A DNA stretch of 64,000 nucleotides. Source: Alteromonas salexigens. GTDB lineage: Bacteria; Pseudomonadota; Gammaproteobacteria; Enterobacterales; Alteromonadaceae. Below, piece after piece: positions 1 to 64,000 of this stretch (its first letter is position 1; every line of letters begins with the position of its first letter). A program made the translations under genes and the position numbers. Where the stretch lies: NCBI RefSeq assembly GCF_025628895.1, contig NZ_JAOTJC010000011.1, positions 62,001 to 126,000 of the forward strand, given 5' to 3'. The notes under the pieces were generated by a model that was given only the letters and a program-made list of their open reading frames with translations, did no database searches and was not told the DNA's origin.

Positions 1-3000
1 TCATTTAAGAGCCTGGTGGCCGATACCAGTGCTGATTCGTTTGCGTATGTCTTTTTAAACGTAAATTATTGCGGCGACCCAAAGTACTTTGCTGAGCAGG
101 CGCTGTCACTTAACGCCCCGGTGGTTTACTTTAATCCTCAGAGTGAAGGCGTGGTACCCGACGACGCTGAGCAGCCGTTTTATTACCTGACGGGACAGCC
201 ATCAGTGGTAGATGTGCGGGTGGCGCTGGAAGTCAGCCGGTATAAGTTCCGTAGCCGGGGCACTATCAGCAGTCAGCTAAATATGCTGAGCAAAGCCTTC
301 TCCTGCGTGGGAGATTACCTGATTTGTCTGGACTTTCAGGGGCACATCACACATGTGAACACGCGTGCCTGTGAGTTGTTTTGCGTTAATGAAGCCGAGG
401 TTAAAGGAACACCCTGGTACACCCTTATTAAAACCCGCCAGGACTTATCTGCCCGCCACACCCAACAGTTTATTTCAGCGGCCATTAATACCCGGGCGGT
501 CACAAAAATCCAGCCAATCGCACTACAAATCTCGAAGAAAGAAAGTGTACTGGTGGATGGCATCATCGGGCCAACTAACGAGTCAGGCAATAAAACCGGC
601 GTAGTGTGTATCCTGCGGCAGTTAACCTCACTGGGGGCGCTGCCGGATTTAGTTAGCAGTGAAGAGAATGCCGATGAGATTGACATTCACCGTATTGAAG
701 CCACCGGCACATTGCTATTCAGTCCCGACCAACTGAACAATATTAACCTGCGGTATGGGCGTCTGGTGGGTGACAGGATACTGGTGGAGATAGGTGAAGA
801 ATTAAAGTCAGTGCTCAGGCCGACCGATCTGGCTACCCATTATGGCGGGGCGAATTTTCTGGTGCTTTTCTCTGAGTCAACTAAAGCACAAATCGACAAT
901 TTGGTAAAAATACTCCAAAAGAAGCTGGTGTCGCACAAATTTCATGACGGTCAGATTAGCCTGACGTTCAGCTTTGGGTTGGCAACCAATAACGAGCTGG
1001 TTAACTACTCGCCGGTTGAGTTATTTTACTATGCCAATTACTCATTGGCACAGGCGCAGGACTTGGGTGGCGATCAAATACGCATCTGGAAACAGGAAAA
1101 CGCCCTCCAGCAAATAGGCAACTTTGACCGGGTCAGTGGTAACTTTTCTGAAACCGGCAGCACCGATTATCAGAAAATGTTGATGCTGTGGAGTATTCTT
1201 AATAATCCTCAACACATTGCCACCGAAACAGAGTTTCTTGAATTTCTGCTCTCTCATCTCAATTCCGGCTTCGAATTAGCAAAATCAGCTTTTTTTGCGC
1301 TGGAAGGTGACAGTCTGAACTTTAAAGTAGGATTGGATGCTACCCGAAGCGTGTTGGGGGCAGGGGATGTGGGGCTGTCCGACAACCAGCAGGAATACAT
1401 GGAGGAGGTGCGCAATGGCGAGACCCAAGAAGTTATCTTCACCTCCATTCTGGGCGACAGTACCGAAGTGTGTGTGGTGATCAAAGGCAACAAGTCACCG
1501 CTTGGATTGCTGTGGCTTGCGTTTGCTGCCGAGCAAACGTTTAGCCTGAAAAACCAGCGGATGCTGGATAATATTGCGGAGTTTGCTGCGGTGAAACTGG
1601 AGCAGCTGGCCAGTTCAGTAAACCAACCAAAATCAAAACTAAACACAAGTGCGGGCGAGGAACAGGACGGGATAAATTTCTGGTACACCTCCCGGGAGAT
1701 GGCAGAACAGGCTGAATTCATTGAAAAAGTGGCGCCCACAGATGCCACCGTATTAATTACCGGTGAGTCAGGCACGGGCAAAGAATTACTGGCCAAAAGC
1801 ATCCATGCCCGCAGTACTCGCAAAGACAAGCCGTTTGTAATTTTTGACTGCGGTGCGGTAGTGGAAAGCCTCATCGAAAGTGAATTGTTCGGACACAAAC
1901 GGGGCGCTTTCACCGGGGCGAGTAAAGATTCAGTGGGCTGTATTCAGCGTGCCCATAAGGGCACCCTGTTTTTGGATGAGGTGGGCGAGCTACCCATTGA
2001 AACCCAGGTTAAGCTGCTGCGCTTTACCCAGGAAAAGCAGTTTGCTCAGGTGGGCAGCAACAGTTACAAAAAAGTGGATGTACGGTTAGTCGCGGCCACC
2101 AACGTCGACTTACTGGAACGAATTAAGAAAGGGCTGTTCAGGGAAGATTTATACTACCGACTTAACGTATTTAACTTAAAAAGTTTGCCGCTGCGCAAAC
2201 GCAAAGATGACATCCTGTATCTTGCCGGACGCTATTTGACCCTGTTTGCCGAAGAATACAGCAAGTCCATTGTTGATTTCAGTGAAGATGCTAAACAGGC
2301 ATTGCATCAGTATGAATGGCCGGGCAATGTCCGGGAGCTAAGAAACCTCATTCATAAAGCGGTAATTCTGTGTCAGTCCCGATTGCTAAACTGCACCGAT
2401 CTTGGATTATATCCGCTGGAAGACATGTTCACAGAAACCGCCGATGTACCTTCAGTTGATAACGCGTCTGTTGTTTCGTTACCCGGCCAGATGGCGAACA
2501 AAAGCGCTCCCACCGATGTGGTAACTCTGGGCTTTCCCGAACACGCTGAGCAAACGTCAATGTGGCAGCAAGCATCGACAGCAGACAGCGCCTTTTCAGA
2601 TAGGGATACTGCGCCATCTCAGGGACGGGCTGCAGATCCGGGCGTGGATGATCAAGAGCCTGTAAATGACAAAGTGCTGGATGATTCTCACTGGACCACG
2701 TTAATTTCGATGAGCCGTGAACAGGGCTTTCAGATTGCGCCGTGGCTCGAGCGCTGTCTGATGGAACGCAGTCTGCGAGAAAATAATCAGGTGGTGTTGC
2801 GCGCGGCAAATACCCTTGGCGTTGCTGAAAGCTCGTTCAGAAGAAAGTGGCAAAAACTTCAGGATATCAGCGCACCGCTCACAGCCGAATTGGCAGCGTC
2901 CAGTGAACGTGCAGTGCATATGCTCCTGAGTACCCCGCAAATCACCAACAAGGTAGAGACCATGCAGGCGTTACTTACCCAAGCATGTGAAGATCTCAGC

Positions 3001-3081
3001 TTGTCCGCAACCCAAGGCGCCCGGGTGTTAGCCGTCTCCGCGCCTACCTATCGTAAAATGCGGCGTGAGATAGCTGGCTAG
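1..3081 (+). CDS. Sigma-54-dependent transcriptional activator with PAS, GGDEF-like and GAF domains (5' end outside window)
   Basis: The frame is open to the first base, so the N-terminus lies upstream; a GTG at 16 is only the first possible start inside the window. Counting from there, domains are: a receiver-like remnant (1-75), PAS (about 85-205), a diguanylate-cyclase-like domain (about 225-365) with GGANF where GGDEF is expected, a GAF-like region (385-540), an AAA+ sigma-54 interaction domain (about 570-810) and a Fis-like helix-turn-helix (about 905-930, AANTLGVAESSFRRKW). The AAA+ domain is intact: Walker A GESGTGKE, the GAFTGA loop that contacts sigma-54, and Walker B FLDEVGE. It should activate RpoN-dependent promoters. 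The degenerate GGDEF domain may bind a nucleotide without making c-di-GMP (inference). Its position beside polysaccharide genes suggests control of exopolysaccharide, but I found no convincing -24/-12 promoter in the neighbouring intergenic region. Confidence 0.9.
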   Translation, partial: SFKSLVADTSADSFAYVFLNVNYCGDPKYFAEQALSLNAPVVYFNPQSEGVVPDDAEQPFYYLTGQPSVVDVRVALEVSRYKFRSRGTISSQLNMLSKAFSCVGDYLICLDFQGHITHVNTRACELFCVNEAEVKGTPWYTLIKTRQDLSARHTQQFISAAINTRAVTKIQPIALQISKKESVLVDGIIGPTNESGNKTGVVCILRQLTSLGALPDLVSSEENADEIDIHRIEATGTLLFSPDQLNNINLRYGRLVGDRILVEIGEELKSVLRPTDLATHYGGANFLVLFSESTKAQIDNLVKILQKKLVSHKFHDGQISLTFSFGLATNNELVNYSPVELFYYANYSLAQAQDLGGDQIRIWKQENALQQIGNFDRVSGNFSETGSTDYQKMLMLWSILNNPQHIATETEFLEFLLSHLNSGFELAKSAFFALEGDSLNFKVGLDATRSVLGAGDVGLSDNQQEYMEEVRNGETQEVIFTSILGDSTEVCVVIKGNKSPLGLLWLAFAAEQTFSLKNQRMLDNIAEFAAVKLEQLASSVNQPKSKLNTSAGEEQDGINFWYTSREMAEQAEFIEKVAPTDATVLITGESGTGKELLAKSIHARSTRKDKPFVIFDCGAVVESLIESELFGHKRGAFTGASKDSVGCIQRAHKGTLFLDEVGELPIETQVKLLRFTQEKQFAQVGSNSYKKVDVRLVAATNVDLLERIKKGLFREDLYYRLNVFNLKSLPLRKRKDDILYLAGRYLTLFAEEYSKSIVDFSEDAKQALHQYEWPGNVRELRNLIHKAVILCQSRLLNCTDLGLYPLEDMFTETADVPSVDNASVVSLPGQMANKSAPTDVVTLGFPEHAEQTSMWQQASTADSAFSDRDTAPSQGRAADPGVDDQEPVNDKVLDDSHWTTLISMSREQGFQIAPWLERCLMERSLRENNQVVLRAANTLGVAESSFRRKWQKLQDISAPLTAELAASSERAVHMLLSTPQITNKVETMQALLTQACEDLSLSATQGARVLAVSAPTYRKMRREIAG

Positions 3082-3159
3082 TGTTTTTTGTTTTGGTAAC
3101 GTCAGAATGGGTCGCGCTTAACCGCACGACCCGCATTGGGCAGTATCCCTAATATCTTG

Positions 3160-6100
3160 TCAGCACCGCTGCTTCAATAAATGACCCGCCTCACTGATGG
3201 TACAAAAACGTACCGCCCGCTGTTCTGAAACAAAGTCCACAACCCGCCTGATTGCCGTAGTAATAGTTTCGAATGCATTTTTTTGTGCGACCAGGCTGTT
3301 ACCGTTATCCACTAACGAGGAACTGTGCATGAACATATGCAGAACCGGGTAATCGTTCTCAAGGGCCCGCTGACACAGTGCAATCATGTCGTCTGACGTT
3401 GTGAGCTCAGGGCATAAATATAATTGCCTGAGTAGTCTCGTGTGCCAGGCCACACCTACCGGACGAAGCAGCTTGGCGGCGGGATGCGAAAGCTGTTTAT
3501 AGATGGCGTTACTTTTCGAAAAGTCAGCCCGGTTAAAGCCGACCGTCACCGGTATCTCGTAGATAGCGCGCTGCGCCCCGGCAACGGTGGGGGTTTGACT
3601 GTCTGGCCAGTAAGGGAGCAATGGCGCATCACTGCAGTCAAAGTAATCAGTGCGGTAAAAGGGGTACACACTGGAGTCGACATCTATGCCGTACTGCGTC
3701 AGCAGTTGCAGTACTTCCCCGTTAATACCCCATCTGCCGGTGCGGAAGGAGCGCGGTGTAGTACCAAACTGTTCGCGCAGTTTGTCTATCAGGGCTTTTA
3801 GTTTCGCTTCGACCTGTGAGGAAGGCAAGTTTACAACGTGGGATTCCTTTTCCCCGGTGGCGCCGTAAAAAGGCGGGTTGGCCCACGGATGAAGGTGGGC
3901 ACCAATTTCACAGAGCTTTTCTTCCACATAAGGACGCAACGTGTGCACCGCCTGGCTGTCATCAGCAACCGCGTAGTCTACAAAATAGGTGGGACGCACG
4001 CCTAATTCGGCGAACAAAGCCTGCAGCCCCGGGAGTTGCTTAATATTATCTAACGCAAAGTCAGACTCAGGAAAGCCCTGCTCCCAGTCCCACTCTTCTT
4101 CAGTGTCTATAGACAATACGAAAAGTAGCGGGGGCTGTGTGGGTTTTGTTAATTCACCAACAGAAGGAGCCGATGTGCCCAACCTTGGCGCCAGCCAGGC
4201 TTTTTCGTTCGATAATGATAAAGTTGATGCCCGGCGTACGATAGCCGACGAGGCATTCAGTGCCAGATTCTTCTGGTAAGTAGCCGCCGGCCAGTTGTTT
4301 CTCACCGGGGCATAATCGGTGGGGGCGGGGGCAGAATTATAAAACTCACTTACCCCCGTATTTTGCATTAATAACGCCAGGATCCGGCAATAGTGTTGTT
4401 CCTCTGAGTTTGCCAGCCGTTGCGTTATGTACGCAAGCAACTGGTTTGCTTTTCGCTCCATCGCCGCATACTGATTATTGCTGTAATAGTTAGCCAGCAG
4501 CAACACGTTGACCTTCCTGAGATCCTGCGCCGTCCAGGTATCATTGGGGTACTCAAGGATCTCAGGGGTCTGCAGATAGGGCTGTTCGTTTTCAGCCATC
4601 CATTGTGCATAGAGAACAAGGGCGTCTCTGGCCTGGTAAAAATATTCGTCACATTCATCCTGGTGACTTTTTACAAACAGGTAGCGGGTGACGGCTTGTA
4701 AAAACACCGTGTAAAACCAGCAGTGTTCAATATTTTTAAGATCCCTCTCATCCACATCATCATTGGGGTGGAAAGTATGCAAAATAACATGCTCAGCATG
4801 GGCTAAGTAGGCCTTGTTCTGAGTAAGCTCGAAGCTGTCTAACAGGGCCTGAATGTAGTTTGCGGTTCCCCGGTCCAGAGGATACTGTTCTTTGAACGGA
4901 TTTTTTAAGCCACGCACATGCCGGTTTCGCAGCGATAATGCCAGCTCAAGGCAGGTGCCGGAACCCTCATACACCCGGGTTATCCATTTCGTCAGTGTCA
5001 GAACGGCCTGCTTACTTCGTTCATCGCCGGTAAGAAAATAGTGCAGCATCAGGCCGGTGGTATAGCAATGTTGCCCTCCGGGACCGCCACCCCCGGCATG
5101 ATCCATATATGCGCCCTGCTCGTGGTGTTTTGAATAAGAACGGTGTGAGCTGGTATACGCTTGCAGGTAATGATCGGTGTGCCAGAAAAGCCCGCCGTTA
5201 TATTCAGGCTTATCAAACTCGGTATGATAAATATCAATATCAACCACATGAGCGGCAAGATCGTTAGCCAATTCGAACCAACGATTATCGCCGGTGAGCA
5301 AGTATTGTCTTAACATGCCGTAAAGCGGATCGTACTGATTGTTATAATGACTGACGAATATCTCGCTGCCGTCCTGGTAAGCAGCTTCATGATCCGCATA
5401 CAGGTCGCCAAAATTACGCCAGCCATATTCATCCAGTTGTTCGCGCTTGGCAAAGAATGAGCTATCGCCATCCAGCCCCTGCTGGATTATCGTGTGCAGT
5501 TCATCAGTTGGCCGGGTAGCGCTAAAATGTGCCAGCACATTGCATTGCTGTGTCCAGGCAGGGTCAACATGCCATTGTGTGCCCGCTAAACAGGAATCCA
5601 GGCTAAGGTCGTTTTCAGCAAACCATACTGTGTGGGATTTTTTCTCGCCCCCCTGCAATTCATGGGGGGCATTCTGAGCCACGGGGAACAACTCCATGCG
5701 TATTTGTGCCGATGTGCAGGTCAGAGCGCTGGGAAAGTTCTGCCAGAAGTCGGCCATCGTAATCACATAGTGTGAGGTGCTATTTTTTAGCTGCGGTTGG
5801 CATCTGTTCCCGGCTAGCAGTTCTTGGCCGCCACTTTCAACAACAAATCCATTGCGATCAAAAGGCAGCTTGTTGTGTCTGTTTACATGCACAGGGCTTT
5901 GCCAGTTCTCACCACCACTGGCAACCTGAGAAATGGTAAACGGCTGACTGGGTAACGGCTGGAAATCTTCACCTGGCGCGAGTCGGTATTGTATGTCGTC
6001 ATCCGGGGAATGTGTCTGACATACCGCCAGACTATTGAAGTAAAACGCATTCGGGTCGCCTAAGTCCCATAAACCATTCTCGTGCACTGCCGCAGCAGGA

Positions 6101-6744
6101 TTATGAATGACCAGCTCCAGGCTCGTGGCAGGCAGCCCGGCATATATTCGATAATGTGCCGTAAACGCAATATGAGACTGAGCCTGCTCATTGCGGAACC
6201 TGCCGCTCATGGTTACCAGCAGGCTCAGCGTGTCCCCCGTCACAGGAGAACACGCATGTTCGACCCGGTGCTCCTCTGCGTAAGCAAACCAGACATTATT
6301 ATGCGCATCGCATAACTCTACAAAAGAATCCGCGTGACACTCATCACTAAGCGGCACTGACAGCTTAGATTTACTAAGCGTGAAGTGATGACCACCACCG
6401 GTGATTAAAAAATTATCGACACTTTCTTCCACCGATAAGCCTTGCGCACTTTTCTGGGGAAGCGTTTTCAACGGATAAGGGGTCACCGATAAACGACAAG
6501 ACTCAGGCAGGCCATTACTGTCTACTGCACTTATTTCCAGCCATTTAATGCTTTGATCAGGCCACCGCGCCAGCGTTCGACAATGGCAGTCTATGTCGCC
6601 TTTATCTGAGTTTAACCGGAGTTGGGAAATGGACGTGAGAGCCCCTTGTGGGAAAGGCACGCCGGTACTTAGCAATTTGGGGGAGGAGGTGCGTGCATCA
6701 CGCCGCAATGTTACGTGGAGTTTGCCTTCCTGGTCAGTCTGCAT
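3160..6744 (-). CDS. Large fusion: PcRGLX/YetA-like (RIFT barrel) polysaccharide-acting protein with C-terminal polysaccharide deacetylase
   Basis: 1194 residues with no signal peptide, so probably cytoplasmic. The N-terminal 400 residues look like the RIFT-barrel domain of exo-rhamnogalacturonan-lyase-like (PcRGLX/YetA) proteins. Residues about 420-840 are alpha-helical with many Trp, Tyr and His (for example YMDHAGGGGPGGQH), like an alpha-toroid. Residues about 870-1190 form a NodB-type deacetylase: SIDTEEEW (catalytic Asp motif), EIGAHLHPW (metal His motif), RSFRTGRWGIN and a late MFMHS. This deacetylase type, with SIDTEEE, is known from exopolysaccharide clusters. The start is ATG at 6744, with a GGAT about 9 bases upstream. 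It lies divergent to the acyl carrier protein cassette across a 243 bp gap, suggesting shared control. The N-terminal assignment is by eye and moderate; the deacetylase is firm. Substrate unknown. Confidence 0.75.
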   Translation of the reverse strand: MQTDQEGKLHVTLRRDARTSSPKLLSTGVPFPQGALTSISQLRLNSDKGDIDCHCRTLARWPDQSIKWLEISAVDSNGLPESCRLSVTPYPLKTLPQKSAQGLSVEESVDNFLITGGGHHFTLSKSKLSVPLSDECHADSFVELCDAHNNVWFAYAEEHRVEHACSPVTGDTLSLLVTMSGRFRNEQAQSHIAFTAHYRIYAGLPATSLELVIHNPAAAVHENGLWDLGDPNAFYFNSLAVCQTHSPDDDIQYRLAPGEDFQPLPSQPFTISQVASGGENWQSPVHVNRHNKLPFDRNGFVVESGGQELLAGNRCQPQLKNSTSHYVITMADFWQNFPSALTCTSAQIRMELFPVAQNAPHELQGGEKKSHTVWFAENDLSLDSCLAGTQWHVDPAWTQQCNVLAHFSATRPTDELHTIIQQGLDGDSSFFAKREQLDEYGWRNFGDLYADHEAAYQDGSEIFVSHYNNQYDPLYGMLRQYLLTGDNRWFELANDLAAHVVDIDIYHTEFDKPEYNGGLFWHTDHYLQAYTSSHRSYSKHHEQGAYMDHAGGGGPGGQHCYTTGLMLHYFLTGDERSKQAVLTLTKWITRVYEGSGTCLELALSLRNRHVRGLKNPFKEQYPLDRGTANYIQALLDSFELTQNKAYLAHAEHVILHTFHPNDDVDERDLKNIEHCWFYTVFLQAVTRYLFVKSHQDECDEYFYQARDALVLYAQWMAENEQPYLQTPEILEYPNDTWTAQDLRKVNVLLLANYYSNNQYAAMERKANQLLAYITQRLANSEEQHYCRILALLMQNTGVSEFYNSAPAPTDYAPVRNNWPAATYQKNLALNASSAIVRRASTLSLSNEKAWLAPRLGTSAPSVGELTKPTQPPLLFVLSIDTEEEWDWEQGFPESDFALDNIKQLPGLQALFAELGVRPTYFVDYAVADDSQAVHTLRPYVEEKLCEIGAHLHPWANPPFYGATGEKESHVVNLPSSQVEAKLKALIDKLREQFGTTPRSFRTGRWGINGEVLQLLTQYGIDVDSSVYPFYRTDYFDCSDAPLLPYWPDSQTPTVAGAQRAIYEIPVTVGFNRADFSKSNAIYKQLSHPAAKLLRPVGVAWHTRLLRQLYLCPELTTSDDMIALCQRALENDYPVLHMFMHSSSLVDNGNSLVAQKNAFETITTAIRRVVDFVSEQRAVRFCTISEAGHLLKQRC

Positions 6745-6987
6745 AACGGCGCAATCCGTTGAAATAGTATGTATTCACTACAAAGTTATCTCATCTTTCA
6801 CAATATTGCTACGCGGGGAAGATAGGGGAGAGAAATCCGGGAATTGCAGCGGGCGTCTAAAGGGGGTGATTTTTATACTATTTGTGTATTTAGTAATCAG
6901 CTGAAATCGTGCTAAAAAATTATTAAGCCGCAACAAAAAAAAGCGGTACTTCAACTTCTTTCATTTCTTATTTTGGAAAATGACATT
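6745..6987. promoter_or_regulatory. Divergent intergenic region of the polysaccharide cassette
   Basis: This 243 bp AT-rich stretch separates the minus-strand deacetylase fusion from the plus-strand acyl carrier protein gene, so it must hold both promoters. A TATACT lies near 6877, but no good -35 accompanies it. No sigma-54 -24/-12 pair (GG and GC spaced 10) was found on either strand. Confidence 0.4.
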
Positions 6988-7296
6988 ATGAAAACGGATT
7001 TTACCCAAGTGGTATTCAATGCTCTGGGCATGATTAACCAAACACGTGCGGATGATCGTCAGATCCCACTATCCCCTGATACGTCCTTATATGGTCCTAA
7101 AGGGCATTTGGATTCAATGGATTTAGTGAGTTTACTCGTCGACATCGAAGACGACTTGGCTGACAGCGGATTTAACGTATCACTAAGCGATGATAAGGCC
7201 ATGTCGCGAACAAACAGTCCTTTTCTCAATATCAACACGTTAGTTAATTTCATCGAAGTGTCGATAAAAGAAAGGGACAGCTCATGGGTCGGTTAG
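6988..7296 (+). CDS. Acyl carrier protein
   Basis: 102 residues counted from ATG 6988. A TTG at 6973 is in frame but less likely, and GGA at 6975-6977 fits the ATG. The motif GHLDSMDLVSLLVDIE (about residues 38-53) is the phosphopantetheine attachment region, with Ser in LDSMDL as the predicted modified residue. It is first in a cassette of five closely spaced genes: its stop overlaps the next start by 13 bases. A stand-alone carrier beside an AMP-ligase and a reductase implies a dedicated acyl or hydroxyacyl thioester used by the downstream acyltransferases rather than general fatty acid synthesis (inference). Confidence 0.8.
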   Translation: MKTDFTQVVFNALGMINQTRADDRQIPLSPDTSLYGPKGHLDSMDLVSLLVDIEDDLADSGFNVSLSDDKAMSRTNSPFLNINTLVNFIEVSIKERDSSWVG

Positions 7297-7985
7297 TTGT
7301 TATTACAGGAGCCAGTCGCGGTCTTGGGCTAGCGTTGGTTGAGCACTTTGTGGCGAAAGGAGACACCGTGTATGGGCTGTCCCGTGGGATGTCTGACTTT
7401 CAGCACGAAAACTATCGTCATCACGAGGTAGATGTTACCGATGAATCCGCGCTCACTCTCTTCTTTCGGGAGCTAAAAAGCCAGGCCTCTCATATTGATG
7501 TGCTCATTAACAATGCCGGCATTGCCAGCATGAATGCATTTGCCATCACCCCGTCAAAGACCAGCGAACGTATTTTTGACGTCAACGTACATGGTACCGC
7601 GCTCTGTTGCCAGCGGGCGTTAAGTCTGCTCAAGCGCAGTGAATCCCCAAGAATTATCAACTTCACTACTGTCGCCGTGCCTTTACTGCTTGAAGGCGAA
7701 GCGGTGTATGCCGCTAGCAAGAGTGCGGTAGAAACGCTAACCAAAATACTCGCTAAAGAATACGGCCATTTCGGTATTACCTGTAATGCTGTGGGGCCGT
7801 CACCCATTGCCACTGCGCTTATTCAGTCTGTCCCCAAAGACAAAATAGACAGGCTGATACGCAAGCAAGCGGTAAAACGCATGGCGGAAGCCTCCGATGT
7901 GCTTAATGTTGTGGACTTTTTCGCTAAACCGGAAAGTCACATGATCACAGGACAATTGCTTTATTTGGGAGGGGTGTCGCAATGA
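7284..7985 (+). CDS. Short-chain dehydrogenase/reductase (FabG-like)
   Basis: 233 residues, a normal SDR length. TGASRGLGLAL near the N-terminus is the NAD(P)-binding TGxxxGxG motif, NNAG follows near residue 74, and YAASKSAVETL holds the catalytic Tyr-x-x-x-Lys. Most such enzymes reduce a 3-oxoacyl thioester or a sugar ketone. With a carrier protein immediately upstream and an acyl-activating enzyme downstream, reduction of a carrier-bound acyl group is the likeliest role. The start overlaps the carrier gene by 13 bases and its stop overlaps the next ATG (ATGA), so translation is coupled. Confidence 0.88.
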   Translation: MGRLVVITGASRGLGLALVEHFVAKGDTVYGLSRGMSDFQHENYRHHEVDVTDESALTLFFRELKSQASHIDVLINNAGIASMNAFAITPSKTSERIFDVNVHGTALCCQRALSLLKRSESPRIINFTTVAVPLLLEGEAVYAASKSAVETLTKILAKEYGHFGITCNAVGPSPIATALIQSVPKDKIDRLIRKQAVKRMAEASDVLNVVDFFAKPESHMITGQLLYLGGVSQ

Positions 7986-9325
7986 TTGAGTTTTTCCTGG
8001 AAACCATGAGAAAGTCGCCGGAGCATGAAGCGGTAGTAGCAGATTCATTACGAATTACTTATGGAGAGTTACTGCAAGAAATTGCCTCGCTTGAGGCATG
8101 GATAGAAAAAGAAAACATTCCCGCTGGTGCCGTTGTTTCGTTTAACGGGGACTACTCTGCCAGTGCTATTGCATTGTTTATGGCGCTGGCGAATAACCAC
8201 AATATTGTCGTGCCGCTATCAAATGATTCACGCGCGCACTTCGATGAGTTTCGGGCCATTGCACAGACAGAATACGATATCAGCCTGGATGACGGCGAGT
8301 GTGTGGCTCACAAAACCGGACGTGATGCCAATCATGAGCATTATCAGGCATTAAGAGAAGTCCGGCACCCGGGACTGGTATTATTTTCATCGGGCAGCAC
8401 AGGTAAGAGTAAGGGAATTGTACAGGACCTGAGCCTGTTGATGAGAAAGTTTAAAACGCCACGTAAATCGTTGCGCATGCTTATTTTTCTGCAGCTTGAC
8501 CACATTGGCGGCGTGAACTCGCTGCTGTTTGCGCTGGCGAATAAAGGCACCGTCATCGTTGCTAACGATCGGTCCCCTGAAAGCGTCTGTGAAGCAATAC
8601 AGAATCATCGAGCTCAGGTGCTGCCCACGTCGCCCACATTTCTGAATTTACTGTTGCTGAGTGGTATCCATACCCGATATGACCTCTCCAGTCTGACCCT
8701 CATTACATACGGTACTGAGCCTATGCAACAAAGTACGCTGGCTCGTCTCAATGATGTGTTTCCGAACACCCAGTTTCAGCAAACTTATGGGTTATCGGAA
8801 GTGGGGATTCTGCGTTCTAAGTCAAAAGATCCTGGCTCGTTATGGGTCAAGGTCGGTGGTCAGGAATTTGATGTGAAGGTGGTGGACGGCACGCTGCGTA
8901 TCCGCTCTGAATCTGCCATGCTTGGCTACCTTAATGCGCCATCGCCATTCGATGAGGAAGGCTTTATGGATACCGAGGATCTGGTGGAGCAGCAGGGCGA
9001 GTGGATTCGGATCCTGGGTCGCAAAAGCGAAATTATTAATGTCGGTGGTGCGAAAGTATTTCCCGCAGAAGTGGAAAGTACATTGCTGGAAATGCATGAG
9101 GTCGAAGACGCCGTAGTGTATGGGGAGTCCCACCCTATCACCGGGAAAATTGTGGTGGCGAAAATTAAACCTACGGGGGCCATGACGCCGCGGGAAATGA
9201 AGTTACGGGTTAGACAATTCTGCACCGATAAAATGAACAGTTATAAAGTGCCCAGTAAAATATTGCTCACTGAAGATACAACCTATAACGAGCGATTCAA
9301 ACGCATGCGGAGGGATGTCAAATGA
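7982..9325 (+). CDS. AMP-dependent acyl/acyl-carrier ligase (ANL superfamily)
   Basis: 447 residues. ANL core motifs are visible: LVLFSSGSTGKSKGI (A3 phosphate loop), QTYGLSEVGI (A5), DTEDL (A7) and GRKSEIINVGGAKVFPAEVE (A8 hinge). The C-terminal NERFKRMRR is where the A10 catalytic Lys is expected. It is shorter than acyl-CoA synthetases (about 500-550), as in compact ligases that load carrier proteins. It should adenylate a carboxylic acid and pass it to the carrier protein encoded two genes upstream (inference). It overlaps its neighbours by ATGA at both ends. Confidence 0.85.
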   Translation: MIEFFLETMRKSPEHEAVVADSLRITYGELLQEIASLEAWIEKENIPAGAVVSFNGDYSASAIALFMALANNHNIVVPLSNDSRAHFDEFRAIAQTEYDISLDDGECVAHKTGRDANHEHYQALREVRHPGLVLFSSGSTGKSKGIVQDLSLLMRKFKTPRKSLRMLIFLQLDHIGGVNSLLFALANKGTVIVANDRSPESVCEAIQNHRAQVLPTSPTFLNLLLLSGIHTRYDLSSLTLITYGTEPMQQSTLARLNDVFPNTQFQQTYGLSEVGILRSKSKDPGSLWVKVGGQEFDVKVVDGTLRIRSESAMLGYLNAPSPFDEEGFMDTEDLVEQQGEWIRILGRKSEIINVGGAKVFPAEVESTLLEMHEVEDAVVYGESHPITGKIVVAKIKPTGAMTPREMKLRVRQFCTDKMNSYKVPSKILLTEDTTYNERFKRMRRDVK

Positions 9326-9966
9326 TTGAAGCAATAGCGGAAGAAAGAAAGCGTACCGTCAACGGGCGGCAGATGGTGAAGAAAATGATGATAGCGCTTA
9401 GCCAGCTTATCGTAATGCCTCTGGTTGTACCTTGTAAGCTTGAAGAATGGCTAAGTGAGGGGAAAGCAGAGACGGTATTCGGCTTTTCTGCTCAACTCGT
9501 TGCCATGCTGCCAGGCATGCCGGGGGCATTTTTGCGTAAGGCCTTTTATTCACTCACTCTGAAATCGTGCTCAACCGATTGTCACATTGGCTTTGGGACC
9601 CTGTTTGCGCATCGCTCGTCTGTAATTGAACAGCATGTATACATTGGCACCTATGCCATTATCGGGTCAGCGCATATCGGCGAATATAGCCTGATAGGCA
9701 GTCGCGCCAGTATCATTAGCAGACAGACACTGCATACGATGGGCAGTGACGGACGCTGGACGTCTTACAGCAGTGATGCAGTAGTGCCTACTACTATTGC
9801 CAAAAATGTCTGGGTGGGCGAGGGATGTACTATAGCGGCCGACATTGGTGAGGGCAGTCAGATAAGTTCCGGCTCTGTGGTGACCACTGACATCAAACCG
9901 GGGATTCTAGTAGGCGGCAATCCACCCCGGTTCATAAAAAATATTGATATTCCGGTAGCCAGCTAA
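9322..9966 (+). CDS. Left-handed beta-helix (hexapeptide repeat) acyltransferase
   Basis: 214 residues. The centre shows hexapeptide repeats with the [LIV]-G-x4 rhythm (HIGFGTLFAH, VYIGTYAIIGSAHIGEY, SLIGSRASII) and a later coil NVWVGEGCTI plus GSVVTTDIKPGILVGGNPPR, the typical C-terminal end of sugar O-acetyltransferases. The N-terminal 70 residues are hydrophobic helices with Cys and may bind membrane or a partner. It overlaps the ligase by ATGA. It probably transfers an acyl or acetyl group to a sugar; the donor may be the carrier-bound acyl group of this cassette. Confidence 0.85.
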   Translation: MIEAIAEERKRTVNGRQMVKKMMIALSQLIVMPLVVPCKLEEWLSEGKAETVFGFSAQLVAMLPGMPGAFLRKAFYSLTLKSCSTDCHIGFGTLFAHRSSVIEQHVYIGTYAIIGSAHIGEYSLIGSRASIISRQTLHTMGSDGRWTSYSSDAVVPTTIAKNVWVGEGCTIAADIGEGSQISSGSVVTTDIKPGILVGGNPPRFIKNIDIPVAS

Positions 9967-9981
9967 CTCAGGTTTAAAATT

Positions 9982-11067
9982 ATGTCTGTGCCGTCCTCGC
10001 GACAAAACTTTATCGACTGGATGAAAACAATAGGAATGCTGCTCATTGTGGCAGGCCACGTAATTGGCGATCCTTACTCCGCGTTTAACCAAATTGCGCA
10101 ACCCGCTTATACCAAGCAATTAGGTGTCGCCTTTTTTGTTTTTATAACCGGGTGGGGACTGGCTAATGTACGCAGTCCGACGCCGCTTACTGTGTACAGC
10201 CGGTTGTTCGCCATATTTGCCTATGGGTTCGTCTTCGCGGTCTTGTTTAGTCTTCTTGCGCTTGTGCTGAAGGGAGGCTTGCAACTGAGTAATTACTCGC
10301 CCTTTTTATTAGGCGCCAATGTGTTGTTTAACAACTTTCCCGCCAACCCCACAACCTGGTATATCGGGACGTATCTGCATTTGTTGGTGCTCTGGTTCCT
10401 CGTAACCCGGCACATATCTGTGAACATGATGACGCTGGTCGTTGCCTTTATACTGGAAAATATAATCAGGATGAGTCTGTTGAATGCAGGCGTGCCCTTT
10501 ATTGCTTATATGCTTTTCCCTAACTGGCTGACAGTATTTTTACTCGGTCACTATCTTCACCAGCATACCGACAAGCCATCGTTAAAACTTGCCGCAATTG
10601 TGGGCGCTACGTGGGTGCTGGTCGCGGCCGGCTGGAGTAATGTTATGAACGGCATCACGGTTGGTGATGGCTTCCCATTCCGCTCTTTATTTGTAGAGGA
10701 GCAGTGGGCGATACCGCTTCAGTCATTACTGATTTCTGCCACTTATTTTATTAGTACCTGGCTGTTTTTCCAAATGGCGAGATGCCTTCCTGAAAGCCGG
10801 GTTGTGAAGTTTTTTGCCCGCAATACTATTATTATTTTTATAATCCATTTGCCCATTATCTTCGCTATTTATCCAACCTACTACGCATGGTTAGACACCT
10901 TTGGGATACCGCCGTTGGCACAACAATTGAGCCTTATTGTATTTATTTACTGGGGATGTGCTATGGTCTCAGAGTGGATCACCCGTGCGTTACGGCTGGA
11001 GAGATGGCGTGAACCTTTATGGAAAAGGTTACAGCTCAAGTGGTTCAGAGCACGGCCGGCCGGGTAG
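9982..11067 (+). CDS. Membrane acyltransferase, acyltransferase-3 family
   Basis: 361 residues with about ten hydrophobic segments. The N-terminus, NFIDWMKTIGMLLIVAGHVIG, holds the family's Asp/Trp...Gly-His signature with the conserved His of TM1, and FFVFITGWGL follows. OafA/OpgC-type enzymes move acyl groups across the inner membrane to O-acylate exported glycans. It lies 15 bases after the hexapeptide acyltransferase and ends the cassette. A Rho-independent terminator at 11256-11280 lies downstream. Confidence 0.85.
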   Translation: MSVPSSRQNFIDWMKTIGMLLIVAGHVIGDPYSAFNQIAQPAYTKQLGVAFFVFITGWGLANVRSPTPLTVYSRLFAIFAYGFVFAVLFSLLALVLKGGLQLSNYSPFLLGANVLFNNFPANPTTWYIGTYLHLLVLWFLVTRHISVNMMTLVVAFILENIIRMSLLNAGVPFIAYMLFPNWLTVFLLGHYLHQHTDKPSLKLAAIVGATWVLVAAGWSNVMNGITVGDGFPFRSLFVEEQWAIPLQSLLISATYFISTWLFFQMARCLPESRVVKFFARNTIIIFIIHLPIIFAIYPTYYAWLDTFGIPPLAQQLSLIVFIYWGCAMVSEWITRALRLERWREPLWKRLQLKWFRARPAG

Positions 11068-11255
11068 GTGAAAAGAGATTCAGCTCGTGGGCACAGGTGT
11101 TGATAGAGTACGCCTTATAGACTACCTCTTTCCCATGGAGCTTTAGAATTGGTCGGTGAATACTGTGACCCTTGTCTCGGCAACAAATGGTCACTCACCG
11201 TGGTACGAAAAAACGAGATATACACGGGGTAGTTTCGTTTACAGCAATAACAAAC

Positions 11256-11280
11256 AAAAAGCCGCATAAGCGGCTTTTTT
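11256..11280. terminator. Bidirectional Rho-independent terminator
   Basis: Stem AAAAAGCCGC / GCGGCTTTTTT around an ATAA loop, flanked by A and T tracts on both sides. It sits between the acyltransferase (plus) and the chemoreceptor (minus), so it can end both transcripts. The 11068-11255 stretch holds nothing else I recognise. Confidence 0.85.
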
Positions 11281-11346
11281 GAATACAATTAATCTAACTT
11301 TCCTCACTCGTATTGTTTAAGTGGAAGGCGCGTAACTCGCTCATGC

Positions 11347-13662
11347 CTAAACTCGGAACCCGTTCACCAGTGATTGCGATGAGCTGGCCATATCTGCCAG
11401 TTGCCTGGCGGCATCGCTGGCCTGAGTTGTATCTTGCTCAATTGACTGCGACATTTGTGATATGCGGGTGACATTTTCGCTGACACTGGCCGATGCTGCG
11501 TTCTGTTCCTGAGTCGCTTGTGCCACAGCCTCTGCCATTACCTGAACCCGCTCCACGATAGCAGCCAACTCTTTCATGGCTTTGGATACATGGCTAACCA
11601 TGTTTATACCGTTACCCGCCACCGTCACGGCCTCTTTCATTTGAGCAACCGAAGAACGGGAAGACTGATTCATGCGCTCAATAATAGCGGCAATTTTTTC
11701 AGTGCTGGACTGGGAGCGTGTGGCTAACGTTCTCACCTCATCGGCCACCACCGAAAATCCCCGGCCGGCTTCGCCTGCCCTGGCCGCTTCAATGGCCGCG
11801 TTTAACGCTAACAGGTTGGTTTGTTCAGCAATGCCGGTTATATCTTCCAGCAGTTGGGTGATATTCACCACTTCTTGCTGCAGCGATTCAATCACACTCT
11901 GAGACTCGGTTAGTTGTCCTACCAATTGCTCTATGTTTTTAGCTGCTTCATGGGCAAGCGCCATATTTTCACGCAGGTTATCCCGCGCCGTAACGCCATG
12001 GTCCCGTGTTTCTACTGTGGAACGAGCCACGTCAGAAATTGAGTTAGACAGCTGTTGTACACAACTTACCACCTGCTGTGTTTCATCGTGCTGACGACTG
12101 ACACTGTCATTACTGCTTCGCATGATGGTATTGAGTTGCCCCGCTGCGGCAGACAGGCTGGTGGCATCATTTTTAATTTTCCCGACAATCGTTTGAATTT
12201 GTTCGATAAAATTATTAAATGGCCGGATTATGTCATTAATTTCAGGAATGCTTGACGGTGCCAGGCGGCGTGTCAAATCACCGTCTCCCTGGCTTAATGT
12301 TTCACAGGTATTACCGAGAGCCGCCAGAGGTTTAAGCACCATTTTGGTAAGCATGAGTGCCAGAATTGCAGCAAGTATCAATATGACCAACGATTTAATC
12401 ACCACGGAGAGTAGAAGTCGGTTTTTCAAGGCAACCGCGGGCGCCAGTGCCTCGGCTACGTCAATTTCCGCGAGCAGACCGTAGGTGTAATCGCCTAGCC
12501 TGACGGGCACATAAGCTGAGAATACTGATTCACCGCGATAATCCTCGACAGTATCAAAGCCTTGTTCGCCGCGCAGGGCTTGGTTGGCCGCGCTACTTTC
12601 AACGCGTTGGATCCCAACTGACGTGCCGGCTTTACGAATTTGTGGAGCGATATCCCCAGGGATAGCTCGCAGGTATTCTTCAGGCTCTTGCAGGAAAAAA
12701 CGGCTTTCCGTCACCAGCAGATGATCCGGCGATACCAGGTACGTTTCACCTGAGTTTCCAAATCCGCGGGCTTCCCATTCACTGTCGTGGGTCATAATTT
12801 GACTGATGCGATCGATGGGTATCTGAAAAATAAGGATCCCAACCCGCTGGCCCTGCGCATTCACAATCGGAGAAGACAGGAATCCCGCTAGCGCATCATA
12901 AGAGGGTAAGTATACCTGTAGCTTACTCATGGAGACGTTTTCAGCGTCCTGTTGTTGCATTGCGAGACGGTAAGCTTCACCAATTCCGGTATCTGCATAA
13001 GGACCGTGTTTCACACTGCTGCCGTAATCAAGCTCTTTAAAAACGCTGTATACGATGTTCCCGGTGGCGGGGTCGACGATAAAAATATCGTAATACCCGA
13101 AATCGTACAGAAAGCGTCGGATGTGGGGGTGGAACTGCGCATGGGCAGTGGTATAGCGTGAGTTAACAGGAGGCTGTAGCAAAAGATCTTTTTCACCCAG
13201 GCCATGGTTGGAGCCAGCAATATAATCGTATTGAAGGGTTTGCGCTGTAGGATTTAAATTATCGAGCAACGCCAAAGGAGCAGTAAAGGCTTCGCCATTG
13301 CGCGTTCTGAATGCTTGATTAAAGTCGTTAGTGTAGTAAGACGCAAGCGCTTGTCTTTGCGATGTGGTCAACGGCGCCCGCTCACTACTATAGCTGTTAA
13401 AGGCAGGGACGAACTCCTGCGCAGCGCTGACGATAAGCGGCGAATCTGAAAAGTTGCTGATCTGTGCCTGACTAAATTCAATATATCGGGAAATGGCTTG
13501 CTGAGCCTGAATGCTTTGTTGAGTGAGCTTTTCTCGTGCAGCATTTTCAAGTGCAGTATTGGAGGACGTCACCGAGACATACAGGAATACTGTGGCCAGG
13601 GTCAAAATAGATATGCCCACCAGCGCCATAATAGACAATAACAGCCGTGTTCTTAATTTCAT
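11347..13662 (-). CDS. Methyl-accepting chemotaxis protein with double-Cache-like sensor
   Basis: 771 residues. TM1 is at about 8-30, then a periplasmic region of about 370 residues with Cache-like features ([23 protein letters not shown]), TM2 at about 410-435, HAMP at about 435-485 and a long coiled-coil signalling domain. The hairpin tip [34 protein letters not shown] (given in part: [19 protein letters not shown]) is the highly conserved CheA/CheW contact. No C-terminal NWETF pentapeptide is seen. It senses a periplasmic ligand, often an amino or carboxylic acid for this sensor type, and controls flagellar motility. The start is ATG 13662 with AGG about 10 bases upstream. Confidence 0.95.
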
Positions 13663-13890
13663 GTGGTAAGTCCCTCTACCTTCCCAGCAGGGAAATGTTC
13701 AGATTGATTGAATTTAGTACATAATGCGGAAGTCTTCCTATTTTCTGTGGTGATTATGTTGCTATTGCCGCTAAACAACGCCGAAAATGTTGATAATTGT
13801 TTACGTGTTATACTAAAGTCTACCTCTTTCTTCGATGCTTAACGAACTCTCAGTGGCACGAAGTTTTTTACCTGAACGGGGGCAGGAATG

Positions 13891-14079
13891 CTATTCAGCG
13901 GTGCTTTTATTATCCGTTTTTAAGGCCAATAAAACCCCTAATATGGCAAACAGTAAGCCGGTTTGTAGGTAGGGCAGGTGGGCGTCGGCGTGAGGTGATA
14001 CCACGAACGTATACAAGGCCTGTAGAATAAATATGCCGGTAGCAATGTGAAAGGCGATGCGGGTGAATTTATGTGACAT
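13891..14079 (-). CDS. 62-residue two-helix membrane protein, candidate immunity protein
   Basis: Not a recognised family. Two hydrophobic segments (about residues 8-27 and 39-54, the latter LQTGLLFAILGVLLALK) are joined by a short His/Asp-containing loop (SPHADAHLP), with a charged C-tail. AGGAA lies about 6 bases before ATG 14079. It follows peptide gene 2 by 41 bases on the same strand, giving the order peptide, peptide, small membrane protein. Class II bacteriocin and microcin loci commonly place a small membrane immunity protein directly after the peptides, so that is the best guess (inference). It could also be an unrelated small membrane protein. Confidence 0.6.
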   Translation of the reverse strand: MSHKFTRIAFHIATGIFILQALYTFVVSPHADAHLPYLQTGLLFAILGVLLALKTDNKSTAE

Positions 14080-14120
14080 ACATGTTCCTGTGACGGGGCT
14101 GAGCGCCCCGTATTATTCTG

Positions 14121-14294
14121 TTACCAATGGTGGTTCATATTGGTATTACCATACGCCTGATATATGGAATCATTGGCGTTGGCTACCTCGGCAAAGAACG
14201 CACCGAGTTTGTAGAACAAACCTGCCCCACTGACTTCAGCAAGCTCGGTGGTGCTGACTTCTTCAAGTAAATTGTGTTGATCGTCCATGTTCAT
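14121..14294 (-). CDS. Double-glycine-type leader peptide 2 (candidate bacteriocin)
   Basis: 57 residues from ATG 14294. AAGGAA, which abuts the stop of the upstream peptide gene, lies 9 bases before it; a longer upstream start is unlikely. The leader (residues 1-24) ends LLEEVSTTELAEVSGA and matches the C39-peptidase pattern exactly: V at -12, E at -8, L at -7, V at -4, G at -2 and A at -1. The predicted mature part is 33 residues, starting GLFYKLGAFFAEVANAND and ending NMNHHW: amphipathic, with GxxxA (GAFFA), as in pore-forming two-peptide bacteriocins. The paired gene lies 13 bases upstream. The exporter/peptidase is not in this window. Confidence 0.75.
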   Translation of the reverse strand: MNMDDQHNLLEEVSTTELAEVSGAGLFYKLGAFFAEVANANDSIYQAYGNTNMNHHW

Positions 14295-14307
14295 ATCTTT
14301 TTTCCTT

Positions 14308-14436
14308 TTAACGTCTGTTGTCTGAGTAGCCTTCGTAAAAGTCGAACGCAGCCTCGGCGATGGCAATAGCCACGGCAACATGCCCCCATCCTGCACCTGA
14401 CACGCAATCTACTTCGTTTTCGCTAATTTCAATCAT
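14308..14436 (-). CDS. Double-glycine-type leader peptide 1 (candidate bacteriocin)
   Basis: A 42-residue gene (129 bp), easily missed by gene callers. AAGGAAA sits 6 bases before ATG 14436. The leader MIEISENEVDCVSGA (15 residues) fits the double-glycine consensus: I at -12, E at -8, V at -7, V at -4, G-A at -2/-1. The mature part would be 27 residues, beginning GWGHVAVAIAIAEAAFDF and ending SDNRR: a hydrophobic Ala/Ile helix with AxxxA spacing, then a polar tail. The TAA stop at 14308-14310 is immediately followed by the ribosome binding site of peptide 2, so the two are co-translated. The short leader and the near-identical cleavage context SGA|G in both peptides argue for one shared C39-type transporter encoded elsewhere. 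Confidence 0.75.
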   Translation of the reverse strand: MIEISENEVDCVSGAGWGHVAVAIAIAEAAFDFYEGYSDNRR

Positions 14437-14460
14437 TGAAAGTTTCCTTTTTTAAAGTAT

Positions 14461-14479
14461 CGACCAATTCCTCTGGTCG
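14461..14479. promoter_or_regulatory. Palindrome in the leader of the peptide operon
   Basis: CGACCA, seven bases, then TGGTCG: a perfect 6 bp inverted repeat 25 bases upstream of the first peptide's ATG, just before its ribosome binding site. It may be an operator or a small mRNA hairpin limiting translation. The rest of 14480-14731 shows no gene I can support. Confidence 0.4.
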
Positions 14480-14731
14480 GAAATGAATTTAGCGAACAAA
14501 AGCGAGAGAGAAAACTGGACCAAATGACGGTTTTGCGCGCTAGGTGTTTAGTCATTCGCGCAAAGCCGTAACCGGCCATATACTTAATCAGGGTATTGTG
14601 GTTACCCGGTTTAAGTCGCGTGCTGAACGCAACCCTGAAGTTTCGTTCAGCACTTTTTACTACGCGTATCAGCCGTTGGCGCCGGCCAGTATGCAAATGC
14701 CTCTGTGGTCTGGCAGGGGGCGGAGAGAGGC

Positions 14732-16150
14732 ATGGCATCATTGACATTTTACGGGGCGGTAGAAGGCGTAACCGGCTCAATGTATTTGCTGGAAGCTGGC
14801 GATAAGAAGGTGCTGTTAGACTGTGGCTTGTTTCAGGGGCGGCGCAAAGAAGAGGCGGCCAATCATCAACCCTTTCCGTTTAGGGTGAGTGAGCTGGATG
14901 CCGTGGTGGTATCGCACGCGCACCTTGATCACTCGGGCCGTCTGCCGCTATTGGTGGCAGGAGGGTACAAGGGGCCCATCTACATGACTAACCCTACGTC
15001 TGATCTGGTCGCCGTATTGCTGAAAGATGCCGCCTCGTTACAGGAGCGCGATGCCGAGTGGGAGAACAAACGCAGGCGCCGTGCCGGGAAAAAGGAGGTT
15101 GAGCCACTGTATACACTCGAAGACGTTGATGACACGTTAAGCTTTTGTCGGGGGCTTGCTTACTATCAGCGCCATTATGTAACTGCCGGTATTGCGGTTT
15201 GTTTCCAGGATGCCGGGCATATATTGGGCTCCGCGATCGTCGAGATATTCGTCACTGAAAACGGACAGCATAAAAAGCTGGTATTTTCAGGTGACTTAGG
15301 AAACTCGCAGGCAGCCTTACTCCGCGACCCCAGTATCGTAGAAAACGCCGATATAGTGTTACTGGAGTCAACCTATGGCGATCGTGAGCACCGTACTATG
15401 GCGGAGACCCTAAAAGAGTTTGAAGACGTCATTCAAGAGGCGTCAGCCAATGGCGGCAATATATTAATCCCGTCCTTCGCGGTAGGCAGAACGCAGGAAA
15501 TTATTTTTCGTCTGGGCGAGTTATATCAGAAAGGTAAGCTGACCCACCAGGTCGTCTACTTAGACAGTCCAATGGCCATCGCGGTCACAGAAATTTATCA
15601 CCGGTACCAGCATGTGTATAACGAGGAAGATATGCAAGCTATTGAGCAGCATTCCCCGGCCGGGATGATGCACAGCAAAAGCCTGCACAGTTTCTTGCCT
15701 ACCTTGCGCTACAGCACTACCACCGAAGAGTCGATTGCGCTCAATCGCATTGTCAGTGGTGCCATATTTATCGCCGGTAGCGGGATGTGCAATGGCGGAC
15801 GCATTCGACATCATTTTAAGCATAACCTGTGGCGGAAGCAGTCTCACGTCATTTTCGTCGGATTTCAGGCGGTTGGCACGCCCGGACGAGCGCTGGTGGA
15901 CGGTGCCAAGACCTTTAAAATTGGTGGCGATGATATCGCGGTGAAAGCGCAAATTCATACGCTGGGCGGGTTTTCGGCTCATGCCAGCCAGTCACAGTTA
16001 CTTGAGTGGTTATCGCATTTTAAAGCCGTTAAACCACGATTATTTCTGGTCCATGGCGAGAGCGGCGCCAAAGCAGCACTTAAACAGGCGGTTGATGCGC
16101 AGGGATGGCAGGCGGTCATCCCTGAGCTGGGACAAACAGTTACCCTGTAA
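14732..16150 (+). CDS. Metallo-beta-lactamase-fold RNase, beta-CASP/RMMBL type
   Basis: 472 residues from ATG 14732 (GGAGAGAGG just upstream; an in-frame GTG at 14705 is less likely). The MBL zinc motif SHAHLDHSGRLP is at about residues 60-70, DAGHILGSA follows near 160, and GDLG near 195. The beta-CASP domain has IPSFAVGRTQE, and the C-terminal RMMBL part holds GGFSAHASQSQLL and LVHGE. Together these are the seven motifs of CPSF73/Ysh1-like nucleases. Bacterial members act as endo/exoribonucleases in RNA processing. No operon partner is seen; the peptide locus upstream is divergent. Confidence 0.9.
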   Translation: MASLTFYGAVEGVTGSMYLLEAGDKKVLLDCGLFQGRRKEEAANHQPFPFRVSELDAVVVSHAHLDHSGRLPLLVAGGYKGPIYMTNPTSDLVAVLLKDAASLQERDAEWENKRRRRAGKKEVEPLYTLEDVDDTLSFCRGLAYYQRHYVTAGIAVCFQDAGHILGSAIVEIFVTENGQHKKLVFSGDLGNSQAALLRDPSIVENADIVLLESTYGDREHRTMAETLKEFEDVIQEASANGGNILIPSFAVGRTQEIIFRLGELYQKGKLTHQVVYLDSPMAIAVTEIYHRYQHVYNEEDMQAIEQHSPAGMMHSKSLHSFLPTLRYSTTTEESIALNRIVSGAIFIAGSGMCNGGRIRHHFKHNLWRKQSHVIFVGFQAVGTPGRALVDGAKTFKIGGDDIAVKAQIHTLGGFSAHASQSQLLEWLSHFKAVKPRLFLVHGESGAKAALKQAVDAQGWQAVIPELGQTVTL

Positions 16151-16311
16151 CATACGGCGCTGTCTGAACAGCCGTCTTTTGAAAATATTTTTATTAACTG
16201 ATTGATAAGGGGGCGGCTCACCTGTTGCTGAGGCGCAAAGCACCGGGCACGGGCCTGAGATGCGTTGGCGCTGCGGCGTTCAACTAAAAAAGCTATGTTT
16301 GTTCACCATTT

Positions 16312-16336
16312 AGTCAACTGGTTGGTGCAGTTGACT
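16312..16336. promoter_or_regulatory. Perfect inverted repeat upstream of the M36-like protease
   Basis: AGTCAACTG, seven bases, CAGTTGACT: a 9 bp perfect palindrome 122 bases before the protease start, in the 308 bp gap after the MBL gene. No T-tract follows, so an operator is likelier than a terminator. Nothing else in 16151-16458 is recognisable. Confidence 0.45.
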
Positions 16337-16458
16337 CTAGTGGTTTACCCCTATGGTGGATGTCGATTTTTTATTCGATGCTGAAATGGTTCCGCTATAC
16401 GGCGACTTCAGATAACAATTATCTGACGCCGATAGCCCCGAAATCAAAGGATCGGATA

Positions 16459-19400
16459 ATGAAAAAAAGAAACCTCGTTTATGCGGCACTCGCGGCTGCA
16501 TTACCCTTCATGGCGAGTTCATCCAATGTACACGCCCCCCTTGATACGTCATCCCATCGCATTGCTGAAATTAATCTCAACGACAGCTATGTAAAAACGC
16601 CCGCCAGTGCAGAACTTTCCACGGCACTCGCGCAGTTGCAAGCAGCGTTTCCCAACGCTACGTCGCGCACTACCAATGGCAACTTAGACACTGTCTTTGG
16701 GATTGCAGTTGACGTTGCAGGCAGCTCCCCGGAGCTTAGGGGACTGGACTTCATCAGCAGACATACCGCTTTACTGGGCGGCTTAACGTCAGAAAACCTG
16801 GTATTTAACCCTTTCCGCAGCAAAGCGGCACTGGGCGGGCACTTGGTGCGCTTCGACCAGGTGGTGGACGGCGTTAAAGTCAAAGACCGTGGGTTAGGAT
16901 TACTGATTGATAAGTCTGGCGTGGTACGAGCCGTATTTGCTGATACTGTAACCAACCCCACAGTAAGTAACGACAGTGTACTGAGTGCAGAAGCCGCGGT
17001 GGGTGTGGCCACTGCAGACCTGGTCACATTCAAGCGCACGTTACCCGTTGAGGCGCTTGATGTATTAACCCCGGCTTTTTCACAAATCGAGAAAGCCCTG
17101 GGCGTATTTGCTAAGCCCGTACCTCAACAGGTAGTCGTGCAGGACAATGATACCCTGCGTATGGCATGGCGTTTCTTCTACTATTCGACCAATCCTTTCG
17201 GTGTGTTTGAATATGTCATCGACGCCCAGAACGGTGAAATACTTGCCAGAAACGATCAGGTCAGAACGTTATTACCCGGGGATGGTGATTCACAAGCTAC
17301 CCAAACGGGAGCACTGCAACAAACCGCAGATTATTTCCCTACGTTCCCACCCATTACTGACTCCATGCAGCGCGAGTGTTTAATTGAAGATGAAGCGGGC
17401 GGCTATACAGGCAAACCTAAAGGTATGGAGCGAATTAATCTTCGCAAATTTGACGACAGTAATGTGGTCACCGGCACCGAAGGCCTGCTAACAGGTAAGC
17501 ACGCGGTTATTGAAAGTGCACTGCCGACCAAAGGCGCGTTCCCTCAGGCGGCCACAGGCACTTATCACTTTAGTGAAGATGCCGGCATAGAAGCGCGGCC
17601 AAAAGAAAATGATCACGTCACGCCGTCGCCGGCCCATCATATTGACGGTATCAGTCAGTTTATCTATATCACCACCTTACTGGAGTATCTGGATTATCTG
17701 CATAAAGACGGTGACAGCGTGCACAGTCGCGGTGTAGGTGATGGGTCGTTTCCTAACAGTTACCCGAATGAAGCGGTACCGCTTACCGGCGTAGTGCATA
17801 TCCCTAATGTACTGGATCCACCCGACAACCCGGCCGATCCTGATTTTATGGCGAAACTGCTGGGACTCGATAACGCGTTTGCGGTGCCCTTGTCACAGGA
17901 AATTGCCGGCGAAGAAGTGGTGGTAAACCCCACTGCGTACGGTCACGGTTTCTTGTTTAACAATCTGGCGATGGACTTCTCCGTGCCTATCCACGAAGGG
18001 ACACATGCGACTATTACGCCCATCGCCGGTTTTGAAGGCGGGCCTGAGGGCGGCGCACTGAATGAAGGGCAGGCTGATTTATGGGCCTATACCGTGGGTG
18101 AAACGCCTGATTTGGGCACCTACCCGGTTAACTCTTGTGATCTTCGCGATTACCTTCGGGAGTTAGATGTCGATCCTGATTCATTTGAGTTTATCCGTTC
18201 TGCACAAAGTCAGATCCGTTATTCGCAACTCGGCACCCGGGACAATGCCTTTGAAGTGCACAGAGACGGTGAGATTTACGCCGGCGCCATGTGGGATTTG
18301 CGTGAGCTGATGGTGGCATTGCAACCACGGAGCGAGTTCAAGCGCCCAGACGCCGTGACTGGCGAACCCACTCAGGATATCAGCCTGGGTAAAGAGACCT
18401 GGGAGCGTATTTTCTTAGGCTCTATGTATGTATTAGGCGTGACAGCGCCCGATACCTTCGTAAAAGCCAGAGACGCCGTGTTAATTGCTGATGCAGCCCT
18501 GTACCCAAGTGATGCACTTGACCTGACGGCGCCTGGCCGTCATCACGCTTTGATTGAGCGCGTGTTTGCAGCCCGTGAAATGGGTGCCAACGCGAAAGCG
18601 CCAGTAGGTGGACGCCAGACAGTATCCACTGCTGTCAGCGAGTTTACTGCCAGCCAGGAAAAACCTGCGACGCCAGCCACTGTCGATGCGCACATTATTT
18701 CCGACGATGCGATTGAGGTAACCTGGGACGCCGTGCCTGAGGCGGTCGCCTATCAGGTGCTCAAACGTAAGAAAGGAACCAGTACGCGCTTATTTACCGG
18801 GGTGCCGACCCGAGAATACTATGAAGGTGACGTCAGGTTTGATGGCTTTACCCACGTAGAGTTCGTTGCCGGTGATACTGTGTATGTGGATAAAGGCCAG
18901 GGCTTAGGCCGTGGTGCAGGGCAGGGGATTGACTCCTTTGACTACGAATATGTTGTCAGAGCCATTGCGCCGGCCAGCAATAAGCAAATTGGCTTCTCAA
19001 ATATGTCAGGGATTGCTTCGACCGGGCTGGATGCCGTGGATGTAAGCAAGCAGGTCGACTATAAGATTGACAATGTAAGCTATAGCGATGGCATTTTCGC
19101 CTTCGATCTGGCGCTGATTAACACGGGCGATGAGCGAATTTATGGTCCAGTTGATTTCAATATCACCCGCATCAGCGAGCGCAGTGTCACCGTGCTGAAT
19201 GCGGATAACGGGGGCACCGGTCAGCGACGGGATACCGCTACCTTTAGGTTTGATCAGTCACTGGATGTTGACGGCACGTCCGGCACCCGCCATGTGAAAC
19301 TGGATAACCCGAATGGCAAGCTGTTCACCCTGCGCGCGCGCATAAATGGGTATGAAGCCGGGGCATCGTCTACCGGTGTGGGTGAAACCCCAACCAACGA

Positions 19401-19881
19401 CACCTCTGCAGCCAATGAGCAAGGCGTGGTTTACCACAACATTGAAGAGCATACCGGTGTCATCATCGTAGGTGCCGCAGACGAAGCCTTGGTTGAAGGT
19501 GTGGACTATGTGGATATTCCCTTCACTGCGTTACCGAGCGCCTCGAGTGTAGTGGCTACGTTAAGCGCTGACGCTGAAGTGGTGGCCGTACCGGACCTTG
19601 ACTTTGAGTTACTGGATGCCGAGGGCAACATCATGGACTCGTCTGGCAACCTTGGCTCGAATGAGCAAGTGGGTGGCGGCATAGTCCCTGGTGAGACCTA
19701 CCGGGCACGGGTTAACGGCTGGGCCAATGGCCCTACCACATACCGGGTAGTGATTGATCAGTTCGTTAGCGATGAGCAGGACGCGAACGTTGATCAAAAC
19801 GGCGACTCAACAACAGGCACGGTATCGTTCGAGTTTAATCCTCTGACGTATACTATCACCCCTGTAGGGTTAGTTAACTAA
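16459..19881 (+). CDS. Secreted zinc metallopeptidase, M36 (fungalysin)-like, with Fn3-like C-terminal region
   Basis: 1140 residues from ATG 16459 (AAAGG 8 bases upstream). That start gives a clean signal peptide, MKKRNLVYAALAAALPFMASSS; an earlier in-frame ATG at 16360 would bury it. A prodomain with PepSY/FTP-like sequence (about 30-270) is followed by the catalytic domain: IHEGTH (HExxH-type zinc site with catalytic Glu) near residue 513 and NEGQADLWA supplying the third zinc ligand Glu. This is the gluzincin layout of M36 enzymes. An Fn3-like region starts near 740 (VDAHIISDDAIEVTWDAVPEAVAYQVLKR), and the tail looks like a beta-sandwich. It is probably a secreted protein-degrading enzyme. 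A strong terminator follows; the gene is monocistronic. Confidence 0.85.
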   Translation: MKKRNLVYAALAAALPFMASSSNVHAPLDTSSHRIAEINLNDSYVKTPASAELSTALAQLQAAFPNATSRTTNGNLDTVFGIAVDVAGSSPELRGLDFISRHTALLGGLTSENLVFNPFRSKAALGGHLVRFDQVVDGVKVKDRGLGLLIDKSGVVRAVFADTVTNPTVSNDSVLSAEAAVGVATADLVTFKRTLPVEALDVLTPAFSQIEKALGVFAKPVPQQVVVQDNDTLRMAWRFFYYSTNPFGVFEYVIDAQNGEILARNDQVRTLLPGDGDSQATQTGALQQTADYFPTFPPITDSMQRECLIEDEAGGYTGKPKGMERINLRKFDDSNVVTGTEGLLTGKHAVIESALPTKGAFPQAATGTYHFSEDAGIEARPKENDHVTPSPAHHIDGISQFIYITTLLEYLDYLHKDGDSVHSRGVGDGSFPNSYPNEAVPLTGVVHIPNVLDPPDNPADPDFMAKLLGLDNAFAVPLSQEIAGEEVVVNPTAYGHGFLFNNLAMDFSVPIHEGTHATITPIAGFEGGPEGGALNEGQADLWAYTVGETPDLGTYPVNSCDLRDYLRELDVDPDSFEFIRSAQSQIRYSQLGTRDNAFEVHRDGEIYAGAMWDLRELMVALQPRSEFKRPDAVTGEPTQDISLGKETWERIFLGSMYVLGVTAPDTFVKARDAVLIADAALYPSDALDLTAPGRHHALIERVFAAREMGANAKAPVGGRQTVSTAVSEFTASQEKPATPATVDAHIISDDAIEVTWDAVPEAVAYQVLKRKKGTSTRLFTGVPTREYYEGDVRFDGFTHVEFVAGDTVYVDKGQGLGRGAGQGIDSFDYEYVVRAIAPASNKQIGFSNMSGIASTGLDAVDVSKQVDYKIDNVSYSDGIFAFDLALINTGDERIYGPVDFNITRISERSVTVLNADNGGTGQRRDTATFRFDQSLDVDGTSGTRHVKLDNPNGKLFTLRARINGYEAGASSTGVGETPTNDTSAANEQGVVYHNIEEHTGVIIVGAADEALVEGVDYVDIPFTALPSASSVVATLSADAEVVAVPDLDFELLDAEGNIMDSSGNLGSNEQVGGGIVPGETYRARVNGWANGPTTYRVVIDQFVSDEQDANVDQNGDSTTGTVSFEFNPLTYTITPVGLVN

Positions 19882-19898
19882 GTCTTACCCTGTAATAC

Positions 19899-19937
19899 AG
19901 CCCTACTTGCTTGTGCTAAAGCAGTAGGGCTTTTTTA
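19899..19937 (+). terminator. Rho-independent terminator after the protease gene
   Basis: Stem AGCCCTACTTGC / GCAGTAGGGCT (one imperfect position) followed by a TTTTTT tract, 18 bases after the protease stop. Confidence 0.85.
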
Positions 19938-20044
19938 TTTTTCGCATATCCCAGAGGTGAGTACGCATTTTTGCGCTATTGATCTCACCAGGCGGTTAGA
20001 CCGAAAGGTGACGACAGCGATGAATTCATTGACTCAGAAACGGA

Positions 20045-20572
20045 TTACTCTGCGGATTTAATATGACAGGTGCCTTGCAATAATTCTTCATTGCAGTCAC
20101 TGCCATGCAGCACCGAAATATCTCCGGTAGTCTCTAAAATAACGGCCCGAACCTTTGAAAACTCTAATACGTTAGCTTCTCTGAGTTTCGCAATTAAATC
20201 ACTTTTGGCAACCCGGGTTTCTTTTAAAGCTGCTTCCAGAATTACCCCATCGCGCATTAGTATTACGGGCGCATTTTGCATCCAGGATTCAAATCGGTCG
20301 GACGACTGCCGAATGTTGGCAGTGCTGTATTGCACCAGGAACAAGGTGGCCATTGCCAGACCTGACTGAAAAAAAGCGCTCCAACTGGTAGATTGACTCG
20401 CGCCTGCTAATAGCGACCCCATCGCTATTGTCATCACGAAATCAAAATTGGTCATTTTGGAAAATGAACGTAAGCCGTTAATGCGCACCAGAATTACGAC
20501 CCAGCATATCGCCAGAGCCGCCAGTAAAAAACTACGTATTATTAAATCAAGCGTTGCTGAGTCGACAAACAT
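20045..20572 (-). CDS. DUF421 (YetF-family) membrane protein
   Basis: 175 residues. Three hydrophobic segments lie in the first 85 residues, with the family signature VRINGLRSFSKMTNFDFVMTIAMGS, then a soluble C-terminal domain (APVILMRDGVILEAALKETRVAKSDLIAKLREANV) typical of DUF421. Function is unknown; YetF-type proteins are linked to envelope stress in spore formers, which does not apply here. Monocistronic, convergent with the protease. Confidence 0.85.
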   Translation of the reverse strand: MFVDSATLDLIIRSFLLAALAICWVVILVRINGLRSFSKMTNFDFVMTIAMGSLLAGASQSTSWSAFFQSGLAMATLFLVQYSTANIRQSSDRFESWMQNAPVILMRDGVILEAALKETRVAKSDLIAKLREANVLEFSKVRAVILETTGDISVLHGSDCNEELLQGTCHIKSAE

Positions 20573-21141
20573 ACGAATATCCGCAAGAAAATTAAAAGTG
20601 TTATTTAATACTCAAAAAAAAGCAGAACAGATGCGAGACGCAGACAAAACACAGCTGCAATCTGACTCGAAAAAAGCTGGCGACATTAGTGCTATTCTAC
20701 GCATACAAAGCATTTGAATATAACGTCAAGACGGATGGGGTAACAAGGCCGTATCTACTACAAAGAGCGTCATTAAAAGACGTTACACAGCATCGGTGTT
20801 CAATTAAACGGTAGTTAACTCGGCGCACATTGAAACGGCGTGATCTAGCCTACTTCTGATAGGAAAATAGCTACACGTTATTATTCTTCACACGGAAGCT
20901 GAGACTAAGAAATTTGTAGCGTCCGACACGATATAACGCATAAATTCTATAATTGCCAAATTTATGAGTGGGGTAGCAAAATATCTCTGTTGAAGCATCA
21001 AAATTTATAGTATTGGATATTATACTTTTCTATAAATAAATATGCGTAATGGCTCTTTCTTAAAAAAGTAATTGATTTATTGTTGACCAGACACTAAGTT
21101 AATGTGTAAAAATTACAAAGTAAAATTTTCAAGGAAGAAAA
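20573..21141. promoter_or_regulatory. Long AT-rich intergenic region with promoter of the envelope operon
   Basis: 569 bp with no gene I can support. Near its right end TTGACC (21083-21088) and TGTAAA (21105-21110), 16 bases apart, form a plausible sigma-70 promoter, with AAGGAAG at 21131-21137 as ribosome binding site for the gene at 21142. The remainder also serves as 5' region of the divergent DUF421 gene. Confidence 0.5.
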
Positions 21142-21840
21142 ATGAAGAAATGGATTTTAGTGCCTACTCTTGCCGCTATACTTGCCACTACTGGGTGTTC
21201 CTCAACTGACGAAAGCGCCGAAAATGCTGCGACGATGAATCGTGATCAGGCAATTGCTACGTTGTCTGAACAAATCGCTGAAGTGGGCTATAACCCGGTT
21301 GCTATTCAGCCTGGCGTCGATGAATTTCTGAATATTTGTGCATCGGTTCTAAAGCGCCAACACAAGGTGATGGAAGAATACCGTACGCAAGCTGAGCACT
21401 ATGCTGATGTGCAAGCATTTCTTTATGCCCATAAAGACAAAGAGCCAGCAGAGCTGCAAGCCGCTATTGTTGAGTTCGACAATGGTGCACAATCTGAAGA
21501 TGAGAAAATTGCCCCCAAAATCCTTGCTTACCAGTCTGCTATTGATGAAGTTTCTAAACAAAACGCCGAGCTGACTGTTGAGATCACTGTGCAAGTTGCA
21601 CAAGCCGCCTATATGATAACTCAGTACGGTCAGGCTATTGCGCAGTCAACCGCACTAAATATGGCTGGTAGTCTGTTTAGTAGCGAAGAGAAGAACGCGG
21701 ATAACGACCTAGGTTTAGCCGTATTGCGTGCAAAAGATCAGATTAGTCTTGCCTCAGATGCAAACAAAATCATATCGATAGAACAAGATACCATCAAAGC
21801 TATCGATAGCCTTCAGGCAGAACTCGACGCTAAAAGCTAA
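21142..21840 (+). CDS. Lipoprotein, first gene of the envelope operon
   Basis: 232 residues with a signal peptide ending in a lipobox, LATTGCSS (Cys at about 19). The mature protein is polar and largely helical (many Gln/Glu/Ala; VMEEYRTQAEHYADVQAFL), so probably coiled coil. Its +2 residue is Ser, so it should be sorted to the outer membrane by Lol rules. No family recognised. It opens an eight-gene unit, and the next gene begins 3 bases after its stop. Confidence 0.75.
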   Translation: MKKWILVPTLAAILATTGCSSTDESAENAATMNRDQAIATLSEQIAEVGYNPVAIQPGVDEFLNICASVLKRQHKVMEEYRTQAEHYADVQAFLYAHKDKEPAELQAAIVEFDNGAQSEDEKIAPKILAYQSAIDEVSKQNAELTVEITVQVAQAAYMITQYGQAIAQSTALNMAGSLFSSEEKNADNDLGLAVLRAKDQISLASDANKIISIEQDTIKAIDSLQAELDAKS

Positions 21841-21843
21841 GCT

Positions 21844-22797
21844 ATGTTGTCCGCAAAGTGGTGGGGCGTCGCTTCGGCGATAGCCCTGATGATGCTTGCC
21901 TGCCTGGCGCGAGCGGATCAGCAAGCTCCTGGCTGGGTGCACCAGCCTCCCATAAGCTCAGACAGCACGTTTGCCGGTGTCGGTACTGGTATGACGGCGG
22001 CAATAGCTAGGCGTAATGCGCTGGCCGACATTACTCAACAAATTTCCACTCGTGTTTCATCGACCACCGTCTCTAGTCAAAGTAAAGCGGCGGGTGATAT
22101 CAACTCGACATTTGAAATGACGGTGACAGGCGCATCTGTGGCCATTCAGTTTAACGATATCAGTGTTGAAGATACCTATCTGCATTCCGCGACCCAGCAG
22201 GTCAGTGTTCTGGTGCATGTAAGTAAGGCGTCGGTTATCCGGCATATCCTGCAACGACTGAATTACTATGCTTCTTTACAATTCCCCGAAACGGGGTCGG
22301 AGAGCGAAAAACTACTCTGGCTGCTGCGCTATAAGCACGAACTTGAACAAGCGAACGCGTATGCGCTGGCTTATCAAAACTTAACTGGCGCGGCTTCTGC
22401 GTATACTTTTAAGACGCAATTGGCAAAGCTATTACAGGCGGAGCAGACGCTGGGCGTAAGAGTCGTTGCCGGGCGTGATATGTCGGACGTTAGCGCTTTG
22501 ATACGCCGTCAATTGCCCGCTTCCGGAGAGCCTGACCTATGGTTGCAGCTGGCCTGGAAAAAGCAACACAGATCCAACGCAAACAATGTGCAACAACGCA
22601 TCTCTCTGACCGCACAGCTCACAGAATCTCAGTCACCATACAGGCAGTTGCATAGCGCCACGATTGGGGTGATTGGCGAAGGTGACTCGCTGGCTACGGC
22701 CGCACTAAACGCTACTCAGAAACTGAATCAACAGCTAACTCAGCCAATAGCTCATTGGCTATTCAAAGATTTAAACGCAATAGGACATACACAGTGA
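21844..22797 (+). CDS. Exported LPP20-like protein
   Basis: 317 residues with a signal peptide ending near LACLARADQ. Just after it is the LPP20 pattern: PGWVHQPP, then FAGVGTGMTAAIARRNALADITQQI, a beta strand with G-x-G followed by a helix with regularly spaced Ala. LPP20-family proteins include Helicobacter LPP20 and Vibrio FlgP, an outer-membrane flagellar factor. The C-terminal half is unassigned. The stop overlaps the next gene's GTG (GTGA). Confidence 0.7.
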   Translation: MLSAKWWGVASAIALMMLACLARADQQAPGWVHQPPISSDSTFAGVGTGMTAAIARRNALADITQQISTRVSSTTVSSQSKAAGDINSTFEMTVTGASVAIQFNDISVEDTYLHSATQQVSVLVHVSKASVIRHILQRLNYYASLQFPETGSESEKLLWLLRYKHELEQANAYALAYQNLTGAASAYTFKTQLAKLLQAEQTLGVRVVAGRDMSDVSALIRRQLPASGEPDLWLQLAWKKQHRSNANNVQQRISLTAQLTESQSPYRQLHSATIGVIGEGDSLATAALNATQKLNQQLTQPIAHWLFKDLNAIGHTQ

Positions 22798-23924
22798 ATC
22801 GAACCGTAAACATTATATTTTCGTTAATTGCGGCAAGTGTTTTGACTGCATGCCAATCGACTCAGCAAGCGCAGCAAACGCAAACAGGCAACGTTAGCAA
22901 CCGTGCCTCCAATGCTCAAATTGCAAAAAGTGCGTATAACTTTGAGGATCAGGACATCAAGGTCCCTGCCTTCTTTGATACTCAAGGACTCGCGAACTGC
23001 AATTTTGACCGCGCAAGTGAGGCTGACAATTGCCCGTTGAAAAAGCCTGTGGTGCGCATGTATTTCAGTGGAACAGATGTCGGCGGTGAAGGGCAGGGTG
23101 TTCAGGCTCTCCGTGAATATGACAACAATCAACTGTTAAAAATGTTGGAAAATCAGTTTGCCGGCATTAATCGCTTTCGTATTGTAACGCGTGATGATGC
23201 AGTTATATCAAAAGAACAGCAGTTACAACTTGAACAGCAAGGAGCCACTAACGTTGCGACGAGAGCTACCGCAAACCGAGTGCTGCAGCCTGATTATGTA
23301 GTGAAACTGGATACACTTCGCACAGTTAAAAATGAAGGCAGTATTACCGGTTGGATGGATTATACACTGGAAATCACGTCCGCCATTATCGACCCGTACA
23401 CACGAGAAATGCTCGCTTATCCGAATGTGGGAAAAATTCGCGTTAAATCAGAAGACGTGCGTGATCGCAGCGAATTGAAATACGTCATGGCGAACAACCG
23501 CCATGTCAGTGGGTTCCGTTATTTTGATAGTGCACACGTAAATGCAGTAATGAATGATATGGCATCCCGCGGTATTGATATATTGCTTACGCGAATGCTT
23601 TCTGAAATGCCCGCCACCGCGCAGGTTTTCGGTATTAAAGGCAACCAGATTAGTCTTGACCGTGGCCAGAATGCCGGTGTGCTCCCTAACGAAACAATGA
23701 TCGTGTTTCAATACAGTGCGGGGTTTGTAGAGCCCATTGGAGTGGCAAACGTCAACCCGTCACGTAACAGCGCTATGGGTGAAATTACGCTGTGGAAAGA
23801 CTCTAAACTTGCGGACAGCATAGCAAAACAAGCGGAAGCTGGGGTTTATCGGCCTGACAGTAACACGAAAATATTCGCTGTCTCTGTGGGAACCCCAGCC
23901 GGTTTCCTGGAGAGCCGCACATGA
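22794..23924 (+). CDS. Lipoprotein with CsgG/FlgT-C-like features
   Basis: 376 residues from GTG 22794, which overlaps the previous stop and gives a good lipoprotein signal (SLIAASVLTACQST). An in-frame ATG at 22755 would not. The body resembles CsgG-type outer-membrane lipoproteins: residues about 110-215 carry FRIVTRDDAV, then QPDYVVKLDTLRTVK. The C-terminus reads GIKGNQISLDRGQNAGVLPNETMIVF, much like the FlgT C-terminal domain. It may be the assembly or pore-like component of the operon (inference). Its stop overlaps the next ATG. Confidence 0.65.
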   Translation: MNRTVNIIFSLIAASVLTACQSTQQAQQTQTGNVSNRASNAQIAKSAYNFEDQDIKVPAFFDTQGLANCNFDRASEADNCPLKKPVVRMYFSGTDVGGEGQGVQALREYDNNQLLKMLENQFAGINRFRIVTRDDAVISKEQQLQLEQQGATNVATRATANRVLQPDYVVKLDTLRTVKNEGSITGWMDYTLEITSAIIDPYTREMLAYPNVGKIRVKSEDVRDRSELKYVMANNRHVSGFRYFDSAHVNAVMNDMASRGIDILLTRMLSEMPATAQVFGIKGNQISLDRGQNAGVLPNETMIVFQYSAGFVEPIGVANVNPSRNSAMGEITLWKDSKLADSIAKQAEAGVYRPDSNTKIFAVSVGTPAGFLESRT

Positions 23925-25297
23925 TACTCAGAGCACTGCTGGTTGCATGCTCTCTTGTGCCGGCAGTAGCTGAAGCACAACAACACCTGCAAATATCTTT
24001 AGCGGGCGACATCTCCACACAAAACTGTGCGTATGGTCGCGGGGATAGTGCTATCCAGGAAGCGAAAGCACAAGCTCTGGCAGAAATTTCACGTCAGGTA
24101 AAAAGTGGAAGTTTACTCTCATTAGCAGAAAGCCAACAGTCACTCTCCTCTGAAACGATCAGCTATTTACAAACGCTATCGTCATTGCAACAGGAAGGCA
24201 TGGATCTTCAGGGGTTAAAAACTGATATATCAGCGCCTGTCCTGCAAGGAAGCGAGACGTGTATCACCGTCACGTTGCTACACCAGAGCCTTTCCCAGGG
24301 GCAATCCGAGGGGGGCTGGGCCACTACTGATGAAGTGATATCTGTAACAGTGGTTGGTGAAGGGTGGGAAGACCGGCAACGAGGCGTTAGTGCACGCAAA
24401 AGTGCCGAGCTTGATGCTCTGCGACGGGCTATTTCCCAGGTCGTCGGTACCTGGCTGACAGAGCAACGATCGCAACACTCAAATACAGCTGAACTCACCA
24501 CCGAGACGACCAGCAATTTTGAGTTGCAGAGCTTCGTTGCTCAACAGTTGCAAACCAAATCCGCCGGGACAGTTAAAGCCTGGTCGGTATTGGAATCCCA
24601 GCCTATACAGCCGAATGGCATGAAGGTCACTATCCGAGCCGATGTAGAGAAAACGCCATTGGCTGTTGCCAGCAAAAATATTCTGCAACAGATTGGTTCG
24701 CCCAGAGTCGCAGTAGTCGCACCCCAGCCTTTGGCTGACACCCTCAGACTATGGCTTTCAGAACAAGGCATTGAAATCAGTTCCGCTGCAAACTTAACGT
24801 TAAGAGCATCACATCAGCTGATAAAGAGGTCGGGCACCGCACGGCTGAACCTGAGCATTATTCTTGAAGATCAGGCGGGTAATGCGTATGGGCGCTGGCA
24901 GAATCGCCCCGAGCTGATCGCGCTGCCCTATTCAGACCAGGTACTCAGGGACCTTATTAAGGTGCACCTATCCACTGACGGACAAAAGAAGGAATTCCAC
25001 CAACAACTCAATAGTGCCTTCATGCGGGTGGTAAAAGAGGAGGGGCTCATACACGACATATTTATCAGCAGTCAGTATCTCTCCCAACCCGACCGATTAA
25101 ACAGTGTGTTGTCGACAATGGGGGGGGCGAGCGCTGTATCGGTGTCGCATTCCGATGGCATTTACAAAGCACAAATGCGATTCACCGGCACGACGGGAGA
25201 GTTAGTCGCCGCGCTTAGACAATCGTTACAACCAATTGCTGGCAGAGTTATGCCACAGCCAACTATCAACAATGATTTCAATATCCGTTTCGACTAA
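23921..25297 (+). CDS. Exported protein with two FlgT-N/LPP20-like modules
   Basis: 458 residues with a signal peptide (LVACSLVPAVAEAQQ). Two similar modules occur: residues about 38-75 (GRGDSAIQEAKAQALAEISRQV) and about 140-180 (VVGEGWEDRQRGVSARKSAELDALRRAI). Both are Gly-rich strands leading into Ala-spaced helices, as in FlgT N-terminal and LPP20 domains. The C-terminal half (about 250-458) has alternating strands and helices. This pattern suggests an outer-membrane-associated periplasmic protein. It overlaps the previous gene by ATGA; 10 bases separate it from the next. Confidence 0.65.
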   Translation: MILRALLVACSLVPAVAEAQQHLQISLAGDISTQNCAYGRGDSAIQEAKAQALAEISRQVKSGSLLSLAESQQSLSSETISYLQTLSSLQQEGMDLQGLKTDISAPVLQGSETCITVTLLHQSLSQGQSEGGWATTDEVISVTVVGEGWEDRQRGVSARKSAELDALRRAISQVVGTWLTEQRSQHSNTAELTTETTSNFELQSFVAQQLQTKSAGTVKAWSVLESQPIQPNGMKVTIRADVEKTPLAVASKNILQQIGSPRVAVVAPQPLADTLRLWLSEQGIEISSAANLTLRASHQLIKRSGTARLNLSIILEDQAGNAYGRWQNRPELIALPYSDQVLRDLIKVHLSTDGQKKEFHQQLNSAFMRVVKEEGLIHDIFISSQYLSQPDRLNSVLSTMGGASAVSVSHSDGIYKAQMRFTGTTGELVAALRQSLQPIAGRVMPQPTINNDFNIRFD

Positions 25298-25307
25298 GGA
25301 CAGAACA

Positions 25308-26591
25308 ATGAAGCACAGACTATTAAGCGCTGCCGTACTACTTGGATTAGCTGGTCAGGTGAATGCGCAAGATTTTGATTTAACCGACCTGACACCAGCA
25401 CGTCCGGGGGAAAGCGTTGATGCGGGCGACACTATGTCACAGGGCAATGTCGTTGTGGGTAATAACGAAGCGACCGCCATGAAAGTAGCGCACCAACAGC
25501 TGGTTAACAATGACGAAGACGGTATCCGTCTTATTCAGGTAGGCAGTGGTACCGGAATTTTGTCAATTGGCAGCGCGTTTTACGAAACTTACGACAACCT
25601 TAATGCAACATTGTTATCGAAACGTGCAGCTTATAACCAGGCCGCCTTGATAGCCAAAAAGCAACTTGCCGAGAATTTTGAAGGCGTGCAGTTGCAGTGT
25701 GAAAATGTCGCTAAGCTGAGCATAGACTATATCGATACAGGCTCCGATAGTGTTGGTAACGAAGCCGCAAGCATGCAAGAAAGTTGTGTTAACTCCGTAG
25801 CAGGCTCGGTATCTGGTTATGTGACCTACGATGTTTTTGACGATGTAGATGCTAATCAGGTTCGTATCAGCTTTGTGTCGACACCGAAAACGCGAGCTCA
25901 GATCCGCGAAAAGAACGGGGCGGTCGAAGTGACCACCAATCCGAACGAAATTTTCCGTCAGGTAGTGAATGATATCAATACAGGGGTGTTACCCCCTATG
26001 GGCGCCAAAGTCCTGACCAATGCTAATACAGGCGAAGTCACTGTATTGGGCTATGGCTCGGCGATTGTGCGCCAAAACGACGATTCGCGTATGTCAAAAA
26101 GACTGAAGCAAATGGCAAAGAGTCAGTCACAAACGCGTGCGCGAGCCGCCCTTCTGGGCACACTTGAGGGGGCGGAAGTCTATTGGCAGGGCGGATTCGA
26201 CGAGAGTCAGATGGAGAGTACTCAGCAGTTCGAATACACAGATCCGGAACGTGATCCCAGTAAAGTGAAAAAATTAGACGATACCCGTAGTCAGTTTTTG
26301 AACCAGGTAAAACAAAGTGACGCGTACTCGGCAGTGACTGCAGGTAAGCTACCCCAGGGGATCGGTATGCGCAGCTTCCTGAGCGAGGACGGGCACTGGC
26401 AATACACTGTAGCGGTTTATTCGCCAAGTCTTGAGGCGACGGCGCAAGAAGCAAAGCGTGAGATGAGTAATAGTGGCAGAGCGACACAAAGCAGTTCTGG
26501 TGAATCGATTAAGGCGTACGGTGGGCGTAACAGTGAGGCAGGCAATCCTCAGGGAGCATCTGGTTCGGTGTCAGATGACGACAGCTTGTGA
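25308..26591 (+). CDS. Exported protein of unknown function (possibly DUF6844-like)
   Basis: 427 residues from ATG 25308 (AAGGA 7 bases upstream; an in-frame ATG at 25236 would hide the signal peptide). The signal peptide ends QVNAQ. Two internal modules again show the Gly-x-Gly plus Ala-rich-helix layout: about 75-125 (VGSGTGILSIGSAF ... SKRAAYNQAALIAKKQL) and about 245-290 (VLGYGSAIVRQND ... QTRARAALLGTLEG). The last 40 residues are Ser/Gly-rich and disordered. I recall similar proteins under DUF6844, but that name is tentative. Confidence 0.65.
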   Translation: MKHRLLSAAVLLGLAGQVNAQDFDLTDLTPARPGESVDAGDTMSQGNVVVGNNEATAMKVAHQQLVNNDEDGIRLIQVGSGTGILSIGSAFYETYDNLNATLLSKRAAYNQAALIAKKQLAENFEGVQLQCENVAKLSIDYIDTGSDSVGNEAASMQESCVNSVAGSVSGYVTYDVFDDVDANQVRISFVSTPKTRAQIREKNGAVEVTTNPNEIFRQVVNDINTGVLPPMGAKVLTNANTGEVTVLGYGSAIVRQNDDSRMSKRLKQMAKSQSQTRARAALLGTLEGAEVYWQGGFDESQMESTQQFEYTDPERDPSKVKKLDDTRSQFLNQVKQSDAYSAVTAGKLPQGIGMRSFLSEDGHWQYTVAVYSPSLEATAQEAKREMSNSGRATQSSSGESIKAYGGRNSEAGNPQGASGSVSDDDSL

Positions 26592-27316
26592 AAAAGTGGT
26601 TGATTCTCGCCGCACTGGTTGGCAGCAACCAGTGGGCGACAGCTTCGGAAGTAGGCCTGTTAGAGCGTTTTGAGCAGAAACTCGACAACAATGTTGCAGC
26701 AGTAAAAACTCAGCAGTCGTTACCACAAAGCCTGCAAAAAAAAGCATGCCGGCTTTTGTTAAGCCAGCCAAAGCGGGCGTTTTTGCGAAATGAACTCAGC
26801 CAGCAGGTAGGCTTTACCATAGACTCATCGGTGAGTTATTTCAGTGGCGCAATAGAAAACATAAAATTGTGGCGGGATGATGGCTGGCAATACTGTTCAG
26901 GCCAGGTTGAGTTCGACAACTATCAGGATAATTTAGCGGGTTTAGCTGTACGCGCTGCCTGGGCAATGAGCGATGAGGTAAGCGAGGATCAACTCTCGTC
27001 GCTACTAAAGTTAAGCCTGAGAAATTCATCAACAAGTGCAGATGCCGTAGTTTTGATTGCATTTCTTGCACCAACCGCACAGCAATTCAGCTACTTGCAA
27101 AAAAATTTAGTCAAGGAGCAGGTAAGTTTAGATGTAAGCCGGTTGGCAGCCGCAAAACTGTATATAAAGCAACAGGATTATGGAACTGCGATAACCATAC
27201 TGAGTGACTGTACAACAGTGGAGTGCAGGCGCTTGAAGCTTTCGGCAGAGACGGAAAAGGAAAGACAGGATGCTCATGAAGCCACGGATCTGGGCAGCTA
27301 CTTTAGCGGTAGTTAG
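26588..27316 (+). CDS. Exported helical protein of unknown function
   Basis: 242 residues from a GTG that overlaps the preceding stop (GTGA). A signal peptide (MKKWLILAALVGSNQWATASE) is followed by a helical protein with two Cys pairs (about 54/97, 202/207), consistent with disulphides in the periplasm. The C-terminal half looks TPR/HEAT-like (LAAAKLYIKQQDYGTAITIL). No family recognised. Its last 41 bases overlap the start of the lytic transglycosylase gene. Confidence 0.6.
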   Translation: MKKWLILAALVGSNQWATASEVGLLERFEQKLDNNVAAVKTQQSLPQSLQKKACRLLLSQPKRAFLRNELSQQVGFTIDSSVSYFSGAIENIKLWRDDGWQYCSGQVEFDNYQDNLAGLAVRAAWAMSDEVSEDQLSSLLKLSLRNSSTSADAVVLIAFLAPTAQQFSYLQKNLVKEQVSLDVSRLAAAKLYIKQQDYGTAITILSDCTTVECRRLKLSAETEKERQDAHEATDLGSYFSGS

Positions 27317-28424
27317 TTACGTTGCAACTGCTCCGGCAAACGCACGACAGCAGCCTGAAGACGCTGAATTTGAACGTTTTCAGCAGCAGCTTAGCAGTGA
27401 GTTTGCGGAGTACGAGCGCCAGCAGAAAGCTATGTACGACGAATTTGTCGAGGAATGGCAACGTGCACAGCAAGCCTACAAAAAAGAGCTCAGTGCAATT
27501 TGGGGCGAGGCGGAACTGTCCGACAGCAAGCGGTATGTAAGCTACAGTCAGGACTTGCGTCAAAAAACTGTAGTAGATTACCAGCAAAATACTGTGTCTA
27601 TAGAAGTACAAGGGCAACTTGATGAAGTCGACTTGTTGCAACGTATAGAAGCACGCTTAGCAGAGTTGGCAACAACACCAGTCCAGCAGGCAGTGAAGGA
27701 GGATCCAATTGTCCAGAGACTGCCAGAATCTTTACATCTCTCGGGTGGCACTAATACTGACGCAACTCTGTTGGACCCGGATACAGAAGTGTTGTCGATT
27801 GTCAGAGATGTGACGCCTAGCATCAAAGCGACACCCACTACTACTTCAATGACCGTAACATTACCCAGTGTGGCCGCGCAAAAAAGAGTTACGCGGGTGT
27901 TACCTACGGTGAAAAGTTACGCCCAAAAGCATGGGTTATCGGTGCCCTTGATGCTGGCGATAATTCACACAGAGTCCAGCTTCAATCCTATGGCCCGCTC
28001 ACATATCCCAGCGTTCGGGTTAATGCAAATTGTACCCACTACGGCTGGCCGTGATGTCAGCGAGTACTTGTATGGAGAGCAGCAGCTTTTTAGTCCTGCG
28101 TATTTATTTGAAGCGGAGCGGAATATTGAAGCGGGTAGTGTGTATTTCTATTTACTCAGTCGGCGCTATTTCGGAGGAGTTAAAAACGATGGTGTTCGTC
28201 AGTGGCTTGCTATTGCAGCTTATAACACCGGGCCAGGAAACGTTGCTCGCACATTTGGTCATGGCTTCAGTTTAGCTCAGGCGACGCACGTGGCGAACAC
28301 CATGAGCTCGGCAGAAGTGCATAGACATTTGATGTCCTCTCTCCCAGCACAAGAAACTAAAGACTACCTCACTAAAATTTCGGAACGTCAGTCTTATTAT
28401 CAACAACTATTGGAAACGCTATGA
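27276..28424 (+). CDS. Lytic transglycosylase (SLT family, MltC-like)
   Basis: 382 residues from ATG 27276 (AGGA 5 bases upstream; ATG 27270 is also possible). Signal peptide ends APANARQQ. An N-terminal coiled coil (about 30-90, Glu/Gln-rich) precedes a Thr/Pro linker, and the SLT domain begins near 205: MLAIIHTESSFNPMARSH with catalytic Glu in the ES motif, AFGLMQIVPTTAGRDV (GLMQ) and AAYNTGPGNVAR (AYNxG). It cleaves peptidoglycan glycan strands and presumably opens the wall for whatever the operon builds. It has no lipobox. The stop overlaps the next ATG. Confidence 0.88.
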   Translation: MKPRIWAATLAVVSYVATAPANARQQPEDAEFERFQQQLSSEFAEYERQQKAMYDEFVEEWQRAQQAYKKELSAIWGEAELSDSKRYVSYSQDLRQKTVVDYQQNTVSIEVQGQLDEVDLLQRIEARLAELATTPVQQAVKEDPIVQRLPESLHLSGGTNTDATLLDPDTEVLSIVRDVTPSIKATPTTTSMTVTLPSVAAQKRVTRVLPTVKSYAQKHGLSVPLMLAIIHTESSFNPMARSHIPAFGLMQIVPTTAGRDVSEYLYGEQQLFSPAYLFEAERNIEAGSVYFYLLSRRYFGGVKNDGVRQWLAIAAYNTGPGNVARTFGHGFSLAQATHVANTMSSAEVHRHLMSSLPAQETKDYLTKISERQSYYQQLLETL

Positions 28425-29026
28425 TAAAGAAAACTTTCATCGTATTCGCCATTACTGGCGGGCTGGCGGCATGTTCGTCTCAACCGGATTCGACCGGGCA
28501 GCAACTGCAAGCGCAAACAAATCAGAATGTGCGGCAAGCTACTGGCAATCCTCAGGACACGGCACCAAGCTGGGTATTCGCACCAAGCTCAGAGAAAGGG
28601 CTGGCGGCGTCTGCCTGTGTTGACTGGTCAGGCAACATGGCGGTAGATAAACCGCAGGCCTTAGCCGCAGCGCGCGCTGATTTAACTCAGCAAATACAGG
28701 TTAAAGCCAGCGTTTTGGACAAACTATATAACCGAAAAGTACAAGCTGAAGACGGCAGTTCAGTCGGGGCGAGTTTTGAACAGGTATCAAAGCAAGTTGC
28801 AAGTGAAACACTGGTAGGGTCAATACCTGAAGAGATGTCATTAGCGAGAATTGACGGTAAAAAGTATCTGTGTTCAATGGTTGTTCTAAATGAAACCCGG
28901 GATACATTCGATGCAATTGTGGATGCATCGAATCGTTCAATTGACCCTCAGTCGAAAGCGGCCATGTACGAGGAATTTCGCGCTCAAAAAGCAATGAAAG
29001 AGTTGGAGGCTGAACTGGAAGACTAA
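28421..29026 (+). CDS. LPP20-like lipoprotein, last gene of the envelope operon
   Basis: 201 residues. Lipobox GGLAACSS (Cys near residue 18). The mature part repeats the LPP20 pattern: APSWVFAP, then SACVDWSGNMAVDKPQALAAARADLTQQIQV, an Ala-rich helix. It is a second LPP20-like member besides the protein at 21844-22797. The C-terminal tail is highly charged (EFRAQKAMKELEAELED). Possible weak terminators follow. Confidence 0.7.
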   Translation: MIKKTFIVFAITGGLAACSSQPDSTGQQLQAQTNQNVRQATGNPQDTAPSWVFAPSSEKGLAASACVDWSGNMAVDKPQALAAARADLTQQIQVKASVLDKLYNRKVQAEDGSSVGASFEQVSKQVASETLVGSIPEEMSLARIDGKKYLCSMVVLNETRDTFDAIVDASNRSIDPQSKAAMYEEFRAQKAMKELEAELED

Positions 29027-29047
29027 GTTAGTAGTGGTGAGGCGAGA

Positions 29048-29133
29048 TGTAAGAGAGCATTAGCTGAGCCTCTTACCAGTGATGCACGGATAATTCCGCA
29101 GCATGCGGTCTTAGGCGACGGTAGGCCGCATGC
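29048..29133 (+). terminator. Two candidate hairpins after the envelope operon
   Basis: GTAAGAG / CTCTTAC (around 29050-29077) and GCATGCGG / CCGCATGC (29101-29108 with 29126-29133). Both stems are perfect, but neither has a clear T-tract, so termination is uncertain. Confidence 0.35.
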
Positions 29134-29258
29134 TTGCTCACACCTCATTGTACCCCTGAAAATACTTTCTAAGCGCATCCCTATTGCCATAGTGGATGCG
29201 CAATTTCATTTCAGTGGCTGATTTACTCCGTATAGGCAGTATGCCCTGAAGTGCCTAC

Positions 29259-29717
29259 TTAATTTTTACGATTGGTCAACTGCTCACTGAGATTGCTCAA
29301 CACCGTACCAATCTTTTTAAGGTACTTATCGCAGCCTTCAATTCCGTGGCGCGCTTTTAGATAATCCGGGTCGTTATAACCCAGCCAAACCTGGCCTTCC
29401 TCGTCCTCCCACACCAACACTTTTTGCGGCAGATCGATAGCGACCGACTGCGCGCAGTGCATTAATGGCGTACCAACCTTGGGATTACCAAAAATCAGGG
29501 TTTCTGTAGGACGCAGGGAAAGATCAGCGTTTTCCGCATTCGCTGCGTGGTCAATGCGGGTGAAGAAGGTCAGCTTTTTCTCGTTAACCAGCGCTTCTAA
29601 ACGGTCGGCGGTTTCTGTTACCGAAAAAGCACTGGCTTTTTTAACCAGCCCCTCGGCTGCATGGGCAGTGAATGTCGTACATGCGGCGAGCAATAACAGA
29701 CTGAGTTGAACTTTCAT
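29259..29717 (-). CDS. DUF302 family exported protein
   Basis: 152 residues from ATG 29717 (AAAGGAGAAAAGG upstream is very strong; a longer upstream start would lose it). Signal peptide MKVQLSLLLLAACTTFTAHAAEG. The body has the DUF302 pattern: FTRIDHAANAENADLSLRPTETLIFGNPK followed by GTPLM and LPQKVLVWEDEEGQVWLGYNDP. Structures of the family exist but the function is unknown. It is monocistronic, facing the envelope operon. Confidence 0.88.
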   Translation of the reverse strand: MKVQLSLLLLAACTTFTAHAAEGLVKKASAFSVTETADRLEALVNEKKLTFFTRIDHAANAENADLSLRPTETLIFGNPKVGTPLMHCAQSVAIDLPQKVLVWEDEEGQVWLGYNDPDYLKARHGIEGCDKYLKKIGTVLSNLSEQLTNRKN

Positions 29718-29940
29718 CCTTTTCTCCTTTTGATGTGAGGCGGGCACAAGACATCACCCATTTAATCTCAGGGTAGTCAACATCTGTTCGTTTGTTACCC
29801 GCACTTTGTAACGATCGATCATAGACAGCAGACTGATCTGAACCTTTTTTTCTTCATATATCTTTAATGTGGTCGCCGTTTTGTGGGCAGTGAAGAGAGC
29901 AGATTTATTCAGCAGTTAATTTTTTACTGGAGTCGACAGC

Positions 29941-30525
29941 GTGAACAAGCCAGCGGATTTCCCGGATAAAAGTAAAGTTGTACTCATCATTATCGACATG
30001 ATTAATGATTTGGAATTTGAGGATGGCGAAAAAATGCTTTCCCCCGCACTTGAAGCTGCTCGGAATATCGCTGCGTTTAAGGAAGAACAATTAAAAAACA
30101 GGTCGATACCCACGATTTACGTTAATGACAACTTCGGCAAATGGCGATCGGATTTTCGTCAGTTAGTCTCCCATGTTCTGGATGATGGGGTGCGGGGGGA
30201 AGAAGTTACCAGAATATTGCACCCGGATGAGGACGACTACTTTGTAATAAAAGCGCGCCATTCAGGCTTCTTTGGCACAACATTGGAAACCTTGTTACAG
30301 CACCTCGGAGCTGAAACCTTAATTCTGGCCGGGCTTACCGGCGACATGTGCGTTCAGTTTACCGCGCAGGATGCCCATATGCGGCAGTTTAATCTGATTA
30401 TTCCACCCGACTTAATCGTCTGTGCTGACGAGAAGACCAAGCAAACTGCAATTTCTCAGATGGCGTTAACGTGTAAAGCCGCTACGCCCTGTTCTTCTGA
30501 TATTAACCTGGATGAATATTTGTGA
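29941..30525 (+). CDS. Isochorismatase-fold hydrolase
   Basis: 194 residues from GTG 29941 (TGGAG about 10 bases upstream). Catalytic triad visible: Asp in IIDMINDL, Lys in [10 protein letters not shown] and Cys in [10 protein letters not shown]. The metal-binding Asp-x-His of classical nicotinamidase (PncA) is replaced by [12 protein letters not shown], so this is a related amidase with uncertain substrate. It overlaps the start of NAD synthetase (GTGA), so a role in NAD salvage such as nicotinamide deamidation is tempting, but only by context. Confidence 0.85.
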
Positions 30526-32585
30526 ATAAACAACAGTCTTTCAACAGTATTTATACTCATGGGTTCGCCCGGGTCGCCGTATGTATACCCCAGGTGAAGG
30601 TTGCTGACCCTGCTTACAATAGTGCTCAGATTATTGAGTTAGCACAACGGGCCGCGTCCAACCAGGCGTCGGTCTGTTTGTTCCCGGAACTGTGTATTAG
30701 TGCATATTCCTGTGGGGACTTGTTTCACCAGGACGCATTGCTGGATGGATGCGAAGCCGCTATTAAAGACATTAAAGAGGCCTCCAAATCAATCCGTCCA
30801 TTATTGTTAGTGGGCGCTCCACTGAACATTGAGGGGGCGCTGTATAACTGTGCGTTGGCCATACACAATGGCAGGATTTTAGGGATTGTGCCCAAAACGT
30901 TTTTGCCTAATTACCGGGAATTTTATGAAAAACGTCAATTCACATCGGGGCGGGACTGTCTGCTAAGCGAAGTTGAATTACTCGGGGAGCAGGTGCCGTT
31001 TGGTTCTGATCTGATTTACAACGCAGTAGATGTGAAACACCTGCGTATCCATAGTGAAATTTGTGAAGATCTGTGGACGCCCATTCCCCCCAGTACCTAC
31101 GCTGCACTCGCGGGTGCTACACTATTAACCAATTTATCCGCAAGTAACATTACAATAGGTAAAGCACGCTATCGCAGAGATTTGTGTGCCCGGCAGTCAG
31201 GAGCCTGTATTGCTGCCTATCTGTATGCTGCGGCAGGACCTGGTGAATCTACTACGGATCTGGCATGGGATGGTCACGGATTAATTTTTGAAAACGATAA
31301 ACTGTTGAAGGAAGCCGGTCGGTTTACCCCAGAGGCCGACCTGTTATTGGCGGACGTGGATTTGGAACGGTTAAGCCAGGACCGTATGCGCTTAACCAGT
31401 TTTCAGGACTCGGTGAGTGTCCATAAAGAGCAGGTTGCTAAAGTTCGCCGCATTGATTTTACGCTAAACCCTGTAGAAGCCGGACTCCCTCTTTTACGTG
31501 ACATCGATCGTTTTCCTTTCGTGCCCGCCGATAGCGGGGATTTGGATACACGCTGTTATGAAACGTTCAACATCCAGATCCACGGCCTCAAAAAGCGGCT
31601 TAAAGCCTCCGGGTTTACCAAGCTGGTCATTGGCGTCTCAGGCGGTCTGGACTCCACCCACGCGCTTATAGTTGCAGCGAAAACCATGGATCGGATGGAC
31701 CTGCCTCGGTCAAATATCTTAGCGTACACAATGCCTGCCTATGCCACGAGCAGTAAAACCAAGAGTAACGCCCATATCCTCATGGAGAGCTTAGGGGTTA
31801 CTGCCAAAGAAATAGATATTCAGCCTTCTTGTGATCAGATGCTGCGTGATATTGAGCATCCTTATGCCCGAGGAGAAGAGGTGTACGATGTGAATTTTGA
31901 AAATGTGCAGGCAGGCGAACGCACGTCACACCTGTTCAGATTAGCCGGCCAGAACCATGCCCTGGTTTTAGGCACCGGAGACCTGTCGGAAATTGGGTTA
32001 GGCTGGATGACGTATGGCGTGGGCGATCATATGTCGCATTACAACGTAAACGCCAGTGTGCCCAAAACATTAATTCAGCATCTTATACGGTGGATTGCCG
32101 ATCAACAGGAGTTCGATGCTGATACCCGCAAAGTTCTGACTGATATCGTCGATACAGAAATTTCTCCAGAATTAGTACCAGGTAAGGAAGATGGGGAACA
32201 GCCCGCTCAGAAAACAGAAGACAAAATCGGTCCTTACGAACTGCAGGATTTTAATTTGTACTGGAGCACCCGATATGGGGTTCGGCCTTCGAAGGTTGCG
32301 TTTCTTGCCTACCATGCGTGGCATGACAAAGAGCAGGGGAGTTGGCCAAGCACGCTTCCGGAAGCCAGCCGAAACGAATATGCCTTGAAAGATATAAAGC
32401 ACTGGCTGGAAGTATACTGTTACCGATTCTTCAAAATTAGCCAGTTTAAACGCTCGGCGTTGCCTGACGGTCCGAAAGTGGGATCGGGAGGTTCACTATC
32501 TCCGCGTGGGGACTGGCGGGCGCCCAGCGATGCAGAGGCCGAAGTGTGGCTGGAAGAGATTAAAAATATTCCTGATAGCTTGTAA
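30522..32585 (+). CDS. nadE: Glutamine-dependent NAD+ synthetase
   Basis: 687 residues, the long two-domain form. The N-terminal carbon-nitrogen hydrolase (about 1-300) shows the Glu-Lys-Cys triad: [15 protein letters not shown] and EICEDLW. The C-terminal amidotransferase (about 350-680) has the P-loop-like [17 protein letters not shown] and [13 protein letters not shown]. It adenylates nicotinate adenine dinucleotide and amidates it to NAD+ with ammonia from glutamine. The GTG start at 30522 overlaps the stop of the amidase gene, indicating one operon. Confidence 0.95.
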
Positions 32586-32726
32586 CGGCGATTCAAAACT
32601 CTAAAACAGTACCTCGCTATTATAGAGGCCAGCACGACGAGCCTACCGCTACTTTGACAAAGGAGCTGTAACCTATAGACTGACTATACACATAATTTAA
32701 CAAGTGATAAAAATGACAGGTCGCCT

Positions 32727-35285
32727 TTGACAGTTTGGTTTGCTAGTGCTCTTATAATTTGTGTTGTTGTTTTCCTCATCGACAGCATCACCCCCTTGGG
32801 AATGGCTGCTGGGTACCTGTATATTCCCTCCCTAATTTTGTGCTCCTTTTCCAGAAACGTTACTCAATTGCGAACAACGTTTCTAATCATCCTGCTGTTT
32901 TTTATAAGCGGTACGCTTGCGAGCTATATGCTGCACGAAATAATGCTTGAATGGTTTTGGGCCCTGAACAGGCTCCTATCTAGCACGATGCTGACGCTTA
33001 TTTTTTTCGGTTTATATAGGGTAATAAAGAAGGTCAATAGACTGGAGGAGGAGAAGCAGGTTATTGACAAGGTAATTGACGCCGCAGGTATTGATGTCAT
33101 CTTATTGGATTTAAAACGTGAGGTGGTTGATCTTTTAGGTGGTGGCGGAGCGATGAGCTTGTTCAATATTAAAACACGCCTTTGCCTGGAAGATTACCTT
33201 GCAAGCCTGGGTACAAAAAACCAAGCACGTATGCATGAGCTACTAAAAAGCATTGGTGGTAGGAGTGGATTTGAATATGAATCTGACTTTCTTGATGTCA
33301 CCCCACACGAGCACTGGTACAGAATAAAAGGTTTTCAAGTATCAACTGGCAAGTATCACTGCATTGTTCAGAATATTTCTTTAAAGAGTGATGAGGGTGA
33401 GACCACCAATAACCTAAACGCTATTTTAGATTTACTACCTTGTTTTGCATGGACGGCTAAACCTTCAGGAGAAATAGACCATGTAAACCAGCGGCTAATT
33501 GAAAGTACTCAATATTCGAAAGAGGACCTGGTAAACCAGTGGGCAGATTATGTCCATGAGGAAGATAAGGACAAGCTACTTAACGATTGGGCCTACGCAC
33601 TTAAAGTAAAAGAAAAGTTAAGTTACGAAGCCCGGTTCAGAAGAAAAGATGGGACCCTTATACACTCAGTTAACGAAATCTCTCCGATTTTCAACGACAA
33701 GCAACATTTGATTAAATGGTTCGGATTTGGCTTGGATATATCTGACCTTCATAGGCTGCAACAACGAACTACGCTTCTCAACCGAATAATTGAGGAGACT
33801 CATAATGCGGCGATGTTTTGTGAGTTTGACGAGAAAAAAGCAGTATTGACAGCAAAGTATTTCAATAAAGCCTGTGAAAAACTGACTGGTTTTAGTGAGA
33901 CTGAGATAGTCGGAAAAAACCCGATAAAAATACTGAATATGAAGGAGAGGACGTCGCTGGAAAGCCCATTTTCCCAGGTTCACATTAATGGGCGAGATTT
34001 GTTATCAGGTGAAGTCCACGTTAAAACAAAAAAAGGTAACGAAATCATTGTCGATGTTTACTCCCTTTCATTAGATGATGACACCCATAGTGATTCTTAT
34101 TCAGTCATTATCATCATGCAGGACAAGACCACCGAAAAAAGGCTTGAGGCAATAACGCATCGAAATTCCCGCATGGATTCAATTGGGCACTTAACAGGTG
34201 GGATTGCACATGACTTTAATAATTTACTTGCAGTCATATCCGGAAACCTGGAACTGATTAAGTTAGAAGCAATTTCAGAGCGAGTGCTATCGCTAACCGA
34301 TAACGCACAATCAGCTGCACAACAGGGAGCTAGCCTTACCAGAAGCTTGTTACAGTTTGCGCGGGGGAGTGAGAACCAGACTACCGACTTTACACCAGTA
34401 TCTGAGACTCTGGCTGCGCAACTGGCTCTGTTTACTTCCGTGAATAGCGAGCAGCAAATTGATATAGCCGATGATATCCAGCCAAACCTCAATGCAGTTA
34501 TTCCTCATTCTCAATTAGAAAGTATTGTCATTAACTTGCTGAATAATGCAAAGGATGCGCTCTTCGATACTCTCCGGCCCCATATAAAGGTACAGGCATC
34601 ACTGGTCCTTATTGACAAGTATGAAGCAGAAAGCCTGGCAATCGAGCCAGGAGATTACGTTAAAATTGTCTTTTCAGACAACGGTTGCGGTATGTCAGGT
34701 GATCAGCTAGAGAATATTTTTTCACCTTTTTATACTACAAAAAATAAATCGAAAGGAACCGGGTTAGGATTAAGTTTAGTGTTTGCATATGTTCGTCAAA
34801 GTGGCGGCATTATTGATGTTAAGTCCGAAATAGGGAAAGGTACAACCTTTATATTGTACCTCAGGAAAGCCCGAATAAACCGCCGTGAACCGTTGGATAA
34901 AGATCATAGTTTGGGGGGAGGATTTTATCCGGATTCTGTTGCCCTCATAATTGAAGATAAACCTAAGGTCGCGGAAGTTGCGAAACGTCATCTGGAAAGT
35001 TTTGGTTTTAATTGCCGAACATACGGCAGTGGCGCTCACGTCCTCGACGCAATTACACCGTCCAGTAAAGTTGATTTAATTTTCACTGATATTTCGTTAC
35101 CCGGAGAACTAGATGGCTTCGACGTGGCTAGAGAGATAGTTAAATGTGTGGGTGAAAAGCCGGTTATTTATGTCTCTGGTTACTTTGAAGAGGTAAGTGA
35201 TGATGCTTTAATAGCAGGAGCCGTCAAATTGGAAAAACCTTATACGCGGCTGGAACTTGCAAGGGCTTTAGAAAGTGTCATGTGA
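32727..35285 (+). CDS. Hybrid sensor histidine kinase
   Basis: 852 residues from TTG 32727 (AGG 6 bases upstream; a stop at 32676 bounds the frame and there is no ATG nearby). Three to four N-terminal TM helices (to about 95) precede a poorly conserved PAS, then PAS repeats (about 230-460), HisKA with GGIAHDFNNLLAVISGN (His near 493), HATPase with LLNNAKDALFDT, FSDNGCGM and GTGLGLSLV, and a C-terminal receiver (LIIEDKPKV, FTDISL, EKPY). It senses an unknown cue and probably signals to the REC proteins encoded next. Confidence 0.9.
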   Translation: MTVWFASALIICVVVFLIDSITPLGMAAGYLYIPSLILCSFSRNVTQLRTTFLIILLFFISGTLASYMLHEIMLEWFWALNRLLSSTMLTLIFFGLYRVIKKVNRLEEEKQVIDKVIDAAGIDVILLDLKREVVDLLGGGGAMSLFNIKTRLCLEDYLASLGTKNQARMHELLKSIGGRSGFEYESDFLDVTPHEHWYRIKGFQVSTGKYHCIVQNISLKSDEGETTNNLNAILDLLPCFAWTAKPSGEIDHVNQRLIESTQYSKEDLVNQWADYVHEEDKDKLLNDWAYALKVKEKLSYEARFRRKDGTLIHSVNEISPIFNDKQHLIKWFGFGLDISDLHRLQQRTTLLNRIIEETHNAAMFCEFDEKKAVLTAKYFNKACEKLTGFSETEIVGKNPIKILNMKERTSLESPFSQVHINGRDLLSGEVHVKTKKGNEIIVDVYSLSLDDDTHSDSYSVIIIMQDKTTEKRLEAITHRNSRMDSIGHLTGGIAHDFNNLLAVISGNLELIKLEAISERVLSLTDNAQSAAQQGASLTRSLLQFARGSENQTTDFTPVSETLAAQLALFTSVNSEQQIDIADDIQPNLNAVIPHSQLESIVINLLNNAKDALFDTLRPHIKVQASLVLIDKYEAESLAIEPGDYVKIVFSDNGCGMSGDQLENIFSPFYTTKNKSKGTGLGLSLVFAYVRQSGGIIDVKSEIGKGTTFILYLRKARINRREPLDKDHSLGGGFYPDSVALIIEDKPKVAEVAKRHLESFGFNCRTYGSGAHVLDAITPSSKVDLIFTDISLPGELDGFDVAREIVKCVGEKPVIYVSGYFEEVSDDALIAGAVKLEKPYTRLELARALESVM

Positions 35286-35366
35286 GTCCTGGTGTTACCT
35301 TACAGTAGCCAAAGGTGTAAGTGCCTTCATTAATTCTGAGCACGCAATGAGTACGAGAGGTTAAAT

Positions 35367-37523
35367 ATGCTGAGGTTTTTGGTCATCGACGATGATGAAC
35401 TAACCGCAAAGACGCTCCAGGGCATGGCACAGGCATGCGGCGCGGACGCTAAATACGTTTGTGACCATACGATGTTTTTCGAAATAATGGAGCAGTTTGA
35501 TCCTGATATTATCGCTTTAGATCTCCGCATGCCCCACATTGATGGTATTGAAGTACTCCGTGAGATGGCACGCAGACGCGTAGGTGCCAGAGTTTTTATA
35601 ATAAGTGGTGCAGGCACCCCTATACTCTCATCTGCGAAACGAATTGCGCATAACCTGGGCATTAACTTAGCTTGCATACTTTCGAAGCCTTTTTCCATTG
35701 AGCAATTACAAGACAGGCTTAATGAACTCCACTCGAATAAGCTGGTAAAAAGCTGTGAGTCAAGCAAACGGGAAATGAATTCATCGCTTAACGAAGATGA
35801 GTTCCTTACGGCGCTTAAAGAGGCAATTAAAGGACAAGATATAGAGGTATATTTCCAACCTAAGGTCAGATGCGACTCCGGAACGCTGGAAGGATTTGAG
35901 GTCTTAGCTAGGTGGCGGCATCCTACAGAAGGGTTCATTAACCCCGAATTATTTATCAGTTTATGTGAAATACACGGGCTTATTGACCTGCTTACAATGC
36001 AGGTGTTTGAGAAAGCCTTGGCGTGGTTGAGTAGCTTAGATGAAAATCACATAACGGACTCAGAAATACCGTGTGAGCTTCGCTGGACAAAACTAAGCAT
36101 AAATATTTCAGCGCAGTCTTTATCTAACGATATTTTATTTAGCAACATTATTGATAAGTGCAAATCACTCGATATTTCACCTAGTCGGATTACGTTGGAA
36201 ATTACAGAATCCAGTGCGATGGATGATAGCGGACCTGTTCTCGAAAATCTTACGCGCTTGCGCTTGATGGGATTTGAATTATCAATTGATGACTTCGGTA
36301 CCGGTTACTCGTCACTTCTACAATTAGTAAAAGCGCCTTTCTCTGAGATAAAAATTGACAAAACATTTGTATTGAAAGCGGATGCAGATACACAATCACG
36401 GGCAATTACCAAATCAATTACAGACTTAGGCCGAAGCCTGGAAACTCAGGTCACTGCTGAGGGCGTTGAATCAGCGGCCACAATGGACTTCTTGAAGCAC
36501 ATAAAATGTCATCTGGCACAAGGCTATTTCATTGGTAGGCCCATGCCACAAGCAGATATTTTAAATTGGTTTTATGAAAGGGAACGTAGCAGAGAAAAAG
36601 AGAGGTTGGATGCTCTTCGTGCGTTAGAGCTTTTGGACACGCCGCCAGAGTCAAGGTTTGACAGGATAACCCGTCTTACCAGACGCCTTTTTGATGTCCC
36701 GATCGCGCTAATTTCGCTACTGGATGAAGATCGTCAGTGGTTCAAATCTGCAGAAGGGTTAACTATCAAAGAGACGCCCCGAGGGATAGCATTCTGTGAC
36801 ACCGCTATTCGGCAGGACGGCATCTTTATAGTGGAAGATGCTCGTCAGGATAAAAGGTTTCGCGATAACCCGCTGGTAACCGGTGAGCCTAATATTCGCT
36901 TTTACGCGGGCAAACCGCTTCAGGATTTGCAAGGACATAAGTTTGGTACGCTTTGTATCATTGATGCAGAGCCAAGAATGCTCAGTTACTCCGAAATAAA
37001 AATGCTCGGTGAGCTTGCTGAATTTGCAAATAGTCAGCTCACTCTGCAGCAAGATGACGTTCTCGATGAGAAGATAGGCATCCTTCCTCGCGGCACCTAC
37101 AATGCACAGGCGAGAAAAATAGTTCAAATTTGTCGGCAGCTCAGTTTAAACCTTTGTGCAGTCAGTGTAAGGATAATGAATTTCGGGACCATGGAACGCG
37201 AGCTTGGTGAAGCTGATTCAGAAAATTTACTTCGTGACCTGAATAAACTTTTACTGCCATTCGGTCAGTTTACCGACCTTTTGGGGCGCAGAAGATATGC
37301 GGAAGTAGTGGCTATGGTTATTGCTCCCGGCAAAGGAGAAGAATTAGAAATTTGCGACCAGATCCATAAAGCTGTCGTTGCGTGGTGTAAAGAGAAGAGC
37401 AAAAACGGAATTTATGTGGATTGCGAAATCGGGATTTCGACTATTCCGCCAGGCGAGGATGAACCCTATGACACACTAATGGATAATAATTGGCAACTTT
37501 ATGCTGCGATTATCATTGAGTGA
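35367..37523 (+). CDS. Response regulator with EAL phosphodiesterase, GAF and degenerate GGDEF domains
   Basis: 718 residues (ATG 35367, GAGAGG 6 bases upstream). Receiver 1-120 (VIDDDE, LDLRMPHIDG, LSKPF). EAL domain about 150-400 with active-site residues in place: FEVLARW Glu, ISINIS-type Asn, LEITESSA Glu, DDFGTGYSSL, IKIDKTF Lys, TAEGVES and QGYFIGRP. So c-di-GMP hydrolysis is likely. A GAF domain (about 410-560) precedes a GGDEF-like domain whose signature reads GRRRYAEVV and lacks both the catalytic and I-site pattern, so it is inactive. The protein stops soon after. Confidence 0.9.
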   Translation: MLRFLVIDDDELTAKTLQGMAQACGADAKYVCDHTMFFEIMEQFDPDIIALDLRMPHIDGIEVLREMARRRVGARVFIISGAGTPILSSAKRIAHNLGINLACILSKPFSIEQLQDRLNELHSNKLVKSCESSKREMNSSLNEDEFLTALKEAIKGQDIEVYFQPKVRCDSGTLEGFEVLARWRHPTEGFINPELFISLCEIHGLIDLLTMQVFEKALAWLSSLDENHITDSEIPCELRWTKLSINISAQSLSNDILFSNIIDKCKSLDISPSRITLEITESSAMDDSGPVLENLTRLRLMGFELSIDDFGTGYSSLLQLVKAPFSEIKIDKTFVLKADADTQSRAITKSITDLGRSLETQVTAEGVESAATMDFLKHIKCHLAQGYFIGRPMPQADILNWFYERERSREKERLDALRALELLDTPPESRFDRITRLTRRLFDVPIALISLLDEDRQWFKSAEGLTIKETPRGIAFCDTAIRQDGIFIVEDARQDKRFRDNPLVTGEPNIRFYAGKPLQDLQGHKFGTLCIIDAEPRMLSYSEIKMLGELAEFANSQLTLQQDDVLDEKIGILPRGTYNAQARKIVQICRQLSLNLCAVSVRIMNFGTMERELGEADSENLLRDLNKLLLPFGQFTDLLGRRRYAEVVAMVIAPGKGEELEICDQIHKAVVAWCKEKSKNGIYVDCEIGISTIPPGEDEPYDTLMDNNWQLYAAIIIE

Positions 37524-37569
37524 ACAAGGTTAAGCACTTAAAAATGGCTACAGGTAACGCAGGTATATC

Positions 37570-38493
37570 ATGCTGAAAGTCTTGGTTGTCGATGACATGG
37601 CACTAATGTGTCAGATGATAAAAGATTCTTTAAATAAATTTACAGATATCGAATGCAGTATAAAAACGACTTTTGCGGCAGCTGAATTTTTCCTGAGCGA
37701 ATCCGCTATTGACCTGGCAATTATAGATTTAAGCTTGGGTGATGAAAGTGGGGTTAAATTAGTGCACCAGATCCGGTCTGCTGTTTGTCGGTGCCGCCAT
37801 GATATTCCCATATTGGTTATCTCTGGCAATACTTACAAATCTGAAATTGAAAGTTGTATAACACTTGATGTGCAGGAAATCATAGCAAAGCCATTGCAGC
37901 CTGCTCGATTGATCCAGCATATACAGCTCTATCGAAATAAAGAGTTGTATCTTAAGCCTGCTGAATTCTACCAGAGCGCCGTCTCCATGCCCGCCTCTCT
38001 GGACCCGAAGAGGTACTCGCCATCTGTCGTTGTTTCGCCTAAGCAAGATTCTCCGCAACGGCCTAGCGTGGCAAGTGAAGTAGAGAAGAAACTTCCAGCT
38101 GACTATAAGCCATTGCTAACCTGGCCGGAGGGCACTACCGGTTACTATCAACTCGATAAGAGAATTAAGCAGTTAGGCAAAGTTTTGAACATGCTTGTAT
38201 ATTCCGCATCTCAACCGCATTTAAAACAAATGCTGGATACGCTTATTAAAGAAGCAAAAATACTAAGTGATGACATCCACTATATTAGTGAAAAATATAA
38301 AAAACGTGAGCCTAATAACCCTGCCTGGCCAGCATTAAGTACTCGTATACAAGAATTTCAAAAATTGTCTTACAGCTTACTTTTGAGCAATTTTAACCGT
38401 AAAGAGGTGATTTCCAACTTCTGCCACAAAGCCGCCAGCGCATGGAGCCGGCTGCACAGAAAGCCTGTTTTTAAACGTAGTGAAAACCAGTAA
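37570..38493 (+). CDS. Response regulator with unassigned C-terminal domain
   Basis: 307 residues. Receiver domain 1-125: VVDDMALM, AIIDLSLGDESG (phosphoacceptor Asp) and IIAKPLQP (Lys). The remainder, about 130-307, is unassigned and rich in Lys and Ser; it contains neither a recognisable DNA-binding nor an enzyme domain. It lies 46 bases downstream of the EAL protein and probably belongs to the same phosphorelay. Confidence 0.85.
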   Translation: MLKVLVVDDMALMCQMIKDSLNKFTDIECSIKTTFAAAEFFLSESAIDLAIIDLSLGDESGVKLVHQIRSAVCRCRHDIPILVISGNTYKSEIESCITLDVQEIIAKPLQPARLIQHIQLYRNKELYLKPAEFYQSAVSMPASLDPKRYSPSVVVSPKQDSPQRPSVASEVEKKLPADYKPLLTWPEGTTGYYQLDKRIKQLGKVLNMLVYSASQPHLKQMLDTLIKEAKILSDDIHYISEKYKKREPNNPAWPALSTRIQEFQKLSYSLLLSNFNRKEVISNFCHKAASAWSRLHRKPVFKRSENQ

Positions 38494-38860
38494 GAACGCT
38501 GATCTTATTACCAAGCTTCTGTTCACAGCTGTTTTAGCAGACACAGAACATCGTTACTATTAATCTTATATGATGAGTATCCCGCCTAGAGTATTTCTCG
38601 TTAATTTCGTATCAGGGAGGGGGCAGTAAATTGCGGAAGTCGTGATTGATTTAACTATTTTCCGGTGACAAACTGTCGTTCTAATCGATATCAAAATATG
38701 TAAACGAACTGAACTGTTCAATATTGCGTCTTATCAGGGCATAGCTTTCCAAGCGGTGACACCAATAAAGGTAATAACCCTAGCCGTTGTAGAAAGCTTT
38801 TTAATCTTACTTAAGATGCAGCAATCACGTGTCCCTAAAAGAGATAAATAGAGGTTTTTT
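38494..38860. promoter_or_regulatory. Intergenic region before copC with a palindrome
   Basis: 367 bp without a gene I can support. ATCTTA-CT-TAAGAT at 38804-38817 is a perfect palindrome 44 bases before the copC start, in a good position for a metal-responsive operator. I do not recognise a canonical CueR or CusR box. Confidence 0.4.
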
Positions 38861-39214
38861 ATGCAATTTATTTATAAAATTGGCTTAGCCCTGATGCTTG
38901 CTTTTAGCACACAAGCTTTAGCGCATGGTGATGTGAAGCTTGAAAGCAGCTCGCCATCAGACAATGCAATGTTGATGAGCGCTCCAGAGCAACTGACGTT
39001 GAGCTATACCAAGCCACTGCGACTGATGAAGGTCAGTATTAACGGAAAGAAGACCGGTGATGTCGGCTTTGATTTTGAGCCTAAAGCTAAAAAGCAAGCC
39101 ACGTATTCCTGGCAATTACCTGTTTTAAAGCCTGATTCGTACACGGTTGAGTGGATAGCAATGGGGGGGGACGGCCATAAAATGAAGGCGACCGTCTCTT
39201 TTATGGTTCACTAG
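38861..39214 (+). CDS. copC: Copper resistance protein CopC
   Basis: 117 residues. Signal peptide cleavage after STQALA leaves a mature protein starting HGDVKLESSSPSD. That N-terminal His plus GGDGHKMKATVSFMV near the C-terminus (Asp and His) form the Cu(II) site of the CopC family. It is a periplasmic copper carrier that pairs with CopD. 7 bases separate it from copD; AGAG and a T-rich stretch precede ATG 38861. Confidence 0.92.
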   Translation: MQFIYKIGLALMLAFSTQALAHGDVKLESSSPSDNAMLMSAPEQLTLSYTKPLRLMKVSINGKKTGDVGFDFEPKAKKQATYSWQLPVLKPDSYTVEWIAMGGDGHKMKATVSFMVH

Positions 39215-39221
39215 GCTTGCC

Positions 39222-40103
39222 ATGGAGTTAATTCTTTGGAAGGCAACTATCGTTGTTTCTAAAGCCTTGTTCTACATTGGCTTTGCATGTGTTGTGGGGT
39301 GTGCTTTTTTAATCGGCCCGCCCGCCCGAAGCCGCGCCTTTTGCAAAAATATTGTATACCATGTCGCTCCTGTGCTGGTGCTATCACTGTTAGCCGCTGC
39401 GGTGTGGTTTTTTGCCAAAACCGGCGCATTTTCTGAAAGCGGTCTGCAAGGGGCGGTTGACCCCATAATGCTTGAGGTGATGTGGGATTCTCCTGTGGGC
39501 GATGTTACTTTGGTCAGAATGCTGATGTCTGCACTGGCGATACCTGCATTACTTCTGATATTCATAAAGCGTGTTCACTTTACTATCGTAAGAGCCATGC
39601 TGATTGCGCTGGCAGTTTACGGTCTTTATAGTTTTACACTTGTTGGGCATGTCGCAGAAAAAGGGGTGGTAGACAAACTCGTTCTGGCGACGCATGTCGC
39701 CCTCATGGGGTGGTGGTTTGGCGCGCTCTTACCGCTAAGAATGGTATGTCAGCACTTTTCTGTGGAAGACACGCAAAAAATTATGACAATGTTCGGCAGG
39801 GTGGCAGGGTACCTTGTGCCCACACTGCTGCTGCTCGGTATATACATGGCGGTCAATCTGTTTACGGCACCTAATGACCTGATTCAGTCTCAGTATGGCC
39901 GTACCTTTCTTAGCAAACTACTGGTAGTAGGCTTATTGCTATTACTTGCCGCACGACACCGTTTTATGCTGGTGCCCGCCATGACGGAGGCTGAGGATAC
40001 AGCAAAAATGAAACGCTCTATAAATATTGAAATAATCCTGGCCGTTACGTTGCTGTTAATCACCTCAGTATTAACCAGTGTGGTAGGGCCTCAATTTGAT
40101 TAG
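39222..40103 (+). CDS. copD: Copper resistance/uptake membrane protein CopD
   Basis: 293 residues with about eight TM segments. The last 200 residues carry family His and Met positions (FTLVGHVAEKGVVDKLVLATHVALMGWWFGALL). Partner of CopC, it moves copper across the inner membrane, typically inward. The gene lies 7 bases after copC, in the same operon. Confidence 0.92.
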   Translation: MELILWKATIVVSKALFYIGFACVVGCAFLIGPPARSRAFCKNIVYHVAPVLVLSLLAAAVWFFAKTGAFSESGLQGAVDPIMLEVMWDSPVGDVTLVRMLMSALAIPALLLIFIKRVHFTIVRAMLIALAVYGLYSFTLVGHVAEKGVVDKLVLATHVALMGWWFGALLPLRMVCQHFSVEDTQKIMTMFGRVAGYLVPTLLLLGIYMAVNLFTAPNDLIQSQYGRTFLSKLLVVGLLLLLAARHRFMLVPAMTEAEDTAKMKRSINIEIILAVTLLLITSVLTSVVGPQFD

Positions 40104-40114
40104 GAAAAATAATA

Positions 40115-40576
40115 ATGCGAAAACTCTTATTGGCACTCATATTCGCCGCCATTTCATCCTCTGTTTTGGGCCATGACAACAAGGAACAAACACACCAGTC
40201 TGAACTCTCCGGCAGTGAGAGTGCGCCGGGGCAGGTAGTATTGTCGTTTCATAAGGCATTACGAGACCAAGATAAAGTTATCGCCAAATCTTTACTATCA
40301 GATAACGTCATAATTGTTGAAGGAGGAAGAGTCGAGCGCAGCGCTCAGGAATACGCTTCTCATCATATGTTGTCAGATATGAAATTTTTAAGTACGTTAA
40401 CTTCAGAACTGGTGGAACATACGGTAAAAGAGTATAGCGATTCCGCTACATCTTTAACTGTTTCCGTTAATACCGCTGAGTCGGGCAAGATATACCGTTC
40501 GTATGAAACAGCGGTGCTCACAAAACGTGACGGAAAGTGGAAAATCGCACACTTGCACTGGTCAACGGCAAAGTAA
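40115..40576 (+). CDS. NTF2-like (SnoaL/DUF4440) exported protein
   Basis: 153 residues. A signal peptide precedes an NTF2-like domain: QVVLSFHKALRDQDKVIAKSLLSDNVIIVEGG ... YRSYETAVLTKRDGKWKIAHLHWS. The mature region begins with several His (HDNKEQTHQ). It is the third gene of the copC-copD unit, 11 bases downstream, and may bind metal or a small ligand. Function unknown. Confidence 0.8.
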   Translation: MRKLLLALIFAAISSSVLGHDNKEQTHQSELSGSESAPGQVVLSFHKALRDQDKVIAKSLLSDNVIIVEGGRVERSAQEYASHHMLSDMKFLSTLTSELVEHTVKEYSDSATSLTVSVNTAESGKIYRSYETAVLTKRDGKWKIAHLHWSTAK

Positions 40577-40586
40577 GTACATGGCA

Positions 40587-40610
40587 GCCTCTGAGCGTGA
40601 ACTCAGAGGC
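40587..40610. terminator. Candidate hairpin between convergent genes
   Basis: GCCTCTGAG, CGTGAA loop, CTCAGAGGC: a perfect 9 bp stem between the NTF2-like gene (plus) and the glutaredoxin-MauE pseudogene (minus). There is no T-tract, so termination is inferred only from position. Confidence 0.5.
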
Positions 40611-40632
40611 GCATCAAAGGACCGCAGTGTAA

Positions 40633-41364
40633 CTATATCAGTAACATAATTAACGCGCCCGCTATCATAAACAGATTTTCTGATAGCGATACAAACCCCA
40701 GCGGCACGTTACTATCACCGCCTACACAGGCACACTTAAGTTCACGTTTATCAATATAAACCGCTTTAAAAACGGATAGAGCACCAACCGTTCCGATGAA
40801 TAAAGAAAAAGGCGCAACCGCGAGTGCGGGCAACTGCGCAATCATGCCAATTCCTGCATAAGCTTCCACAAACGGATAAATATAGCCATATGGTAACCAC
40901 TTCATCGCCACCAGGTCGTAAGTAATGAATGAGTTAGTAAAGCTGTACAAATCCATGAGTTTTTGGACCGCAAGGATCGTCATGGAAAAGGCAATAAACA
41001 GCATCAGAGTTCTCACCGACAGGTAATAGCCTGAGACAGAGAATTGAAATGCCATTGATAGCAAAGCCGCCACTGAGAAAATAGCAATGACAGGGGTGTA
41101 GGTGGTTCCCATTTGACCCGCTTCGTCTTTACCAAAATAGCTGCGAAGTTCATCGTACCCACCTACGCGCTCATCATCAATAAAGGCCTGAGGTGTCGTC
41201 TCCACGCCATGTTCTTTTTTGAACTTATTAGCTTCCTCGCGCGAAGTAAGTTGATGATCGTCGACTGTGAAGCCTTTTCGTTCTAGTAAGTCTTTGGCTC
41301 TCAATCCTTAGGGACATATATGTTCGTCAGTGACCATACGATATAGGATGGCGTTCTTACTCAT
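40633..41364 (-). pseudogene. Glutaredoxin-MauE fusion interrupted by an in-frame stop
   Basis: The frame from ATG 41364 (overlapping the previous stop) gives MSKNAILYRMVTDEHICP, then TAA at 41308-41310, then GLRAKDLLERKGFTVDDHQL. The stop falls exactly in the CP-x-GLRAKDLL active-site region, where related proteins have an amino acid. The remainder is intact: glutaredoxin (ETTPQAFIDDERVGGYDEL), then four TM helices of MauE type, ending LIMLLI. Translation could restart at TTG 41304, but the glutaredoxin N-terminus with its Cys would be lost. Either a recent nonsense mutation or a base-calling error. Confidence 0.8.
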
Positions 41365-41887
41365 TTGACTCACCTTGATTCAGTTTTCCCTTAAACTTTG
41401 GAATTGGGCGTTGCTCGGATTCTCCCTGCGACATAACTTTTCCGTTTTCAGAAATATCTTTAATCAGCCACTCCATTTCTTTAATTTCTTTACGCTGCGC
41501 TTTGATAATTTCATTTGCCAGTTCACGTACCCGCACGTCTTCAATATTCGAGCGCTCACTAGTCAGAATAGCAATGGAATGGTGAGGTATCATCGCTTTC
41601 ATATAGGCAGTGTCTGACACTGTACTTTGGGAACGAACAAGATAAAGACTCACGGCAAAGAGCACTGCCGCCAGCAGAAAAATAGTTATATTAAGTTTTT
41701 TGTTATTATACATGCCCAGCATAAAAGCCAGCATGATGATTGCCATCACCGCTCCCATGTAGAGCGCCATATAGCTTCGCGTTTCACTGAACCATACATG
41801 GGATATTGCGTAGGTATTGAGATACATCATAAGAAACATCGCAATTGTGGATGAAATGATCATTGCTATAAATTTTGAGTATTTCAT
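41357..41887 (-). CDS. DUF305 membrane-anchored protein
   Basis: 176 residues. Three N-terminal TM helices precede a soluble DUF305 helical bundle: AYMKAMIPHHSIAILTSERSN ... ELANEIIKAQRKEIKEMEWLI. The MIPHH motif with conserved His is thought to bind metal, and DUF305 proteins often accompany copper genes. It ends with an 8-base overlap (ATGAGTAA) with the glutaredoxin gene downstream, so they form one minus-strand unit. Confidence 0.85.
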   Translation of the reverse strand: MKYSKFIAMIISSTIAMFLMMYLNTYAISHVWFSETRSYMALYMGAVMAIIMLAFMLGMYNNKKLNITIFLLAAVLFAVSLYLVRSQSTVSDTAYMKAMIPHHSIAILTSERSNIEDVRVRELANEIIKAQRKEIKEMEWLIKDISENGKVMSQGESEQRPIPKFKGKLNQGESNE

Positions 41888-41998
41888 ATGTAATCCTTAC
41901 GCAGAACAAGTTGGCTTGTGTAAAACTCTCTTACAACAGAAAAGTTAAATGAATTAACTGTATGATAGTTCAAGATTTGTACCATTAAAGAGGAAGCT

Positions 41999-42394
41999 AT
42001 GGTTTCGGCCCTTGTAATCAGCACAACTACTCTTCTAGTGAGCGTCGCTATACACCTTTTTAATATTTCGGTGGTTGCCGACAGGGCGCTAAAAAAACTT
42101 AACAAAGGCTGGATAAAAACGCAGGCGGTTGTTTTTATTGCCATTGCTAGTCAGATTCTACTCGCTGCTATTTTCACATTGGCTTATCATATTGGACTGA
42201 GCCTTGATCTAGGCAGCTTTAAAGAGCCTGCGACATTTCTCGATATTTTCTACTTTTCACTGACGACTATTACCACCCTAGGCCTTGGTACGATTGTGCC
42301 CACTGGCCATCTACAGATGCTAGCAGGCGTAGAGTCGGCTACAGGCTTTCTCTTAATAAGCTGTTCAGCATCAAAAGTATTCAAGACTATGTAG
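41999..42394 (+). CDS. Potassium-channel-like membrane protein
   Basis: 131 residues with three hydrophobic segments. Between the last two lies FSLTTITTLGLGTIVPTG, a pore-loop sequence resembling the K+ filter TxGYG with TLGLG instead, followed by an inner helix (GVESATGFLLISCSAS). Members of this short two-TM channel family are common in bacteria. It is divergent from the DUF305 gene across 111 bp. The filter's Leu for Tyr makes selectivity uncertain. Confidence 0.65.
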   Translation: MVSALVISTTTLLVSVAIHLFNISVVADRALKKLNKGWIKTQAVVFIAIASQILLAAIFTLAYHIGLSLDLGSFKEPATFLDIFYFSLTTITTLGLGTIVPTGHLQMLAGVESATGFLLISCSASKVFKTM

Positions 42395-42740
42395 GCTTGA
42401 TTAGATTGCTGTACTACGACGTACATGCTACGAAAGAGGCATAACCTAAATAGCGCCCTCAGCGAATATAAAGCTTGGTGGCTTGACCGGCTCGGGCAAA
42501 CTGCCGCGAGGGAAGCTGGAATAGAAATAGTGCTGATGCGTGAAGCAAAAACAACTACCCCTCTATCAATAGAATGCCTGATCAACTACAGAAAGTTAGC
42601 GGTTGGATAATTATCCAGGCTGACATACACCATTCTGGCAATACACGGGCTTTCAACTAGATTTTAAAAAGTGAAGATTATTGAAGTGGCAATGTGCGAT
42701 TAGTAAGAGTTTAAATTTACAAAACCATTTAAAAATCATC
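42395..42740. other. Non-coding stretch left of the island boundary
   Basis: An open frame at 42425-42610 encodes 61 residues (WWLDRLGQTAAREAGIEIVLM) but has no ribosome binding site and no family; it may be a decayed gene. Beyond that, 346 bp of AT-rich DNA with nothing recognisable. Confidence 0.3.
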
Positions 42741-42829
42741 AGATACAAAAAAACGACTTGCGTCGGTTTAGAGATGGTACCAGTGGCCGGACTTAAACCG
42801 GCACGCCCGTGAAGACAACGGATTTTGAA
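42741..42829 (-). repeat. Degenerate partial copy of tRNA-Leu 3' half plus terminator (candidate att site)
   Basis: Matches 48777-48879 in the same orientation: terminator stem AACGACTTGCGTCGGTT, then the tRNA 3' end (42775-42829) through TGGTACCAG, the T arm and up to the anticodon loop (CGGATTTTGAA), where the similarity stops. The copy has decayed: TTCAA of the T loop reads TTTAA, the acceptor has CACTGG for CTCTGG, and about a dozen bases between terminator and tRNA are missing. That is what is expected of the chromosomal remnant left when an element integrates in a tRNA gene. Confidence 0.8.
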
Positions 42830-42887
42830 AATGCTGAGCATAAAATAATACTTATTTTACGGTGTCTTAAGGTGAATTTTTCGTGCT

Positions 42888-42904
42888 ATGCAAATTCTTT
42901 GCAT
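42888..42904. promoter_or_regulatory. Palindrome upstream of the RND operon
   Basis: ATGCAAA-TTC-TTTGCAT, 7 bp perfect arms, 110 bases before the first gene of the operon. It could be the operator of a metal regulator. No -10/-35 pair is obvious beside it. Confidence 0.45.
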
Positions 42905-43014
42905 GATTTAGAGGCGTTTTCCTGACAATGCAGTAGTTCCTGGCATGTGCCATTTCTTGTCTCTGAACGGGTTCAGTGGTAGTCTCCAGCATGTATTAAT
43001 CTCGAAGAGCAGTT

Positions 43015-43365
43015 GTGGCAAACTTGAAATTAGTTTTATTAATCCTGTTGATGGCATTGCAACTGTCGGGCGCTAGGCCGGCCGCAGAAGCGAGCCATGG
43101 GGTTGATGATTCTTCCCATCAGTATTTCCATAATGTTGGACAACCACACAGTCATGCTGAGCATGACGTTGAGAAGTTCGAGATTAATTACAGTGATAAT
43201 GCGGTTGAGCATAGTAATCCCTCCCACGATGGTACTACGGTATTTGTACTGGATTTACCATTAATTACGTTGCCGGACCGGCAACAAAACTCTGTCATTA
43301 AACCTTTAGACAGTTCTTGGGAGCCACCTTTCCTCTATCAAATTCCTCCGCCACCCAAAGCCTGA
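43015..43365 (+). CDS. His-rich exported protein at the head of the RND operon
   Basis: 116 residues from GTG 43015. Signal peptide (LVLLILLMALQLSGARPAAEAS). The mature part has about eight His in its first half (HGVDDSSHQYFHNVGQPHSHAEHD) and ends WEPPFLYQIPPPPKA. Probably a periplasmic metal binder, as commonly encoded ahead of RND pumps. No family recognised. Confidence 0.65.
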   Translation: MANLKLVLLILLMALQLSGARPAAEASHGVDDSSHQYFHNVGQPHSHAEHDVEKFEINYSDNAVEHSNPSHDGTTVFVLDLPLITLPDRQQNSVIKPLDSSWEPPFLYQIPPPPKA

Positions 43366-43443
43366 ACTCAGTCATTAGTTTGCTCTCGCTTGCCAAAGTA
43401 AGTGGGAATAGTTTCGTATGATTAAAATCTGGGTTTTTGTAAC

Positions 43444-44034
43444 ATGTTTAAGTCAAAGTGTTCCTTTTGGGGAATTTCGCAGCTATTGAAAATGGTTGCT
43501 GGCGTTGGTGCTATCAGCTATTCCGCGCTCGTTCTGTCTGCACCTGGAGCCCATGGGCCTAACGGAGAACATCTGGATGTGGATCCGCAGGTTCACCAGG
43601 CACAGAGACCGACATTTGAAAGTTTCACTGAGTCCTTTGAGCTACTCGGGGAGGTCTTCGTCGACAGGGTAAAAGTGTACCTGCATGATTTTCCAACGAA
43701 TACGCCGGTGGCGGATGCCTCCGTTGAACTGGAGTCGGGCTCGCTCAGTGCGCAGGCTGGCTTTAGTGACGAGCAGCAACATTATGTTATTCGTGATGAA
43801 ACGTTCGTAGCAAAGCTGAACCAACCGGGTGAGCATGAAATTGTGATCACTATCCTTACCGAAGAAAGCGGCGACCTGCTGGCATCTACGCTACTCACTC
43901 CAGAAGCAGCATCGGAGGCTGAGCAAGAAGCAGCACACCATCATGGAGTTTCATGGACTATGGTAGTCATTGCATTACTGTGTTTTGCTGGTGGTCTTGT
44001 AGTAGGCAGATTGAGGTGGGGGAAAAAGCAATGA
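43444..44034 (+). CDS. Membrane-anchored protein with the [11 protein letters not shown] motif
   Basis: 196 residues. A signal peptide is followed at once by [13 protein letters not shown], then a beta-rich domain (about 60-150, FELLGEVFVDRVKVYLHD; CopC-like strands) and a C-terminal TM helix (VSWTMVVIALLCFAGGLVVG) preceded by a His run (AAHHHG). Part of the RND operon; the next gene's ATG overlaps its stop. Its role is unknown, but the motif shared with the adaptor suggests metal handling. Confidence 0.7.
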   Translation: MFKSKCSFWGISQLLKMVAGVGAISYSALVLSAPGAHGPNGEHLDVDPQVHQAQRPTFESFTESFELLGEVFVDRVKVYLHDFPTNTPVADASVELESGSLSAQAGFSDEQQHYVIRDETFVAKLNQPGEHEIVITILTEESGDLLASTLLTPEAASEAEQEAAHHHGVSWTMVVIALLCFAGGLVVGRLRWGKKQ

Positions 44035-45143
44035 GACTGCTGAGCATAGTTACCGCATTTATCTTTATAACCCACACAGCATCAGCCGCACCGGGCGCAC
44101 ACGGTCCTAACGGCGAGCATATTACCAATGAAGAAAAGGTCGTGGGTCAGTTGGGACGACAGGCCGATGGCTCCGTCATAATGCCTATGCCTACTCAGGC
44201 GATGTTGGGCATTGCAACCCAGATAGTGACAGAAACGACGATCTCCAAAACAATCAAGATGTCCGGCGTGGTCAGGCCGCATCCGGAAGGTCACGCGGTT
44301 GTGCAACCCAGTAGCGATGGACGCTTTGAAGCGCCAGAGTCAGGTGTGCTAACGAGTGGAAAAAGCGTTAAAGCAGGGCAGGTTCTCGGCTACGTTCATT
44401 ATCAGGACACGGCCTATGAACTTGCTTCTCAGAATAGTGAGCTGAAAGTTGTTCGTAACCAGATTGCACAAACGCGGCGGGACGTAGACCGGCTCAAGTC
44501 ATTAGGAGAGCTGGCCTCAAAACAAGAGCTGGATCAGCTTCAGACACAGCTTAAAAACCTGACCGAACAGGAATACGCGTTACAGCAGGGCCTGGAAAAG
44601 CCAGAAGCGCTGGTAGCACCAATTGGCGGTACGATCATCAATAACAATATCAGAAACGGCCAGTGGATAGAGGCCGGAACGGATCTCTTCGAGATTATTG
44701 CCCTCGACCTACGCCTGGTTGACGCTACTACGTCAGAGGTCGCCCACCTAACATCACTCTCTCAGGCAACACTTCTTGAAAACAGTGCGGTAAAACTCAG
44801 TTACATTGGCTACTCCCCCCGTATTTCGGGCGGTTTAGCAAGTGTGCATTTTGAAAGCAGGGGTGAAGATGATTCCGCTGCGCCTTTATTACTTGGTCAG
44901 CCAGTTACCGTGATTGCACCAGTCGACAGCAGCATAAATGGCCTGGTGCTACCTGCAAAAGCGTTAGTTAAAAACAGTGCCAATTTACCGGTAGTGTGGA
45001 TCAAGGTTTCAGCGGAGCGCTTTATGCCGCAAGCCGTGCGTTACCAGACGCTGGGCGAAAATGAAATTGTTGTTATTGCCGGGTTAGGTGCTGATAACAG
45101 GGTGGTTACCGCCGGTGCATCACTACTCAATCAGGTCCGATAG
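44031..45143 (+). CDS. RND periplasmic adaptor (HlyD/CusB-like)
   Basis: 370 residues from ATG 44031, overlapping the preceding stop. Signal peptide ends TASA, followed by [12 protein letters not shown]. The remainder is the adaptor layout: lipoyl half-motifs ([31 protein letters not shown] and [22 protein letters not shown], shown in part) around a coiled-coil hairpin ([27 protein letters not shown]) and a C-terminal beta barrel. It bridges the RND pump to an outer membrane channel, which is not encoded here. Confidence 0.88.
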
Positions 45144-45151
45144 GAGCAGCT

Positions 45152-48100
45152 ATGTTTAATTTGCTTGTACAAAGCAGCCTGCGCCATCGCCTGTTGGTTC
45201 TGGTAATCGCATTGTTAACCATGCTGTATGGGTTCTGGCAAAGCCAGTCTTTGCCTGTGGATGTATTTCCTGATCTGAACAAGCCGGTGGTCACAATACT
45301 GACTGAAGCAGGCGGTATGGCGCCAGAAGAAGTCGAACAGCTTGTTACCTTTCCGCTGGAGAATATTCTTAATGGTGTCACCGGCGTCAGCCGCATCCGC
45401 TCTACTTCGGGTATAGGTTTGTCGATAGTGTACGTTGAGTTTGACTGGGATACGGATATTTACCGTAACCGGCAACTGGTGGCGGAGCGGCTTGACCAGG
45501 CGGGGGCCCAGCTACCAGCTGATATAACGCCGGTGATGGGCCCCGTGTCTTCTATCATGGGCGAGATCATGCTTATCGCCTTGCCACTTGAAGAGGCGTC
45601 CGGCACGGGGCCAATGCGTGCCAGAGAGTACGCTGATTTTGTGTTGAGACCACGCTTACTGTCGATATCCGGCATTTCTCAGGTTATCCCTATCGGTGGT
45701 GAGGTCCGTCAGGTTCGCGTCGCGCCAGACATTAATAAAATGCAGGCGCTTGACGTTTCAGTCAATCAGTTGAGAAGCGCTCTGGAAGATTTTGCAACCA
45801 ATCAGGGCGGCGGTTTTGTTGACTTAAATAATCGTGAATACCTCATTCGGCACCAGGGGCGCACGTTAGAGCTTGATGATCTGCGGATGTTGGCTATTGA
45901 CTGGAATGACGGTCTCGCGACTCAGTTAGCGCAGGTCGCTGACGTCTCTTTTGCTCCAGCGGTTAAGCGTGGCGATGGCGGATATAATGGTAAACCCGCG
46001 GTTATCGTGAATATTCAGAAGCAGCCCGGCACAGATACTGTGCACCTTACCCGAGAAATTGAGTCTGCACTGAATGAGCTGCGCTCAGGACTGCCACAAG
46101 GCATTGCCGCACCGGAGGTACTATTCCGTCAGGCTGACTTTATTCAAACCTCGGTGGATAACGTCACTGAAGCATTGCGCGATGGTGCAATTCTGGTAGT
46201 AATCATCCTGTTTCTATTTCTTTTGTCTGCACGAACCACGTTAATTTCGCTGATAGCTATCCCGCTATCTCTGACGATTACAATTGTCGTGTTTAAGCTA
46301 CTTGGGCAGACCATCAACGTCATGACACTAGGCGGTCTAGCAATCGCCATTGGTGAGTTGGTTGATGACTCGGTTGTTGATGTTGAAAACATATTACGAC
46401 GGTTAAAGCAAAATGCGCGTGCATCTTCGCCTGATTCGGTTTTTAACGTGGTATGGAAAGCCAGTGTCGAAGTGCGTTCTGGTATTGTTTACGCCACCAT
46501 GATTGTGGTGCTGGTTTTTGTTCCTTTATTCGCGCTGCCGGGTATAGAAGGGCGGCTGTTCTCTCCCTTAGGCGTTGCCTACATTATTGCTATTTTATCG
46601 TCATTACTCGTCTCGATGACGGTAACACCGGTGCTTTGCTATTACCTGCTGCCGGGTATGAAGTTACTGAAACAAGATGATAGCAGGCTGGTTAGTACGC
46701 TCAAACGCTGGCAGGCGAACTGGCTTCACTGGGCACTGCCAAAACGCCGTATTTTATTGTCGCTTGCTGGCGTGCTGGCTCTTGTCAGTGCGCTTGTTAC
46801 AACCCAGTTTCCGCGTGCTTTTCTGCCGTCGTTTAATGAAGGCTCACTGGTTATAGGTGTGATTTTTGAACCTGGCACCTCGCTGGAGGAATCAGATCGC
46901 ATGGGCCGTCTGGCCGAATCGCTATTGCTTTCAGTACCAGAAGTCACAGGCGTAGGACGTCGTACAGGCAGGGCAAGGCTGGATGAGCACGCACAGGGCG
47001 TACATTCTTCTGAGATTGATGTTGATCTCGAACCCTCAGAAAGAGACCGGGAGGTCGTGGTTGAAGAGGTCCGAGAAAAGCTCAGTGTGCTACCGGCGCA
47101 AGTGGCCGTAGGCCAGCCTATCTCACACCGGCTAGACCACTTGTTGTCAGGCGTCAGAGCACAACTGGCGATTAAGGTGTTTGGTAATAATCTGGATGGC
47201 TTGCGCATTACTGCGGAAGAAATACGCAAAGCGCTGGGAACGATACCAGGACTCGTAGATATCAATGTTGAAAAACAGGTACTCATACCGCAGCTGAGCG
47301 TTCGTTTAAAGCAGGATAAGTTATCACAGTATGGCCTGACGCCTGGTCAGGCACTTCGTCATCTAGCCATGCTTACCGATGGTGAGGAAGTGGTCGATAT
47401 CATTGATGGCGTGAAACGCTATGCGCTGGTATTGCGGCTGGATGATAAAGCTCGCACGCCCGCCTCTTTGGCAGAGACGGTGCTGAGTACACTGGCCGGA
47501 AACGTCCCTGTATCTGAAATTGCTGACATCAGCCTGGATGACGGGCCAAACCAGATCTTAAGAGAAAATGGCCGAAGACGGCTGGTTATCTACGCGAACA
47601 GTGAAAATGTTGATGTTACCGAGCTTCTCAGGCAAGTCCGAGAGGTAACTGGCAACATAGAACTGAATCAGGAAGGGTTTATTACCATTGAGGGGCAGTT
47701 TCTGGCACAGGAACAGGCTATGCAGTTGCTTGTCTGGCTGTCACTGGCCTCTTTTTCCCTCATTTACTTAGTGTTGTATCTGCGTTATCAGTCTTGGGTG
47801 CTTGCCAGCATTATCATGTGTAGTTTGCCAATGGCGCTGGTTGGTGCAGTGTTTGCGATGTGGCTTACCAACACGCCTTTGTCGGTCGCTTCCGTAGTTG
47901 GTTTCATTACGCTTACCGGCATTGCATCGCGTAATGGCATTTTAAAGGTCAGCCATTATCTCAATTTACTTCGCTTTGAGGGCGAGACGTTTAATACCGC
48001 ACTCATTGTGCGCGGGGCTCAGGAGCGGCTTTCGCCGGTAATGATGACCTCCATGGTCACCGCGTTTGCACTTATTCCCATACTGATGGCGGCAGATGAG

Positions 48101-48259
48101 CCGGGCAAAGAGATTTTGCATCCGGTCGCTGTGGTTATCTTTTCAGGGCTAATTAGCTCGACCATTCTGGATATTTTATTGACCCCGCTTCTTTACAGAG
48201 TATGGGGCCAGAAAGCGTCGGCTGCCTGGCAGCAGCGCAAGTCAGAAGAGTTAGTTTAA
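45152..48259 (+). CDS. Heavy-metal RND efflux pump (CusA/CzcA family)
   Basis: 1035 residues, full length for HME-RND. TM1 ([16 protein letters not shown]) then [11 protein letters not shown], typical of this family. A TM4 motif [18 protein letters not shown] carries the proton-relay acidic residues. Further conserved: [17 protein letters not shown] in the pore domain, and a repeat of twelve TM helices. With the adaptor it should export Cu(I)/Ag(I) or Zn/Co/Cd. The missing outer membrane factor is presumably elsewhere on the chromosome. Confidence 0.92.
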
Positions 48260-48313
48260 AAAGGTTTAGCGGTAGCGCCTTAACAAGTCTGCCGAATAGT
48301 TGGAGAGGTTAAT

Positions 48314-48688
48314 ATGAAAAAGGCACTATTGATGGCATTAGGTATAGCATTCGGTTTAAGCGCAGTGTCGCCGGTTGCACTAAGCCATGGGAGCACTGAG
48401 CCAGAGCATGGCGGTGTGGTAAAAGTAGAGCATGAATTGGCGATTGAACTGGTGCGAGAAGAAAAGAACATCAGTTTGTACATCAAAGACCATGGTGAGG
48501 CTTTTGCTACCAATGAATTGACTGGTAGTGTCATTGTATTAGGGGCTGGCGAAAAACAAGAAAGTGATCTGAGTCCTGCTGGGGGCAACAAGATGACCGC
48601 GCCAATCAGTATTCCGGACGGGGCAAAAGTACTGGTTAAAGTGCAGTCTGGTGATCACCACGCAGTAACCGTCAGATATAGTTTTTAG
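48314..48688 (+). CDS. Exported protein at the end of the RND operon
   Basis: 124 residues. The signal peptide ends VALS, followed by HGSTEPEHGGVVKVEHELAIEL, a His-bearing start. A beta-sandwich-like remainder (VRYSF end) resembles small periplasmic metal binders near Cus/Czc pumps. It lies 54 bases after the RND gene, with AGAGG before ATG 48314. Confidence 0.65.
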   Translation: MKKALLMALGIAFGLSAVSPVALSHGSTEPEHGGVVKVEHELAIELVREEKNISLYIKDHGEAFATNELTGSVIVLGAGEKQESDLSPAGGNKMTAPISIPDGAKVLVKVQSGDHHAVTVRYSF

Positions 48689-48776
48689 ACTAAGTGTGGG
48701 CGGCGAGGAATTGTCCTTTATAACGCGCTGGGCCGACACTCGGCCGGCGCGTCAGCGTGCCGCTTAACTAATCCTG

Positions 48777-48879
48777 AGATACAAAAAAACCGACTTTCGT
48801 CGGTTTGCTCTCTAATCAAAGAGATGGTACCAGAGGCCGGACTTGAACCGGCACGCCCGTGAAGGCAACGGATTTTGAA
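48777..48879 (-). repeat. Right-hand member of the tRNA-Leu/terminator direct repeat (candidate att site)
   Basis: Intact counterpart of 42741-42829. Both copies face the same way and bracket 42830-48776. The tRNA part continues intact beyond the repeat to 48911. Confidence 0.75.
48783..48807 (-). terminator. Terminator of tRNA-Leu
   Basis: Read on the minus strand: AAACCGAC, GAAA loop, GTCGGTTTTTTTG. A strong stem with T-tract, 18 bases after the tRNA 3' end; copied in degraded form at 42750-42770. Confidence 0.8.
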
Positions 48880-48911
48880 TCCGTCATGTCTACCAATTTC
48901 ATCACTCTGGC
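48825..48911 (-). tRNA. tRNA-Leu (anticodon CAA)
   Basis: 87 bases ending in encoded CCA. Acceptor GCCAGAG pairs with CTCTGGT, the D arm has the class II pattern, the anticodon stem ACGGA/TCCGT encloses TTCAAAA (anticodon CAA), a long variable arm follows, and the T arm has GCCGGTTCAAGTCCGGC. Reads UUG codons. The 3' half is also the integration site discussed in the findings. Confidence 0.93.
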
Positions 48912-49140
48912 ACAGATAGATGTGCGTCACCTCTTTCAGGTAACGGTGCGATTATAACTGGAGTTTGGGCTGTGGCAAGTGCTTATAGTGTATTTTTGAG
49001 ATTAGCCTGTTTACTTGCTGGATTCTTGTTCAGTGGGGCCGCGAAAGAGCGTGTGCCCATTCACGCGGCGGTAAAGCAATACAGTGGAGCGCGACGGCGG
49101 CCTGTGGCAGACTACCCGCACTTAAAGATGTATCGTGGAA

Positions 49141-49689
49141 ATGTCTGTGACAAAACGAGTATCACCTACCGCAAAAAAACAAACCCACGCTGACAACGCA
49201 GAGCCCTATGGTCAGCGTGCCGGTTTTCTGCGCCGGCTGGCGGCTATGGTTTACGACACGCTGGTGGCCATGGCCGTGGGCATGTGTGCTGCCATGGTAC
49301 TGATAGTGACGCTGGTGGTTCTACTTAGCAACGGTGTGCTGGATATGCACGGCTATGAACAACCTTCTGAAACCATCCAGCATTCCTTACTCTACAAAAC
49401 GATTATTCAGGTGTGGGTAGGTGGCTGGATTGCCGGTTTCTTTCTGTGGTTCTGGAAGCGGGGCGGACAAACCCTGGGAATGCGGGCATGGCGCCTGCGT
49501 ATATTCAGTACCGTAGATGAGCCTGTCACATGGCCACGACTGCTGGTAAGGCTGGTGGCGTCACTGGGGGGACTGGGCACCCTGTTAGTGTTGTTCGACG
49601 TGAAGCATAAACAGTCGTTACAGGACAGACTGGCAAAAACGGAAGTGCTCGCGCTGTCTAAAGTGGCCAACGATCACAAGAGCTGGTAG
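49141..49689 (+). CDS. RDD family membrane protein
   Basis: 182 residues from ATG 49141 (a GTG at 49135 is an equally weak alternative). RAGFLRRLAAMVYDTLVAMA holds the Arg and Asp of the RDD signature. Two to three TM helices and RGGQTLGMRAWRLRI (GxxLGK-like region) follow, and KHKQSLQDRLAKTEV ends the family core. RDD proteins are inner membrane proteins; some are linked to ion exchange, but the role here is unknown. Confidence 0.88.
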   Translation: MSVTKRVSPTAKKQTHADNAEPYGQRAGFLRRLAAMVYDTLVAMAVGMCAAMVLIVTLVVLLSNGVLDMHGYEQPSETIQHSLLYKTIIQVWVGGWIAGFFLWFWKRGGQTLGMRAWRLRIFSTVDEPVTWPRLLVRLVASLGGLGTLLVLFDVKHKQSLQDRLAKTEVLALSKVANDHKSW

Positions 49690-49725
49690 TTGTTGGCGGC
49701 TGCCTCAAGGCAGCCGAACAAACCC

Positions 49726-50787
49726 TTAGCGGCGTAGCAGAAATGCCGCTACTGCTGCGAACATGGCGCTGGGAAGTAGTGCCCCCAGAAACGGCGGCAA
49801 CTGATAAACCAGGCTCAGTGGGCCAAAGACTTCATTGGTAATGAAAAAGCCAAAGCCGGTTAACACACCCATGATTACCCGGGCACCCATAGTCACGCTG
49901 CGCAGTGGCCCGAAGATAAACGATAACGCCATCAGCAACATCACCCCCACTGACACCGGCTGCAGTATTTTTCGCCATAAAGCCAGTTCATAGCGACTGG
50001 GATCCTGGTCGTTATTTTCCAGATAACCAATGTAGTCGTTTAAGCCCTGAATAGATAAGGCTTCTGGTTTTACCGCCACAATACCCAGCTTATCCGGCGT
50101 CAGACTGGAATCCCAGCGCATGCGTGCCTGTGGATCCTGGGTGATTTTCGCGTCGGTAAAACGGGTGACAGTAACATCTTCTAACCACCAACCCTCACCA
50201 TCGAACCCGGCATCTTGTGCATAGGTAATACTGTTCAGTGTAAGGTCTGGGTGGAAATCGTAAATACTGACTTCGCTCAGACTTTCTTTAGTCACCACCT
50301 GGCCAATACTCACAAAGTGGTTGCCGTCTTTGGCCCATACCAGTTGGTCGGACGAAAACAGACTACCGCCGGAAATAGCCTCGGTCCGGATCTCTTTGGC
50401 TTTGGACTCGCTGTAGGGAGTAACCCATTCACCTATCGCCATCACAAACAGGATCATCACCACAGCTGACTTCATCGCAGAATTGATGATATTCCAGCGA
50501 CTGAGGCCGGCGGCCTGCATAACCACCAGTTCGCTGTTGCTGGCCAACAGGCCCATACCCACCAGACCGCCCAGCAAGGTGGCCATCGGGAAAAACTGTT
50601 CGAGGTCGCGGGGCAGGCTTAGGATCACGTAAATTGTGGCGATCATCATGTCGTAGTCGCCTTCACCCAGTTTCCGTAATTGCTCTACGAACTTGATGAG
50701 CGCGCTTAATCCAATTAACACCGATAGCGTGACAGTAATGGTGCCAAGCAACGTGCGGGCGATATATAAATCAAGAAGCTTAAACAT
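49726..50787 (-). CDS. lptG: LPS export permease LptG
   Basis: 353 residues with the LptF/LptG YjgP/YjgQ layout: three N-terminal TM helices (LLDLYIARTLLGTITVTLSV), a periplasmic beta-jellyroll (about 130-260) and three C-terminal TM helices (GVMLLMALSFIFGPLRSVTMG). With LptF and LptB it extracts LPS from the inner membrane. The ATG overlaps the lptF stop by one base (TAATG), so both are one operon. Confidence 0.93.
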   Translation of the reverse strand: MFKLLDLYIARTLLGTITVTLSVLIGLSALIKFVEQLRKLGEGDYDMMIATIYVILSLPRDLEQFFPMATLLGGLVGMGLLASNSELVVMQAAGLSRWNIINSAMKSAVVMILFVMAIGEWVTPYSESKAKEIRTEAISGGSLFSSDQLVWAKDGNHFVSIGQVVTKESLSEVSIYDFHPDLTLNSITYAQDAGFDGEGWWLEDVTVTRFTDAKITQDPQARMRWDSSLTPDKLGIVAVKPEALSIQGLNDYIGYLENNDQDPSRYELALWRKILQPVSVGVMLLMALSFIFGPLRSVTMGARVIMGVLTGFGFFITNEVFGPLSLVYQLPPFLGALLPSAMFAAVAAFLLRR

Positions 50788-51890
50788 TATTTCTTACCCA
50801 GAATCCAGGCTCTGAAATGCGTACCGGTTTTGCGGTCACGCGCAATTAATCCGACACCAATTATCAGCATGATCGCATGTACCCACCACAGTCCGAGCTG
50901 GGGTGGCATTTTACCGTCTTCCAGCACCCGCCGGCTGGCAAGCAGTAACAGGAAGTAGCCAAGGTATAGCAGTATGGCCGGGAACATTTTGCCGAACCGG
51001 CCCTGACGCGGATCGACGGCGCTTAAGGGGACGGCAATTAACACCAGAAACGGAATCGACAGCGGTATGGCTATCCGCCACTGTAATTCGGCTCTGGCTT
51101 CGATGGAATCGTCATTCCATAACTCGGAAGTTGGCAATACACTCACCTTGCGCCTGTCCTGCTCTACGGGCTTGTCGTTAATCTGAATCTGGTATTCGTC
51201 GAAGGCGACTTTGCGGAAGCTGCTCTGGTGTTGTTCGCCCTCGTACTGGACGCCTGAGTTCAACACCAGATTGCGGGTGCCGTCTTCGTTATTACGGATA
51301 CGGCCTTCCTGGGCATACACCACCCGAACCTGGGACTGGGGCGTATCATTCTGTTGCTGCGACAGGAACACCCGTTGCAGGCTGTCGTCACCCGAATTGG
51401 TTTCATGTACGAATATAACCGCTTTGCCATTACCGGTTTGCTGAAACCGACCGGGAATGATGGCGGAAAAACCGGCTTCTGAGCGAGCTTTTTCGCGTAA
51501 TTTATATTCATTTTCTGCCGCCATCGGGGCCAGATAGAGGGTTATCGCTCCCGTTATGCACATAATAATGAGTGACAGGAACAGCATGACCCGGGTGATA
51601 TACCACTCACTGATGCCACAGGCCCGCATGACAGTCATTTCACTGTCAACGTACAGTCGCCCGTGCGCAAGCATAATGCCAAGATAAGCACTGATCGGCA
51701 TCACCAGCGATGATAATATAGGGGCATACAGCGCCAGGAAGCCCAGCACCAGTCCGGCAGGGATGTCACCGTCAGAAGCGTCGCCCAACACACGCACGAA
51801 GCGGAGGGTAACGAAAATCGCCATCAGGATGAGGAAAATGGCCAGCTGAGACTTTACCGTTTCCTTAAGTAAATAGCGGAATATCAGCAT
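50787..51890 (-). CDS. lptF: LPS export permease LptF
   Basis: 367 residues. N-terminal LIFRYLLKETVKSQLAIFLILM and MTVMRACGISEWYI are LptF hallmarks, followed by the periplasmic domain and IPLSIPFLVLIAVPLSAVDPRQGRFGKMFPA near the C-terminus. It forms the LptBFG transporter with LptG. The divergent arrangement with pepA matches that of E. coli. Confidence 0.94.
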   Translation of the reverse strand: MLIFRYLLKETVKSQLAIFLILMAIFVTLRFVRVLGDASDGDIPAGLVLGFLALYAPILSSLVMPISAYLGIMLAHGRLYVDSEMTVMRACGISEWYITRVMLFLSLIIMCITGAITLYLAPMAAENEYKLREKARSEAGFSAIIPGRFQQTGNGKAVIFVHETNSGDDSLQRVFLSQQQNDTPQSQVRVVYAQEGRIRNNEDGTRNLVLNSGVQYEGEQHQSSFRKVAFDEYQIQINDKPVEQDRRKVSVLPTSELWNDDSIEARAELQWRIAIPLSIPFLVLIAVPLSAVDPRQGRFGKMFPAILLYLGYFLLLLASRRVLEDGKMPPQLGLWWVHAIMLIIGVGLIARDRKTGTHFRAWILGKK

Positions 51891-52157
51891 GTCGCGCCTT
51901 TAGGAAAATTAGGAATTTTAGTGAAAGAAACCACAATTTTGAGTAAACTTAGTGTTTTTACAAGTTTTGCCTGCATTCAATAAACCGTTTGCATGATCGT
52001 ACGGCGCCGGTACACGTGTGTATCAGTTTATACCCTACATTGCGCCATACGCAGCCCACGTGCAACACTGGCTGCGTATTAAAACATAAAGCAGTGCAAA
52101 ACGTTATGTGAATTTCGTTATCATGCGAACCCGACAGCAAATAAGCGAGGTGATATC
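51891..52157. promoter_or_regulatory. Divergent lptF/pepA promoter region with a palindrome
   Basis: 267 bp holding the promoters of lptFG and pepA-holC-valS. ATACGCAGCC (52047-52056) and GGCTGCGTAT (52070-52079) are perfect 10 bp arms 13 bases apart, ending 78 bases before pepA; a regulatory site or transcript hairpin. Confidence 0.45.
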
Positions 52158-53663
52158 GTGGAGTTTAGTGTAAAAAGTGGCAGCCCGGAAAAACAGCGCA
52201 GCGCATGTATTGTCGTCGGCGTCTTTGAGCCACGACGCTTAACTGCGGTGGCTGAGCAACTGGATGAAATCAGTGAAGGTTATATCAGCAATCTGCTGCG
52301 CCGCGGTGACCTGGAAGGCAAGGCCGGCCAGATGCTGTTACTGCATCATGTTCCCAACGTGCTGAGTGAGCGCGTACTACTGGTTGGCTGCGGTAAAGAA
52401 CGCGAGCTGGACGAGCGCCAGTATAAACAAATTATTGCCAAAACCATCAAGACCCTGAATGAGACGGGTTCTATGGAAGCGGTGTGTTTCCTTACAGAAC
52501 TGCATGTGAAAGGCCGTGACACCTACTGGAAAGTCAGACAGGCCGTCGAAGCCACTCAGGATTCGCTGTACACGTTCATGCAGCTGAAAACCAAAAAAGG
52601 CGAGCCTCGCCGTCCATTACGTAAAATGGTGTTCAATGTGCCTACTCGTCGTGAACTGACGGTTGGCGAGCGAGCAGTTGAACATGGTCTGGCGATTGCC
52701 AAAGGCGCCAAAGTTACCCGTGATGTGGCGAATATGCCGCCGAACATTTGTAATCCGGCGTACCTGTGGGAACAGGCACAAGCGTTGGCCAGTGACTATG
52801 ACAGCGTAACTGCTGAAGTGGTTAACGAAGCACAAATGGCCGAGCTGGGCATGCAAGCTTATCTGGCAGTGGGTCGTGGCTCAGATAATGAGTCGATGAT
52901 GAGTATCATGCACCACCGGGGCGGTCCGTCTGATCAGGCGCCCATTGTACTGGTCGGTAAGGGACTGACATTCGATTCCGGCGGTATCTCACTGAAGCCC
53001 GGTGAAGCCATGGACGAAATGAAGTACGACATGGGCGGCGCGGCCGGCGTGTTGGGTGTGATGCATACCGTGGCAGAACTTAACCTGCCGATTAACGTGA
53101 CCGGCGTACTGGCAGGTTGTGAAAATATGCCAGACGGCAAAGCTTATCGCCCCGGTGACATCCTCACCACCATGTCCGGCCAAACAGTAGAAGTGCTGAA
53201 TACCGATGCCGAGGGGCGGTTGGTACTGTGCGATGCACTGACCTACGTTGAACGCTACGAGCCAGAGCTGGTAATTGACGTGGCAACACTAACCGGGGCA
53301 GCCATAATTGCGCTGGGCCATCACGCTACAGGATTGATGAGTACTCATAACCCGTTAGCCCATGAGCTGATGAATGCCTCAGAGCAAAGTTCAGACCGCG
53401 CGTGGCGTCTGCCAGTGTGGGATGAATATCAGGAACAACTGGAAAGCCCGTTTGCCGACATGACCAACCTGGGCGGCCGCCCGGCAGGAAGTATCACCGC
53501 CGCGTGCTTCCTGTCACGGTTTACCAAGAAGTACAACTGGGCGCATATGGATATTGCCGGTACCGCATGGCGCAGTGGCAAAAACAAAGGTGCCACCGGT
53601 CGTCCTGTACCTATGCTGTCACAGTTCCTGATGAACCGGGCCGGCACTAAACAAGAGGACTAG
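52158..53663 (+). CDS. pepA: Leucyl aminopeptidase (PepA, M17)
   Basis: 501 residues from GTG 52158 (GCGAGGTGA upstream). The di-zinc active site is present: [30 protein letters not shown] and [16 protein letters not shown], the M17 signature (both quoted in pieces). The cytosolic enzyme removes N-terminal residues; E. coli PepA also acts as a DNA-binding accessory factor. It heads pepA-holC-valS, 6 bases before holC. Confidence 0.96.
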
Positions 53664-53669
53664 GCACGC

Positions 53670-54098
53670 ATGCCTCAGGTCATGTTTTATCAGCTTTCTG
53701 CCGGCGCTCACAGCGCCGCGCAGCGGGCCTGTGAGCTGGTCGCCGATGCCTATGCAAGAAAGCAAAAGGTCACGGTTATGTGCGAGTCACAGACGCTGGC
53801 AGAAGATGTTGATGAGTTGCTCTGGCAGCTGCCTGCGGCGCGCTTTGTGCCTCATAACCTGCACGGTGAAGGGCCGCCAGCTGGTACGCCAGTAGAAATT
53901 TGCTGGCAGGTGTCACAGTTGTCGCGCCGACCGCTGATCGTCAATTTAGGCGATACTATGCTGCCGAATCCGCAGCAATACCAACGCATCATCGACTTTG
54001 TACCTGCCGACGACGCTGAGAAGCAAGCGGCACGGGTACGGTATAAGAAGTACCAACAAGCGGGCTGTAATATGCAATTTACCGCCGCTGAGAATTGA
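53670..54098 (+). CDS. holC: DNA polymerase III chi subunit
   Basis: 142 residues. Chi-type sequence: [33 protein letters not shown], then FVPHNL and RPLIVNLGD, with the usual length. Chi links the clamp loader to SSB. It sits between pepA and valS as in E. coli; its stop lies 8 bases before the valS start. Confidence 0.93.
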
Positions 54099-54106
54099 GA
54101 GAACGT

Positions 54107-56878
54107 ATGGAAAAGACTTTTGAACCGCAATCCATTGAGAAGCAGTGTTACCAGCAATGGGAAGATGCGGGTCTGTTTAAAGCCTCCGGTGAAGGGCAGC
54201 CTTATAGTATTTTGCTGCCGCCTCCTAACGTCACCGGTAGCCTGCACATGGGGCATGGCTTTCAGCAAACCATTATGGATGCGCTGACGCGCTATCATCG
54301 CATGAAAGGTGACGATACGTTGTGGCAGGTGGGTACCGACCACGCCGGTATCGCTACCCAGATGGTGGTAGAGCGAAAACTGAATGCGGAAGGTAAAACC
54401 CGTCATGATCTTGGTCGTGAGACCTTTATCGACAAGATCTGGGAATGGAAAGAACAAAGTGGTGGCACCATCACCAGTCAGATGCGCCGGTTAGGCACCT
54501 CACCAGACTGGGATCGCGAAGTGTTCACCATGGACGACAACCTGTCCAATGCGGTCACCGAGGTCTTCGTAAAGTTACACGAAGATGGATTGATTTATCG
54601 TGGTAAGCGGTTGGTGAACTGGGATCCGGTACTGCATACGGCAGTATCTGACCTGGAAGTGCTGAACGAAGAAGAAGACGGCCACATGTGGCATATGCGC
54701 TATCCGCTGGCCGATGGTTCCGGCGAGTTGGTGGTGGCCACCACTCGCCCGGAGACCATGCTGGGCGATACTGCCGTGGCGGTCCATCCCGAAGATGAGC
54801 GTTATCAGCATGTAATCGGCAAAGAGATAAAACTGCCGGTTACCGGTCGTCTTATCCCTGTGATAGCCGATGACTATGTCGACCCTGAGTTTGGCACTGG
54901 CTGTGTAAAAATCACGCCGGCCCACGACTTCAATGACTACGAGATGGGCAAGCGTCATAACCTGCCGATGATTAACGTCTTGACGGCCGACGCCAGGCTG
55001 AATGACGAAGTGCCGGAGCAATATCGCGGCATGGACAGATTCGATGCCCGCAAACAAATTGTCGGCGACCTGGACGCCAGCGGCCACCTGGTTAAAGTGG
55101 ATAAGCACAAGCTTAACGTGCCCCGTGGAGATCGCACCGGTGCCGTTATCGAACCTTATCTTACCGACCAGTGGTATGTCGCCGTAGAGTCACTGGCCAA
55201 GCCAGCGATTGAAGCAGTCGAAAGTGGTGAGATCCGTTTCATTCCTGAAAACTGGAATAAAACCTACTACCAGTGGATGCACAATATTCAGGACTGGTGC
55301 ATCTCACGTCAGCTATGGTGGGGGCACCGCATCCCTGCATGGTACGACAACGACAATAATGTGTATGTTGGCCGTACGGAAGAGGAAGTGCGCAGTAAGC
55401 ACGGGCTTGATGCGAGTGTTGCGCTGCGTCAGGACGAAGACGTACTGGATACGTGGTTCTCATCCGCGCTGTGGCCGTTTGCCACGATGGGCTGGCCTGA
55501 GCAAACCCCGGAACTGGATAAATTTGTACCCTCATCGGTATTGGTAACCGGTTTTGACATCATTTTCTTCTGGGTCGCCAGAATGATCATGATGACGAAA
55601 AAATTCACCGGAAAAATTCCTTTCAAAGACATTTACATCACCGGCCTTATTCGTGATGAGAGCGGCGATAAGATGTCGAAGTCGAAGGGTAACGTGCTTG
55701 ACCCCATCGATTTGATCGACGGGATTGAGTTGGATGCGCTGGTTGCCAAGCGTACGTCAGGCATGATGCAGCCACAACTGGCAGAGAAAATCGCCAAGCG
55801 TACCCGTAAGCAATTCCCTGACGGTATTCAGGCTTACGGTACTGACGCATTACGTTTCACGTTTGTGTCGATGGCCTCGACCAGTCGCGATATCAACTTT
55901 GATATGGGGCGGGTAGAAGGTTACCGGAACTTCTGTAATAAGATTTGGAATGCATCACGCTTCGTGCTGATGAATACCGAAGAGCATGACACCGGACGGG
56001 ACGGCGGTGAAATGACCCTGAGCCTGGCTGATCGCTGGATTTGGGCGAAGTTCCAGCAAACGCTGAAAGACTTTGAAAAAGCCTTAGGCGACTATCGCTT
56101 CGATCTTGCCGCGCAAACGGTGTATGAATTTACCTGGAATCAGCTGTGTGACTGGTATCTGGAGCTGACTAAGCCCGTACTGAATAATGACGCCAGCAGT
56201 GACGCTGAGAAGCGCGGAACCCGCCACACGCTCATCAATGTGCTTGAACACACATTGCGTCTGCTGCACCCGTTTATGCCGTTTATTACGGAAGAAATCT
56301 GGCAGCGCGTTATGCCATTGTCGGCAGTAAAAACCGACGCCAGCAGCATCATGGTGCAGCCATTCCCGCAACAGGATGCTGCCTTGCTGGACGAGAAGGT
56401 GCTGAATGACATTGAGTGGGTGAAAAAATTCATCGTTGGCATTCGTAACATCCGCGGTGAAATGGACATCTCGCCAAACAAGCCGCTGAATGCCCTGTTG
56501 AAAAATGTCAGTGACGAGGACAGCCACCGGCTGGATGCAGCCAAAGGTTTCCTCGATAAACTCTCGAAACTGGAGTCGGTGACAGTTCTCCAGGCCGACG
56601 AGAAGGCACCGCCCAGTGCTACCGCGCTGGTAGGGGAGATGGAAATTCTCATTCCTATGGCTGGTCTGATTGATAAAGATGCGGAACTGGCGCGTCTGAC
56701 CAAGGCCATCGACAAGGTGCAGAAAGATCTGAGTCGTACTGAGGGTAAGCTGGCGAACGAGAAGTTTGTGAGCAATGCGCCTGACGCAGTCATTGAAAAA
56801 GAGCGGGCCAAACTGGAAGACGGCAGAAAGCAAATGGAAAAACTCAACGAACAGGTTGAAACTATCCGTTCGCTGTAA
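54107..56878 (+). CDS. valS: Valyl-tRNA synthetase
   Basis: 923 residues from ATG 54107 (MEKTFEPQS, aligned to the E. coli start; a TTG at 54095 overlaps holC and is less likely). Class I motifs: [13 protein letters not shown] (HIGH type) and DKMSKSKGN (KMSKS). Editing domain in between, and a C-terminal coiled coil from about 855 ([21 protein letters not shown]). Charges tRNA-Val. Confidence 0.97.
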
Positions 56879-56902
56879 CCCGGCGTCGTTAAACAGACTT
56901 AA

Positions 56903-56930
56903 AAACGGCCGCATTCGCGGCTGTTTTTTT
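56903..56930 (+). terminator. Rho-independent terminator of the pepA operon
   Basis: ACGGCCGC, ATTC loop, GCGGCTGT (one G-T pair), then TTTTTTT, 25 bases after valS. Confidence 0.85.
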
Positions 56931-57025
56931 ATCCCTGTTATTTTATCCCTGCGCTGCCTACCCCTATTGCGGCGGTTAAAGACAGGCGGTACAGTTAGCT
57001 TACACTCTCACTATATTAGCACTTT

Positions 57026-57580
57026 GTGAATAAACCCGACCCACAACCGAACGAACCAACTTCCTCGGCCGAGCGCCGCTTTGAGTCTTTTCTATGGGGC
57101 TCACGTTACCTGGTACTGTTGGCCGTGGTGCCCAGTATCCTGGGGGCGCTGGTATTATTTGTCATGGGCACTGCAGATATTCTGGCGGTGATGCGCTCGA
57201 CCCTGAATTACTACTGGCTGGGAGGCTCCCAGGAACTGTACGACGCTACCATCCCGAAAATCATCAAAGCCATTGATATCTACCTTATTGCTATCGTGTT
57301 ACTGATATTTGCTGCGGGTGTTTACCGATTGTTTTTCTCAATTATTGAGCCTGCGGAAAACAGCCAGATAAGACACCCGTTTAATATCAATTCATTCGAT
57401 CAATTAAAAGATAAAATAGCCCGCGTCGTGGTACTGGCGGTCATTATCGAGTTTTTCCGAGCGGTGGTAGACATTCAGTTTGTTACGCCCCTGGATGCTA
57501 TTTATCTGGCTCTGTCGATCCTCGCACTGGCTGGCGGCTTATTTCTGATGAGCAAGGCGCAGCCAGACGATCACAAATAG
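57026..57580 (+). CDS. UPF0114 (YqhA) family membrane protein
   Basis: 184 residues from GTG 57026; no clear ribosome binding site. LWGSRYLVLLAVVPSILGALVLFVMG matches the YqhA N-terminal helix, and four TM segments are visible, with LKDKIARVVVLAVIIEFFRAVVDI typical of the family. Function unknown. Convergent with the kinase gene downstream, 45 bp apart. Confidence 0.85.
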   Translation: MNKPDPQPNEPTSSAERRFESFLWGSRYLVLLAVVPSILGALVLFVMGTADILAVMRSTLNYYWLGGSQELYDATIPKIIKAIDIYLIAIVLLIFAAGVYRLFFSIIEPAENSQIRHPFNINSFDQLKDKIARVVVLAVIIEFFRAVVDIQFVTPLDAIYLALSILALAGGLFLMSKAQPDDHK

Positions 57581-57625
57581 AACCCCGCGCCTGTCGTCTC
57601 GCTTAATCCTGGTGCCGGCGCCGGG

Positions 57626-60286
57626 TTATTTCCCTGGCAGGTACTTTCGCAATATTTCTATAACATTGGCCCGTTTTACCGGCTTGGTAAGATAATCGTT
57701 CATCCCGGCCTCGTGCGCAGTTTGCCGGTCTTCCTTCATCGCATTGGCGGATAACCCGATAATAGGCAGCGCATTGTGGCCCTTGCGGCGGAGTGCGCGG
57801 GTACATTCATAACCGTCCATTTCAGGCATCTGCACATCCATCAGGATGAGATCATAGTGGGGGGAGTTTTCAATTTTACGCAGCGCCTGCACGCCATCTT
57901 CTGCCACGTCGTAAGAAAGTTCCAGATCCCTGAGCAATTCGCCGGTAACAATCTGATTGATGGTATTGTCCTCTACCAACAACACGTGCCCCTCCAGCTC
58001 TACAATATCGCTTTGGTGATCATACACCACGGGTTCTGAAGTGATCTGCTGTAGCTCTTTAACAAAGCGTTCAAATTGCAGCGGCGTGAAGGGGTGCACC
58101 AATATAGGCCCGGTCCAGTCAGAAAGCAGTTTGCCCTGAATTGAGCCAATCTGTGTATTCACCACTAACCCGACTTTACAGGAGGCGACTTGCAACCGCC
58201 TGAGTGAATTAGCATGCGCCCTTAATGTGCCCGGGTTGTCTATATCAACAAGCATGCATGGCGGAATAGTGTTAATGGTAGTGAGGTAGCTCAATGGCAG
58301 TGGCTCTCCCGTAAGTCCAGCCACGTCACGATAGGCTGCGCTGAGCAATGGTTGGTCGCTCACATACACGCTGTGCTCAGGTAAGGGCGGTACACCAGTC
58401 AGGATACCCTGCTGACCTTTGAATGCCCGCAGGGGAAGAGTTACCCTGAACAGGCTGCCTTTACCGGGTGCCGACTCCGCTTCCAGTTTGCCTTTCATCA
58501 ATTCGGTGAGTTGTTTAACAATAGTTAGGCCGAGGCCGGTACCACCAAAGCGGCGGTTGGTTGAGCCATCCGCCTGCGTGAAAGGCTGGAAGATACGGGC
58601 CAGTTGGTGGTCAGACATGCCGATACCGGTGTCTTTCACCTCAATGACCAGTGATAATTCATTACCCTTATCGTTCAGGGTGCCAAAAAAGCTAATATTA
58701 ATTTCGCCCTGCTCGGTAAACTTCACAGCGTTGGTTCCCAAATTCATGAGCACCTGAGCAATTCGTAGTGGGTCGCCCACTACCTGGGGCGGCAAATTCG
58801 GATCCACGGTTAGTATCACTGACAGGTTTTTCTCCTGAGCGCGCAGGGCAATAACAGCCACCAGGTTGTCAAAGATGGAGTGCAGGGAAAAGCTCACGTT
58901 TTCAATTTCAAGCTTTCCGGCTTCAATCTTAGAAAAGTCCAGAATGTCATTAATTACACTCATCAGGATCTGACTGGAGTAGGCCGCTTTGTCCAGGTAG
59001 CTTTTCATCGTTGGCGACATAGGTTGTTGCTGAGCAAGTTCAATCAACCCAATAACCCCATTCATCGGCGTACGAATTTCATGGCTCATGTTCGCTAAAA
59101 ACAGGCTTTTAGACGCTGTCGCCTGCTCGGCACGTTGTTTTTGTGCAGCGAGTTCTTTATTGAGCGACTCCATCTGTGCGTTGGCTTCGCGGGCGGCTTT
59201 CAACAGCTGCTCAGTCTGACGGTTTTTGTCACTGAACACATGGGCCGCAGTGGCCAGCGCGCCAATTTCATCATTGCGTTTGATACCCGGAATGGTGGCC
59301 ACATTTTCGCCCCCGGAGAGCCGTGTGAAAACCTCAGTGATGGACCGGATAGGCCCCAGAATGCGCAACCAGGTAAACACTGCTGCACTGAGCGCCAACA
59401 GGATGGCAAACAGCGAAAACAACTCGCCATTGATTTGCGCCCGGGCTGCCTGGCGCTGAGATTGCTGACGGACCTTATCTGTATAGCGGGTAACCTGTTC
59501 AGCCAGTTCACCACTTAGGAACAGAAACTCGTTAGCCGATCCCGCCATCACCACATTCACCAAAAACAAATTACCCTGAGTGATCTGAGTAAGCAGAAAG
59601 AACTCATCTTCAGCGCGTTTTATTAACGGCAGGAGGGAGCCAAAACGCGGTTCTGGCATGCTTGCCACTTGTTCGCGCATGGTTTGCAGGGCGGTATTAA
59701 AGGTTTCAATGCGTTGTATGCTGGGGGTGAGCAGATAATGTAACGATGCGTTTTCCGCGCTGTCCAGGGTCAGGTTTAATTCATTGAGAAACACCGAGGA
59801 GATGCCGGGCTCCTGTGAAAGCTCCTGCAACGCTTTGCGTAGTGCAATAATGTCGCGCACTGAACCCGCCGTCACCAGCTCATCCCGACGGGCCCGTGAC
59901 TCCACTACCGCGGTGAAATTTTCCTGATAATCTTCCAGGTGTGAGCGCATCCGTTCCAGCACATTTTCGCTGGTTAACGCATTTTGTAACGAGACGGGAG
60001 ATGCCTGCAGCTTATCCAGCTTGCGGGTGATGGCCTGCATCAGCCGTTCAAAGCGATTCACCGTTGACTCACTGGCGGTCTCTTTGAAAATGAGCACGTT
60101 CCGCTGCAAGTCCAGTACATCCCGCTCCAGCTCTTTCACCAGACTGAGATCGTCCATGGCCTGGCGTGTGGTGGCCAGCCCTTCGTTTAATACCTGTTGA
60201 TTCTGCCGGGCCAGGATCCCCTGAATAAGCAATAGCGACACCAGCGCAATTAACACAACAATCAGCTGGGTTCGAATAGACGACAT
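57626..60286 (-). CDS. TorS-like hybrid histidine kinase
   Basis: 886 residues from ATG 60286 (AGGG 8 bases upstream; GTG 60292 is also in frame). TM1 (TQLIVVLIALVSLLLIQGIL), a long helical periplasmic domain (about 30-290) as in TorS, TM2, HAMP (about 310-365), HisKA with FLANMSHEIRTPMNGVIGLI, HATPase with LGTNAVKFTEQGEI and GTGLGLTIV, and a C-terminal receiver (LLVEDNTIN, LMDVQMPEMDG, TKPV). There is no HPt. It is 13 bases downstream of the solute-binding protein gene, so the ligand probably reaches it via that protein (inference). No partner response regulator is adjacent. Confidence 0.92.
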   Translation of the reverse strand: MSSIRTQLIVVLIALVSLLLIQGILARQNQQVLNEGLATTRQAMDDLSLVKELERDVLDLQRNVLIFKETASESTVNRFERLMQAITRKLDKLQASPVSLQNALTSENVLERMRSHLEDYQENFTAVVESRARRDELVTAGSVRDIIALRKALQELSQEPGISSVFLNELNLTLDSAENASLHYLLTPSIQRIETFNTALQTMREQVASMPEPRFGSLLPLIKRAEDEFFLLTQITQGNLFLVNVVMAGSANEFLFLSGELAEQVTRYTDKVRQQSQRQAARAQINGELFSLFAILLALSAAVFTWLRILGPIRSITEVFTRLSGGENVATIPGIKRNDEIGALATAAHVFSDKNRQTEQLLKAAREANAQMESLNKELAAQKQRAEQATASKSLFLANMSHEIRTPMNGVIGLIELAQQQPMSPTMKSYLDKAAYSSQILMSVINDILDFSKIEAGKLEIENVSFSLHSIFDNLVAVIALRAQEKNLSVILTVDPNLPPQVVGDPLRIAQVLMNLGTNAVKFTEQGEINISFFGTLNDKGNELSLVIEVKDTGIGMSDHQLARIFQPFTQADGSTNRRFGGTGLGLTIVKQLTELMKGKLEAESAPGKGSLFRVTLPLRAFKGQQGILTGVPPLPEHSVYVSDQPLLSAAYRDVAGLTGEPLPLSYLTTINTIPPCMLVDIDNPGTLRAHANSLRRLQVASCKVGLVVNTQIGSIQGKLLSDWTGPILVHPFTPLQFERFVKELQQITSEPVVYDHQSDIVELEGHVLLVEDNTINQIVTGELLRDLELSYDVAEDGVQALRKIENSPHYDLILMDVQMPEMDGYECTRALRRKGHNALPIIGLSANAMKEDRQTAHEAGMNDYLTKPVKRANVIEILRKYLPGK

Positions 60287-60299
60287 ATCCACATCCCTG

Positions 60300-61565
60300 T
60301 TAGGAAGTTATAAATTCATACCACTTTTGCAAGCTGTATTCGTAGGTGGGCATAACGGTGTTCCACACCGCCACGTTACTGAAGCGGTCCTCGTAACTGC
60401 CGCCGCTGCGCTGCTCTCCCGGCTGCACCGAAACCTTACCGTCGGTGCCGGTTAATGGCTCACTGGCGGGCAATCCCTGATACCAATAGTCCCACTCGGC
60501 CTGGGTTAAGTACTGCGCAGACCGCTGAGGGTTAGAAATATAGTAGCCCTGGCGGGCAATAAACGCGCCCGGCCAGCCGGACAACCACCAGTTCATATAC
60601 TCGTAGGCGGCGTCTTTATTGCGTCCCTGGGTTGCCGCCGACAAGCACATCACGCCATGCCAGCCGCGATAACCCTCTTTGGGGGCCGCGAATCGTACCG
60701 GAATATTTTGCCCGTTTAGTGCTGATACGGCAGGGGAGAACATACTTTCAATGGTCACCCGCTTACTGCGCATAAACTGCACAGACTCAGGCACGGAGGT
60801 CCAGAAACCACTGAAATGTTGCAACTGTTTAAGTTCAATTAATACCGTAAACAGGGCATCCAGTTCTTCACGGGTCATGGCGCCAATATCATTGAAAGAC
60901 ACAAAGCCTTTCGCCTGTGCCGCGAGCGCAAGGTCAAACAGACCAATGGTGGGATCGTTAACAATCCCTACCTGACCGGAGAAACGGCTGTCCAGCAGCC
61001 AGCCCCAGCTCTCGTCACCGGCTGTGAGGTCCTCAGCGACCCGGGAGGTATCGTAGCCGAAGGAGTCCACGTTATGCACATACGGCAAAAAGCTGATGGT
61101 ATCGGTGTGGGTAGTCCCTAACGTTCCGTCATTCTGAATATGCAAAATTTTATGCGGGGCATCGCCGGCCCCCATATTTGCATTGGGGGTGACTTTTCCT
61201 GTTTTACTTAACGGATTAATTTCATCCCAGTATGTCAGCCGTTTCTTTTCAATAGGCTGAATGGCTTTTGAGCGCCACAGGATGTTGATGCTGTTGGACC
61301 ACTGCTCATACAAGTCAAAACTGGCGGGGTTCATGGACGCCTTTTGCAGCACCGCGGCACTGCCTTTCGGCTCAAACCGTAAATCGATACCTAAATCTTC
61401 AATTGCCTGCTTGCGCAGTGATTCTTGCAGGGTGACATGGGTGCCCATTACCCGTATTAACGGTTTTGGTTTGCCAATAGCAAACGGTGTGACCCCGGCA
61501 GCGAGACAATATACACCGCCTTTTAGCAGAGTGCGGCGTGTCGGGTTTGGTGAAGAGTCTGACAT
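60300..61565 (-). CDS. Tat-exported extracellular solute-binding protein (ABC type 1)
   Basis: 421 residues from ATG 61565. The start gives a twin-arginine signal, SPNPTRRTLLKGGVYCLAAGVTPFA. The body is a family-1/PotD-like binding protein (LTYWDEINPL, GIVNDPTIGLFDLALAAQAKGF, AAYEYMNWWLSG). No ABC permease or ATPase lies beside it, so it probably acts as a ligand-sensing partner of the downstream kinase, as TorT does for TorS. An in-frame GTG at 61610 would add 15 residues and displace the Tat motif. Confidence 0.85.
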   Translation of the reverse strand: MSDSSPNPTRRTLLKGGVYCLAAGVTPFAIGKPKPLIRVMGTHVTLQESLRKQAIEDLGIDLRFEPKGSAAVLQKASMNPASFDLYEQWSNSINILWRSKAIQPIEKKRLTYWDEINPLSKTGKVTPNANMGAGDAPHKILHIQNDGTLGTTHTDTISFLPYVHNVDSFGYDTSRVAEDLTAGDESWGWLLDSRFSGQVGIVNDPTIGLFDLALAAQAKGFVSFNDIGAMTREELDALFTVLIELKQLQHFSGFWTSVPESVQFMRSKRVTIESMFSPAVSALNGQNIPVRFAAPKEGYRGWHGVMCLSAATQGRNKDAAYEYMNWWLSGWPGAFIARQGYYISNPQRSAQYLTQAEWDYWYQGLPASEPLTGTDGKVSVQPGEQRSGGSYEDRFSNVAVWNTVMPTYEYSLQKWYEFITS

Positions 61566-61695
61566 TAAACGTAAACGACCAAAGCAAAAGACTTTTATCC
61601 ATTTTGGCACCGTTTAAAGGTGCATGCCAAACAAAGTTAAAGAATATCGCTGTGTTAATAACACAGGGCCCGGATTCCACCTTGTAAAAATCAAA

Positions 61696-61728
61696 ATATC
61701 AATTATATTGATATCATAATGATATCAA
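61696..61728. promoter_or_regulatory. Overlapping palindromic operator of the SPFH/Arc operon
   Basis: Two interlocked perfect palindromes: ATATCAA-TTATA-TTGATAT (61696-61714) and TTGATATCA-TAA-TGATATCAA (61708-61728), sharing the middle half-site. They lie directly before the ribosome binding site (AAGGA) of the SPFH gene. A ribbon-helix-helix repressor, which binds arrays of short half-sites, is encoded in the same operon, so autoregulation is likely. Confidence 0.7.
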
Positions 61729-61740
61729 GGAATGAGTAAG

Positions 61741-62595
61741 ATGAACGAAACCTCTGGTTTTTCAATCAACGGTTATGTAATGGCGTTACTGGTACTGCCC
61801 GCATTGCAGATTGCCACGGTGCTCTGGCTACTGACCTGGCAGGGCGGTTTAGTTGCGCTGGTGGCTATAATCCTGGTTGCTGTACTTTGGCCGGGGTTCT
61901 TTATGGTGCAACCTAATCAGGGGAAAGTGCTCACCCTGTTTGGCAGTTACGTGGGCACTGAGCGGCGCACCGGCTTGCGCTGGACTATACCACTATTTAT
62001 GCGACGGACTATTTCACTACGTATCCGCAACTTTGAGAGCGCCAGGATCAAAGTGAATGACAATCAGGGAAACCCTATTGAAATTGCTGCGATCATTGTG
62101 TGGTCAGTGACAGACACAGCTGAAGCGGTGTTCGAAGTGGATAATTACGAAAGCTTTGTCACTATTCAGAGCGAGTCGGCAGTGCGTCATATGGCCAGCA
62201 GCTTTCCCTATGATCCCCGGGACGATGAACAATCTGAAGTCGCGCTTAGGAGTCATCCCGCTGAAATTTCTGCAAGCCTGCAAGAGGAAATTCAGGCGCG
62301 CCTGGCACGGGCAGGGATCACCGTGCATGAAGCCCGGATCAGCCACCTGGCCTACGCTCAGGAGATAGCCAGCGCCATGCTGCAACGTCAGCAGGCAGCA
62401 GCTATTATCGCGGCCAGGGCGCAGATTGTAGATGGTGCCGTGGGCATGGTTGAAATGGCCCTGCGGAAACTGGCCGACGACCAGATAGTGGAACTGGACG
62501 ATGAGCGTAAGGCGCATATGGTTAGCAACTTGCTGGTGGTACTTTGCGGCGACAAAGCACCTCAGCCGGTGGTCAATTCAGGAAGTCTGTATTAA
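61741..62595 (+). CDS. SPFH/Band 7 (prohibitin-like) membrane protein
   Basis: 284 residues from ATG 61741; AAGGA (61727-61731) is spaced correctly for this start, too close for ATG 61732. Two hydrophobic stretches (about 8-50) then [24 protein letters not shown] and the SPFH fold ([22 protein letters not shown]), with a C-terminal coiled-coil-like helix ([21 protein letters not shown]). Members form ring oligomers in membrane microdomains. It is co-transcribed with the Arc-type gene, 24 bases downstream. Confidence 0.9.
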
Positions 62596-62619
62596 GTATT
62601 TCGGCTGAACAGGAGAATT

Positions 62620-62835
62620 ATGGCAGACAAAAAAAAAGCCTATCCACTGCGCATTAACGAAAAGGTGCTGGCGGCTATGCAGCGTTGGGCAGATGATGAG
62701 TTGCGCAGTGTGAATGCACAGATTGAATACGTACTCAGAGATGCGCTGTTAAAAAACAAGCGCATCAAACTAACCGAAAAAGTCGTGACCGAAGTTGAGC
62801 TGCCGCCTGCAGACCCGCCGTCCCGTGAAGAATAA
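62620..62835 (+). CDS. Arc-type ribbon-helix-helix DNA-binding protein
   Basis: 71 residues. AYPLRINEKVLAAMQRWADD is the strand-helix of an Arc-family repressor (strand residues about 7-12 contact DNA), then RSVNAQIEYVLRDALLK. The charged tail follows. It probably binds the palindromes at 61696-61728 and controls its own operon. AGGAG lies before ATG 62620. Confidence 0.88.
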   Translation: MADKKKAYPLRINEKVLAAMQRWADDELRSVNAQIEYVLRDALLKNKRIKLTEKVVTEVELPPADPPSREE

Positions 62836-62869
62836 CCCGGGGCGGCGAGACAAGGATGGAGCGGCTACG

Positions 62870-63589
62870 TTAATTTCTGCGGCGGTATACGGCGACACCT
62901 AATAGCGCCAGTAATGCAGGAATGAACAGCGCGCCGCCGTGTTCTTCCACTACCACGACGGTTTCTTCCACAACATCATAATTTTCACTTTCCAGACTGA
63001 CATACGCTAAGTCTGCATCCCAGTAACCGTCACTGGCGGCCAGCAAAACATCACTGTGGGCATCATAAAGCTCAATTAAAATGTCGTACTCCCGGGGCGG
63101 GAAGCCTGATAGCAGGTCGCTTTCTACAATAAACGCATCATCGCTCGCTTCGCCATATACTGAGAATGTCGAGGTGACATGGATGGAGTCGTAAACATCA
63201 TTGCGGCCCAAATAGATAACAGCATACACAGGCACTGACGCAAATACTGTGTCGGCATCAAACTCCACAGTAAGGGTGGTGTAATAGCCATCATAGTCGT
63301 AGTCATTTGCTACGCTCACCCAACTGTCATAAATCCAGAACTCGGTTTCATTCAGGCTCTGGGTAGACTCCCGGGACTTACTGGTAAGGGTTGCCAGCTT
63401 TTCCCGTTTGGCCGACTTAATCTTCTGAGATGCCTGCGACTCGGCGGTCACCGGCTTATCGAACTGAAACTCACGGGATTGGGTGGTGATCTGTTCGGCC
63501 TTTGAGTGTCCGGACTCAGCCTGCGCGTGCCCGGCCAGAGACAGCACCAGCATGGTTAATGTCAGCTGTAACAGAGTTGTCGTTTTCAT
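62870..63589 (-). CDS. Choice-of-anchor H family protein with GlyGly-CTERM tail
   Basis: 239 residues from the Met that begins MKTTTLLQ (a longer in-frame GTG start would displace the signal peptide). Signal peptide ends GHAQAES. Acidic beta-rich body (YDYDGYYTTLTVEFDADTVFASV), then the C-terminus EEHGGALFIPALLALLGVAVYRRRN: GG, a TM helix and an Arg cluster, the GlyGly-CTERM sorting signal processed by rhombosortase in Alteromonadales and Vibrio. Surface protein of unknown role. Confidence 0.85.
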   Translation of the reverse strand: MKTTTLLQLTLTMLVLSLAGHAQAESGHSKAEQITTQSREFQFDKPVTAESQASQKIKSAKREKLATLTSKSRESTQSLNETEFWIYDSWVSVANDYDYDGYYTTLTVEFDADTVFASVPVYAVIYLGRNDVYDSIHVTSTFSVYGEASDDAFIVESDLLSGFPPREYDILIELYDAHSDVLLAASDGYWDADLAYVSLESENYDVVEETVVVVEEHGGALFIPALLALLGVAVYRRRN

Positions 63590-63769
63590 GTCATGTTCCT
63601 TTCGCCAGTACACAGAATACTTAGTTGATAGGCTAAGTGTGGCCCTCTGAACATGAACGAAAACTGAAATGAAACTTAACTGGGTCTTAGGGAGTGTGTG
63701 AAAGAGGGGGAAACTATGCGGCTGCGTATTTAGTAGCCAGGCAGCGCAATCACTGCCTGGCTATATAGC

Positions 63770-64000
63770 TCACTCGAAGTCGTCATCGTCATCCATCGAC
63801 TCATCACGAGGCATAAAGTATGTGCCCCAGCCGTCGTAATGGACGCCGTGCTTGTCGGCAATCTTCAATAAGGTATCGGTGTCGCTGTCCAGTTCTGGGC
63901 GGGATAGCTTACGTTCCACCACGGCATCGAAACAAAAGACGGTTCCGCCGTCATCCAGTACCAGCTCTTCGGCGTCGCTCACTTCAAAGCCGGCTTTAAA
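63770..64000 (-). CDS. rraB: RraB, regulator of RNase E activity (N-terminus outside window)
   Basis: The frame is open to the window end (FKAGFEVSDAEELVLDDGG), so about half the gene lies beyond it; the GTG near 63982 is an internal Val. It matches E. coli RraB closely: FKLGYEVTDPEELEVEDGD corresponds, then HGVHYDGWGTYF against EYDGWGTYFED and an acidic tail. RraB binds RNase E and inhibits cleavage of some transcripts. Confidence 0.88.
   Translation of the reverse strand, partial: FKAGFEVSDAEELVLDDGGTVFCFDAVVERKLSRPELDSDTDTLLKIADKHGVHYDGWGTYFMPRDESMDDDDDFE

Follow-up and report, generated by a model that had tools for sequence, protein, structure and literature searches.

The 64-kb window analysed here, that is, the whole stretch of 64,000 nucleotides from Alteromonas salexigens, contains a row of three small genes which most likely form an orphan class IIb-like, more precisely lactococcin G-like, two-peptide bacteriocin cassette of a Gram-negative Alteromonas, and which would rely on a genus-wide export hub. 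Judging from the sequence, we give this reading a probability of about 0.72. An earlier note had interpreted the locus as a two-peptide bacteriocin, and the results below support this interpretation. As far as the cited text goes, two-peptide bacteriocins of this architecture are described from Gram-positive bacteria (PMC6957408). The pair reported here is lactococcin G-like, comes from a marine Gram-negative genus and takes the form of short orphan cassettes that have no exporter genes, so that searches starting from the exporter would miss them. Also new are a 24-bp repeat, hairpins, a sister cassette family often endowed with the same upstream element, and a LuxR/GerE gene behind the C39 exporter gene.

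The three genes of the cassette

The cassette is read on the minus strand, from 14436 to 13891, in the order peptide 1, peptide 2, membrane gene. All three ORFs are present where they had been reported:

14308..14436, minus strand: peptide 1 precursor gene, 42 aa (15-aa leader ending GA and 27-aa core)
14121..14294, minus strand: peptide 2 precursor gene, 57 aa (24-aa leader ending GA and 33-aa core)
13891..14079, minus strand: small membrane protein gene, 62 aa, predicted helices 2-27 and 34-61, proposed immunity protein
14445..14449, minus strand: AAGGA ribosome-binding site of peptide 1
14303..14307, minus strand: AAGGA ribosome-binding site of peptide 2
14086..14089, minus strand: AGGA ribosome-binding site of the membrane gene
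14093..14111, minus strand: hairpin between peptide 2 and the membrane gene (7 pairs, loop of 5, z -3.0, no T run after it)

Every cassette gene is preceded by AAGGA or AGGA, and the 41 nt between peptide 2 and the membrane gene are as the earlier note had described. Its proposal that the two peptide genes are translationally coupled found no support, because they are 13 nt apart, do not overlap, and each have their own ribosome site. Both leaders do obey the rule given for them (I or V at -12, E at -8, V or L at -7, V at -4, GA at -2/-1). Cut after GA, the cores of the window's strain would start GWGHV and GLFYK. Searching the 64-kb window with a regular expression for such leaders brought up peptide 1 and peptide 2 and no other ORF. 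In first-order Markov copies the expression matched 0.35 times per 64 kb, with an adjacent pair in 0 of 40 copies, figures that are illustrative and no blind test, since the expression was written after the finding was known. That the genes are real is indicated by the presence of the triad in all 14 carrier genomes, by dN/dS values of 0.05-0.08, and by leaders that diverge and still keep their GG/GA-type end (next section).

AlphaFold predicted two helices for the membrane protein (mean pLDDT 84) and, with low confidence (69), a single long helix spanning residues 15-52 of peptide 2. A domain search recognised no domain in the membrane protein, and a search of a defence library with the three cassette genes returned no match. 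Among solved structures, the peptide 1 profile has its best matches at the SGG motif of ABC proteins, its other matches are weaker, and peptide 2 had no match.

The hairpin preceding the membrane gene recurs, with differing stem sequences, at z below -2 in 13 of the 18 cassettes folded; none was found in KUL49 and G051. Five or more T within the 8 bases 3′ of the stem were seen in 3 of 18 cassettes (ponticola, HF-Dia07 and G022). As the window hairpin has no T run, and the one terminator-like site of the region is on the opposite strand, a terminator is unsupported for the window. The hairpin may protect the peptide mRNA, or cause partial termination.

Distribution, selection and context

A search of 59 genomes of the genus detected peptide 2 in 14, among them that of the window, and in all 14 the triad is complete, with peptide 1 directly upstream and a small membrane protein directly downstream (two of the carriers were read from loci L011 and L018, the other 12 from a separate set of loci). 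The earlier note would have been refuted if the two peptides were not kept as a pair; they are kept in 14/14 carriers. The peptide 1 profile detects the same 14 genomes, plus eight more with weaker or leader-only matches. In the named collection, which overlaps with the 14 carriers, 13 loci were recovered from Alteromonas, Aestuariibacter and one Alteromonadaceae bin, again all with the triad. Loss of frame or leader in homologous loci would have spoken against the note; both are kept, except that in A. sediminis the leader and core of peptide 1 lie in different frames (L054; the same sequence was obtained from G077 as L069). The membrane ORF of A. aquimaris is 43 aa only, with ATG, GTG or TTG starts allowed. 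Class IIb operons include a gene for a dedicated membrane immunity protein; the small membrane protein encoded after the pair in all 14 carriers and all 13 named loci is the candidate for this role.

At larger scale, 13 of 395 genomes drawn from the family gave a match, and 2 of 394 drawn from the order, both of these within the genus; the cassette family is thus narrow. The two weakest matches of the family draw, G153 and G183, were rejected as members, and divergent triads were found in G074 and G308 (L070 and L071). G153, of the same family, contains two GG-leader ORFs of a different type (L072 1318-1674), the first of which has an in-frame interruption. A lone GG-leader ORF rich in small residues, with no partner seen, is present in G009 (L115 1441-1674, minus strand of the locus, read reversed).

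For the close pair A. genovensis / sp. BMJM2, dN/dS was 0.066 for peptide 1, 0.054 for peptide 2 and 0.075 for the membrane gene. In six other pairs synonymous sites were often saturated, and third positions were the least conserved in every row. From these sequence comparisons, all three genes look translated and under purifying selection. Mean identities over 15 cassettes were 44% and 33% for the leaders and 57% and 73% for the cores (peptide 1 and peptide 2, respectively), and 33% for the membrane protein. Distances correlated weakly, both core against core and cores against membrane protein (Mantel p 0.06-0.10). Cores more conserved than their supposed immunity protein are not what a simple arms race would predict; this counts against the bacteriocin reading, or is the sign of a conserved target.

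Leaders differ in their letters between relatives, yet keep a GG/GA-type end and the spaced hydrophobic pattern. Exceptions at the leader end are GV in G006, and GC for peptide 2 in the later-added GS14. In the mature parts, the small-xxx-small spacing pointed out earlier is real: it occupies positions 6/10 and 10/14 in 12 of 12 peptide 1 cores of equal length, and positions 7/11 in 15 of 15 peptide 2 cores. Both cores have at conserved positions the GxxxG or GxxxG-like motifs that class IIb requires of mature peptides, according to the portion of PMC6382864 drawn upon here. The amphipathic character that had been attributed to the cores was not borne out, since 29% of shuffled cores reach the maximal helical moment of peptide 1, and 8.6% that of peptide 2; the amphipathic helices of class IIb are accordingly not recognisable above the shuffled range. 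Mature class IIb peptides are typically cationic, and the window pair departs from this as well, with slightly anionic charges of -2 (peptide 1) and -1 (peptide 2). A stretch YGNTNxN is conserved near the end of the peptide 2 core.

G001, G012, G023, G040 and G044 hold a sister cassette family, whose three products are a peptide rich in GxxxG, another peptide and a membrane protein. The profile of its second peptide (B′) aligns with that of peptide 1 at 98% over 38 columns, leader included. Its other peptide (A′) aligns with peptide 2 in the leader only, and the membrane proteins of the two families gave no significant alignment. Six further genomes matched the sister profiles: G045, G053, G057 and G051 each have two GG-type peptides, and the copies of G054 and G027 look broken or partial. 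Taken together, the two profiles place either cassette in 23 of 59 genomes, some as weak or broken copies. The sister-family loci of these other Alteromonas-genus genomes are L110-L114 and L121-L124. Among solved structures, B′ matched designed repeat proteins by a short stretch, plus one weak match. Database labels may already name the sister peptides.

The surroundings of the cassette vary. Among the 13 named loci, one neighbourhood is common to A. genovensis, BMJM2 and A. hispanica, and a second to A. ponticola, ASW11-130 and A. aquimaris; the remaining seven have at most one gene family in common with another locus, and no gene cluster adjoining the cassette is common to all 13. In the window, the neighbour is:

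14705-16150: gene of a 481-aa MBL protein

The closest copy of this protein, 90% identical, is in G043, where the 1.5 kb upstream contain neither a cassette nor a match to the 771-aa MCP that adjoins it in the window, and only 39 matching bases remain beside the gene. Given these differing contexts and the cassette-free copy of the MBL gene, the cassette looks like an accessory insertion. Carriage by a phage, plasmid or virus was considered and rejected, peptide 2 having no match in plasmids, phages and viral contigs; sister peptide A′ had no match in plasmids.

An unlinked exporter and a shared upstream element

The exporter had been predicted to lie elsewhere in the genome, and it does. Two proteins of the window's genome match PF03412. 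One is a C39-ABC protein encoded at C12:97809 (717 aa, in a 728-aa frame, E 1.6e-36), in which C, H and D occupy the catalytic triad positions; its gene is unlinked to the cassette and adjoins that of an HlyD-type adaptor. The other is a 326-aa non-ABC protein, and the sole C39-ABC detected with PF03412 in this genome is thus the former. No relatives of this C39-ABC, its HlyD adaptor or the ATP-grasp protein described below were found at E 1e-5 in the 13 loci (10-12 kb) or in the 64-kb window. A repeat search, in flanks of up to 6 kb, gave the same result, and its positive control recovered peptide 2 in all of these sequences.

All 14 carriers have a C39-ABC with an adjacent HlyD relative, matched over 167 residues in G019. 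A simple expression detected the motifs of Cys, His and Asp, the catalytic residues as named in the cited part of PMC9746304, in 13 of the 14 and missed G039. Behind the C39 gene of the window's genome, a 79-aa one-domain LuxR/GerE protein is encoded. Of the 21 exporter loci read, 16 belonging to the 14 carriers and 5 to other genomes, 17 have such a gene at this place; it is present somewhere in 57 of 59 genomes of the genus, all carriers included, with G050 and G051 having it on a different contig from the C39 gene. PF03412 itself is present in 58 of 59 genomes. Exporter and regulator being near-universal, their presence does not single out the carriers, and exporter presence was discarded as a carrier marker.

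Beside the C39 exporter of the window's genome (contig 12) are encoded a 60-aa GG-leader precursor (L003 12290-12472), whose end is like PPVYITLAIGEGGGDLPD, and an ATP-grasp protein (L003 12505-13449) that resembles ATP-grasp peptide maturases below cut-off. Precursors of this type occur in 12 of the 21 exporter loci, and ATP-grasp relatives adjoin the exporter in 11 of 14 carriers; the exporter thus probably serves more than one peptide. The hub's own precursor shares its leader type with the cassette peptides. Precursor and ATP-grasp protein could possibly make up a graspetide system of the genus; the word Alteromonas is absent from the graspetide paper PMC8939145.

Upstream of peptide 1, a conserved element was found:

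14512..14535, minus strand: 24-bp upstream element CAAAACCGTCATTTGGTCCAGTTT, inverted repeat AAACYG-N10-CAGTTT, starting at -99 from the peptide 1 start

A motif search upstream of peptide 1 yielded AAAAACtGtC-N5-GTaCAGTTT with a log-likelihood of 177.8 (40 starts), compared to at most 71.4 in six shuffled controls, which were mononucleotide shuffles given 15 starts each and ignoring kinship. When each cassette was left out in turn, its best site started at -92 to -106 in 17 of 18 cassettes, and at -193 in A. hispanica. The null for these scores was drawn from exporter loci using the full matrix. Its 99% level was exceeded by 17 cassettes and its 99.9% level by 15 of the 18, which include one near-identical pair. 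The A. aquimaris score was only 4.7. In the sister family, 11 starts were scanned and the best site was at -89 to -100 in G012, G040, G023, G001 (these four being close relatives), G045, G057 and G051b; it was missing from this interval in G044, G053, G054b and G027.

Over the whole genome, the cassette site is the sole one with two mismatches to the consensus, and three others have three, compared to six matches for a reversed control pattern; there is consequently no sign of a large regulon. The lux box is laid out as an inverted repeat like CyG-N10-CAG. The resemblance of the element to this layout would make the GerE-type protein encoded behind the exporter the first candidate for its regulator. 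The SOS box has the consensus CTGT-N8-ACAG. Control by LexA was rejected, because the window site, CCGT-N8-CCAG, has two deviations from it, and a sequence that does have the SOS form precedes a recA-like gene in the same genome. This latter site, CTGTATAAGTGTACAG, has the classical SOS-box form and lies on contig 10 (L129). Among the 18 cassettes, the full CTGT-N8-ACAG form is found in G074 only.

The element was also sought before the GG precursors linked to the exporter. The best site lies at -102 to -104 in 5 of 12: compared to a position-restricted null, those of L075, L081 and L086 exceed the 99% level, that of L074 is just under it, and that of the window's own L003 is at about 95%. L093 has a weak site at -116, and the remaining 6 of 12 have none near -102 to -116. 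By eye, a second pattern, approximately CTGCA..GGA.TGCAGT, is visible a few dozen bases before the hub precursor in L003, L074, L075, L081 and L086, its first half being different in L086.

The mechanism that we propose for an orphan two-peptide bacteriocin cassette is as follows. The leaders of precursors 1 and 2 would be recognised by the unlinked C39 ABC exporter, and the precursors cut after GA and exported through it and the HlyD adaptor, presumably together with TolC. The two short helical cores may then act jointly, as in class IIb killing, for which both peptides are needed, on the inner membrane of related competitors, packing through their conserved small-xxx-small faces, and the two-helix membrane protein would protect the producer. 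The cassette would be switched by a regulator binding the conserved 24-bp inverted repeat, and the hairpin before the membrane gene might set the ratio of peptide to immunity transcripts.

A broader proposal, to which we give somewhat less than even odds, is that a genus-wide hub both exports and switches unlinked, exchangeable two-peptide cassettes of at least two families, by means of a shared leader type and a lux-box-like 24-bp operator. The hub would consist, equally tentatively, of HlyD, C39-ABC and a GerE regulator of one domain, to which a GG-leader precursor of its own and an ATP-grasp protein are often added. If this is true, the small genes that are exported can be predicted from leader and operator combined, a strain can gain or drop a cassette without carrying export genes, and competition between marine strains becomes testable in harmless isolates grown in the laboratory.

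Known families, alternative readings and known systems

Among the literature matches listed, whose coverage is partial, none on two-peptide or class IIb, double-glycine, microcin or C39 peptides concerned Alteromonas. In the cited portions, bacteriocin production is predicted widely in marine genomes with no naming of such peptides (PMC8960797), and Alteromonas is mentioned for enzymes, polysaccharides and pigments (PMC11051736).

Peptide 1 relatives point to the lactococcin G-beta/enterocin 1071B family (NF038034), which 11 of 14 match at E<=1 (best 8.1e-6). With the leader removed, 6 of 10 cores match this family only, with E of 0.0023-0.17. The window peptide 1 itself scores 17.6 bits, below the cut-off of 37, and is therefore outside the family by NCBI's rule. 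Two second peptides of the sister family were scored against the same cut-off, and gave 39.6 bits (G012) and 24.4 bits (G040). The class IIb reading gains weight from these matches of the peptide 1 family, of leaderless cores and of one sister peptide. Among the peptide 2 relatives, leaders included, 4 of 14 match lactococcin G-alpha (best 0.0014), 4 of 14 match a CTB bacteriocin model (best 1.2e-4), and other GG-peptide models fit as well as or better than lactococcin G-alpha. TIGR03949, the lactobin A/cerein 7B family, was matched at E<=1 by 6 of 14 peptide 1 relatives (best 8.4e-6), a match that was gone once the leader was removed (10 of 14 cores scanned).

A Gram-negative precedent for two-protein killing exists in the larger Cdz system of Caulobacter crescentus. 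As described in the cited text (PMC5380434), its leader ends G[G/A/S], export is of type I, immunity is conferred by a small membrane protein, and contact-dependent aggregates are formed. The cassette might likewise be a cell-surface killer, with cores aggregated on the producer, killing on contact, and a membrane protein serving as CdzI-like immunity. By this description (PMC5380434, in part), the Gram-negative host, the two peptides and the membrane protein are alike, and the first peptide of the sister family is rich in GxxxG. The same description sets the two apart: CdzC and CdzD, with glycine zippers, are 86 and 84 aa long, compared to cores of 27 and 33 aa with no long glycine zipper in the window-type family; the exporter genes cdzAB are linked, whereas no linked exporter accompanies the cassette; and CdzI has three predicted membrane segments. 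We thus consider a Cdz-like killer unlikely. In known two-peptide systems, according to the cited part of PMC6957408, the immunity protein has between one and four membrane segments.

The peptides could also be a secreted pair of signals reporting density to the regulator, the membrane protein taking part in sensing or uptake. In favour of this, the cores are strongly conserved, with invariant residues near the end of peptide 2, as would be expected for a fixed receptor more than for an arms race; the export hub comes with a LuxR/GerE-type regulator; and the BlpC pheromone model gives weak matches to 4 of 14 relatives of peptide 2. This reading nevertheless appears quite improbable, given that the 13 named loci share no adjoining gene cluster, that the membrane protein amounts to two helices and no recognised domain, and that the leaderless peptide 1 cores match a bacteriocin model only.

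We are equally sceptical of two independent one-peptide microcins sharing a promoter, with a membrane protein that protects against just one of them. Each precursor does have its own leader and ribosome site, the core distances of the two peptides correlate weakly, and GG or GA leaders together with a C39 exporter are also found in Gram-negative class II microcins (PMC9746304, in the part cited). Against this stand the joint presence of both peptides in 14/14 carriers and the five near sister-family copies, which also carry two peptides each. That the products are not secreted at all, but are small intracellular membrane peptides with a coincidental GA motif, would be compatible with peptides known here from sequence alone and is highly improbable, as diverging leaders keep their double-glycine-type end and spaced hydrophobic pattern, and all 14 carriers have a C39 exporter.

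An orphan two-peptide bacteriocin cassette thus remains our preferred reading, and its place among known systems can be stated as follows. With class II microcins of the microcin V type it shares the GG/GA leader and the presence of C39-ABC and HlyD in the genome. Microcin clusters, as presented in the cited part of PMC9746304, hold one precursor together with its exporter genes, whereas the cassette has two precursors and no linked exporter, and lacks therefore the class II arrangement of a single precursor with linked immunity, C39-ABC and HlyD genes; the match of peptide 1 to Pfam MccV is weak (15.5 vs 27 bits). Compared to lactococcin G and enterocin 1071 (NF038034, NF038035), the cassette differs by its Gram-negative host, its unlinked exporter and its slightly anionic cores of 27 and 33 aa, but shares with them two adjacent peptides with GG-type leaders, small-xxx-small motifs and a membrane protein encoded next to the pair.
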